Assembly (NCBI GenBank): GCA_903847935.1
Contig: CAINEX010000124.1
Location: 1-41,883, forward strand
DNA length: 41,883 bases
From: an uncultured Spartobacteria bacterium
GTDB taxonomy: Bacteria > Verrucomicrobiota > Verrucomicrobiia > Chthoniobacterales > UBA6821
Direction: 5' to 3'
Shown here: in pieces, positions 1 to 41,883 of the stretch
How positions within the stretch are numbered: position 1 is the first letter of the stretch
How the letters are laid out: the number at the start of each line of letters is the position of its first letter
Notes under the pieces: generated by a model
Database searches by the model: none
What the model was told of the DNA's origin: nothing
Seen by the model: the letters and a program-made list of their open reading frames with translations, nothing else
Translations under genes and position numbers: made by a program

Positions 1-30
1 AGCTAGCGCCGGTTGGCGTCACGAGTTGGA

Positions 31-54
31 AAAAGGTAACAAAAGGTAACAAAG
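31..54. repeat. 10-bp tandem repeat, about 2.4 copies
   Basis: AAAAGGTAAC occurs twice head to tail (31-40, 41-50) and is followed by the partial copy AAAG. It lies downstream of the minus-strand tRNA. No function is evident. The rest of positions 1-159 shows only short inverted repeats (for example CGCC-GGTT-GGCG at 7-18) and no gene. Confidence 0.6.
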
Positions 55-159
55 TTTTGGCCAGCGGGGCGCTTTCTGGCGCTCATGAAGCAAACGAGGC
101 AATCGCCTGCAGAGCGTTTATTTATCAGCCTGAAAGAGTAATTGGGGCTGATTTTGAAG

Positions 160-234
160 TGGTGCGCGATACAGGGTTCGAACCTGCGACTTCTTGCGTG
201 TGAAGCAAGCGCTCTACCACTGAGCTAATCGCGC
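160..234 (-). tRNA. tRNA-Val (anticodon CAC)
   Basis: The minus strand folds as a full cloverleaf. The 7-bp acceptor stem is GCGCGAT (228-234) paired with ATCGCGC (164-170). The D-arm contains AGCTCAGTGGTAGAGC. The anticodon stem CTTGC/GCAAG encloses the loop TTCACAC, giving anticodon CAC, which reads the Val codon GTG. The T-arm contains GGTTCGAACCC. The discriminator base is A and CCA is encoded (160-162 on the plus strand). It is transcribed away from the pectin genes. Confidence 0.97.
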
Positions 235-460
235 AAAGGAGGTCTCTGATTCCGAAGAAGGAGTCCTCAGTAGGAAGAAAAACACCACCTAGAAGCTTAA
301 GGCTAGCCGAGGTTCAAAACAGGGGGCAAGGAGATTGAATGAATCAAAAAAAAGAGGAATCCAATTCTTTTCACGAGGAACTCATATGTTGAGGAGCGCG
401 AGTTATTGAGCTATGGATTTGCCATCTGGCCATGGCGAGTTCACCTTCACTGATTCATTC

Positions 461-1642
461 ATGAAAAAAGGCATCGTACAGGTAGCGCTTCTGGTGGATG
501 TCTCGCTTGGTTGCGGTCGGGGTATCAGCCTCGGTGTCTCCCGTTACGCGAAGTCGAAAGGGAACTGGATCTTCTTCCCCCATGAGCATCCCAAGCCGGA
601 AAAGCTTCCCGAGTGGATGGATCGGACTCGGGTCGATGCCGTCATCGCCTACAGGGCGAATCAGAACGTCTTGAAAAAGATCCGCTCACTCGGAATCCCT
701 GCAGTGAATGTGCACGGACACTTCCAAGATCCCCTGATCCCGGTAATCAGGACTGATGCTTCAGCTCTTGTGCTGATGACGCTCCGATTCATGGTCTCCT
801 GCGGATTCGAGCATCTGGCTTTCTGCGGATTCCCCGGTGTGTTTTACTCGGACCAGCGTGAGCAGGCGTTCAGGCATCATGCACGCGAGTTCACCGCATC
901 ACCTCAGATTTTCAGGGGATCCGGTGAGCCGATTGTCGATTACGATCCCTACCGTCACAAAGGGTACTCACCTGACGGAGGTCAGGGCCTAGCCCGATGG
1001 ATCCGATCGCTACCGAAGCCGGTCGGCATCATTGCCTGCAACGATATCCGGGCACTCCAAGTGATCAACGCCTGCAGAGAATCAGGTATCCGCGTTCCGG
1101 AAGAAGTGGCTGTCATCGGGGTCGATAACGATGAAGTGATCTGCAGTCTGAGCAGACCGACTCTCTCCTCGGTCGAGCAGGACACAGAGTCAATCGGGGG
1201 GCTCGCCGCGTCCCTGATCGACGAGATGCTGTCAGGGAAGAAGGTGCCTTTGTTCCACGAGGTGTCTCCCAAGGGGATCGTGGAACGGGAGTCCACGGAT
1301 GTCGTCGTAGCCGAGGATCCATTAGTCAATAGGGCTGTACGCTTGATTCGGGACGAAATCGCCTCTGGGATCACGATAAAGGAACTCTGCTCGGCGCTCT
1401 CCGTCTCACGCTCCAAGCTGGACAATGTTTTTTTTGAGAGTCTCGGACGAACTCCGTCCGAGGAGATCCAACGCACACGATTACGCAGATGCAGTGAGTT
1501 ATTGCTGACCACCGATCTGAAAATCACGGAGGTCGCAAATCGTTGCGGCTTCTCTTCGGTTACTCATCTGGGACGCTTTTTTAAAAGAGAGACAGGGCTG
1601 ACACCTCTTGAATTCAGGAGCAGTAAGGGACGATCGGGATAG
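461..1642 (+). CDS. XylR-type transcriptional regulator (LacI-like sensor + AraC HTH)
   Basis: Cytoplasmic DNA-binding regulator. Residues about 5-280 form a periplasmic-binding-protein-like sugar sensor of the LacI/XylR type: ALLVDVSLGCGRGI at the N-terminus, IIACNDIRALQV and then VIGVDNDEVICSLSRPTLSS, the usual LacI-family motif before the dimer interface. Residues about 288-390 are an AraC-type double helix-turn-helix (ITIKELCSALSVSRSKL, then ITEVANRCGFSSVTHLGRFF). I start at ATG 461 because homologues begin just before this sensor strand; an upstream in-frame ATG at 413 would add 16 residues, and neither start has a well-placed Shine-Dalgarno. It lies next to pectin methylesterase and polygalacturonase genes, so the ligand may be a pectin-derived sugar such as galacturonate (inference). 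The A-tract direct repeats upstream of the following genes are plausible targets. Confidence 0.9.
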   Translation: MKKGIVQVALLVDVSLGCGRGISLGVSRYAKSKGNWIFFPHEHPKPEKLPEWMDRTRVDAVIAYRANQNVLKKIRSLGIPAVNVHGHFQDPLIPVIRTDASALVLMTLRFMVSCGFEHLAFCGFPGVFYSDQREQAFRHHAREFTASPQIFRGSGEPIVDYDPYRHKGYSPDGGQGLARWIRSLPKPVGIIACNDIRALQVINACRESGIRVPEEVAVIGVDNDEVICSLSRPTLSSVEQDTESIGGLAASLIDEMLSGKKVPLFHEVSPKGIVERESTDVVVAEDPLVNRAVRLIRDEIASGITIKELCSALSVSRSKLDNVFFESLGRTPSEEIQRTRLRRCSELLLTTDLKITEVANRCGFSSVTHLGRFFKRETGLTPLEFRSSKGRSG

Positions 1643-1717
1643 GGTGGTAAGTTACAAGGAGGCCTGCCTTGCGTTTTAGCTGGGTCTCTTTGGAAGAAAG
1701 CCCAAGGAAGTCATAAA

Positions 1718-1748
1718 CAAAAAACGGCGATGCTTTGCGAAAAACGTC
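1718..1748. promoter_or_regulatory. Tandem direct repeat, candidate AraC/XylR operator (gene at 1792)
   Basis: CAAAAAACGGC (1718-1728) and CGAAAAACGTC (1738-1748) are near-identical half-sites exactly 20 bp apart, two helical turns, as AraC-family activators typically bind. A -10-like TAAAAATATA lies at 1777-1786. Similar A-tract pairs occur before the 7849 and 11856 genes. Assignment to the regulator at 461 is inference. Confidence 0.5.
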
Positions 1749-1757
1749 TGTTTCGCA
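1736..1757. promoter_or_regulatory. Inverted repeat TGCGAAA-N8-TTTCGCA
   Basis: A perfect 7-bp inverted repeat (1736-1742 and 1751-1757) overlaps the downstream half of the direct repeat, 34 bp before the ATG at 1792. It could be an operator for a dimeric repressor. A second small inverted repeat, GTAAC/GTTAC, sits at 1761-1765/1772-1776. Confidence 0.4.
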
Positions 1758-1791
1758 CGCGTAACTATGGGGTTACTAAAAATATACCCCC

Positions 1792-2754
1792 ATGAATATC
1801 TCATTCAAACAGGTTATTGCTCCACTCTGCTTCGGACTCATTCTCACCACTTCTGATTTTTGTTTTAGTCAGACAAGCGTTGTGACCGCTGGGATCTACG
1901 GATTCAGCAGGATCTCTGCTCCGGTTGGAGGAAGAGTGATCGCCCCGGTGTTCGTGAAGAACTCGGTTTACTCGGGAGCTGTGCCTGTCTCAGGTAGCAC
2001 GTTCCTAGCCGCCGGGATTGCCTCCAACTCGCTCTCCCCGTCCTCCTTCACCGACCGACCCAACGCCCCTCGCTACTACGTGGAGATCACTTCCGGAAGC
2101 TTCGCGGGTAATATCTACGACGTTGCCGGTAACGACACCAATGGGATCACGGTCTACGGATTGCCAAGCGCTCTCAACGGACAGTCCAACATCACAATTG
2201 CCGTACGCCCTCACTTCACGCTGGGAGATCTGGCTTCCGCATCGAGTGGACTCATCCCCTACAGCGACGCTCTTTCCCTCTACCAGACCAATAGCGGCCA
2301 AAGCACCTATATCTATTCGGGGACCGGCGTGGTGGATGGCAATAACGCAACAGCTGATCAGATCGTGCTCTACCCGGGATCCGGTGCTCTCCTCAATAAC
2401 AGTGGCAATGCCAGCTTCACGTTCAGCGGTCTCGTGAAAACGAACCAGACTGTCGTTCCCATTTATGCCGGAGTCACGCTTGTCGCCCCGATTGACCCGA
2501 CTGGGACGACGACCATCAACTCCGAGAATCTGGCTGCAATTCTTCAACCCTACGTCGATGCCGTCTCGCTGGTAACGACCGATGGGTCGCTCGGGACGAC
2601 GCCCTTCTATTCCGACGGAACCCAGCTTCTCAACCAGAATTACAGCCCACTGGATCCCTCCGTTGCTCCCATTGTTTCCTCGGGGAACGGATTCTTCATC
2701 AACACGACTCAGAATCGTCTCTGGACCAATGCAAGCGCCGTGAGCTCGTACTAA
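1792..2754 (+). CDS. Exported TIGR02597-like protein of unknown function
   Basis: 320 residues. The N-terminal signal peptide has hydrophobic segment IAPLCFGLILTTSDFCFSQ with probable cleavage near residue 26. The remainder is a beta-rich, Asn/Ser/Thr-rich secreted protein. The segments YYVEITSGSFAG, the VRPHFTLGDL stretch and repeated ADQIVLY/DAVSL motifs resemble TIGR02597-family proteins known from Verrucomicrobia; this is a resemblance from memory. It has no PEP-CTERM tail and no catalytic motif I recognise. The ATG follows CCCCC directly and there is no Shine-Dalgarno. It is first in line with the 2815 gene (60-bp gap), so the two are probably co-transcribed, which suggests a role at the cell surface during pectin use (inference). 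Confidence 0.8.
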   Translation: MNISFKQVIAPLCFGLILTTSDFCFSQTSVVTAGIYGFSRISAPVGGRVIAPVFVKNSVYSGAVPVSGSTFLAAGIASNSLSPSSFTDRPNAPRYYVEITSGSFAGNIYDVAGNDTNGITVYGLPSALNGQSNITIAVRPHFTLGDLASASSGLIPYSDALSLYQTNSGQSTYIYSGTGVVDGNNATADQIVLYPGSGALLNNSGNASFTFSGLVKTNQTVVPIYAGVTLVAPIDPTGTTTINSENLAAILQPYVDAVSLVTTDGSLGTTPFYSDGTQLLNQNYSPLDPSVAPIVSSGNGFFINTTQNRLWTNASAVSSY

Positions 2755-2814
2755 AACAAATCCCCCAACTACCCCCTACGCCCCTCCAAAGCTCCTTCCA
2801 CTCTCCCCCCAAAA

Positions 2815-5800
2815 ATGAACAAACTCATTCTTCCACTGGTCTTAGCGACCCTTCTCTCAGTAACAACGGGACTACGGGCCGCACCCACCAATGCCGGAAC
2901 GATCAATATCGGTACGGTGGCTGTGAATACCAATACGGGCTTCTTCCTCGACTCGAACTATGCCGAACTGACCAACGGCGGCATCCGGGTCGGATACTTC
3001 AGTGAAAGCGAGGCACAGATCAAGGCGCTGGTCTCCGGGTGGTCCGACTCAGCCGTCTTCAATAATACGAACGGGACGACCACGGAATACAGCACCGCGA
3101 CCTACAGTCATTACGAGCAACTGAACAGCCTCTTCACGCAGGTTGGCACAGGCGGTAGTAACGGTTCCACGGTCTCGGGATGGAATTTCTCCACCAATGG
3201 GACGATCGCGGGAACAAGTACCGGGGTGAGTTCCAGCATCGTTCCGGCCGGCACCCAGCTCTATGTCTGGGCCTTCAATATCCTGAGTTACACCTCGGCG
3301 GATTTTAATGGGACCACCCAGTGGGGACTCTTCACGGGGGAATCAAGCTGGCTTGCCCCTTCTGCAGGAACCATCTCGCTTGATTTGGCGCAGGTGGCTC
3401 CATCCGGTGTCGTGATTGGCTCCGATCTGGGGTCCCTTGGTTCGGGATCTCCAAAAGTGAACAGCGTCGCCCTTGCTCCCGAACCCGCCACATGGGGGCT
3501 TCTTCTTTGCGCTGTGTTCCTGCTTTCCATCGTTGGATTCCGTCGGGGCCGATTGGCAAAATTCTTCCACACGGGGGCACTTCTTTTAATCCTAAACTGT
3601 GGCGCTCAGGCACAAAATGATACCAATGCAGTATTTGTCACATTTCTTGGCACTCAAACTGCAAGCTCCAACATTCCCAATCAGATCTCAATCACCAATG
3701 TGGGCGGTGGCTGGAACTACAGTGCCGCCGCACAATATGTCGGAACAAACTGGAATCAATTCTTGAAACCAGCCACCCCAATAGGAGACGGCTCCGGAAA
3801 TTCAACTCTAAATTCGACGGTCTATTTTCAAACAGTATCGAACAGTGTGCTGAAAAACCCGGCTGGATCGAACACGACGATCACACTCTCCGGCACTATG
3901 ACGATCACAAGGCAGGACTCCTCAGCAACGCGAACAGAACCAAATAGCACCAGTGGCTCTCCTACAAATAGTTCCCTCAACCCTCCTGGGCTCAATGACA
4001 ACGGATGGCGTATCTACAGATATGAGAATTATACGACATGGACTTTTGCCAACCTCGTTACTAATTCAAATTACCTACTCTTTGTCTATGGGGCCTACCT
4101 GAATGGGGTGAACCATGCCGGATGCTATGTTAGACTTACTAACTCGAATATCTTTGATGTAGGTCAATCCTTTCTCGATGTTCAGGGGACTACGGATGGC
4201 AATGTTTTCCAAAACGCTGCTGGTGTGATTTCTCCAGTTCCCTCAGCGCCGGCAGGGCTCGTCTGCTCTAACAGCAATTTTTCTACATGGGGTGTGATCC
4301 CAGCTGTCTCTGATGTGAATGGTAAAATTATTTTTAACATGACGCGCCCAGGTGTCTCTTCTAGTTACTCTACCATAGCCACTAACTCTTCAGAGAATTC
4401 GACAACGGCATCTACCGGAGGATATTGGCTCAACGGATTTCAATTAATCCCATATCCTATATCCGCAATCACTGCCCAACCCTCAAGCGCTCCCAGTGTC
4501 ACCTCTGGCAGTACAGCTAGTCTGAGCGTGACGGCGACCAACTGGTATACCAACAGCAACATCACCTACCAGTGGCAGCTCAATGGGACAAACCTGACAA
4601 ACGGCATCACTGGTACTGGATCCACCATTTCTGGAGCCACGAGCGCCACGCTCAATGTGAGCAATGCAGGCTCCAGTGATGCCGGCACCTATACCGTAGT
4701 CGTAAGTAATCCGGGGGGATCGGTGACGAGTTCCAATTCCGTCCTTGCCGTCTCCTCCAGCATTATTGCTCCCTCGATCGTTACCCAGCCCGCGACCACG
4801 AATGTGAGCGCCGGAAGCACGGCCTCACTCTCCGTCTCTGCCAACGGGACCGCCCCGCTTGCCTACCAGTGGCAATGGAGCACGGATGGTACAAACTTCA
4901 GCAATATTGGCTCCAACAACGCCATCCTCTCGATCACGAACGCCCAGATCGTGAATTCCGGATACTACAACGTAACGATTACTAACAGCGCGGGGAGCGT
5001 GATCAGTTCGAACGCCGTACTGACCATCACCCAGAACCAGATCACCAACCAGCCCACGGGTGGGCTCTACACAAACGGAGCCTCCAACACACTCAGCGTC
5101 TCCGTCGCGGCAAATCCTCCGCCGAGCTTCCAATGGCAGCTCTCAACGGATGGATACCACTACACGAATATCACCGGAGGGACGGGCTCATCACTTCCCC
5201 TCACGGTTTCATCAAGTAACTCTGGCTTCTTCCGCGTGGTTGCCTCCAACAGTGTGGGTGCTACCACAAGTTCCGTGGTTTACTCCGGCATTGCCTCCAC
5301 GACACTCGGCACTCCAACCCTCTCCCCTGCAAATAACGCTGTGTCTGTCAATCGGGACACTCCTTTCAAGCTCACCTTCTCGGGGCCACCAATGGTGGGT
5401 AGTTCTGGAACAATCCGTGTCTATAATGCCGCCAACAATGCCCTTGTTGCCTCATATAACCTGGGGACGATGACGATAGCCCCCGGAACTTACCAGTCTG
5501 GAACCAACGCTCCTTACACGATTTTCCATCAGACGACCAAGAGCATTAATGGAAACTCGGTCACCTACACGCCGATCATCTCGCTGGGATCCCAACCCGG
5601 ACCGACAAATTTCCCGATCACTCCAGCCGGTTACAACTCCAACACGGCCATCATCACCCTGCCGGCCAGCACCACGCTCTCCTATGGAACCAGCTACTAT
5701 GTCCAGATGGATCCCGGTGTCTTTGTCGACACGAATGGAGCGGCTTATCCCGGCATCTCTGATACAACTTCGTGGACGTTCACGGTGAAGGCAGCAGGAC

Positions 5801-7641
5801 CCACGAATGGAACCACCAGTATTGTGGTGGGTAACGATGGGACTACAACCGATTTCTCAACCTTGGAGGGTGCAGCTGAGTTTGTGCCGACCTCCAACAC
5901 GACACCTACCACGGTGACCATCCATCAGGGATTTTACCCGGAGGTTGTTTATTGGAAATCACCCTATGTCACGATTCAAGGACAGGGACGGACAAATACG
6001 GTGATAGCCTTCATCAACAACAACTACGTCAATCCGAGCACGGCCACTCGGCCGGTTATGGACGTGGTGACGTCCCATGTCACCCTGCAAGACTTGACGA
6101 TCTATAACCTGACGCCCTTCAATGGGTCCCAGGCGGAATCCATATATACCTATGGAAGTAGCCTCAGCCTAGTTCGTGTGGGACTCTACAGTTATCAGGA
6201 CACCCTCTTGGCCAATGCGGGATCACTTTTCGTCTCGGACAGTTACATTGAGGGGAATGTCGATTACATGTGGGGTACCGCCGCCACCTTCATCCAACGC
6301 TCGGATTTGAGGGAGAATGCCAATGATGCGGGGGCTATTGCGGGCTACAGCCAGGCACGCAATGCCTCCAACGGCTATGGATTCTCTTTCGTGAATTGCA
6401 CCCTAGATGCTTATCCGGGAATCACTAACAACAGTAGTTCCCTCTCCCGAAGCTTCTCCGCCGAGTATCCTTTCAATCAGACGGCCTATATTAACTGCCG
6501 CATGGGCCCTCATATTGAGCCGGCTGGATGGCAACTTTATGATGGCACCGGCGTGACCTCACAGCTCTGGGAATACCAGAGCAGGGATTTGAGCAACAAC
6601 CTTCTCACTTCCAGTGTCCTTACAAACAGGCCAACCTATAATCGTTCCTTCTCAGTCAACGGAACCAAGATCGTTTATACGCCAGCTCAAAACAACTCAC
6701 CTGATGTCCTGGCGAATGGACAGATTAGTGCCGCTCTTGCCGCAATCATGACGAATTCGACCCAGATCCTGGGTTGGACGCCGAGCTCTTCACCTGACGC
6801 GGTGATCACTCCGACCAGCAATGCAATAATGATCTATCAGGGGTCATCATTTACTGATCCCGGAGCCACGGTGGTCGATCCCGCTGATGGAACGCTCTCC
6901 ATTGCGTTAGGAAATGGAACTGTTGATCCAACAACCATCGGAAGCTACACCGTGACCTATGGGTATACGAACTCACTTAGGATTCCAGCCCCCCCCGCGA
7001 CAATGACCGTCACGGTGGCTGCCATTCCGACGGCATCCATCAGCTTCAGCGGAACAAATGTTCCTTACAATGGCAACCCCCGCCCGGTTGCCATCACAAC
7101 GACACCGAGCAATGTGGCTGTCGCTGTCACTTATAACGGCTCTGCAACTGCACCAACTGCGGTGGGGGCTTATGCTGTCAATGCGAGTGTCACGGCCTCT
7201 AATTATCAGGGCAGCAACTCGACGACCCTCACGATCTACGATGCAAGAGCTCTCTGGCGCCAAGCATTCTATGGGACAACATCAAATTCCGGAAACGCAG
7301 CCGACTCTGCCGATCCTTATGGAACCGGATTGAGCAATCTCCAAAATTATACCCTCGGGAATAATCCGACCCTCCCCGCGACCAATCCTCTTGGGAACAC
7401 CACGTCATCGAATGGTCTCTTCAACCTGAGTTTCACGGCTGTGCCCGCAGGTAATGGAGTCGGTTACGCAGGGCTGACACGCTACTACGCCCTGGAGTCC
7501 TCGACGAATCCCGCTGGACCTGTCTGGTCTTCCATCAGTGGCTACGACAGCATCGCTGCATCGAACCAGACGGTGAGTTTCTCAACCAACACCACGAACT
7601 TCACCAACTGGTTCGTGAGGATTCGCGCCTGGTTGCAGTAA
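2815..7641 (+). CDS. PEP-CTERM protein fused in frame to multidomain pectin methylesterase (CE8)
   Basis: 1608 residues, two apparent proteins in one frame. Residues 1-246 are a complete PEP-CTERM protein: signal peptide (1-22), Ser/Thr/Asn-rich body, then PEP at 222-224, a transmembrane stretch and RRGR at 243-246. There is no stop codon. The next residues (about 247-266) look like a second signal peptide ending AQA|Q. Then follow an unidentified beta-rich domain (268-548, paralogous to 30-293 of the 7849 gene), three Ig-like domains (about 550-828), a Big_5-like Ig domain (829-998), pectinesterase CE8 (about 1000-1310), a DUF5011-like domain (1328-1400), an MBG-like domain (1404-1476) and a 130-residue C-terminal domain ending AWLQ. 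CE8 motifs are QAES (1106), QDTLL with D1129, GNVDY with D1150, and R1212; the usual LGRPW reads LSRSF. The enzyme would de-esterify homogalacturonan outside the cell. TTG 3553 could instead start the esterase separately. Confidence 0.88.
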   Translation: MNKLILPLVLATLLSVTTGLRAAPTNAGTINIGTVAVNTNTGFFLDSNYAELTNGGIRVGYFSESEAQIKALVSGWSDSAVFNNTNGTTTEYSTATYSHYEQLNSLFTQVGTGGSNGSTVSGWNFSTNGTIAGTSTGVSSSIVPAGTQLYVWAFNILSYTSADFNGTTQWGLFTGESSWLAPSAGTISLDLAQVAPSGVVIGSDLGSLGSGSPKVNSVALAPEPATWGLLLCAVFLLSIVGFRRGRLAKFFHTGALLLILNCGAQAQNDTNAVFVTFLGTQTASSNIPNQISITNVGGGWNYSAAAQYVGTNWNQFLKPATPIGDGSGNSTLNSTVYFQTVSNSVLKNPAGSNTTITLSGTMTITRQDSSATRTEPNSTSGSPTNSSLNPPGLNDNGWRIYRYENYTTWTFANLVTNSNYLLFVYGAYLNGVNHAGCYVRLTNSNIFDVGQSFLDVQGTTDGNVFQNAAGVISPVPSAPAGLVCSNSNFSTWGVIPAVSDVNGKIIFNMTRPGVSSSYSTIATNSSENSTTASTGGYWLNGFQLIPYPISAITAQPSSAPSVTSGSTASLSVTATNWYTNSNITYQWQLNGTNLTNGITGTGSTISGATSATLNVSNAGSSDAGTYTVVVSNPGGSVTSSNSVLAVSSSIIAPSIVTQPATTNVSAGSTASLSVSANGTAPLAYQWQWSTDGTNFSNIGSNNAILSITNAQIVNSGYYNVTITNSAGSVISSNAVLTITQNQITNQPTGGLYTNGASNTLSVSVAANPPPSFQWQLSTDGYHYTNITGGTGSSLPLTVSSSNSGFFRVVASNSVGATTSSVVYSGIASTTLGTPTLSPANNAVSVNRDTPFKLTFSGPPMVGSSGTIRVYNAANNALVASYNLGTMTIAPGTYQSGTNAPYTIFHQTTKSINGNSVTYTPIISLGSQPGPTNFPITPAGYNSNTAIITLPASTTLSYGTSYYVQMDPGVFVDTNGAAYPGISDTTSWTFTVKAAGPTNGTTSIVVGNDGTTTDFSTLEGAAEFVPTSNTTPTTVTIHQGFYPEVVYWKSPYVTIQGQGRTNTVIAFINNNYVNPSTATRPVMDVVTSHVTLQDLTIYNLTPFNGSQAESIYTYGSSLSLVRVGLYSYQDTLLANAGSLFVSDSYIEGNVDYMWGTAATFIQRSDLRENANDAGAIAGYSQARNASNGYGFSFVNCTLDAYPGITNNSSSLSRSFSAEYPFNQTAYINCRMGPHIEPAGWQLYDGTGVTSQLWEYQSRDLSNNLLTSSVLTNRPTYNRSFSVNGTKIVYTPAQNNSPDVLANGQISAALAAIMTNSTQILGWTPSSSPDAVITPTSNAIMIYQGSSFTDPGATVVDPADGTLSIALGNGTVDPTTIGSYTVTYGYTNSLRIPAPPATMTVTVAAIPTASISFSGTNVPYNGNPRPVAITTTPSNVAVAVTYNGSATAPTAVGAYAVNASVTASNYQGSNSTTLTIYDARALWRQAFYGTTSNSGNAADSADPYGTGLSNLQNYTLGNNPTLPATNPLGNTTSSNGLFNLSFTAVPAGNGVGYAGLTRYYALESSTNPAGPVWSSISGYDSIAASNQTVSFSTNTTNFTNWFVRIRAWLQ

Positions 7642-7769
7642 ATCATGCGATTCCTTGATTGGAGGAGAGCTTGGCGAAGTACTCCAACGATCTGTTTGTC
7701 ATATCTTTTTCTCCCAAGAGGGCCGGCTCAGGAGTCAGCTTAAGTCGTTTTTCTCCTGCAGTTCATTGG

Positions 7770-7805
7770 GAAAAATGACGAGGATTAACGAAAAATAATC
7801 GATGG
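7770..7805. promoter_or_regulatory. Tandem direct repeat, candidate AraC/XylR operator (gene at 7849)
   Basis: GAAAAATGACGA (7770-7781) and GAAAAATAATCGA (7790-7802) are spaced 20 bp apart. The downstream half-site continues to ATGG and matches 11791-11807 at 15 of 17 positions, at a similar distance from the start codon. A -10-like TAAAAATTA lies at 7832-7840, followed by CCCC and the ATG. Confidence 0.55.
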
Positions 7806-7848
7806 AATTCTCACTTGCCCGAGTTAATTTCTAAAAATTACCCCTCAA

Positions 7849-10800
7849 ATGAAGTTTTTTAGGAAAAGAGAGCTGTTGTTTTGGTTTGCAATTCTAGTCA
7901 TGCAGGGAGCTGTCCTTCCGTTTCCTATGCGGGCCGATACGAATGCGGTCTTTGTCAGTTACACTTCAAGCAGCAATGCCGTTAATTCCAATGCCCTTGT
8001 CACAGTGCCGGCTCCAGGGAGCGGGTGGAGTTACTCGGCGGCGGCCCAGATCGCCGGGATAAATTGGAATCAGATCAGCGCTCCGAACAACCCGATCCCG
8101 GATGGCACGGGGAGTGGAAATACCAACACGACCAACACGCTTTCCACCGCAAACAATCTCACGCTCACGAACCCCGCTGGGGTTGCCACGGGAATCAATC
8201 TGACGGAGCAAATTATCGTCGGGGCCACGTTGGATACAACAAACACTCGATATGATCCCAGGAGTGGTTCCTTTGCGGCCTCCAACTCGTTGGCCCCTTA
8301 TCCATTGATGTGCACGGGATGGAGGATCTACACCTCGGGCGTCCATCTCAGACACAATCTCTCCAACCTCTCCACGAATGCCCCGTATCTCCTCTACATT
8401 TATTCCTCAATCGCTGCGACAAACTCGTGGGGATCGTCGAATGTCTTGAGCAGCAGCAATGTATTTTCCAGTAATCCTAGTTACCTCGATATTCCAGGCT
8501 CACCCACGGGATATCTCTTCACCAACACGGCAGGAACAGTCTCCCCGATAGCACCGGCACCGGCTGGCCAGAGCAACACGGTCGCAGTACAGCCTTCAGG
8601 GTCACCCACCTGGGGAGTTCTGCTGGCCCAATCCGATGCCAACGGAAAACTGAGTTTCGATACGATGAAGGCAACTCTCGGTGCTAATAACGGTTACATC
8701 AACGGGTGGCAACTGATTCCTTATCCGCTCCCGGTGATCACCACCCAACCTGTCACCACGACCAATATCGCTGCAGGTAGCAATGCCGTGCTCAGCGTTA
8801 TGGTGACCAATTGGTACACCAATAGCTTCTCCTATCAGTGGCAGAAGGGTGGAGTGAACTTGAGTGACGGCACCACAGGGAACAGCACATCAATGTATAG
8901 CGGCACAACGTCGCCCGTGCTGACCATAAGTAATCTTGCAACTGGTGATGCCGGAAGTTTCAACGTCGTCGTCTCTAATGCCGGAGGTTCGGTCACCAGT
9001 TCAGTGTCCACGCTGATTGTTACCGGCGGCTCTTTTATAACCCTCAATCATTCCCTTAGTAACTCCGTCACCTTTTGGTATCAAGGCACTCCCTATAGAG
9101 ATCCGGGCGCCGTCGTGGTTGATTCGACTGACGGTACGATTCCAGAGATCGGGAGCGGATCGGTGAACACTTCGGCATTAGGTTCCTACACGATCACATA
9201 CCCGGCCTACACCGACTCCCTGGGAGTGATCACCCCCGGGATCAGCAGGACCGTCATTGTGGTTGCGGCTCCTTCACTTGCTCTTAACGGAAGCAATCCA
9301 CTCTCGGTCAACTGGGGTTCTGCTTTCAGCGATCCGGGGGCGACTTTGAACGATCCGATGGACGGCACGGTCACCGTGAGTGCCTCAAACTCACCTGACA
9401 CAACGAAACTCGGTTCGACCACCTTGACCTACGCTTTCACGAACTCCGTGGGGAACGTCGTCACGCCGATCCAGCGGATCGTGAATGTGGTTCCCGTGAC
9501 ACCGAATCTCCCGACCATCGGCAGCAACTCCTACGATATCACGATTCCAAACAGTTTGATCAACGGAGGGGCCGTGGCCTCCGTAAACAATGCCTCCTCC
9601 GTGAACGCCTCGGCCATCAATGCCTACATCTCCTATTGCAGCACCAACGGCGGTGGCACTGTGCTGATTCCGGCCGGAACATATGTTTCCGACACGATCA
9701 CGCTCCGCAGTAACGTGAACCTGCAGTTGGCCTCCAATGCCGTCCTGAAAAATTCGAACTACAACAACACGCTGGTCACGACAACCGGTTCGCCCAGTGA
9801 CGTTGCCATCACGGGATCGGGTGCCATCGATGGCGGGGCCACAACGACTGTGGGAGCCAATAACCTTATTGTCCTCACCTCCTGCACCCGGTTGCTGATA
9901 CAAGGGGTCACCATCAAGAACTCGGGTCATGAGCATCTTGTGATCCAAAACGGCAATCATGTGACCGTTGACGGGGTCACTGTCACCGATGTGAACACCC
10001 TCGCCGCCAATGGGGGAGCTTACCTCGCAAACACGGATGGCATCGACTACTACGGCCAGAACTTCCTCTTCAAAAACTGCAAGGTGGATGACGGTGATGA
10101 TGACATCGTGGCCAAGCCGCTTGGATCGGCCTGCGTCAACATCACTATCACGAATTGCACGGTCACGGCCGGTCATGGCATCGGTGTTGGAGGGGGCACA
10201 CAACTCGGTCTCACGAACTATCTGGTGACCGATTGCGGATTCACGGGAACGGACTACGGGGTCAGGATCAAGGCGGGGGACAATCCAACCAACAATCCGG
10301 GAGGGACGGTCTCGAATGTGGTCTACAGGAACATCGCGATGACCAATGTGGCGCGTCCGCTGGTTCTGGAGAGTTGGTATGACAGCGGTGATAACTTCCC
10401 CTCTTCTCCCACGGACTACAGCGTTTACACCACCAATTATTCCTCCAACAACACTTTCTATACAACGAATGCCCGTGCCACGGATGCCTACACACCGATG
10501 TTCCAGAATGTCTCCTACCTCAATATCACCATCACCAACTGCATGTATCCTGGTGATTTTGAGGGGATGTATACCATCCCCCGGAATATCAATGGCCTCA
10601 CCTTTTCGAATGTCACCATCAGTGTCGCCTCCAACGCGTCAACTTCGAGCCAGTTTAACCTTTGGCACGCCACCAACGTGACCATCTCCAACCTCAAGGT
10701 AACGACTTCGACAAGAAATGCCTATTACAACGCCTCCCCTTTGAAAGGCGTCTGGACCAATGATCTAGGGGGCCTGACCCTTCTTACTAATACGGTGACT

Positions 10801-11649
10801 CCGGCCACGGTCACCATCTCCAACACGAATCAGACCTACGACGGAACCGCCAAAGCGGTCACGGCAATCGTTTCTCCAACCGCTGCAGCGCCGTTGAGCG
10901 TGACCTATTCGAATCTTTCCTACGCGGTGAGTGCCACTCCTCCAACAAATGCCGGTTCCTATACCGTGGTAGGTTCGGTCACGAACACCGGCTACACTGG
11001 ATCCTCCACAGCAACCCTGATCATCAGTCCGGCCACCGCTCTGATCTATTTCAGCAACACAAACCAACCCTACAACGGCTTTGCCAGATCAGTCATCGTC
11101 AGCACGACTCCGGGCAACCTTCGGACCACCCTCACTTACGGCGGAAGCTCGAACGCCCCGATCGGAGTGGGCAGTTATGCCCTGCAATCCGCCGTGGTAG
11201 ATAGTAATTACTCGGGTTCAGCAAGTTCCACGTTGGTGATCTATCATGCGGTTGCCTCTTGGCGTCAGTCCCTCTTCGGAACGGGTAGCAATACCGGCAA
11301 CGCTGCCGATACCGCCACTCCCTATGGGATCGGCCTGAATAATCTTCAGGCCTATACGCTTGGGATCGATCCGACCCAACCCCTTAACAAACCTCTTTTG
11401 AGTATCAGCAACGCGGGAAGCAATACGGTGACGCTCTCCTTCTTGGCGCGCTCGGCGGGATCGGGTGCCGGTTATGCGGGATTGACCCGTTTCTACAATC
11501 TCGAGTCCACCACCAACCTCACCAACTCTTCCTGGAGCCCTGTCTCCGGTTACTCCAACATCCAGGCATCAAATCAGACGATCATCCTTTCCACCAACGC
11601 CTCGGGAGCTAGTAAACTGTTCTACCGACTCAAGGCCTGGTTGCAGTAA
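7849..11649 (+). CDS. Secreted multidomain polygalacturonase (GH28)
   Basis: 1266 residues. The signal peptide (1-29) ends MRA|D. Residues 30-293 form an unidentified beta-rich domain paralogous to that in the 2815 gene; then one Ig-like domain (294-392), two DUF5011-like domains (about 396-552), a GH28 beta-helix (about 555-980), two MBG-like domains (986-1062, 1063-1134) and a C-terminal domain (1135-1266) ending AWLQ. All four GH28 active-site motifs are present: NTDGID (728-733), DDDI (750-753), GHGI (775-778) and RIK (806-808), so hydrolysis of alpha-1,4-galacturonan is expected; exo or endo action cannot be told. It has no PEP-CTERM tail. The identical AWLQ ending shared with the methylesterase suggests a common surface attachment or secretion route. 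It has its own upstream direct repeat, so it probably has its own promoter. Confidence 0.93.
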   Translation: MKFFRKRELLFWFAILVMQGAVLPFPMRADTNAVFVSYTSSSNAVNSNALVTVPAPGSGWSYSAAAQIAGINWNQISAPNNPIPDGTGSGNTNTTNTLSTANNLTLTNPAGVATGINLTEQIIVGATLDTTNTRYDPRSGSFAASNSLAPYPLMCTGWRIYTSGVHLRHNLSNLSTNAPYLLYIYSSIAATNSWGSSNVLSSSNVFSSNPSYLDIPGSPTGYLFTNTAGTVSPIAPAPAGQSNTVAVQPSGSPTWGVLLAQSDANGKLSFDTMKATLGANNGYINGWQLIPYPLPVITTQPVTTTNIAAGSNAVLSVMVTNWYTNSFSYQWQKGGVNLSDGTTGNSTSMYSGTTSPVLTISNLATGDAGSFNVVVSNAGGSVTSSVSTLIVTGGSFITLNHSLSNSVTFWYQGTPYRDPGAVVVDSTDGTIPEIGSGSVNTSALGSYTITYPAYTDSLGVITPGISRTVIVVAAPSLALNGSNPLSVNWGSAFSDPGATLNDPMDGTVTVSASNSPDTTKLGSTTLTYAFTNSVGNVVTPIQRIVNVVPVTPNLPTIGSNSYDITIPNSLINGGAVASVNNASSVNASAINAYISYCSTNGGGTVLIPAGTYVSDTITLRSNVNLQLASNAVLKNSNYNNTLVTTTGSPSDVAITGSGAIDGGATTTVGANNLIVLTSCTRLLIQGVTIKNSGHEHLVIQNGNHVTVDGVTVTDVNTLAANGGAYLANTDGIDYYGQNFLFKNCKVDDGDDDIVAKPLGSACVNITITNCTVTAGHGIGVGGGTQLGLTNYLVTDCGFTGTDYGVRIKAGDNPTNNPGGTVSNVVYRNIAMTNVARPLVLESWYDSGDNFPSSPTDYSVYTTNYSSNNTFYTTNARATDAYTPMFQNVSYLNITITNCMYPGDFEGMYTIPRNINGLTFSNVTISVASNASTSSQFNLWHATNVTISNLKVTTSTRNAYYNASPLKGVWTNDLGGLTLLTNTVTPATVTISNTNQTYDGTAKAVTAIVSPTAAAPLSVTYSNLSYAVSATPPTNAGSYTVVGSVTNTGYTGSSTATLIISPATALIYFSNTNQPYNGFARSVIVSTTPGNLRTTLTYGGSSNAPIGVGSYALQSAVVDSNYSGSASSTLVIYHAVASWRQSLFGTGSNTGNAADTATPYGIGLNNLQAYTLGIDPTQPLNKPLLSISNAGSNTVTLSFLARSAGSGAGYAGLTRFYNLESTTNLTNSSWSPVSGYSNIQASNQTIILSTNASGASKLFYRLKAWLQ

Positions 11650-11770
11650 ATTTCGTAGACCTCATCGGGAAGGGTAGGTGTCGTTAGTGATCCCCCCTTG
11701 CACTTTTGGGATTCCCACGGGGCATCTGGGCTCTCACCGTGTTTCTTAGCTAGCCCGTGTGCAGATGCCT

Positions 11771-11807
11771 GAAAAAGCGACCTGTTCTTGCAAAAAATAA
11801 TCAATGG
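11771..11807. promoter_or_regulatory. Tandem direct repeat, candidate AraC/XylR operator (gene at 11856)
   Basis: GAAAAAGCGAC starts at 11771 and AAAAAATAATCAATGG at 11792, 21 bp later. The second half-site is nearly identical to 7789-7805 and lies 48 bp from the ATG (43 bp in the 7849 case). Likely the same regulator binds both; not tested here. Confidence 0.5.
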
Positions 11808-11855
11808 CAAGCCCCTCGATCCCAGCTAGTTTTAATAGAACTTCCCCCTCCCCAG

Positions 11856-13379
11856 ATGATGTTTTTGCTTTCACATTCCGCGATTTTCGCTGTTTTCAGT
11901 AGTGCTAAGCGGCAGTGGGTTTTAGGAGTTGTAATGCTCATCATGGGAGTCAGTTCACTTTATGCTCAGTCATGGACGGCTCCACCGACACTTCCCGTGT
12001 TCGGGAGCAGCGATTTCAACGTGACCATCTCCAATCCAAGTATCGACGGAGGAGCCACTGTTAGTACCAACAACACTCCCTCAATCAATGCTTCGGTGAT
12101 TGATGCCTTTATCAATTACTGTTCCACAAACCAGACGGGAGGACTTGGTGGGACGGTCGAAGTGCCTGCCGGGATCTATTCCCTGAATCCGATTATCCTG
12201 AAGTCGAATGTGAATCTCCAGATTGATCCCGGATGTGTCCTCTCCAATGCCGTCTACACCAACACGCTGATCACGAGTTCGGGTAAAACAAATATGGAGA
12301 TAAGCGGAGGAGGGGTTATTGAAGGAGGGGCAATGACCGCCCCGGGAGGTAATAAATTGGTCTACCTGCAGGGAGTCAACACACTCGAGGTCACGAATGT
12401 TTCCGTCGAGGATTCAGGAAATGAACATCTTGTGGTCGAGAATGACATTAATGTCACAATCAGTGGTGTCACGATTGCCGATCCCGGCACACTGAAGGCG
12501 AATAATGGAAATTATCTAGCGAATACGGATGGAATCGATTTCTACGGGACAAATTTCCTGATTAAAAACTGCTCCGTTAATGACGGAGATGACAATATCT
12601 GTGCCAAGCCAGCCAGCGGAGGATGCGCCAATATCGTGATCACCAACTGTGCCATCGGTGTTGGTCACGGCATCTCGATTGGGGGAGGAACAAGCTATGG
12701 ACTTTCGAACATGCTGGTCACGGATTGCTCCTTCAATGGCACGGTCAACGGGCTCCGTATCAAGGCGTGTGATTCAAGTTGGAGTAACAGTCTGGTTCAG
12801 GACTATGGGGGAGGCCTTGCCAACCCGGTCACCAATGTCACTTACAGGAACATTACGATGACCAATGTTACCAACCCGATCATTCTGGAAAGTTTCTACA
12901 ATGGGAATGACAACCTTCCCACCAATAAGGTTACTTCTCCAACAAATCTATCCTACTACCCTTCAATTCCCACGGTGGTCAATAGTACCACCCCGATGTA
13001 TGAAGGGATCTCTTTTGACAATATTCAGATCACCAATGCGGGTAATGCGGGGATCTTCGAGGGACTGAATACAACGACCCCGAATATCAATGGTCTCTCG
13101 TTCAGTAATGTAACTATCTCGGCGAGTCAGGAGATGGTCATGTGGTATGCCACCAATGTCAGCATCATCGGAGTCTCGGTCACTATCCCGCAAGATAACC
13201 CCTATGCGAATGCTTCCCCGATTGCCGGATCCTGGACCTACGATGCGAGTGTGACGATTGTGCCCGAACCGTCGACTCCGGTCCTTTGCTTGCTGGGTCT
13301 CGCAGGTGCTCTTCTCTGCTGGCGGTTCGGATGGTATCGCGGGGCGGATGTTTGTAAGAGGTCCGATCAACGACAATAA
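11856..13379 (+). CDS. Polygalacturonase (GH28) with PEP-CTERM anchor
   Basis: 507 residues from ATG 11856; a GTG at 11757 opens the same frame but would add a polar leader before the signal peptide, so I reject it. The signal peptide ends near SLYAQ. The GH28 beta-helix carries NTDGID (223-228), DDNI (245-248), GHGI (270-273) and RIK (301-303), all as in active polygalacturonases. The C-terminus has VPEPST (469-474), a hydrophobic helix and a basic WYRG tail, a PEP-CTERM signal handled by an exosortase not seen in this window. The catalytic part is clearly paralogous to the GH28 domain of the preceding gene but has no Ig, MBG or C-terminal AWLQ modules, so the two enzymes probably differ in cell attachment. 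There is no Shine-Dalgarno; the start is preceded by CCCCCTCCCC. Confidence 0.93.
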   Translation: MMFLLSHSAIFAVFSSAKRQWVLGVVMLIMGVSSLYAQSWTAPPTLPVFGSSDFNVTISNPSIDGGATVSTNNTPSINASVIDAFINYCSTNQTGGLGGTVEVPAGIYSLNPIILKSNVNLQIDPGCVLSNAVYTNTLITSSGKTNMEISGGGVIEGGAMTAPGGNKLVYLQGVNTLEVTNVSVEDSGNEHLVVENDINVTISGVTIADPGTLKANNGNYLANTDGIDFYGTNFLIKNCSVNDGDDNICAKPASGGCANIVITNCAIGVGHGISIGGGTSYGLSNMLVTDCSFNGTVNGLRIKACDSSWSNSLVQDYGGGLANPVTNVTYRNITMTNVTNPIILESFYNGNDNLPTNKVTSPTNLSYYPSIPTVVNSTTPMYEGISFDNIQITNAGNAGIFEGLNTTTPNINGLSFSNVTISASQEMVMWYATNVSIIGVSVTIPQDNPYANASPIAGSWTYDASVTIVPEPSTPVLCLLGLAGALLCWRFGWYRGADVCKRSDQRQ

Positions 13380-13406
13380 AAAAGTCTTTTCTCACCTTTG
13401 AAAAGG

Positions 13407-13437
13407 CCTCGCCATATAAGGGCACGAGATGGTGAGG
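13407..13437 (-). terminator. Possible terminator between convergent genes
   Basis: CCTCGCCAT (13407-13415) and ATGGTGAGG (13429-13437) can pair at 8 of 9 positions. Read on the minus strand, the hairpin is followed by CCTTTTC and a T-rich run, so it would fit the end of the 14461-13463 gene. Weak evidence. Confidence 0.3.
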
Positions 13438-13462
13438 GCTCCTGCAGTGGATGATAAAAATT

Positions 13463-14461
13463 TTATTGGTCGAAAAAGAGCTCCGCGATGCCAAGGCCGT
13501 TTTCCCCCGCGACGGAGTAGACCATGTAGGTCCGTCCGTTTTCCTGAAAGATGTTGGGATCCCGGACTTCATTGCGACGGCCCTTGGCGCCGCCGACATC
13601 TGATGGGATCAGTGGCATGGTGGCCCCTTCGTACCCGGTTTCCGGCTTGAGGACCAATGCCGGGGCCGACATGGTGCCGCCCCACTCCCTCCAATCCTTT
13701 GTCAGATCAATGCGGTTGCAGTAGATCCGCTCGGGAGCCTCTCCCGTGATCGAGTAGAAGAGGTAGAGGGTGTCACCCTCGATCCGGTATCCCGAGTGGC
13801 GCATGTGGGAGGTAATGAGCGTGGGACCCGTCTCGAACGGAGTGATCCCGTCCCTGGAACGAAAGAGAACTCCGCCGTGCTCCCCCTTTTTCGTCACCGT
13901 GTAAAACCAACCCCCATGCTCGAAGACACAGAAATAGGAGGGTCCAAGTGGGGTGGCGGAGGGAGTGAAGTTGATCCCATCCTTGGAAACAGCGAGGTAG
14001 GTCAATTGAACCACCCCGCTCTCATCCGGTCCGTGAAAATACATCCGCACCTCCTTCTTCACCGGATCCACGTGAACGTCGGGAGAGGCGATGTGGTTCT
14101 TGCAGATGGTCTGGGTGCGACGAAGCACTCCGTTCTCACGGACGGTCCAAGGCCCTTCAAGATGGTCAGCAGTGGCCAGACTGATGTGCTGTCCATGATG
14201 ATCCGCAAAATAGAGATAATATTTTCCAAGCGGGTGTTCAACCCACGGTGGGGCAAGGACAAGGGAGGGGCCGTCCGTGTTGACTCCCTCCATGTTGGTC
14301 ATGTCCTGGCGGATGATCGGATTATTTGTCAGTCGCATGGCCCGAATCACCGGTATGGGGCAGGGGGTGGGAAGCGCTGTGGCAGATGGGTTGTTGGCCC
14401 GGGCCACGGTGATGGTGAGTTGCATGGGGAGCAAGCAAACAAGGGAGAGTACTCTTTTCAT
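13463..14461 (-). CDS. Secreted GH43/GH32-like five-bladed beta-propeller protein
   Basis: 332 residues with signal peptide MKRVLSLVCLLPMQLTITVA. The rest has blade-like repeats typical of the GH43/32/62/68/117 superfamily: NTDGPSLVLAPPW with D63, SPDVHVDP with D128, and a last blade RDPNIFQENGRTYMVYS starting at R300. In this superfamily an early Asp is the base and a later Glu the acid; I cannot assign the Glu with confidence, so catalysis is unproven. Its position facing the polygalacturonases suggests removal of side chains (arabinan, galactan or similar) from pectin, which is inference. The start ATG is preceded by CCCCCAC, without a Shine-Dalgarno. It diverges from the DUF309 gene with only 57 bp between starts. 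Confidence 0.75.
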   Translation of the reverse strand: MKRVLSLVCLLPMQLTITVARANNPSATALPTPCPIPVIRAMRLTNNPIIRQDMTNMEGVNTDGPSLVLAPPWVEHPLGKYYLYFADHHGQHISLATADHLEGPWTVRENGVLRRTQTICKNHIASPDVHVDPVKKEVRMYFHGPDESGVVQLTYLAVSKDGINFTPSATPLGPSYFCVFEHGGWFYTVTKKGEHGGVLFRSRDGITPFETGPTLITSHMRHSGYRIEGDTLYLFYSITGEAPERIYCNRIDLTKDWREWGGTMSAPALVLKPETGYEGATMPLIPSDVGGAKGRRNEVRDPNIFQENGRTYMVYSVAGENGLGIAELFFDQ

Positions 14462-14518
14462 GTGGGGGAATTAGGCTGATGCTATAGAAAAAGAACCACC
14501 CTGATGGGATAAAAAAGG

Positions 14519-15007
14519 ATGAAAAAATCGGAACGCATGGAGATCTTTGTGGAAGGGCTGGAGAGTGGGAAGCACGCCATGGGGGCATCGGGAAATGTTG
14601 ATCCCTGCTACCTCGGTTATTTCGAGTGTTTCAACGTGGGCCGATATTATGAGGCCCACGATGTGCTGGAGCATCTTTGGCTGAAAGAGGGACGGGGGGC
14701 TCCCGATGATAACTTTTACAAGGGGTTGATCCAGTTCGCCGGTGCCTTTGTCCACCTGAAGCTCCAGCAAGCGCATCCCGATCATCCCAAGCACGGCAGG
14801 CGACTCCGTCCAGCTGGTCGGCTCTTTGCCATGGCCCTCTCGAATCTGAAATCCTACGGTGATCTCCATCAAGGTATTGACCTGCGAATCCCCAGAGAGA
14901 TAGCGGGGCTCATGATCAGACTTCTGGAAGAGGGAGGGTATCTCGTTAATCCCTGGATTCCCGGGAGGCTTCCCTATTTCCCTTCACCCGTTTTTGGGCA
15001 AACGTAG
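14519..15007 (+). CDS. DUF309 family protein
   Basis: 162 residues, cytoplasmic, all-alpha. The DUF309 signature is clear at residues 40-54, VGRYYEAHDVLEHLW, followed by the second helix motif FYKGLIQFAGAFVHL. The molecular function of DUF309 is not established. Its C-terminus extends somewhat beyond the core and ends in a Pro-rich stretch. It precedes livM by 98 bp, a gap long enough that they need not be one operon. Confidence 0.85.
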   Translation: MKKSERMEIFVEGLESGKHAMGASGNVDPCYLGYFECFNVGRYYEAHDVLEHLWLKEGRGAPDDNFYKGLIQFAGAFVHLKLQQAHPDHPKHGRRLRPAGRLFAMALSNLKSYGDLHQGIDLRIPREIAGLMIRLLEEGGYLVNPWIPGRLPYFPSPVFGQT

Positions 15008-15105
15008 TCGGGAAGTTGTTTGATGAACTGCGCGGGTGGGCTTCCTCCTTGATTTCCTCACAAATACCGTTGCTTGAGATGAGGCTCCTTCTGCACAACT
15101 AGAGG

Positions 15106-16140
15106 GTGACATTATCGTTCTCCGCCCTATCCGCCTTTTCCACAAAGCCAAGGCTTGGTCTTGCAGCCGGACTGCTGATCGCTGCTCTCCTTCAGGTCTG
15201 CTCGGCGGGGCTCGATCCCTACACCACGCAGGTGATGATCTTCGCCGCGATCAATGTGATCCTAGCGGTTAGCCTGAACTTGGTGATGGGAGAGACGGGC
15301 CAGTTCTCCCTCTGTCATGCGGCCTTCATGGCGGTGGGCGCCTACACCTCGGCGATGATCACCGGCAAGGCGCTTCCATCAATTCTGCCTCATTTTCAGT
15401 GGACGGGCTCTTCGTGGGCCTCGCAGATCAGTTTCCTTCCGGTGCTTTTGTGTGCTGGCCTGACGGCCGCTCTGGCCGGCCTGATTGTGGGAGGTCCCTC
15501 GCTCCGTTTGCGCGGGGACTATCTTGCCATGGTGACGCTCGGATTCGGCGAGATCATCCGCGTCTTGCTCCAGAACACGAACGTCGTGGGTGGGGCCAGG
15601 GGCATGGAGGGAATCCTGCCCGTGACAAATCTCTTCTGGGCCGTGGGTGGAGCCGTGGTGACCCTCTACACGATGATGGCTCTTGTCCGATCGACTTATG
15701 GGAAGGGCTTCCATGCCGTGCGCGATGACGAGATCGCCGCCGCTGCCATGGGGATCGACACGACCAGCTTCAAGATCACGGCCTTTGTGATCGGGGCCTT
15801 CTTTGCAGGTATTGCCGGCTCTCTTTATGCGCATGCCGTGGAGTTCATCAGCCCCGAGGGATTCAATTTTCTAAGATCTTTCGAGATCATCGTGATGGTG
15901 ATTCTCGGAGGGATGGGACGTCCCGTCGGAGTCGCGGTCGCCGCGATCCTTGTCACGCTTCTCAATGAGTGGCTCAGGGACCTCTCCGGCTATAGGATGG
16001 TGGTTTACGCACTGATCATCATCCTCTTCATGATTCTCAGACCGGGAGAAAGACTGGCACCCTGGTGGCGGCAACTTGTCAGCCGTCTTCCCAGCCTGAC
16101 AAGAGGTTCGGCAGGAACCAAGCCGGAGATCCCATCATGA
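15106..16140 (+). CDS. livM: Branched-chain amino acid ABC transporter permease LivM
   Basis: 344 residues, inner-membrane permease with about 8-10 hydrophobic segments. Family hallmarks: NVILAVSLNLVMGETGQFSLCHAAFMAVGAY near residues 45-75, the LRLRGDYLAMVTLGFGEIIR loop in mid-protein (the cytoplasmic coupling helix) and the late GGMGRPVG motif. GTG 15106 is the first start; an ATG start is not available nearby. The stop overlaps the livG start (ATGA). The partner permease LivH and the binding protein LivJ are not adjacent, so they must be encoded elsewhere or the transporter is atypical. The substrate is assigned by family only and could be another amino acid, an amide or urea. Confidence 0.88.
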   Translation: MTLSFSALSAFSTKPRLGLAAGLLIAALLQVCSAGLDPYTTQVMIFAAINVILAVSLNLVMGETGQFSLCHAAFMAVGAYTSAMITGKALPSILPHFQWTGSSWASQISFLPVLLCAGLTAALAGLIVGGPSLRLRGDYLAMVTLGFGEIIRVLLQNTNVVGGARGMEGILPVTNLFWAVGGAVVTLYTMMALVRSTYGKGFHAVRDDEIAAAAMGIDTTSFKITAFVIGAFFAGIAGSLYAHAVEFISPEGFNFLRSFEIIVMVILGGMGRPVGVAVAAILVTLLNEWLRDLSGYRMVVYALIIILFMILRPGERLAPWWRQLVSRLPSLTRGSAGTKPEIPS

Positions 16141-16934
16141 GTTCCATGGAATCCGCTCTGCTTGATGTCAGAAATTGCTCACTCCGTTTTGGAGGACTCT
16201 CGGCCCTGAGTGATGTCTCGTTGACGATCAATCCGGGAGAGTTGGTGGGCCTGATCGGCCCGAACGGAGCCGGAAAGACGTCCCTCTTCAATATCCTGAC
16301 CGGTGTCTATCAGCCAACGAGCGGTGAGATCCTCATCGAGGGCCGGCGTAGCGCGGGACTGCCTCCCCACCTCATCAGTCGCCTCGGAATGGCACGGACC
16401 TTCCAGAATATTCGTCTCTTTGGTTCCCTGAATGTCGGGATGAATGTCCGTACCTCCTTTATTGCGCGCTTGCACCATGGTCTTATCAGATCTGTCAGGC
16501 GGGGGAGGACCTTCAGAGCGGAGGAGGACAGGATCAGTAAGGAGGCCGGCCGCCTTCTTGCCTATTTCGGGCTCGAAGAGGCCGCCACGAGGCCGAGCCG
16601 CAGTCTGCCGTACGGAGATCAGCGCCGACTCGAGATTGTCCGTGCACTCGCCGCCAAGCCGCGTCTCCTTCTGCTCGATGAGCCTGCGGCAGGAATGAAC
16701 CCCTCCGAGAAGGATCAACTCCGCCTCCTGATTGCAAGGATCCGCACGGAGTTCGGGACGGCGATCCTGCTGGTCGAGCATGACATGAAGGTCGTGATGG
16801 GGATCTGCGAGCGTCTGATTGTCCTGGATCAGGGACGGGTGATCGCCTCGGGAACTCCCGCCGAGATCCGAGCGAATCCCAAAGTGATCGCCGCCTACTT
16901 GGGAGAGCCTAATAAAAAGGGAGCAGACCGATGA
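16137..16934 (+). CDS. livG: Branched-chain amino acid ABC transporter ATPase LivG
   Basis: 265 residues. ATG 16137 overlaps the livM stop as ATGA and has GGAG at 16125-16128, one of the few clear Shine-Dalgarno sites in the window; a longer frame from 16065 would lie inside livM. Walker A is GPNGAGKT (41-48), the Q-loop is TFQNIRLF, the ABC signature is the LivG-type LPYGDQRRLEIVRALA, Walker B is LLLLDEPAAGMNP, and the switch His follows in LLVEHDMKVV. The C-terminus GTPAEIRANPKVIAAYLG is the LivG-specific end. It energises transport together with LivF. Confidence 0.95.
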   Translation: MSSMESALLDVRNCSLRFGGLSALSDVSLTINPGELVGLIGPNGAGKTSLFNILTGVYQPTSGEILIEGRRSAGLPPHLISRLGMARTFQNIRLFGSLNVGMNVRTSFIARLHHGLIRSVRRGRTFRAEEDRISKEAGRLLAYFGLEEAATRPSRSLPYGDQRRLEIVRALAAKPRLLLLDEPAAGMNPSEKDQLRLLIARIRTEFGTAILLVEHDMKVVMGICERLIVLDQGRVIASGTPAEIRANPKVIAAYLGEPNKKGADR

Positions 16935-17704
16935 GTTCAGAATCTTTGATAGGGAAGGGATCGCCAGAAACAATGGGGAAAGAACCCCCTTCCATGATGC
17001 TCGATATCATGAATCTCGGGGTGTGCTACGGGGTGATCCCTGCCCTGCATGGACTCTCCCTGAAAGTTCCCGAGGGAAGCATCGTGACACTGATCGGAGC
17101 CAATGGCGCCGGAAAGTCGACCCTGCTAAGGACGATCTCCGGGCTTATTGCTCCTCATGCGGGATCCATCCTTCTTGAGGGGAGGGAGATTGGTGGGGCG
17201 CCTGCACATCAAATAGTGGGTAGAGGCCTTGCCCATGTTCCCGAGGGGCGACTTGTTTTCCCCGATCTCACCGTGAAGGAGAATCTCAGGATGGGAGCCT
17301 ACCTGCGCCGTGACCGCAAAGAGATTGCGGCCGATCTCGAATGGGTCGGGGAGTTCTTTCCCCGCCTTCGGGAGCGGATCAGTCAACTGGCCGGCACCCT
17401 CAGCGGGGGTGAGCAGCAGATGCTTGCGATTGGTCGTGCACTGATGAGCAGGCCGCGCTGCCTTCTTCTGGACGAGCCCTCTCTCGGAATTGCCCCCCTG
17501 CTGGTGGAGACGATCTTTTCACGTCTTGTCGACCTGAACCGGGAGCGCGGGATGACGATGCTCCTGGTGGAGCAGAATGCCTCGCTGGCCCTCAGAGTGA
17601 GCGATTATGCATACGTGCTCGAGACGGGGAGGATTCATTTAGAGGGGCCCTCTGCCGAAATCAAGAATCGACCCGAGATCCAGGCAGCGTATCTGGGGCA
17701 CTGA
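16931..17704 (+). CDS. livF: Branched-chain amino acid ABC transporter ATPase LivF
   Basis: 257 residues, overlapping livG by ATGA, with AGGGAG at 16918-16923 as ribosome binding site. The first 22 residues are a polar extension; the conserved domain begins at MLDIMNLGVCYGVIPALHGLSL. Walker A is GANGAGKST, the family motif HVPEGRLVFPDLTVKENL is present, the signature is LSGGEQQMLAIGRALM, Walker B is LLLDEPSLGIAP, and the switch His position carries Q in LLVEQNA, normal for LivF. It is the last gene of livMGF and is followed by a GC-rich hairpin. Confidence 0.95.
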   Translation: MSSESLIGKGSPETMGKEPPSMMLDIMNLGVCYGVIPALHGLSLKVPEGSIVTLIGANGAGKSTLLRTISGLIAPHAGSILLEGREIGGAPAHQIVGRGLAHVPEGRLVFPDLTVKENLRMGAYLRRDRKEIAADLEWVGEFFPRLRERISQLAGTLSGGEQQMLAIGRALMSRPRCLLLDEPSLGIAPLLVETIFSRLVDLNRERGMTMLLVEQNASLALRVSDYAYVLETGRIHLEGPSAEIKNRPEIQAAYLGH

Positions 17705-17738
17705 TCCCCGAGTGACTGAGAAGAGCGGGCGAAACCTT

Positions 17739-17764
17739 GGGGGTTGGCCCCCCGAATGATTTTT
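17739..17764 (+). terminator. Rho-independent terminator after livMGF
   Basis: GGGGG (17739-17743), loop TTGG, CCCCC (17748-17752), then seven bases and TTTTT (17760-17764). It is placed between livF and yajC and separates the two transcription units. Confidence 0.55.
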
Positions 17765-17862
17765 GGAAGCATCTCCTTTATTTTCCGGTCTCAATCCCCG
17801 TATCGGATTACCCGACGCTTCGTCTTGCCCTGCCTCCCTCTCCTAGGCTAACAAAGAAGGCT

Positions 17863-18216
17863 ATGGTTTTCTCTGCAACAGCACTTTTCCTTCTCGATGC
17901 CACCTCCTCTGTGGCTCAGGCACCGAGCCCTATCACCCAGTTTGCTCCGCTGATCTTTATCGGCGTGATCTTCTATTTCCTGCTGATTCGCCCTCAGCAG
18001 AAGCAACGCAAAGAGCAGCAGAAGTTGATTTCGGCCCTCAAGACAGGTGATAAGATAGTCACGAGTTCGGGGATCTACGGACTGATCAGCAATGTGAAGG
18101 AGACCACCGTGCTTCTCAAAGTGGCGGACAACGTGAAAATCGAGATCGACAAGGCTTCTGTGGCGACCGTGCTGCAAAGCTCCCCCGACAGCTCTGTGGA
18201 AAACCCGGCAGCTTAA
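17863..18216 (+). CDS. yajC: Sec translocase accessory subunit YajC
   Basis: 117 residues from ATG 17863, preceded by AAGAAGG three bases upstream; an in-frame extension to 17737 has no support. The N-terminal segment carries one transmembrane helix (FAPLIFIGVIFYFLLI) followed by the diagnostic RPQQKQRKEQQ and the cytoplasmic domain LKTGDKIVTSSGIYGLISNV. YajC associates with SecDF and SecYEG in the inner membrane. The secDF gene follows after 69 bp, the usual arrangement. Confidence 0.95.
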   Translation: MVFSATALFLLDATSSVAQAPSPITQFAPLIFIGVIFYFLLIRPQQKQRKEQQKLISALKTGDKIVTSSGIYGLISNVKETTVLLKVADNVKIEIDKASVATVLQSSPDSSVENPAA

Positions 18217-18285
18217 GGACTTTCGTGAATCAACGTCCCTAGCCGGAATTCTTTTTTCAGTTCCTCCCCTTCGCTTCACATCGAC

Positions 18286-20583
18286 ATGACACCTCTTCTC
18301 ACCTTCTTTTTCGGGCTTCTGATCCTGGGGCTCTTTGCCTGGTACTTCTCGACGGAACGGGATGCCAGAAAGCGCTGGATCGGTCTGGTCCTGACCATCC
18401 TCCTCCTGCTCTTTTGTCTGGACTCGGCGACCCCTCCCTCCAAAAAGATCCGCCTCGGGCTTGATCTGCGTGGCGGCACCTCCTTCCTTCTTCAGTTGGT
18501 ACCTCAGAATGGCCAGCAGATCACCGCAGACATGCTCCAGCAGGCGGTCGAGGTCATCCGCAAGCGCGTCGATCAGTTCGGTGTTGGTGAACCGGTCATT
18601 GCACCCCAAGGCACCGAGAGGATTCTAGTTCAGATTCCGGGACTCGACCCCGCCCAGATTCAGACTACCCGTGAACAACTTCAGCGCGTTGCAAAGCTTG
18701 AATTTGCAGAAGTCTATCCCGATTCGGCATCCTTGATCGCTCAGATCGACAAGGGGGAGGCGATCCTTCCGCCCGGTTTTGTCGTCAAGGAGCACGTCCA
18801 GAACTTCGAGGGGAAGGATGTGACCGAGAGGCTTTTGGTCAAGAAGGAGGCGGACCTTACCGGAGAGCATGTCACGCACGCCTACGCCTTCTTTGACCAG
18901 CAGGGATATGGTGTCTCCCTCAATCTGGACGGGGAGGGGGCCAATACCTTCCTGGCAGTGACCACCCAACTTGCCCCTCATCAGGGACGTCTCGCCATCC
19001 TGCTCGACGGCAAGATTCAGAGCGCTCCCTCCGTCAAGAATGCGATCGCGGGAGGTCAGGCCCAGATCACGGGGCGCTTCAAGGAGAAGGAAGCGCGTGA
19101 GTTGGCCAGCGTCCTTGAGAATCCGCTTCGGACCCCCGTGACGATCGAGGAGACCCGCAGCGTCTCGCCGACGCTTGGTGCGGACTCCATCCGGAGCGGT
19201 ATTGTCTCGGGCATCGGAGGGCTCGCCTTGGTGATGCTCTTCGTGGTTTTCTACTACCGCCTTGCAGGATGCGTGGCGCTGATCGGACTCTGGATCAATA
19301 TCGTCCTCCTTTTCGGGATGATGGCGATGTTCCACTTCGTTCTCTCGCTTCCCGGTATCGCGGGCATCATCCTGACAATCGGTCTCTCCGTGGATGCAAA
19401 CGTACTTCTCTACGAGCGTCTCCGTGAGGAGTTGGCTGCCGGGAAGTCTCTGGCCGGTGCTCTTGACGGCGCTTATAACAAGGCTTTTAGTGCGATCTTT
19501 GATGCCAATGCCACCACGTTGATCACGGCAGGCATTCTCTTTTGGCAAGCAACCGGTCCTGTGCGGGGATTCTCCGTGACGCTGATGCTCGGCATCGTCG
19601 CCTCACTCTTCTCAGCCATTCTCTTCACCCGTACCGCCTTCCGCTGGATGATGCACTCCTGGGGGCTCAAGCGCCTCACCATGGCGAATCTGGCTCCCCG
19701 CCGACAGTTCGATTTCCTGGGGCGTCGTGTTGTTGCGGTCTTTGTCTCGCTGGTACTGATCGGTGGATCGCTCGGATTCGTTGCCAAGCGTGGCGTGAAC
19801 AATTTCGGCATCGATTTCCGTGGTGGAGATCTTCTTGTTGTCGATTCCCAACCTGCCCTCACCGTGAACGAGGTGCGTTCGGCCCTCGAACCGCTCCACC
19901 TCACCGAAGAGACGATCCAACTTGAGCAGGCCGGCACCAAACAGATGCTTTCGGTGCGTAGCGCCGAGGATACATCAAGCCGGATCATGGATCGCCTCAA
20001 GGAGGCATTCCCACAGCGTGCCATCACGGCGGCCCAGCAGGAGAAAGTGGGGGCGCAGATCGGTGTTGAATTCGCCAAGAAGGCCCTTCTTGCCTTTGGT
20101 CTCGGCATGGTCGGAATCCTCATCTATGTGACGCTACGATTTGAGTTTTCCTTCGCTGTCGGTGCCCTGGTTGCGCTTCTCCACGATGTGATCATCACGG
20201 TGGGGGTCTTTTCCCTCGTGGGTGGGGAACTTTCACTTGTGATGGTGGGTGCGATCCTGACGATCGCGGGTTATTCGATCAATGACACGATCGTGGTCTT
20301 CGATCGTATCCGTGAGGGGCTTCGCAACCGGACCGGCGGTAGTGTCGAGTCGCTCATGAATCGCAGTATCAACGAGACGCTCGGACGCACGATGCTGACC
20401 GGCGGAATGACGCTTCTCTCGGTCGCCGCTCTTTTCTTCTTTGGTGGAGCAGTCCTGAAGGACTTTGCCTTTGCGATCCTGATCGGGATCCTTGTGGGAA
20501 CCTACTCATCGGTCTTTGTGGCCTCCCCGATCGTGCTTTGGTGCTCGAAATCCGGTTCCAAAAAATCCGCCGCAGGTAAATAG
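18286..20583 (+). CDS. secDF: Fused protein translocase subunit SecDF
   Basis: 765 residues. The SecD part (about 1-465) has the P1 start LGLDLRGGTSFLLQL, a periplasmic domain, and the membrane core with TIGLSVDANVLLYERL (key D370, R378). The SecF part (466-765) has FGIDFRGGDLLVV and SINDTIVVFDRIRE (D667). SecDF uses proton flow to pull exported proteins through the SecYEG channel, so it is relevant to the large secreted pectinases nearby (inference). Two hydrophobic helices precede P1 (residues 3-21 and 31-46) where canonical SecD has one. The start is preceded by a pyrimidine-rich leader without a Shine-Dalgarno. Confidence 0.95.
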   Translation: MTPLLTFFFGLLILGLFAWYFSTERDARKRWIGLVLTILLLLFCLDSATPPSKKIRLGLDLRGGTSFLLQLVPQNGQQITADMLQQAVEVIRKRVDQFGVGEPVIAPQGTERILVQIPGLDPAQIQTTREQLQRVAKLEFAEVYPDSASLIAQIDKGEAILPPGFVVKEHVQNFEGKDVTERLLVKKEADLTGEHVTHAYAFFDQQGYGVSLNLDGEGANTFLAVTTQLAPHQGRLAILLDGKIQSAPSVKNAIAGGQAQITGRFKEKEARELASVLENPLRTPVTIEETRSVSPTLGADSIRSGIVSGIGGLALVMLFVVFYYRLAGCVALIGLWINIVLLFGMMAMFHFVLSLPGIAGIILTIGLSVDANVLLYERLREELAAGKSLAGALDGAYNKAFSAIFDANATTLITAGILFWQATGPVRGFSVTLMLGIVASLFSAILFTRTAFRWMMHSWGLKRLTMANLAPRRQFDFLGRRVVAVFVSLVLIGGSLGFVAKRGVNNFGIDFRGGDLLVVDSQPALTVNEVRSALEPLHLTEETIQLEQAGTKQMLSVRSAEDTSSRIMDRLKEAFPQRAITAAQQEKVGAQIGVEFAKKALLAFGLGMVGILIYVTLRFEFSFAVGALVALLHDVIITVGVFSLVGGELSLVMVGAILTIAGYSINDTIVVFDRIREGLRNRTGGSVESLMNRSINETLGRTMLTGGMTLLSVAALFFFGGAVLKDFAFAILIGILVGTYSSVFVASPIVLWCSKSGSKKSAAGK

Positions 20584-20634
20584 TCCTCCACTGCTTCAAC
20601 TCTTTACCTTTATTTTTTAAACTCCGCGTTCCTC

Positions 20635-21573
20635 ATGTCCCTTCTTGTCCTTGGTTCCATCGCCCTTGATACGGTCAAGACTCCTCTTGAGGAGCGTGCC
20701 GACCTGCTCGGAGGTTCCGCCTCCTTTGCCTCCGTGGCGGCAAGTTTCTTCTCGCCCGTCAATCTGGTCGGCATCGTGGGTGACGACTTCCCGAAGGGGA
20801 ATATCGAGTTCTTCAAGAGTCGGAATATCGACCTTCAGGGACTTCAGATCGTCCCCGGGAAGACCTTCCGCTGGTCGGGAGAATACTTGTGGGACATGAA
20901 CCAGAGGGAGACCCGCTCTGTGGAATTGAACGTTTTCGAGAACTTCACGCCCAACCTTCCGGAGGCCTACCGCAATGCCAGGATGGTCCTGCTTGGAAAT
21001 ATTGCCCCATCCCTGCAGCACCACGTGCTCGATCAATTGGTGCGTCCCCACTTTGTTATCGCCGACACGATGGATCTCTGGATCAACATCGCGAAGGAGG
21101 AACTTGTCAGTCTTCTGTCCCGCATCGATATGCTCATCCTCAATGACGGGGAGGCCCGCGAACTTACCGGTGAGACGAGTCTGATCAAGGCCGGGCGCCG
21201 CATCCGGGAGATGGGGCCGTCGACGGTTGCCATTAAGAAAGGGGAGCATGGATGCCTTCTCTTTGGCGACGGACAGTTCTTCAGTTGCCCTGCCTACCCC
21301 CTCGAGGACATCCATGATCCGACGGGTGCCGGGGATTGCTTTGCAGGTGGTCTGGCCGGTTATCTGGCCAGTCGTCACATCAGTGAAGAGGATCTTGCTG
21401 AGAAGAAGGAGATCCCCTTTGAGACCCTGCGTCAGGCCGTGGTGGAAGGGAGCGTCATCGCCAGCTTCAATGTCGAAAGCTTCAGCATGGAGAGGTTGCG
21501 CACGGTCACGCCGGCCGAAATTGCCGAGCGGTATGAGATCTTCCGGACGCTCAGTCGATTCGAGGCGATCTAG
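20635..21573 (+). CDS. PfkB/ribokinase-family sugar kinase
   Basis: 312 residues, cytoplasmic. Ribokinase fold: N-terminal LLVLGSIALDTVKTP, the GGSASFASVAAS substrate-side motif, NLVGIVGDDFP, MLILNDGEARELTG, and the PfkB second signature DPTGAGDCFAGG with catalytic D234. It phosphorylates a sugar, sugar acid or nucleoside; the exact substrate cannot be read from sequence. It lies downstream of secDF with a 51-bp pyrimidine-rich gap and may be co-transcribed. No link to the pectin island is shown. Confidence 0.88.
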   Translation: MSLLVLGSIALDTVKTPLEERADLLGGSASFASVAASFFSPVNLVGIVGDDFPKGNIEFFKSRNIDLQGLQIVPGKTFRWSGEYLWDMNQRETRSVELNVFENFTPNLPEAYRNARMVLLGNIAPSLQHHVLDQLVRPHFVIADTMDLWINIAKEELVSLLSRIDMLILNDGEARELTGETSLIKAGRRIREMGPSTVAIKKGEHGCLLFGDGQFFSCPAYPLEDIHDPTGAGDCFAGGLAGYLASRHISEEDLAEKKEIPFETLRQAVVEGSVIASFNVESFSMERLRTVTPAEIAERYEIFRTLSRFEAI

Positions 21574-21625
21574 CCCCCTGCGTATTTATCCGACGTTTCC
21601 GGATCATTCAGTCCTCATTTCCTCT

Positions 21626-21688
21626 ATGACCTTGTCAGAAGAGGTAAAGGAGAGCATGAAAAGGGAGAGCAAGTTCATGAAACCATGA
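21626..21688 (+). CDS. Possible 20-codon leader ORF overlapping the glgB start
   Basis: ATG 21626 opens [20 protein letters not shown] and stops at TGA 21686-21688, which overlaps the glgB ATG 21685 as ATGA. The peptide is strongly charged and resembles no family I know. If translated it would couple to glgB. It may be chance. Confidence 0.3.
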
Positions 21689-23925
21689 ACATGAAATCTC
21701 TTTCCTCAGCCATCATGTCATCGACCACACTCCCCCCTGAAGATCTCTATCCGTTACTGGAGTGCCGTCACAGTGATCCTCACCGGATTCTGGGGCTGCG
21801 GGTGTTGGGAAAGGAGACGATTGCCCGGGTCTTTCACCCTGACGCCTTGACCGTGTCGATCCTTTTGGAAAACGGCACCAAGCACCCTCTTATCAAAACA
21901 CATGCTGACGGCCTCTTTGAAGGGGTAATCCCCGGTGTCCAGTCGTCCTCACCACTTTCTTACCGGATTGTCACGACCTTCGCGGACGGATCCTCCCACT
22001 CCGGCAGGGATGCTTACGCCTTTGCCCCCCAGTTGGGTGACCTTGACCTCTATCTTCTCGGGGAGGGGAATCATCTTGAGGCCTACCGCGTGATGGGTGC
22101 CCATCCCCGCGAGGTGGAGGAAATCCAAGGCACGGCGTTCGCAGTCTGGGCGCCTAATGCTCAACGCGTGAGCGTGGTGGGGGATTTCAACGGATGGGAT
22201 GGTCGCCGGCACATGATGAGGCGACTCGGCGGCTCCGGTGTCTGGGATATTTTCGTACCGGGGGTGAGGGAGGGAAATCATTATAAATTCGAAATCAGGG
22301 GAAAGGACGGGGGGGTATTCCTGAAAACCGATCCCTATGCCTTTTATGCCCAGCACGATCTTCGCACCGCTTGCATGGTGACCGATCTCGGTCATTACCA
22401 CTGGAGTGATGATAATTGGATGAAGGAACGAGCGGAACGTGATCCCTATGCCTCGCCCATGTCCGTGTATGAAGTGCATCTCGGTTCCTGGCGGCGCAAG
22501 CCCGAAGATCGGAACCGACCACTCAGCTATCTCGAACTTGCCGATGAACTGGTGGACTATGTGACCGAGATGGGCTTCACCCATGTGGAGTTATTGCCTG
22601 TCATGGAGCATCCGTTCGACGGTTCCTGGGGTTATCAGGTGGTGAATTTCTTCGCACCCACAAGCCGTTTCGGCTCGCCGGACGAGTTCCGTCAGTTGAT
22701 TGATCGCCTCCATCAGGCCGGAATCGGGGTCATTCTGGACTGGGTGCCGGGACACTTTCCAAAGGATGCCCATGGGCTCGCCCGTTTTGATGGAACGTCC
22801 CTGTACGAACACGAGGACCCGAGGATGGGGGAGCACCGTGACTGGGGGACGCTGATCTTCAACTACGGCCGGACAGAGGTCAGGAATTTCCTGATCGCCA
22901 ATGCGCTCTTCTGGCTATCGGAGTTCCACATCGACGGTCTGCGCGTGGATGCCGTGGCCTCGATGCTCTACCTCGACTACTCCCGCAAGGCGGGGGAGTG
23001 GATTCCCAATAAGTTCGGCGGTCGGGAGAATCTGGATGCGATCGAGTTCCTGAAGGCATTTAACACAGCCTGCTACCAACGTCACCCGGGCGTGATCACG
23101 ATTGCCGAGGAGTCCACGGCTTGGCCGGGAGTTTCCAAACCGGTCTACGAGGGTGGTCTCGGATTTGGGTTTAAGTGGAACATGGGATGGATGAATGATT
23201 CCCTCCGCTACATCGCCCGTCCTCCGGTTCATCGTAAGTACCATCAGGGTGAAATCACCTTTTCCATGATCTACGCCTACCACGAGCATTTCGTTCTGGT
23301 TCTGAGCCACGACGAGGTGGTCCACGGGAAGGGATCACTCCTGAACAAGATGCCCGGTGATGACTGGCAGAAAGTCGCCAACCTGAGGATGTTCCTGAGT
23401 TGGATGTGGACGCATCCGGGTAAGAAACTCCTTTTTCAAGGATGTGAGATCGCCCAATGGAGGGAGTGGAACCACCTTCACAGCATTGACTGGCACCTCC
23501 TTGATCATCAACCCCACTCGGGAATACAGCGTTTGGTGAAAAGGATAAATGCAATCTACCGCGAAGAACCAGCCCTCTTCCTCTTGGATGACAGCTCGGA
23601 AGGGTTCCAATGGATCGACCATAGCGACTCCGATAACTCTGTCTGGGCATTCCTTCGCAAGGCCCCCGCGGGCACCAGGGATTCGGATCTTCTCGTGATC
23701 GTCAATGCAACCCCCGTCACGAGGCAGGATTACCGGATCGGAGTCCCCCGGACTGGAGAGTATCCCGTGATCTTTAATTCGGACGACCTGGTTTTCGGCG
23801 GTAGCGGCCACCTCCAAGGATCAGCCCGTGCCTCCTGTTCACGTGCTTGGCATGGTTTCACAAACTCCCTAACCATCGACCTTCCTCCGTTGGCCACCCT
23901 GATCCTCAGATGCCCCGCTACCTGA
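21685..23925 (+). CDS. glgB: 1,4-alpha-glucan branching enzyme GlgB (GH13)
   Basis: 746 residues, close to the usual 730. It forms alpha-1,6 branches in glycogen in the cytoplasm. Domain order: N1 domain (about 15-115), CBM48 (about 130-230, [20 protein letters not shown]), GH13 catalytic barrel (about 260-630) and C-terminal beta domain. Catalytic features: [10 protein letters not shown] with nucleophile D422, IAEEST with acid E475 or E476, and SHDEVVH with H542/D543. [16 protein letters not shown] and [12 protein letters not shown] are typical of GlgB. ATG 21685 is chosen; a second ATG follows two codons later. No other glycogen gene is adjacent. Confidence 0.97.
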
Positions 23926-23988
23926 AATCCCTCCAATGAGCGCTTGACCGATGGACAAATCAAACTCACTTTTAGTAGGCGAAATCCC

Positions 23989-24549
23989 ATGAAAACCCTC
24001 AAAAAACTCACCCGCCGGATCGAAGCCTTCACGCTGATTGAACTGCTTGTGGTCATCACGATCATCGGCATCCTTGCGGGTCTCATCCTCCCCAACGTCC
24101 AGACGGCCCTGATCAAGGCGGACATGACCAAGACGATGAGTAATTACAAGCAACTCTACTCGGCTACCCAGACGGCAGCAATGGATGGGATGGCTTCGGG
24201 ATCCAGTCTCGGTTTTCCCGGCGATATCGATACGAACGGAGCCCCTTCGCTCGCTGATTGGAGTAATGCACTTATTCCCGCCTACCTCTCCACCAACATC
24301 ATGAATAGCCTCATGACGGTGAAGGGAAGTCAGGCAAATACCAAGGTCTACGGTGTTGGATCTTCCAATGATCCAAGCACGGTGTTCATAGCGACCGCCA
24401 ATGTTTCTCAGTCGGGGGTTCAAAATGCAGCTCCTTACTTCCTGAAGGGGGCGGTCTTGGTCACTATGTCGGGACAAGCCATGACGATTACCGGAACAAA
24501 TTTCACGCAAAGCAACAATGTGATCTGGATCACCCAGACGCTGAACTAA
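23989..24549 (+). CDS. Type IV pilin-like / type II secretion pseudopilin protein
   Basis: 186 residues from ATG 23989; an upstream in-frame TTG at 23944 would add 15 residues with no support. The N-terminus is a class III prepilin signal: basic MKTLKKLTRRIEA, then FTLIELLVVITIIGILAGLI, with Glu at +5. The residue before the cleavage point is Ala, not the usual Gly. The rest is a Ser/Thr/Asn-rich globular head. Verrucomicrobia carry many such proteins; whether this one builds a pilus or a secretion pseudopilus is unknown. No pilus machinery gene is adjacent. Confidence 0.85.
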   Translation: MKTLKKLTRRIEAFTLIELLVVITIIGILAGLILPNVQTALIKADMTKTMSNYKQLYSATQTAAMDGMASGSSLGFPGDIDTNGAPSLADWSNALIPAYLSTNIMNSLMTVKGSQANTKVYGVGSSNDPSTVFIATANVSQSGVQNAAPYFLKGAVLVTMSGQAMTITGTNFTQSNNVIWITQTLN

Positions 24550-24558
24550 TTTAACTTA

Positions 24559-24577
24559 GGGTCCCTTGAAGGGATCC
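24559..24577 (+). terminator. Hairpin after the pilin-like gene
   Basis: GGGTCCCT (24559-24566), loop TGA, AGGGATCC (24570-24577); 8 bp with one G-U pair, followed by AAATTT. It could terminate the pilin gene or be part of the structured ilvB leader, where CCTGA/TCAGG (24585-24589/24606-24610) can also pair. Confidence 0.4.
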
Positions 24578-24636
24578 AAATTTACCTGAAGGCGCCTAAT
24601 AACGCTCAGGCAACCAGTGATTATCCGAGCAACTCC

Positions 24637-26427
24637 ATGGCCACCAATCCCAAGACAAAGACTAAGAAGGTAAAGTCTAAAAAAACGACCGCCAACGATC
24701 GTGGTTCCGTCATGAACGGGGCTGAGATCCTTGTTGCTTCACTGGAGCGGGAGTCCGTGGAATATGTCTTTGCTTATCCCGGTGGATGTTCGATGCCGAT
24801 TCATCAGGCACTCACCAAGTCGACGAAGATCCGCACCATTCTGCCGCGTCATGAGCAGGGGGGGGGCTTTGCGGCCGGAGGTTATGCCCGTGTGACGGGC
24901 AAGGCGGGAGTCTGCATGGCGACTTCTGGTCCCGGTGCCACGAATCTTGTGACCTGCATCGCCGATGCCTACATGGATTCCGTCCCTCTTGTCGCCATTA
25001 CCGGACAGGTGCCCCAGGAGATGATCGGTCGCGGAGCCTTCCAAGAGACCGATTTCTTCGGCATGACACTTCCTGTGGTCAAGCACAGCTATCTGGTCTG
25101 GGATATCAACGACATCCCGCGGATCGTCAAGGAGGCCTTCCATATCGCCGAGAGCGGTCGTCCCGGCCCCGTTCTCATCGATATCCCCAAAAATATCCAG
25201 AACCAGACGGCACAGCCCGTTTTTCCGAAAAGTGTCTCCCTCCGCGGCTACAATCCGATGCGTCGGGCTGACGATCTTGCCCTGCAGGAGATGCTGGGGT
25301 TGATTGCCACGGCCAAGAGGCCGATGATTTACTGCGGTGGCGGCGTGATCACCGCGGAGGCCTCCGCAGAACTTCGGGAATTTGCCGAGCGGACTCAGGT
25401 GCCGGTGGCCACGACCCTCATGGGGATCGGTTGTTTCCCCGAGAACCACCCCCTATCCCTTAAGTGGCTTGGAATGCACGGCACTGTCTACGCGAATAAT
25501 GCCGTCAACGAAGCTGACCTGCTTCTTGCCATCGGGGTGCGTTTTGATGACCGGGTGACCGGCAAGGTCGAGAAGTTCTGCGAACATGGCACGATTGTTC
25601 ACATCGATATCGATAACTCCGAGATTAACAAGAACAGGGCCGTTAAATTGCCGATCCTTGGCGACGTGAAGGATGCCCTGACCCGCCTGAACGCCGAACT
25701 CGACCGAGTTGGCAAAAAGCCGGTGAAGAAAGGCCACACGCTTTTCCCTGCCTGGTACAAGCAGATCGATAAGTGGAAGAAGGATTTTCCCCTCCGTTAC
25801 AAGGACACTCCCGATGCGATCCAGCCGCAGCATGTTATCGAGCTCCTTATGGAGTTGACCAAGGGGGATGCCATTATCACGACGGGTGTGGGTCAGCACC
25901 AGATGTGGGCCGCCCAGTTCTATAATTTCACCGAGCCTCGCACCCTGATCACCTCCGCAGGTCTGGGGTCGATGGGCTTTGGTTATCCCGCGGCACTCGG
26001 AGCCAAGCTTGGGCGTCCCGACAAGCAGGTGGTGGACATCGATGGTGACGGATCCTTCCTGATGAATGTCCAGGAATTGGCGACCGCGCATGTCGATGGC
26101 ATTGCGCCCAAGGTGATCATCCTCAATAACCAGCACCTCGGGATGGTTGTGCAGTGGGAGGATCGTTTTTACGAGAGCAACCGGGGACACACCTTCCTAG
26201 GAGATCCCAAGGATCTGAAGCGCATCTACCCCGACTACCTTGGTATCTGCAAGGGGTTCGGAGTGCCCGCGGAGAGAGTCCTGCATAAGAAAGATCTTCG
26301 GGCGGCTCTTCAGCGGATGCTTGATTCCAAGGAGACCTTTGTGCTCGACGTGATGACACCTTATACCGAGCACGTGTTACCGATGATTCCTTCGGGAAAA
26401 ACCTACAAGGATATCATCACCGAGTAG
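24637..26427 (+). CDS. ilvB: Acetolactate synthase large subunit IlvB
   Basis: 596 residues; catalyses the first common step of valine, leucine and isoleucine synthesis with thiamine diphosphate and FAD. Features: polar Lys-rich N-terminus (1-20), [17 protein letters not shown] with catalytic E73, the [19 protein letters not shown] region, the middle FAD-related domain, and the ThDP motif [12 protein letters not shown] beginning at G470. The Lys-rich start is unusual but no better start is seen. The small subunit IlvN is not next to it, unlike in many operons. priA follows after 73 bp. Confidence 0.96.
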
Positions 26428-26431
26428 CCTT

Positions 26432-26447
26432 ATCGCCAAGGGGCGAT
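26432..26447 (+). terminator. Hairpin after ilvB
   Basis: ATCGCC (26432-26437), loop AAGG, GGCGAT (26442-26447): a perfect 6-bp GC-rich stem just after the stop codon. No T-tract follows, so intrinsic termination is uncertain. Confidence 0.3.
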
Positions 26448-26500
26448 CTTGGGGAACTCAAACCTGAGCGCAGAAGGGATCATTTTATCCTTTTTCTCCC

Positions 26501-28747
26501 ATGTCCTGCTTCGCTCGCATCCTGATCGACCGCTCCGAGGGGAGGGAACTCGACTATGAGGTGCCCTCCGAATTTTCCGGGGAGATTAGGATTGGGGTGC
26601 GCGTGGTGGTGATGGTGCGCAACAGGAGAGCCGTGGGGACAGTGATGGAGATTCTGGAGGACTCGAAAGTTCCCGGTTTGCGTCCGATCCTCGGCCTTGT
26701 TGGCGGAGAGACCACCCTTTCACCAATCATGATGCGTTTGGCACGATGGATGGCTGATTACTACTGCGCCCCCCTCGCTTCGGTGATGAAAGCGATGCTT
26801 CCTCCCATGTTGAGGGGGGAGAGAGTAGCGGCAAAAATGATCCGTTTGGCGCGTCTTAAATCAGCCCCTACCGAGGATGATCTGATCGCTATCGGCAAGA
26901 GAGCTCCCAAACAGAGGCAGGTTCTGGAGCACTTAATGCAAGCAAAGGAGGCTGTCCCTGTCCCTGAAATACTCAGTACCTGCAAGGCTTCTGATGCCAC
27001 GCTGAAAGCTCTCGAAAAAGCGGGGTGGGTCGACTGCACGGAGTTCCGTAGAAGCTCATTTCCCAGCGACATGGATGAAATTCTTCCCGCACGACGACCG
27101 GCCCTCAATCCTGATCAGGAAAATGTCGTGCAGACGCTTTTCAGGGCCTTTGAAGCGCAGGAAAAAAGTGACAAATCGCCAACTCCATTCCTCCTGCACG
27201 GCGTTACTGGCAGCGGCAAGACGGAGGTCTATCTCAGGGCGATGGAAAGGGTGCTCGAATCCGGAAGAAGCGCCCTTGTGCTTGTTCCGGAAATAGCGCT
27301 GACGCCGCAGACCGTGGAACGATTCAGATCGCGCTTTGATCATCCGGGAGAGGGAGGTGTCAGGATTGCAGTGCTCCACAGTCATCTCACCGATGCCGAG
27401 AGAAGGGAGGAATGGATGAAGATCCAACGCGGCGAGGCCAGAATCGCCATCGGAGCCCGAAGCGCAGTCTTCGCCCCGCTCTCCAACCTTGGACTCATTA
27501 TCGTCGATGAGGAGCATGAGAACACTTACAAGCAGGAGGAAACCCCTAGATATCATGCCCGTGATGTTGCCGTCATGAGGGCTCGCATTGAGGAGTGCCC
27601 CGTGATCCTCGGAAGTGCCACTCCATCGGTAGAGAGTTACTGCAATGCCCGGAGCGGAAAATACTCTCTGCTTGAGTTGCCCAAGCGTGCAGATGGTCAA
27701 CTCATGCCCCTGATCCGCTTGGTCGATCTGCGCCTTCAGGGAAAGCGCTCAAAAACCGATGGGGGGCTCTCGACCCCGCTTAGAATAGGAATCACCCGCA
27801 GACTGGAACTCGGTCAGCAGACCATCCTGTTTCTGAATCGCCGAGGCTTCTCCACTTCCTTGCTTTGCCAGCAGTGTGGTCACGTCTGCCGCTGCCCGAA
27901 CTGTAGTCTTTCCCTGACGCTGCACCGGGCAGACGACCGATTGGCCTGCCATCTTTGCGGTCATTCGGCAAAGCCCCCGTCGCGTTGTCCCGAGTGCCGG
28001 GATCCCGGAATACAGCATGCGGGTATCGGGACCCAGAGGGTTGAGGAGACTCTTAGGGCCCTTTTTCCGACGGCCCGCATCGCTCGGATGGATGCGGACA
28101 CGATGAGTCGGAGGGGCTCCTATGCCGAGGTGCTTGGAAAGTTCAGGGCCAGGCAAATCGACATCCTTCTTGGCACCCAGATGATTGCCAAAGGACTGGA
28201 CTTTCCGAATGTCACGCTTGTCGGAATCATCAACGCGGATATCGGCCTGCACTCACCAGATTTCCGCGCGGGGGAGCGTACATTCCAGTTGCTTACACAG
28301 GTGGCGGGCCGCGCCGGTCGGGGTGAGACGGAGGGAGAGGTGATTGTTCAGACATTCTCTCCCGCAAGCCCTTCAATCCAGCATGCCAGACATCATGACT
28401 ACGCCGGATTTTTTGAGCAGGAAATTTCTTTCAGGAAAGCTTTCCGCCACCCCCCTTACACCCGGTTGATGCTTGTTCAGATTAGGGGAGTTTCCCGTGA
28501 GGAAACCCTTGATGCGGCGATCTCCCTCTCCAAAACGTTACAGAGAATGGCGCCTCCCTCGGTGGAAATTTCAGAGGCTGCTCCCGCTCCGCTCGAAAGG
28601 GCGCACGGTCAATACCGATTCCATGTCACTTTAAAATCGGCTTCCGGTGTTCTTCTTGGAAAACTGGCCCGTGAAATGATCAAGGTAGCGGATTTTCCAG
28701 AAGGGATCATCATGACGCTGGATATGGATCCTTACTCCCTGATGTAG
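26501..28747 (+). CDS. priA: Primosomal replication restart helicase PriA
   Basis: 748 residues, of typical length. It reloads the replisome at stalled forks. The N-terminal DNA-binding domain begins ILIDRSEGRELDYEVP. The superfamily 2 helicase core has Walker A GVTGSGKT (234-241), DEEH (336-339) and LGSATPS. The zinc-binding insertion has eight cysteines starting CQQC at 456 (CxxC, CxCPNC, CHLC, CPEC). The C-terminal helicase lobe contains LLGTQMIAKGLDFP and QVAGRAGRG. The ATG is preceded by CTCCC with no Shine-Dalgarno. Confidence 0.97.
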   Translation: MSCFARILIDRSEGRELDYEVPSEFSGEIRIGVRVVVMVRNRRAVGTVMEILEDSKVPGLRPILGLVGGETTLSPIMMRLARWMADYYCAPLASVMKAMLPPMLRGERVAAKMIRLARLKSAPTEDDLIAIGKRAPKQRQVLEHLMQAKEAVPVPEILSTCKASDATLKALEKAGWVDCTEFRRSSFPSDMDEILPARRPALNPDQENVVQTLFRAFEAQEKSDKSPTPFLLHGVTGSGKTEVYLRAMERVLESGRSALVLVPEIALTPQTVERFRSRFDHPGEGGVRIAVLHSHLTDAERREEWMKIQRGEARIAIGARSAVFAPLSNLGLIIVDEEHENTYKQEETPRYHARDVAVMRARIEECPVILGSATPSVESYCNARSGKYSLLELPKRADGQLMPLIRLVDLRLQGKRSKTDGGLSTPLRIGITRRLELGQQTILFLNRRGFSTSLLCQQCGHVCRCPNCSLSLTLHRADDRLACHLCGHSAKPPSRCPECRDPGIQHAGIGTQRVEETLRALFPTARIARMDADTMSRRGSYAEVLGKFRARQIDILLGTQMIAKGLDFPNVTLVGIINADIGLHSPDFRAGERTFQLLTQVAGRAGRGETEGEVIVQTFSPASPSIQHARHHDYAGFFEQEISFRKAFRHPPYTRLMLVQIRGVSREETLDAAISLSKTLQRMAPPSVEISEAAPAPLERAHGQYRFHVTLKSASGVLLGKLAREMIKVADFPEGIIMTLDMDPYSLM

Positions 28748-28827
28748 CTCCAAGTCTGTTCCTGATGCCCCCACTTTCGATTTTTCCGTTGCTTTACAAT
28801 GGAGCTCTCAATTCGGAAAATTGACGA

Positions 28828-31287
28828 ATGACCCATCACTCGTTACCAAAAGCCCGAACCCGGGATGATGGGAGGAGTGGAGGCCGGGAGTCTTCCTGGC
28901 ACAAGATCGAGGATAGTCTCCGCTACCTGGCTGCTTGGTCCTTCGGCGTTTTCTTTTTTCTCTGCATCGTCGGAATCCCCCTGCTCTTGGTGATCACCTC
29001 AACGTATGGTCTTGGAGAGACCATCAAGCAGCGGGCGGAGGGGATGTTGAGTGGAAAGTTTTATAGCGTGAGCATCGGACGAGTCCTCTTCAGTCCGTTG
29101 CAGGGATTTATTCTGGATCGGCTGCAAATCCGGGACACAACGCCATCGGCACGCCTCCTGGTAACCGCCAACCGGTTGGAGGTATCGCCCAACATGGATT
29201 CCTTGCTCAGGAGGCAACCCCATCTCGATAAGATTTCCCTGAGGGATGCGACGCTTGATGTGCCTCTGGGAGCCTCTGAAGAGCCACGACTCCGGTTGGA
29301 CCATGTCAGGGCACTCATTCTCTGGACGCCCGCAGAATTCAACCTCTCCTCGGCCTCCTTTGATGTCGCCGGCATTACCGTGAACGTGAAGGGAAGATTT
29401 CTGAATCCCAAAAAATTCTCTCCGATTCCCGTTAATTCCGAGGGGCCCGGAAAGACAGCTCTCACGATCGACTCGATCCAGCGTGAGTTGGCTTCGATCC
29501 AATGGGAGGAAGGGGGGCACCCTACCCTCTCATTCGAAGCCGGAGGGGATCTTGGTGACACAAAGAGCCTCTGGATTGATCACGCCAACTTTCTGGCCGG
29601 AGCAGGCTCCTGGCATGAGATTCCGTTTCAGGGAATCCGCTTCTCGCTTCACTATCGTGACCTGAAGATCGCCCTGGAGAAATTTGTTCTAGATGATAGG
29701 GGCGGGCGTCTTCAGGTGGCCGGTGCTGCTGATTTTTTCACTAAAAAGGGCTCTGTGGAGTTGGTTGGTGATATCAACACGGGCATCGTGACGAAATTGC
29801 TTTTTCCCAGAGAGCAAGAAACCGACTGGCAATGGATCGATCCAACCCGCGTTAGCGGTAGTTTTTCCATGGACTGGAATGCCTCCAAACCTGAACTCAA
29901 GGGGTTTGCGGAGATCGCTTCGGGACGTTTCAGCTACAAGGGTATCAAATTGGATCGTCTTTCGGCAGGGGTTTCCCTCCAAGAGGGGAAGGTCCTGTTA
30001 CGCGACATTGATGCCGAAGGCGATCCTGGAAAAATTAATGCGGATTTGCTCCTGGCACCCGGCGATAACCGCCTGCGCTTGAAAGCAGAGATCTTTCCTG
30101 CACGATTGGCTTCCGCAACTTCAGGAAAAACGGCGGAGGCCCTCTCTTCCATGGAGTTTAACGACCCCCTCAAGATCAATTTTGAGGGGGGAATGCCGGG
30201 GAGCGATCCGCTGCAAATCAACGGAGGTGGCACAATTAATCTCGGTAATGGGGCTATGCGCGGTTCTTGGATCGATAGCCTGAAAGCCAACTTTCAATTC
30301 AGCGATGGGGCAGCCTGCTTCCATGATATCATCGTTCGGATGGGTGACGGAACGGGACGTGGAGAGTTTATCTACGATTACAGGAACTGGGAGGGCCGCT
30401 TCCCCAAGGTTGAAACAAGCCTTGATCCTGTAAAATTGATGATGTGGATCGATCCCCGCATTGCGGATTCCCTGCGAGCCTATCGGTTTGCCAATCCTCC
30501 CAATTTAAGAATCACGGGTAAAATCGGTCTGCGTAACCCCGATAAAAATGACCTCCACATAGCCTTGAATGCTTCTGATGGAATCAACTACACGCTTATC
30601 GGGAAAGATCTCCCGTTTGGAGCGACCTCGGGTACCGTTGTGCTCAAGAGACAGCAACTTGCTATTGATCTTCCTCATTCTCATCTTTTCGGAGGTGATG
30701 TCGCCATGAGGGCCGACGTCTCGGTTGCCCCTGGTGATGGACGCTATGGGGCCTCAGTTCATCTTGATGATGTCGATTTCAAGACCCTGACGAAACTCTA
30801 TTTCGACTACAATGATTCCAGCGGTCAGTTGACCGCCGATTACTCGTTCCGAACGGTCGGGGGCGATGCCCTGGCCATGACTGGCAAAGGGAATCTGCTG
30901 ATCAAAAATGGAAACATTCTTGCCATGCCGATTCTGGGTCCCCTTTCACTGTTACTGAACGATATTATTCCAGGTTTCGGCTACCAATCGGCTCGGAGGG
31001 CAACCTCTGATTTCACGGTTGATCACGGCGTGATCAACACACGCAACCTGCTCATTGAGGGAAGCGGTTTCAGTATGATTGGCAATGGTGACATCTATTA
31101 TCTGGATGACAGCATGAACATGAATATCCGCCTCAATGCACAGGGCTTGCCGGGGGTCGTACTCTTTCCCGTGAGCAAGATTCTGGAATACGAGTCCGTC
31201 GGTTCGGCCAAGCATCCCAAGTGGCGTCCAAAAATTCTTCCCGGACACTCGGCAAAGCCTGTTGTTCCAAAACCTACTCCTGCTTAA
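28828..31287 (+). CDS. AsmA-like inner-membrane protein
   Basis: 819 residues. The N-terminal 30 residues are polar and charged, then one membrane helix (about 33-57) and a long beta-rich periplasmic part. Residues 70-100 (AEGMLSGKFYSVSIGRVLF) and the C-terminus (GNLLIKNGNILAMPILGPL, then FTVDHGVINTRNLLIEGSGF) match the AsmA/DUF3971 pattern. Proteins of this group form elongated beta-taco structures implicated in phospholipid or envelope homeostasis; the exact role here is inferred from the fold. The stop codon overlaps that of the convergent methyltransferase gene in the four bases TTAA. Confidence 0.75.
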   Translation: MTHHSLPKARTRDDGRSGGRESSWHKIEDSLRYLAAWSFGVFFFLCIVGIPLLLVITSTYGLGETIKQRAEGMLSGKFYSVSIGRVLFSPLQGFILDRLQIRDTTPSARLLVTANRLEVSPNMDSLLRRQPHLDKISLRDATLDVPLGASEEPRLRLDHVRALILWTPAEFNLSSASFDVAGITVNVKGRFLNPKKFSPIPVNSEGPGKTALTIDSIQRELASIQWEEGGHPTLSFEAGGDLGDTKSLWIDHANFLAGAGSWHEIPFQGIRFSLHYRDLKIALEKFVLDDRGGRLQVAGAADFFTKKGSVELVGDINTGIVTKLLFPREQETDWQWIDPTRVSGSFSMDWNASKPELKGFAEIASGRFSYKGIKLDRLSAGVSLQEGKVLLRDIDAEGDPGKINADLLLAPGDNRLRLKAEIFPARLASATSGKTAEALSSMEFNDPLKINFEGGMPGSDPLQINGGGTINLGNGAMRGSWIDSLKANFQFSDGAACFHDIIVRMGDGTGRGEFIYDYRNWEGRFPKVETSLDPVKLMMWIDPRIADSLRAYRFANPPNLRITGKIGLRNPDKNDLHIALNASDGINYTLIGKDLPFGATSGTVVLKRQQLAIDLPHSHLFGGDVAMRADVSVAPGDGRYGASVHLDDVDFKTLTKLYFDYNDSSGQLTADYSFRTVGGDALAMTGKGNLLIKNGNILAMPILGPLSLLLNDIIPGFGYQSARRATSDFTVDHGVINTRNLLIEGSGFSMIGNGDIYYLDDSMNMNIRLNAQGLPGVVLFPVSKILEYESVGSAKHPKWRPKILPGHSAKPVVPKPTPA

Positions 31288-32018
31288 GAGGGTGCTGCCA
31301 AGGATGATTTCTCCATCCAGATGGCCTGTCGTGATATAGGAAAACGAGCCTGATGGAAATCCTGCCAACCCGCTTCTCGGGCAAGCTCACCGAGTTCCCG
31401 GAAAGAGAAGGCACGTCTGATTGAGAGTCGGGCATCGTGCACCGTCATGGGATCACGCAGGAGAAGGGCGGTGAGTAGCCAGATGGCGATCACTCCCATC
31501 TTATTCCTTTCAAGATCGGCAACAAGCAGACGGGATGCGCTCCGATTGAAGGCGTTTCTGAGCACAACAACGGCATCCTCCTGACTGAAGTGATGAAGCG
31601 CCAGTGAGCAAAGGACAATGTCCCAAGTGCCTGTCCCCCAGGATCGGATATCGCCTTGATGAAAGGTGATCTCAGGGAAATCACGACTTCTCTCCTTGGC
31701 AACCGCCAAGGTTGCGGCATTCGTGTCGACGGCATCGATTGTCACCTGGATATGACGCTTGCGACACCACGCCACGACCTCTCTTGGCAGATCAGCCTCC
31801 CCGGTTGCAAGGTCAAGAATCCTCAGCTGTGGTGAGTCGGGGTAACGATTGGATTCCCACTTTCGGAGAAACCGGAGCAGGAGCGAAACCGCTCCAAATG
31901 TTTTATTCAGCCACCGGAGGTTGGCGAGATCGTTCTCAAGTTCCAACGTGGGTTTTCCTTGGACGAGTACAGCCTGGTCCATGAGTTCAGGTTCGTCGGG
32001 GTGAAAATTTCTCTTCAC
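31284..32018 (-). CDS. Class I SAM-dependent methyltransferase
   Basis: 244 residues. The SAM-binding motif I is ILDLATGEADLP, followed by the acidic loop IDAVDTNAATLAVAKE, motif II GDIRSWGTGTWDIVLCSLALHHF and a C-terminal part with LLLRDPMTVHDARLSIRRAFS. The N-terminal ELMDQ motif is seen in a subgroup often encoded near small-molecule biosynthesis genes; the substrate is not known. Last gene of the minus-strand operon, 16 bp after pgeF. Its 3' end overlaps the AsmA-like gene by four bases. Confidence 0.85.
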   Translation of the reverse strand: MKRNFHPDEPELMDQAVLVQGKPTLELENDLANLRWLNKTFGAVSLLLRFLRKWESNRYPDSPQLRILDLATGEADLPREVVAWCRKRHIQVTIDAVDTNAATLAVAKERSRDFPEITFHQGDIRSWGTGTWDIVLCSLALHHFSQEDAVVVLRNAFNRSASRLLVADLERNKMGVIAIWLLTALLLRDPMTVHDARLSIRRAFSFRELGELAREAGWQDFHQARFPISRQAIWMEKSSLAAPS

Positions 32019-32034
32019 TGATCGGAGGGTGAAT

Positions 32035-32697
32035 TCATGCTGCGGGCAGAAGCGTGAGTGTGGCCAGCATTCTTCCGGTAAGTCCCAGCTCCTTTCGATA
32101 GGAGTAGTAGAGTTCGGGATGGCAAGCTGTGCATGTCATCTGATCGTGGATTTTCCTCACTCCGGTCGCCAAAGCCTGATGCCGGATCTCGGCTGCAAAA
32201 TCGACCTCGTAGCAGGGAGTTCGAATGCAGGGACCAATCACAACAACAAGGTCATTTGGGATTAGATCTCTCAACCTGCAAAGCTCCCGGATTGCTCCGG
32301 GGACAATGCCCAACTCGGTTCCTTTTTTGCCCGAATGCAGTAATGCGCCGGCAGAACCGTCTCGGGCCACTACCCAGACAGGGGCGCAGTCCGCGACATA
32401 GATGCCGAGAGTGATCCCTTTGCAATCCGTGATCAGTCCATCGGCACCGGTTGCGGGAGAGGTGAATCCGGATGTCACAAGGCTTAATCTGTTTCCATGA
32501 ACCTGCTCCGCGGTGGCCATGGGAAAGTGACCCAGTCCGTATCTCTCCAGAAGTTGCAGGTGATACGGTCCGATTCTCTGCATGGCCTCCGCCCTCTCGA
32601 CGGAAACGTTCAGTCCCGGAATTCTCCCAAAGAACTTTGCATCGACATGCGGGATGGCATCGAGTGCTGCAAATGACTCGACAAAATCGGGAGTCAA
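32035..32697 (-). CDS. pgeF: YfiH/LACC1-type multicopper-like domain protein (purine nucleoside phosphorylase / polyphenol oxidase family)
   Basis: 220 residues, starting at TTG 32697 with AAGG four bases upstream; no ATG lies close. Family motifs: EQVHGNRL with the first His, VADCAPVW with the Cys, LLHSGKKGTE with the second His, and GPCIRTPCYEV. In this family the two His and the Cys form the metal/active site. The usual HAGWRG is changed to HSGKKG. Family members act as purine nucleoside phosphorylases or in removing mis-incorporated peptidoglycan amino acids (PgeF); the specific role is not readable here. It follows tolC by 11 bp. Confidence 0.9.
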   Translation of the reverse strand: MTPDFVESFAALDAIPHVDAKFFGRIPGLNVSVERAEAMQRIGPYHLQLLERYGLGHFPMATAEQVHGNRLSLVTSGFTSPATGADGLITDCKGITLGIYVADCAPVWVVARDGSAGALLHSGKKGTELGIVPGAIRELCRLRDLIPNDLVVVIGPCIRTPCYEVDFAAEIRHQALATGVRKIHDQMTCTACHPELYYSYRKELGLTGRMLATLTLLPAA

Positions 32698-32708
32698 AGT
32701 GCCTTAGG

Positions 32709-34757
32709 TTAGTCGTTGGCCTTGGAGGAAGAGTCTTTCTCCTGCTTTCGGACCGTGGAACTCTTGATCAAGTCGTTAAATTGATCCGATGGTGGGAGAG
32801 GATCATCCTTACGCAAGGCCCGTGGGAGTGCAGGGCGCTGCTTGTGATTATCATTGATATCCTTGTAGCGCTTCTGTTCCCACTTGTTCATCGGATCGGT
32901 GAAGAACTCCTCGTACTGCGTGTTCAACGAGAGCGCCTGATCATACTGTGCCAGGCCCTGAATATAGCTGAAATAGGCATTTAGCACCGAGGTCTGGGCT
33001 TGCAGCAGTTGCACTTGTGCGTTGATCACGTCGAGCTGGACTCCTGCCCCGGCGTCGAGGCGTTCTCTTGAGAGACGAAGGGCTTCGACCGCCTGTTCTA
33101 CGGTTGATTTCTGGCTGAGGATAGTCTCTTGGGCCTGTTTCAGGTTGGAGATGGCCTGTTGAACCTGAAGGATGACTTGGCGGACGCCATTGTCGTAAGC
33201 AACTTTGTAGTTCATCATTGTTGCATTGGCCGATTTCACGCTTCCATAGGTGGATAAACCGTCAAACAGTGCCCAACTCCCAGTGGCGCCAGCGAACCAG
33301 CCTTGGAGGGTGGAATCTAGGTTTCGACCCTGATAGCCTTCGATTTGGCGGCCGGCATTGGCATTGATGGTCGGCATCCAGCCGGAAATGGCGGCGGTAA
33401 TCTGCTTGGCGGCCACAAGAATGTTCATGCGCTGCGCTTTAAGTTGCGGATTGCGAACAAGGGCGGTGTGGATCGATGCATTGCTGTCGATCTTTCGGGG
33501 ATTGTAATCGAGGTTTCCCACCACATCGAAGGGGATCTCGATATTCTGAATATTAGGGTAGTTTAGACCAATGGTCGTCACCAGGGTGAAGAGGGCAACA
33601 CGCAGGTTGTTTTTAGCCTGAATCAAAGGTGGTTCCGCGTTGGCCAACTGCACCTGGGCCTGAAGCACATTGAAGCGGGGTACTGTCCCGGCATCGTAGC
33701 GACTTTGCTGGTCTGAAACCTGCGTCTGGTAAAGAGCTACCTGCTGTTCATTCGCAATGACCAGCGCACGGTCGAGGACTACCTGATAAAATTGTTGGAT
33801 AACGGTTGCTATACTTGCGTCAATGGTTTGGCGGAGTTGGAAATAGGCAATCTCTTCGGAGAGTTTCGCGGCAGCGGTGAGGGACGGGGTCTTCCATCCG
33901 TCAAAAATGAGTTGTTGACCACCAAGTTCGATGTTCCACGATTGGAAAGGTTGGTCTGTTCTGCCTGTGCTTGATATCCGGTTCACTCCCTGATTGATCT
34001 CACCATAAGAGTATTGGTAGGTGCCGTTGGTGGCTCCAAGGTGAGGGAGAAGTCCCGCACGAACCGTGATGTAGTTGCCGGAAGCCTGTCGGATGGAGTC
34101 GATGGCCGAAAGGATCTGTGGGTTTTTCTGCAGGGTCAACTGAACGCAGTCATCAATGGTCAGTTTACGGGCATTCTTTGCAATAACACCGGGAATCACC
34201 TGATTGCCTGCTTTGGCAAGGGCTTCAGCTGTCAGGGGGATGTCCTTGACGTTGTTCTTGAGGCCGAAGACGTTTGTTCCCGTGGTAGGCATCTTGATGG
34301 GGCCACCGTTTGAAGTAGGGAGAGGTGCCGGAAGTGAACTCGGCGTGATCGCGTTGGTAATCGGGGCGGCTTCCGGAAGGTTTGGAACGGCGATGTTCGG
34401 AAGGTTCGGGAGCGGGTTGGTGCCGGCATTCAGTCCTGTGGGTGTAACCGGAGGATTGGTGGCAAGTCCAGGATCCACAGAACTCCCACTGACTGATTGA
34501 TCAGATAGGGAGGGAGTGTTCGTCGAAACAATGGCCCCGGAACCCTGATTGGTGACCGACAGACCGGAAAGGGACTGATCTCCTGAGCTCGGTTGATTGG
34601 TGGCGATAATAGTGTTAGAACTAACGGCCTGAAGAGCGCTGATGGCTTTGTTGGCAATCGAGCTTTCCGAGTAATTGTTTGTCGAGGTTTGCTCTCCAAA
34701 AAGGGTAGTCGAAAAGAGGGTGCAGATGGCACATAGAACTAGTGAGGGAAGTTTCAT
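32709..34757 (-). CDS. TolC-family outer membrane efflux protein with long N-terminal extension
   Basis: 682 residues. Signal peptide 1-21. Residues 22 to about 195 are a Ser/Asn/Pro/Thr-rich low-complexity segment with imperfect repeats (DQSLSGLSV / DQSVSGSSV; PNLPNIAVPNLPEAAP). The TolC/OEP core follows from KLTIDDCVQLTLQKNP (about 198) with two homologous halves, coiled-coil helices (for example FYQVVLDRALVIANEQQVALYQ and the late LRLSRERLDAGAGVQLDVINAQ) and a Lys/Asp/Ser-rich tail. It should form the outer-membrane duct of an efflux or type I secretion system; no membrane-fusion or inner-membrane pump gene is adjacent. The start overlaps the marR stop (ATGA), so translation is probably coupled. 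Confidence 0.92.
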   Translation of the reverse strand: MKLPSLVLCAICTLFSTTLFGEQTSTNNYSESSIANKAISALQAVSSNTIIATNQPSSGDQSLSGLSVTNQGSGAIVSTNTPSLSDQSVSGSSVDPGLATNPPVTPTGLNAGTNPLPNLPNIAVPNLPEAAPITNAITPSSLPAPLPTSNGGPIKMPTTGTNVFGLKNNVKDIPLTAEALAKAGNQVIPGVIAKNARKLTIDDCVQLTLQKNPQILSAIDSIRQASGNYITVRAGLLPHLGATNGTYQYSYGEINQGVNRISSTGRTDQPFQSWNIELGGQQLIFDGWKTPSLTAAAKLSEEIAYFQLRQTIDASIATVIQQFYQVVLDRALVIANEQQVALYQTQVSDQQSRYDAGTVPRFNVLQAQVQLANAEPPLIQAKNNLRVALFTLVTTIGLNYPNIQNIEIPFDVVGNLDYNPRKIDSNASIHTALVRNPQLKAQRMNILVAAKQITAAISGWMPTINANAGRQIEGYQGRNLDSTLQGWFAGATGSWALFDGLSTYGSVKSANATMMNYKVAYDNGVRQVILQVQQAISNLKQAQETILSQKSTVEQAVEALRLSRERLDAGAGVQLDVINAQVQLLQAQTSVLNAYFSYIQGLAQYDQALSLNTQYEEFFTDPMNKWEQKRYKDINDNHKQRPALPRALRKDDPLPPSDQFNDLIKSSTVRKQEKDSSSKAND

Positions 34758-35230
34758 CGGTGACTGGGGAATGAATAGTCAGTGATTTTCTTATAAATGT
34801 CCAACCAAGCCCGTTGTTCCTCCTGATCGAGAAGTTGCATCATCTTATCAAGATTTCTAACCATCTCCCGGCGGATGCTCTCCACGAGACGGGCTCCTTT
34901 CGGAGTTGCGGTAACCATGACCTTGCGTCGGTCATTGGGCTCATGGGATCTGCTGACGTGTCCCAACTTTTCGAGACGCTGTACCAACCCGGTGGCGGCG
35001 GGTGTGCTGTGTCCCATGAGTTCGGCAATCCGACTCATTCCCGTGGGGCCTAGGGAGCAGAGGTGACCCAAGAGGAAAAACTGAGGAAATGAAACCTTCC
35101 CGCGGGCCAGTTCACCCATGAGTCCCGGCATAAAGCGGCGCTGCATGATCATGATCATGCCTGCCAATGCATCAACCTCCGCGACACAGAGCGAGGGCCG
35201 TGACTGATCAACTGGCGATGGGGATTTCAT
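34754..35230 (-). CDS. MarR-family transcriptional regulator
   Basis: 158 residues with a winged helix: FPQFFLLGHLCSLGPTGMSRIAELMGHSTPAATGLVQRLEKLGHVSRSHEPNDRR is spread over helices 3-4 and the wing, with the DRRKVMVTATPKG wing typical of MarR. A dimerisation helix is at the C-terminus. First gene of an operon with tolC, so it likely controls efflux and itself; a palindrome lies 15 bp upstream of its start. The ligand is unknown. Confidence 0.93.
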   Translation of the reverse strand: MKSPSPVDQSRPSLCVAEVDALAGMIMIMQRRFMPGLMGELARGKVSFPQFFLLGHLCSLGPTGMSRIAELMGHSTPAATGLVQRLEKLGHVSRSHEPNDRRKVMVTATPKGARLVESIRREMVRNLDKMMQLLDQEEQRAWLDIYKKITDYSFPSHR

Positions 35231-35244
35231 TTAGGGGTGAACTG

Positions 35245-35257
35245 TTAAGATGCTTAA
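35245..35257. promoter_or_regulatory. Candidate MarR operator
   Basis: TTAAG-ATG-CTTAA is a perfect 5-bp inverted repeat with 3-bp spacer, 15 bp upstream of the marR start. AT-rich palindromes with TTAAG/CTTAA arms are common MarR-family sites. Autoregulation is inferred from position. Confidence 0.5.
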
Positions 35258-35325
35258 TAAATTGCAGTTTCGGGATTAACTATACCAGAGTCAATCCTGC
35301 TCCTTCGATTCTCAGTAATCTGGGA

Positions 35326-35832
35326 TTACTGCTTTACTGTCTGATTGAGAGTCGGATTGCCGTCGATGATGTCGGCGATAAAATAGGGAGGCTGGAGTTC
35401 GGAGACCTTGAGGTGGGCCGGCCCTCCTGCGGCACCCGTGACCAGAAGCTCGCTTCCTGAGGTAACCAGAACACCTGGCTCCTGTTCCACGATCACATAG
35501 CTTCCATCATTGGAAAGAGTCCGTATGGTTCCGATTCTCCTCAGGGCAAGGGCTTTGGGAGGAGGAGCTTTGTGGGGAGGAAAAAGGTGAACTTCCTCAA
35601 GGGGATGTGTGATGAAATGAATGAGACCGTTTTTTTTGCGTGGAGAAGATAAAACTTCCGATGCCGTCGTGGTGTGGGCGGGAATACGGTTTGGAACGAT
35701 ATTTGCCTGCCCGATTGAGCTCCCAATCCGGGTGTGAGGATATGGGAACGTGCAGTCGCTGAGAAGCAGCCCTCCCAGAGTCACGGAAAGAATACGGAGG
35801 AGATTCGCACGATAAGTCACACTTGATTTCAT
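35326..35832 (-). CDS. Small exported protein, possibly a lipoprotein
   Basis: 168 residues. The N-terminal hydrophobic stretch LLRILSVTLGGLLLSDC resembles a lipoprotein signal, but the residue before Cys is Asp, which is unusual for a lipobox, so lipidation is doubtful. The mature part has a basic/His-Pro-rich linker (HLFPPHKAPPPKA) and a C-terminal domain RIGTIRTLSNDGSYVIVEQEPG...LLVTGAAGGPAHLKVSELQPPYFIADIIDG, which looks beta-rich. I do not recognise the family. It lies 95 bp upstream of marR on the same strand. Confidence 0.65.
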   Translation of the reverse strand: MKSSVTYRANLLRILSVTLGGLLLSDCTFPYPHTRIGSSIGQANIVPNRIPAHTTTASEVLSSPRKKNGLIHFITHPLEEVHLFPPHKAPPPKALALRRIGTIRTLSNDGSYVIVEQEPGVLVTSGSELLVTGAAGGPAHLKVSELQPPYFIADIIDGNPTLNQTVKQ

Positions 35833-35957
35833 GATCCCAGATCACAAAAAAATCAACTTTTGCCCGATTTTACTTCTCAAGCTTTCGCGGTTCAACAAAG
35901 CCCATCGCTCGGAAGCTCTTGCTCACAAGACCAGCTATCATCATAAATGCAACAGTC

Positions 35958-36824
35958 ATGCCATCATTAGCATCCGCTCCCGTTGCCTACCTCGGGCCAG
36001 AGGGGACCTTCTCCAACCTTGTTGCTGCACGTAGGTTTCCCAGAAATCCTGGGCTTGCCTGCGCCACCATTACCGAGGTGATCCATGCTATCCGTGCTGG
36101 AGCCGCTGCTTGCGGCATTGTCCCGATCGAGAACTCCTCGGGTGGAACCATCACGGAAACTGTCGACCTGCTGATCGAACAGGCCGGTGATCTCTTTGTA
36201 CGTGAAGGACTCACTCTGGACGTGCGACTCGCGCTCCTCGGGCGTTCCGGAACGGATTTCAAGAAGATCAGGACGCTTTATTCTCATGTCATGCCCCTCC
36301 GGCATCACCGAGAATGGATTCGGAAAAATCTCCCCGGAGCTCGGATGGTCGAGAGTTCAAGCACTGCTGAAGCAGCCAAGAAGGCGGCGCTTTCCCCTGC
36401 TTCGGCGGCTCTTGCTGCTCCAGGAGCGGCTGCGCTCTACGGACTCTCCATCCTCAAGTTCCCTGTGCGTCCCGAGGCACTCAACGTGACCAATTTTTTC
36501 GTCCTTGGCACGAGTCCCCTCCCTTCAAGGTCATCCGCCGCCGGGCTCATTAGGACTGCGATTGTGGCCGCGTTGCCGCAGACGTCCGGCAGTCTTCACA
36601 GCTTTCTCGGCCCCTTTGCCCGAGTCGGTGTTAATCTCTGCAGGATTGTTTCGCGTCCCGTTCCGGGTGCTCCAGAAACCTATGTCTTCTATCTTGAGAT
36701 CGAGGGTTCAGCGGAGGAGGCAACGGTGAAGCGGGCCCTTGCCGGGGCAAGACGCCTAGCTGCCAGTCTCCAGATTCTTGGTTCCTATCCCGTGAGAGCG
36801 CGCTACCGCGCTAGAACTCATTAA
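35958..36824 (+). CDS. pheA: Prephenate dehydratase (stand-alone, with ACT domain)
   Basis: 288 residues from ATG 35958; an in-frame TTG at 35919 would add 13 residues. Converts prephenate to phenylpyruvate in phenylalanine synthesis. The catalytic domain (about 8-185) has YLGPEGTFSN, GIVPIENSSGG and the motif TNF at 178-180, where most members have TRF. The ACT regulatory domain (about 200-280) has GSLHSFLGPF and RIVSRP, matching the GALHSFL and ESRP positions of Phe-binding ACT domains. There is no fused chorismate mutase domain. Confidence 0.93.
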   Translation: MPSLASAPVAYLGPEGTFSNLVAARRFPRNPGLACATITEVIHAIRAGAAACGIVPIENSSGGTITETVDLLIEQAGDLFVREGLTLDVRLALLGRSGTDFKKIRTLYSHVMPLRHHREWIRKNLPGARMVESSSTAEAAKKAALSPASAALAAPGAAALYGLSILKFPVRPEALNVTNFFVLGTSPLPSRSSAAGLIRTAIVAALPQTSGSLHSFLGPFARVGVNLCRIVSRPVPGAPETYVFYLEIEGSAEEATVKRALAGARRLAASLQILGSYPVRARYRARTH

Positions 36825-36881
36825 TAATATAAGCTCCGACTTGCCAAAACGCCTGATATTACAGAACGATTTTGTGAAACC

Positions 36882-38036
36882 ATGAACAGACAGCTCCATT
36901 TTCTTTCACTAGGTGCCTTTTGTATCCTTACGGGCATCTCCCTCCTCAATGCGGCAGAGGCCCCGACGATCACGGTCCGAAAGAGTGACTCACTCAATAT
37001 CTCTTTCACCGGCATCGGAGGGAGTGAGGGAGCTGCCGCAAGCAAGGTCCTCCAGAACGATCTGAACCTGGCGGGTTGGTTTTCGCTGGTTCAACCGGGC
37101 ATGGGGACGTTCTCAATCAGCGGAACCTCTGCCGGAGGGGTGCTTCAGGGCAGGGTGGTCAAGGCAGGGGAGACTGTTCTTGAGAAGGCTTACCAGGGGA
37201 ATGCGCGTGCTGCAGCGCATCAGTTTGCGGATGATATCGTTCAGACACTCACCGGACACAGGGGCATCGCCACCAGCACCATCGCCTTTGTCAGTACCCG
37301 TACGGGCCATAAGGAGGTCTACATCGCCGATTACGACGGGGCCAATGGCCGGCAGATCACTCATGACAACACGTTGAGCGTCTCCCCCGCCCTGAGTCCG
37401 AACGGTCGCCGTCTTGCTTATACGGGCTATCAGGCGGGCTATGCCGACATTTATCTGATAGATCTGGTCAGCGGATCTCGCGTGCGTCTTGTGAAATTTC
37501 CAGGGACGAACTCGGGAGCACGCTTCTCGCCTGATGGGAGTCTGATCGCCTGCACGATCAGTAAGGACGGGAATCCCGAACTCTACGTGGTCGGATTGGG
37601 TGGTGGCGCCCGGCGTCTCACCCATACCCGTGGCGCTGAATCCTCACCGTCGTGGGCTCCCAGCGGTTCTGAAATCATCTATGCTTGCGATGAGACCGGT
37701 GTCCCTCAACTCTACCGGATCAATGCTAACGGCGGATTGGGGATTCTTGTTCCCACAGGCTTTGGATACTGCACCGAGCCGAGCTGGTCGCCGGATGGTC
37801 AGCGCCTCGCTTTCAATGTCCGATCTGGCGGCGGCTTTGCCATTGCTGTCATGGACCTGAACGGTGGCGGTGCACGGATTGTTGGTCAGGGAGAGAACCC
37901 TGTATGGGGTGCTGACTCACGGCACCTAGTTTACAGCACCGGGAGCACCATTTCCCTGCTTGATGTTCCGACGGGGAAATCCGTTCCCGTGATTTCGGGA
38001 CTCGGCAAGGTCACTGAGCCCACTTGGTCCAGATAA
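36882..38036 (+). CDS. tolB: Tol-Pal system periplasmic protein TolB
   Basis: 384 residues. The signal peptide ends near LLNAAEA. The N-terminal TolB domain (about 25-125) contains VLQNDLNLAGWFSLV. The C-terminal beta-propeller is built of WD40-like PD40 repeats (NGRQITHDNTLSVSPALSPNG, SGARFSPDGSLIACTIS, SSPSWAPSGSEIIYAC, EPSWSPDGQRLAFN). TolB links Pal with TolA in envelope constriction. pal follows after 62 bp; tolQ, tolR and tolA are not in the window. Confidence 0.95.
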   Translation: MNRQLHFLSLGAFCILTGISLLNAAEAPTITVRKSDSLNISFTGIGGSEGAAASKVLQNDLNLAGWFSLVQPGMGTFSISGTSAGGVLQGRVVKAGETVLEKAYQGNARAAAHQFADDIVQTLTGHRGIATSTIAFVSTRTGHKEVYIADYDGANGRQITHDNTLSVSPALSPNGRRLAYTGYQAGYADIYLIDLVSGSRVRLVKFPGTNSGARFSPDGSLIACTISKDGNPELYVVGLGGGARRLTHTRGAESSPSWAPSGSEIIYACDETGVPQLYRINANGGLGILVPTGFGYCTEPSWSPDGQRLAFNVRSGGGFAIAVMDLNGGGARIVGQGENPVWGADSRHLVYSTGSTISLLDVPTGKSVPVISGLGKVTEPTWSR

Positions 38037-38098
38037 TCCCCGCCGCCTCTATTTTTCGTGCCGCAATCCTTGATCTTTTCTTCAGATTGTCCCTCAAT

Positions 38099-38605
38099 AT
38101 GTCCATGCGCTTTCAACACATTACCGTTCTTTCACTTTCAGCACTGCTCACCCTTTCCGGATGCGCCAACAAAAAAGGCAAACAATACGCTGGAGTTGAT
38201 GGTGATTACGTGAATGGGACTCCTCTCGGCGAACGTAGCGAGGGGGCCAATTTCCTAGGAGCCAATGTCCAGCGTGGCCAGTATGCACCGGTTCAGTTTG
38301 GTTACGACAGTTCCTCCGTCTCACCCGATCAGGAGTCGAAGGTTGATGCCGTTGCCTCTGCTCTCAAGGGAACAGGCAAGACCGTCATTGTGGCGGGATT
38401 CACCGATGAGCGCGGCACGCAGGAGTATAACCGCAGCCTCGGGGAGAAGCGCGCCCTCTCCGTCCGCGAGGCCCTGATCGCGAAGGGGCTCGGAGCCAAC
38501 AATGTCCAGACCGTCAGCTTCGGGGCCGAGATGCCTGTTGATTCCGCCAGCAACGAGGCTGCCTGGGCCAAGAACCGCCGCGCCGAGTTCGGCATCGTTA
38601 AGTAA
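38099..38605 (+). CDS. pal: Peptidoglycan-associated lipoprotein Pal
   Basis: 168 residues from ATG 38099; an upstream in-frame start at 38024 would precede the signal with nonconserved sequence. Lipobox LTLSGC with C22. The OmpA-like domain spans about 75-168, with the peptidoglycan-binding signature VAGFTDERGTQEYNRSLGEKRA and NRRAEF. It anchors the outer membrane to peptidoglycan and partners TolB. Confidence 0.95.
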   Translation: MSMRFQHITVLSLSALLTLSGCANKKGKQYAGVDGDYVNGTPLGERSEGANFLGANVQRGQYAPVQFGYDSSSVSPDQESKVDAVASALKGTGKTVIVAGFTDERGTQEYNRSLGEKRALSVREALIAKGLGANNVQTVSFGAEMPVDSASNEAAWAKNRRAEFGIVK

Positions 38606-38628
38606 GTCTTCCCTGGGAAAATCGCCCG

Positions 38629-39825
38629 GTGCCTGTCCCTCTCTTTGATCTGAGTCGACTCGGACCTCAGGTCGATGAGGCTATCCGTGAGTCAGTCCTG
38701 CGTGTGCTGGGGCATCGGGGTTATGTCCTCGGTGCCGAGGTGGAGGCTTTCGAGAAGGATCTCGAAGCGTATCTCGGTGCGGGCCGTGACGAGTGCCACG
38801 CCATCGGGATGTCGTCGGGTACCGACGCGCAACTCGCTCTCCTCATGGCCATGGGGATCGGTCACGGCGATGCCGTGATCTCTACTCCCTACACGTTCTT
38901 TGCCACCGCCGGATGCATTCATCGGACGGGTGCTGAGATCCTCTTCTGCGACATTGATCCGGCTACCTTCATGATGGATCCGGAGAGCTTGCGCTCACTG
39001 CTTGCATCACTCGCGCGGGGGAGAGATGGATTCCTCCACTCGTCAAAAGGCAATCGTGTTCGATTGATAGTACCGATTCATCTCTTCGGAGCAATCTGCG
39101 ATCTGGAAGCGATCATGGCTATCTCTGCCGAATTCGGTGTCGAGGTCCTCGAGGATGCGGCCCAGATCCTTGGCGGCGAATATTCTTGGAAGCAGGGTGC
39201 AAAAAAGGCCGGTATCATTGCACCAACCTCCTACGTCAGCTTCTACCCGAGTAAGAATCTTGGTGCCGCAGGGGATGCCGGAGTGGCCCTCTGTCTTGAT
39301 GCAGAATTGGCCGAGAATCTCCGCCGTCTCCGTAATCACGGAATGGAGCAGCGCTATTATCACAAGGTCGTCGGGGGAAATTTTCGAATCGATGCCATTC
39401 AGGCGGCGGTCCTTCGTGCCAAACTCCCCTTCCTGGACGCTTGGAATGCCACACGCCGGGCGAATGCGGCCGAGTACCGCGCCGCCTTCACCGCCGTAGG
39501 CCTTCTTGACCGTGTCACCCTTCCTGCCGAACCGCACCTATCCAGCGGTCTGACCAATCACCACATTTATCACCAGTATGTGATCAGGGTGAAAGATCGC
39601 GACGCCGTCATGGCCCATCTGACGGAAAAGAAGATCGGATGCGCGATCTACTATCCGGTGCCGCTTCATCTTCAAGAGTGCTTTGCCTACTTGGGCCACA
39701 AGCCCGGAGACCTCCCCGAATCTGAGAAAGCCGCGAAAGAGTCACTGGCGCTCCCGATCTTCCCCGGGTTATTCCAAGAGGAGATCAGGGAAGTGGTGGA
39801 GGGAATTCGTGCAGCTCTTTCTTAA
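38629..39825 (+). CDS. DegT/DnrJ/EryC1/StrS-family PLP aminotransferase
   Basis: 398 residues, GTG start at 38629, 23 bp after pal. Fold type I aminotransferase for nucleotide-linked keto-sugars. Motifs: GMSSGTDAQLALLMAMGI, EVLEDAAQILGGEY, SFYPSKNLGAAGDAG with the PLP-binding K209, and RNHGMEQRYYHKVVGGNFRID. The usual partner is a dTDP- or UDP-sugar pathway for cell-surface glycans, but no other such gene is next to it apart from the GT9 fragment at the window end. Confidence 0.92.
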   Translation: MPVPLFDLSRLGPQVDEAIRESVLRVLGHRGYVLGAEVEAFEKDLEAYLGAGRDECHAIGMSSGTDAQLALLMAMGIGHGDAVISTPYTFFATAGCIHRTGAEILFCDIDPATFMMDPESLRSLLASLARGRDGFLHSSKGNRVRLIVPIHLFGAICDLEAIMAISAEFGVEVLEDAAQILGGEYSWKQGAKKAGIIAPTSYVSFYPSKNLGAAGDAGVALCLDAELAENLRRLRNHGMEQRYYHKVVGGNFRIDAIQAAVLRAKLPFLDAWNATRRANAAEYRAAFTAVGLLDRVTLPAEPHLSSGLTNHHIYHQYVIRVKDRDAVMAHLTEKKIGCAIYYPVPLHLQECFAYLGHKPGDLPESEKAAKESLALPIFPGLFQEEIREVVEGIRAALS

Positions 39826-39936
39826 AGGGTTGGGATTTTTCGCACCCCGCGTCGTTCTGCGGCGCTAGCAGTACAATTTCTAAAGTTACCCTTGCAGGCC
39901 TACGGTGCATCGAAACTTCAAAGTCTAACCCCTAAA

Positions 39937-39962
39937 CCCTTATCGCCGTCAGGCGGTGAGGG
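39937..39962. terminator. Hairpin between convergent genes
   Basis: CCCTTATCGCC (39937-39947), loop GTCA, GGCGGTGAGGG (39952-39962) forms 11 pairs in the plus-strand RNA, two of them G-U. It overlaps the last codons of the minus-strand ABC-F gene. There is no T-tract after it, so termination is a suggestion. The rest of the gap 39826-39936 holds nothing recognisable. Confidence 0.35.
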
Positions 39963-41577
39963 CTTCTCGCTCATTGCCTAGGGCCCCGACCTTCTCCAGG
40001 AAGTCATCGTAAGTACCGAGATGAGGGGTCACCTTGCCGTTGTTCACATGAAGAACTTTGGTGGCGAGTTTACGGATAAAGTGAACATCGTGGCTGATGA
40101 AGACAAGCGTTCCCTCGTAGGCGCCGAGGGCCATGATGAGTGACTCGACGGTGTGGATGTCGAGATGGGTCGTCGGTTCATCCATCAGGAGCAGGTTTGG
40201 TGGATCGACGAGGAATTTCACCAGATTGAGCCGGGTCTTCTCCCCACCGCTCAGGACGGCAGTCTTCTTGAAGATGTCATCCTTGCGGAAAAGGAAGGAG
40301 CCGAGGATGCCGCGCGCGTCATTCTCGGAGAGTTCACCATTCGCCGCCCTGACCTCTTCTAGAACCGATTTGTTGGAGTCCAAGGTGGCGGCTCGGTGCT
40401 GACTGAAATAACCGATCTTCGCGTTCGGTCCCTCGATCCGTTTTCCTTTCTGAAATTCCAACTGGTCAGCTAGGATCTTCAGTAACGTGGACTTGCCAGC
40501 ACCATTGGGTCCGACAAGGACGGTGCGCTCCCCGCGTTCAATGGTGAGGTCGAGCCCCTCGTAGACGGGACGCGGAGCTCCCCCGGTGGAGGTGCTCGGA
40601 TAGGCCATGTGGATCCCCTCGAGGATCACGGAACGCTGGCCTCCACGAGGCGGTTGTGGAATCTGGAAACGGAAGGGCTTGCGGGGGGGCGTGGGCTTTT
40701 CAATCAGCTCCATCCGTTCGATCTGCTTGAGTTTACTCATGGCCTGGGAGGCTTTGGAAGCGACCTGACGAAAGCGGTCGTAGAACTCCCTCAGCGAGGT
40801 GATCTCCTTTTGCTGGTTCTTGTAGGCGTTGTTCTGCCGCTCGTAGCGGGCCTCACGCTCCTCAAGGAATGCCGAGTAGTTCCCGGAATAGGAATGCAGG
40901 CGACTCTCCGAGATCTCGTAGACGGTCTGGATGATCTCGTCCATGAACTGCCTGTCGTGGGAGATAAGGAGGATCGCTCCCGAGTAGGTCTTGAGATAGT
41001 TCTGTAACCAGAGCAGGGAGACGAGGTCGAGGTGGTTGGTCGGCTCATCCAGCAGGAGGAGGTCGGGTTCCATGACAAGGAGCCTGGCCAGATGTGCGCG
41101 CATGACCCATCCGCCACTGAGTTCCTTGGCCTTTCGCTCAAAGTCCTCCTGTTTGTAGCCGAGCCCCACGAGAATCTTCTTCGCCTTGGCCTCGACCTTG
41201 GGATCGCTGAGTGCGGCATGCTTTGAGGAGGCCTCCGCATACTCGGGACCATCCACGGTGCCGGCCTCTTCGAGTCCCCTCAGGAGCTTCTCCAGAGCGG
41301 GGATCTCACCGGCTCGTCCAGTGGCCACATCAAGCACGGTTTCGTCACCGATTGCTTCGCCTTCCTGCGCAAGGTGGCCGATCATGGTCCACTCATCCCG
41401 TTCAATTGTTCCCGAATCCGCCTCATCTTTCTTGAGAAGGAGTGAGAAGAGGGTCGATTTGCCGGCACCATTGGGTCCCACAAGGGCAACTCGTTCACCG
41501 TAATTCACCTGCATATCGGCCTCCTCGAAGAGGGTGCGTCCGCCGAGGGTTTTCTTGAGTTTGCGAATGGTCAGCAT
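39949..41577 (-). CDS. ABC-F family ATP-binding protein
   Basis: 542 residues with two ABC domains and no membrane segments. Walker A sites are GPNGAGKS (34-41) and GPNGAGKS (356-363); signatures are LSGGWVMRAHLARLL and LSGGEKTRLNLVKFL; Walker B is LLLLDEPTNHLDL and LLLMDEPTTHLDI. A charged inter-domain linker (about 245-310, YERQNNAYKNQQKEITSLREFYDRFR) is the P-site tRNA interaction motif. Such proteins act on the ribosome in translation or antibiotic protection. SGGW in the first domain is a common variant. The subgroup is not assigned. Confidence 0.92.
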   Translation of the reverse strand: MLTIRKLKKTLGGRTLFEEADMQVNYGERVALVGPNGAGKSTLFSLLLKKDEADSGTIERDEWTMIGHLAQEGEAIGDETVLDVATGRAGEIPALEKLLRGLEEAGTVDGPEYAEASSKHAALSDPKVEAKAKKILVGLGYKQEDFERKAKELSGGWVMRAHLARLLVMEPDLLLLDEPTNHLDLVSLLWLQNYLKTYSGAILLISHDRQFMDEIIQTVYEISESRLHSYSGNYSAFLEEREARYERQNNAYKNQQKEITSLREFYDRFRQVASKASQAMSKLKQIERMELIEKPTPPRKPFRFQIPQPPRGGQRSVILEGIHMAYPSTSTGGAPRPVYEGLDLTIERGERTVLVGPNGAGKSTLLKILADQLEFQKGKRIEGPNAKIGYFSQHRAATLDSNKSVLEEVRAANGELSENDARGILGSFLFRKDDIFKKTAVLSGGEKTRLNLVKFLVDPPNLLLMDEPTTHLDIHTVESLIMALGAYEGTLVFISHDVHFIRKLATKVLHVNNGKVTPHLGTYDDFLEKVGALGNEREALTA

Positions 41578-41593
41578 GGGAAAATGAGGTGAG

Positions 41594-41605
41594 TTAACAT
41601 GTTAA
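41594..41605. promoter_or_regulatory. Perfect 12-bp palindrome upstream of the ABC-F gene
   Basis: TTAACATGTTAA lies 16 bp upstream of the minus-strand start at 41577. It may be an operator. A further inverted repeat, ATGCA/TGCAT, lies nearby and could belong to the end of the GT9 gene. Confidence 0.3.
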
Positions 41606-41651
41606 AAAGTTAGAAGCGTTAAAAAATGAAGGATGCAATGAGAAGTGCATT

Positions 41652-41883
41652 TTAACCTTTTAACGGTTCCACGGCACTCAGTGATTCTTTAACAGTAGCA
41701 GTCACCATCTCCACGGTAAGTTCATTCATGCAGCGGAAGTCGATGGGGCACTCTCGAAGGTAGCATGGATTGCACTCGACCTTGCGCCGCAGAATGCGGT
41801 GAGGAGGGATGGTGACTCCGACTGGCCCCGTCAGATCAGGTTCCGTGGACCCAAAAAGCGCCACCACGGGGATTCCAAGGAAG
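41652..41883 (-). CDS. Glycosyltransferase family 9 (heptosyltransferase-like), C-terminal end only
   Basis: The frame is open to the window edge, so the gene is partial and begins outside. Visible residues FLGIPVVALFGSTEPDLTGPVG, then CNPCYLRECPIDFRCMNELT, match the C-terminal end of GT9 enzymes, which share VALFGPTDP and the CxPCYxxxC...CM pattern of heptosyltransferases such as WaaF. It would add a sugar to the lipopolysaccharide core from the cytoplasmic face. It is upstream of the ABC-F gene on the same strand, 74 bp apart. Confidence 0.85.
   Translation of the reverse strand, partial: FLGIPVVALFGSTEPDLTGPVGVTIPPHRILRRKVECNPCYLRECPIDFRCMNELTVEMVTATVKESLSAVEPLKG

Follow-up and report, generated by a model that had tools for sequence, protein, structure and literature searches.

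An open reading frame joining a PEP-CTERM protein to an exported pectin methylesterase in an uncultured Spartobacteria bacterium, probably a derived gene fusion

The window analysed here is the whole 41,883-nucleotide stretch of contig CAINEX010000124.1. On its forward strand the ORF 2815-7641 starts with ATG and encodes 1608 amino acids, and it is open from end to end with no internal stop. Its product begins with a signal peptide and an exported domain of ~200 residues, continues with a PEP-CTERM-type tail and a second signal peptide, and then has a domain common to the gene at 7849 (the 7849 gene), immunoglobulin-like (Ig) domains, a pectin methylesterase (PME) domain and an MBG domain. The original prediction, which described this ORF as a PEP-CTERM protein joined in frame to a second signal peptide and a PME, was borne out, as the frame is open and all the parts were recognised. 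The features are listed below.

1792..2754, + strand: TIGR02597-like exported protein, first gene of a recurrent cassette (TIGR02597 E 1.5e-8, under the curated cut-off)
2815..2880, + strand: first signal peptide, MNKLILPLVLATLLSVTTGLRA (from the sequence, with the cleavage site placed by eye, and its signal-peptide score in a simple home-made classifier)
2881..3477, + strand: uncharacterised exported domain, the body of the PEP-CTERM protein (homologues G000:C42, G008:C118, G180:C90 and G202:C46)
3478..3552, + strand: PEP-CTERM tail (PF07589 match of 16.7 bits, under the cut-off), made up in the sequence of PEP (3478-3486), helix (3490-3537) and basic RRGR (3541-3552)
3514..3516, + strand: candidate internal start GTG, inside the PEP-CTERM helix (top internal signal-peptide start score)
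3550..3555, + strand: junction in the sequence, a CGA codon and then TTG, the candidate esterase start
3553..3612, + strand: second signal peptide, (L/M)AKFFHTGALLLILNCGAQA cut before Q (sequence; homologues with a signal peptide at the equal place; classifier)
3613..4458, + strand: esterase N-terminal domain, AT-rich, common to the 7849 gene and two distant loci (sequence comparison)
4480..5025, + strand: Ig-like domains, residues 556-737 (PF07679, PF13927, PF13895)
5821..6570, + strand: PME domain, residues 1003-1252 (PF01095 E 9.2e-26)
7033..7245, + strand: MBG domain, residues 1407-1477 (PF18887 E 1.4e-18)

The proposed resemblance between the second signal peptide and that of the 7849 gene was also confirmed. 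Read from codon 3553 (TTG), the ORF gives LAKFFHTGALLLILNCGAQA and, past the predicted cleavage site, QNDTNAVFV, while the 7849 gene starts MKFF...DTNAVFV and shows 45% identity to residues 264-648 of the ORF. This second signal peptide (residues 247-266, cut between AQA and Q) is less hydrophobic than the first. The PME assignment stands on a PF01095 match to residues 1003-1252 well above the cut-off (90.7 against 27 bits, E 9e-26) and on the PME-like motifs GFYPE, QDTL (1128), DYMWG (1150) and LSRSF (1210). By motif only, we take the last three to be the active-site Gln/Asp/Asp/Arg motifs of the enzyme; DYMWG and LSRSF depart from the usual PME consensus. The predicted structures were too poor for use, with a mean pLDDT of 52.5 for the PEP-CTERM protein and 46.7 for the esterase N-terminal domain. 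The surrounding region (413-13379) looks like a pectin-use locus, with an AraC/XylR-type regulator, the pectinesterase and two GH28 genes, one of which bears its own PEP-CTERM tail.

The tail of the first half shows the PEP-CTERM anatomy in order: PEP at residues 222-224, the helix WGLLLCAVFLLSIVGF at 226-241 and RRGR at 243-246. It also holds the most hydrophobic 15-residue stretch of the ORF. Its PF07589 score (16.7 bits) is below the cut-off of 20.7 bits, and a paralogue encoded on contig C42 of this genome also falls short (13.1 bits); the tail is identified from its motif anatomy together with homology, not from the score alone. As in the known substrates of the PEP-CTERM/exosortase (EpsH) system (Haft et al. 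2006, PMC1569441; PF07589, TIGR02595), a signal peptide and an exported domain precede the PEP, helix and basic cluster, and the genome encodes an exosortase elsewhere (PF09721 E 4.9e-49, G000:C73). The ORF differs from those substrates in that its tail falls under the Pfam cut-off and, above all, in that it is internal: 1364 residues follow it in frame before the stop, while practically all known tails lie close to the C-terminus, with a median of 3 extra residues past the motif (Haft et al. 2006; PMC1569441). For 119 PEP-CTERM motifs from 16 genomes of the genus, a count that leaves out three further listed motifs, the median number of residues between motif and stop was 4, and in 118 of them the stop came within 54 residues; the lone exception was the ORF 2815-7641. 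With 118 of the 119 ending so early, the long run-on here is not a matter of chance. When ~30 PEP-CTERM or homologous matches elsewhere in the order were read through to their stop, none entered the next gene.

Relatives of the PEP-CTERM half were found at four loci in four genomes, namely C42 of the window's own genome, G008 of the same genus, and G180 and G202 of the same class; a search of named genomes returned one relative, CAIKFI010000118.1 (uncultured Spartobacteria). At all four loci a stop follows the basic cluster, ~15-17 residues on at C42 and G008 and 0-3 residues on at G180 and G202. A TIGR02597-like gene comes first at each of them, as 1792-2754 does in the window, and these upstream genes are homologous (blastp E 4e-22 to 2e-79). 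The succession of TIGR02597-like gene and PEP-CTERM gene is conserved to class level. The pair (window 1792-3552; L011, L010, L154, L155) recurs across the class and may be a portable cassette.

A large exported protein comes next after the PEP-CTERM gene in both C42 and G202. The C42 cassette (L011/L138) resembles the window in its TIGR02597-like gene, its PEP-CTERM paralogue (~43-48% identical) and the large exported protein, there with a CBM96 domain. Unlike in the window, the C42 PEP-CTERM gene retains its stop, and the following gene, read in another frame, starts 26 nt before the end of the PEP-CTERM stop codon, so that the two overlap by that length. In G202 the boundary reads TGA-GCC-ATG, so that the next exported protein starts one codon past the stop and in the same frame; losing that one stop would give the architecture of the ORF 2815-7641. 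The G202 locus also carries tandem copies of the PEP-protein domain (G202:C46, L155:2471-3445 and 3459-4133), and the first, which has no PEP-CTERM tail, sits between the TIGR02597-like gene and the PEP-CTERM gene.

The esterase N-terminal domain is present in G247 and G130, in both cases encoded by a separate gene that has an ATG and a signal peptide of its own. The matching Ig and pectinesterase domains follow it in G247 (the pectinesterase domain was confirmed). This pectinesterase gene (G247:C17, L044/L156) is alike to the second half of our ORF in its N-terminal, Ig and pectinesterase domains, and even in having a PEP-CTERM gene upstream, which ends 143 nt before the pectinesterase ATG. 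It differs in being a separate gene, and the upstream PEP-CTERM protein is a different one that has kept its stop. With separate-gene homologues for both, the two halves are ordinarily separate genes.

A conserved joined gene was thus ruled out by the comparison of homologues, which found separate genes only, and a conserved polyprotein system was rejected on the same count of zero joined homologues. Of the three origins offered by the original prediction, a recently lost stop codon has the best support, since every homologue found for either half is a separate gene. We think it probable, judging from these comparisons, that the ORF 2815-7641 is a derived in-frame fusion, in one draft assembly, of two adjacent and normally separate genes. 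A PEP-CTERM gene (2815 to ~3552) and an exported PME gene (from ~3553) would have lost the stop between them by a point change or a small indel at a tight gene boundary; none of the recognisable features of either half is missing. The codon ahead of TTG 3553 is CGA, one transition from TGA, but that it derives from a TGA stop is no more than a guess. The mutational step is something we infer, as are the processing of the product and the freedom of the DNA from error. The fusion was seen in one genome only: no close relative sharing the locus was found, and a DNA search for the window locus in relatives matched only the paralogue in its own genome.

Next, we considered the base composition around the junction. 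The segment after it had been thought AT-richer by eye, and so it proved: GC3 falls from 0.654 ahead of the junction to 0.457 in 3553-4458 and is back at 0.662 in 4459-5799, and the value for 3553-4458 is lower than in any of 155 windows of equal size (minimum 0.517). Of the possible change points, the best pair lay near 3340 (3298-3502) and near 4522 (4456-4549); it raised the log-likelihood by 19.7, where shuffling reached no more than 11.7. The AT-rich block is real, but the recombination joint that it had been taken to reflect is weakly supported, as the block starts before the junction and ends near the first Ig domain. With its left edge at 3298-3502, the change in composition does not coincide exactly with 3553, and an exact recombination joint at that position is unsupported. 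From its start upstream of the junction, the AT-rich segment could instead reflect a larger recombination event in place of a simple stop loss. A foreign origin of the whole esterase is likewise unsupported, given that GC3 is back to 0.66 past 4458 and that the AT-rich N-terminal domain is equally placed in homologous genes. The AT-rich third positions are largely limited to this domain, whose paralogous counterpart in the 7849 gene has a GC3 of 0.608.

A different account holds that the genome truly has two genes, and that a miscalled or dropped base conceals the stop or a difference in frame. We regard it as a serious rival, if rather an unlikely one: the source is a draft genome in 140 contigs, and the homologues found are separate without exception. 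Stops in the other frames lie at 3587, 3593 and 3618, so that a one-base frame difference upstream would give short gene overlaps; such a change just before 3553 would expose the stops at 3587 or 3618, and the resulting overlaps would be like the 26-nt overlap on C42. Against a base error, single-base runs near the junction reach 4-5 bases at most, and the adjacency of the two genes matches the conserved cassette, which makes a chimeric join unlikely.

Internal initiation, also foreseen in the original prediction, is compatible with the fusion. The peptide beginning at TTG 3553 scored within the signal-peptide range and ranked in the top 1.2% of 495 internal start codons, ahead of 98.8% of them, in our simple home-made classifier (cross-validated AUC 0.91); a start at 3553 is thus possible, but GTG 3514 scored higher still. 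Homologues begin at about the place of TTG 3553, and a GGGG lies directly upstream of it, with a Shine-Dalgarno duplex energy of -5.0, although pairing of this strength or better occurs at 35% of random positions. The gene starts of the window make little use of such pairing, which is weaker there (median -0.9) than for positions drawn at random (-3.3), and their upstream regions are often C-rich. Moreover, none of the 15 window genes tallied starts with TTG, and with no stop in the way ribosomes from 2815 would still continue through. It seems unlikely to us that two starts make two proteins, the esterase arising mainly from TTG 3553 or GTG 3514 and the fused product being minor or degraded.

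Under the preferred reading, a fusion by stop loss, translation from 2815 must yield one chain, and its fate can be outlined from the predicted topology. The first signal peptide would export the first domain; the PEP-CTERM helix would return into the membrane, leaving RRGRLAK in the cytoplasm within a short basic loop (RRGRLAKFFH); and the second hydrophobic segment would restart export, now of the esterase. Cleavage by signal peptidase I behind AQA and by exosortase near PEP could then yield two separate exported proteins, to which the internal starts TTG 3553 or GTG 3514 could add free esterase. This predicted topology allows splitting by signal peptidase and exosortase; the splitting itself we infer. 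The earlier idea of a polyprotein cut by these two proteases thus survives as a possible fate of one fused product and fails as a conserved system, all homologues found being separate. We hold it to be unlikely that the product works as a polyprotein for two proteases, with a single basic cluster acting as the end of the exosortase signal and also as the n-region of the second signal peptide, an arrangement that would couple production of the surface protein and the secreted pectinesterase.

A processed polyprotein of this general kind is established in Bradyrhizobium japonicum, where the internal signal sequence of the cytochrome b/c1 precursor FbcH is cut by signal peptidase. As in FbcH, a single ORF here encodes two proteins that are exported or sit in the membrane, and the second is headed by an internal signal sequence, which in our case is predicted to follow a cytoplasmic basic loop. 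Unlike FbcH, the join occurs in one genome and is not conserved among relatives, its processing is predicted, and the proteins are unrelated. A join kept by selection, securing equal output of the PEP-CTERM partner and the esterase, is very improbable in spite of the recognisable signals on both sides of the junction, the workable topology and the encoded exosortase, as it is a single case with no joined homologue among the 119 motifs of the genus and the ~30 more in the order.

The probable fusion is a single-genome event and in other respects an ordinary one, a variation on what is known and no new system. If the sequence is right, it puts to a natural test the need for an exosortase signal to occupy the very C-terminus, as here a hairpin and a second exported protein come after the PEP-CTERM tail. 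It also illustrates how a tight boundary between a PEP-CTERM gene and an exported-enzyme gene, of which G202 has the same-frame form, could turn into a fused gene.

Finally, a further PEP-CTERM motif in the window's genome (L102, G000:C85:12580-12654, - strand) has an in-frame TAA inside it (AVPEPSF*ALFGLG...); with several other stops in frame, it looks like a decayed gene.
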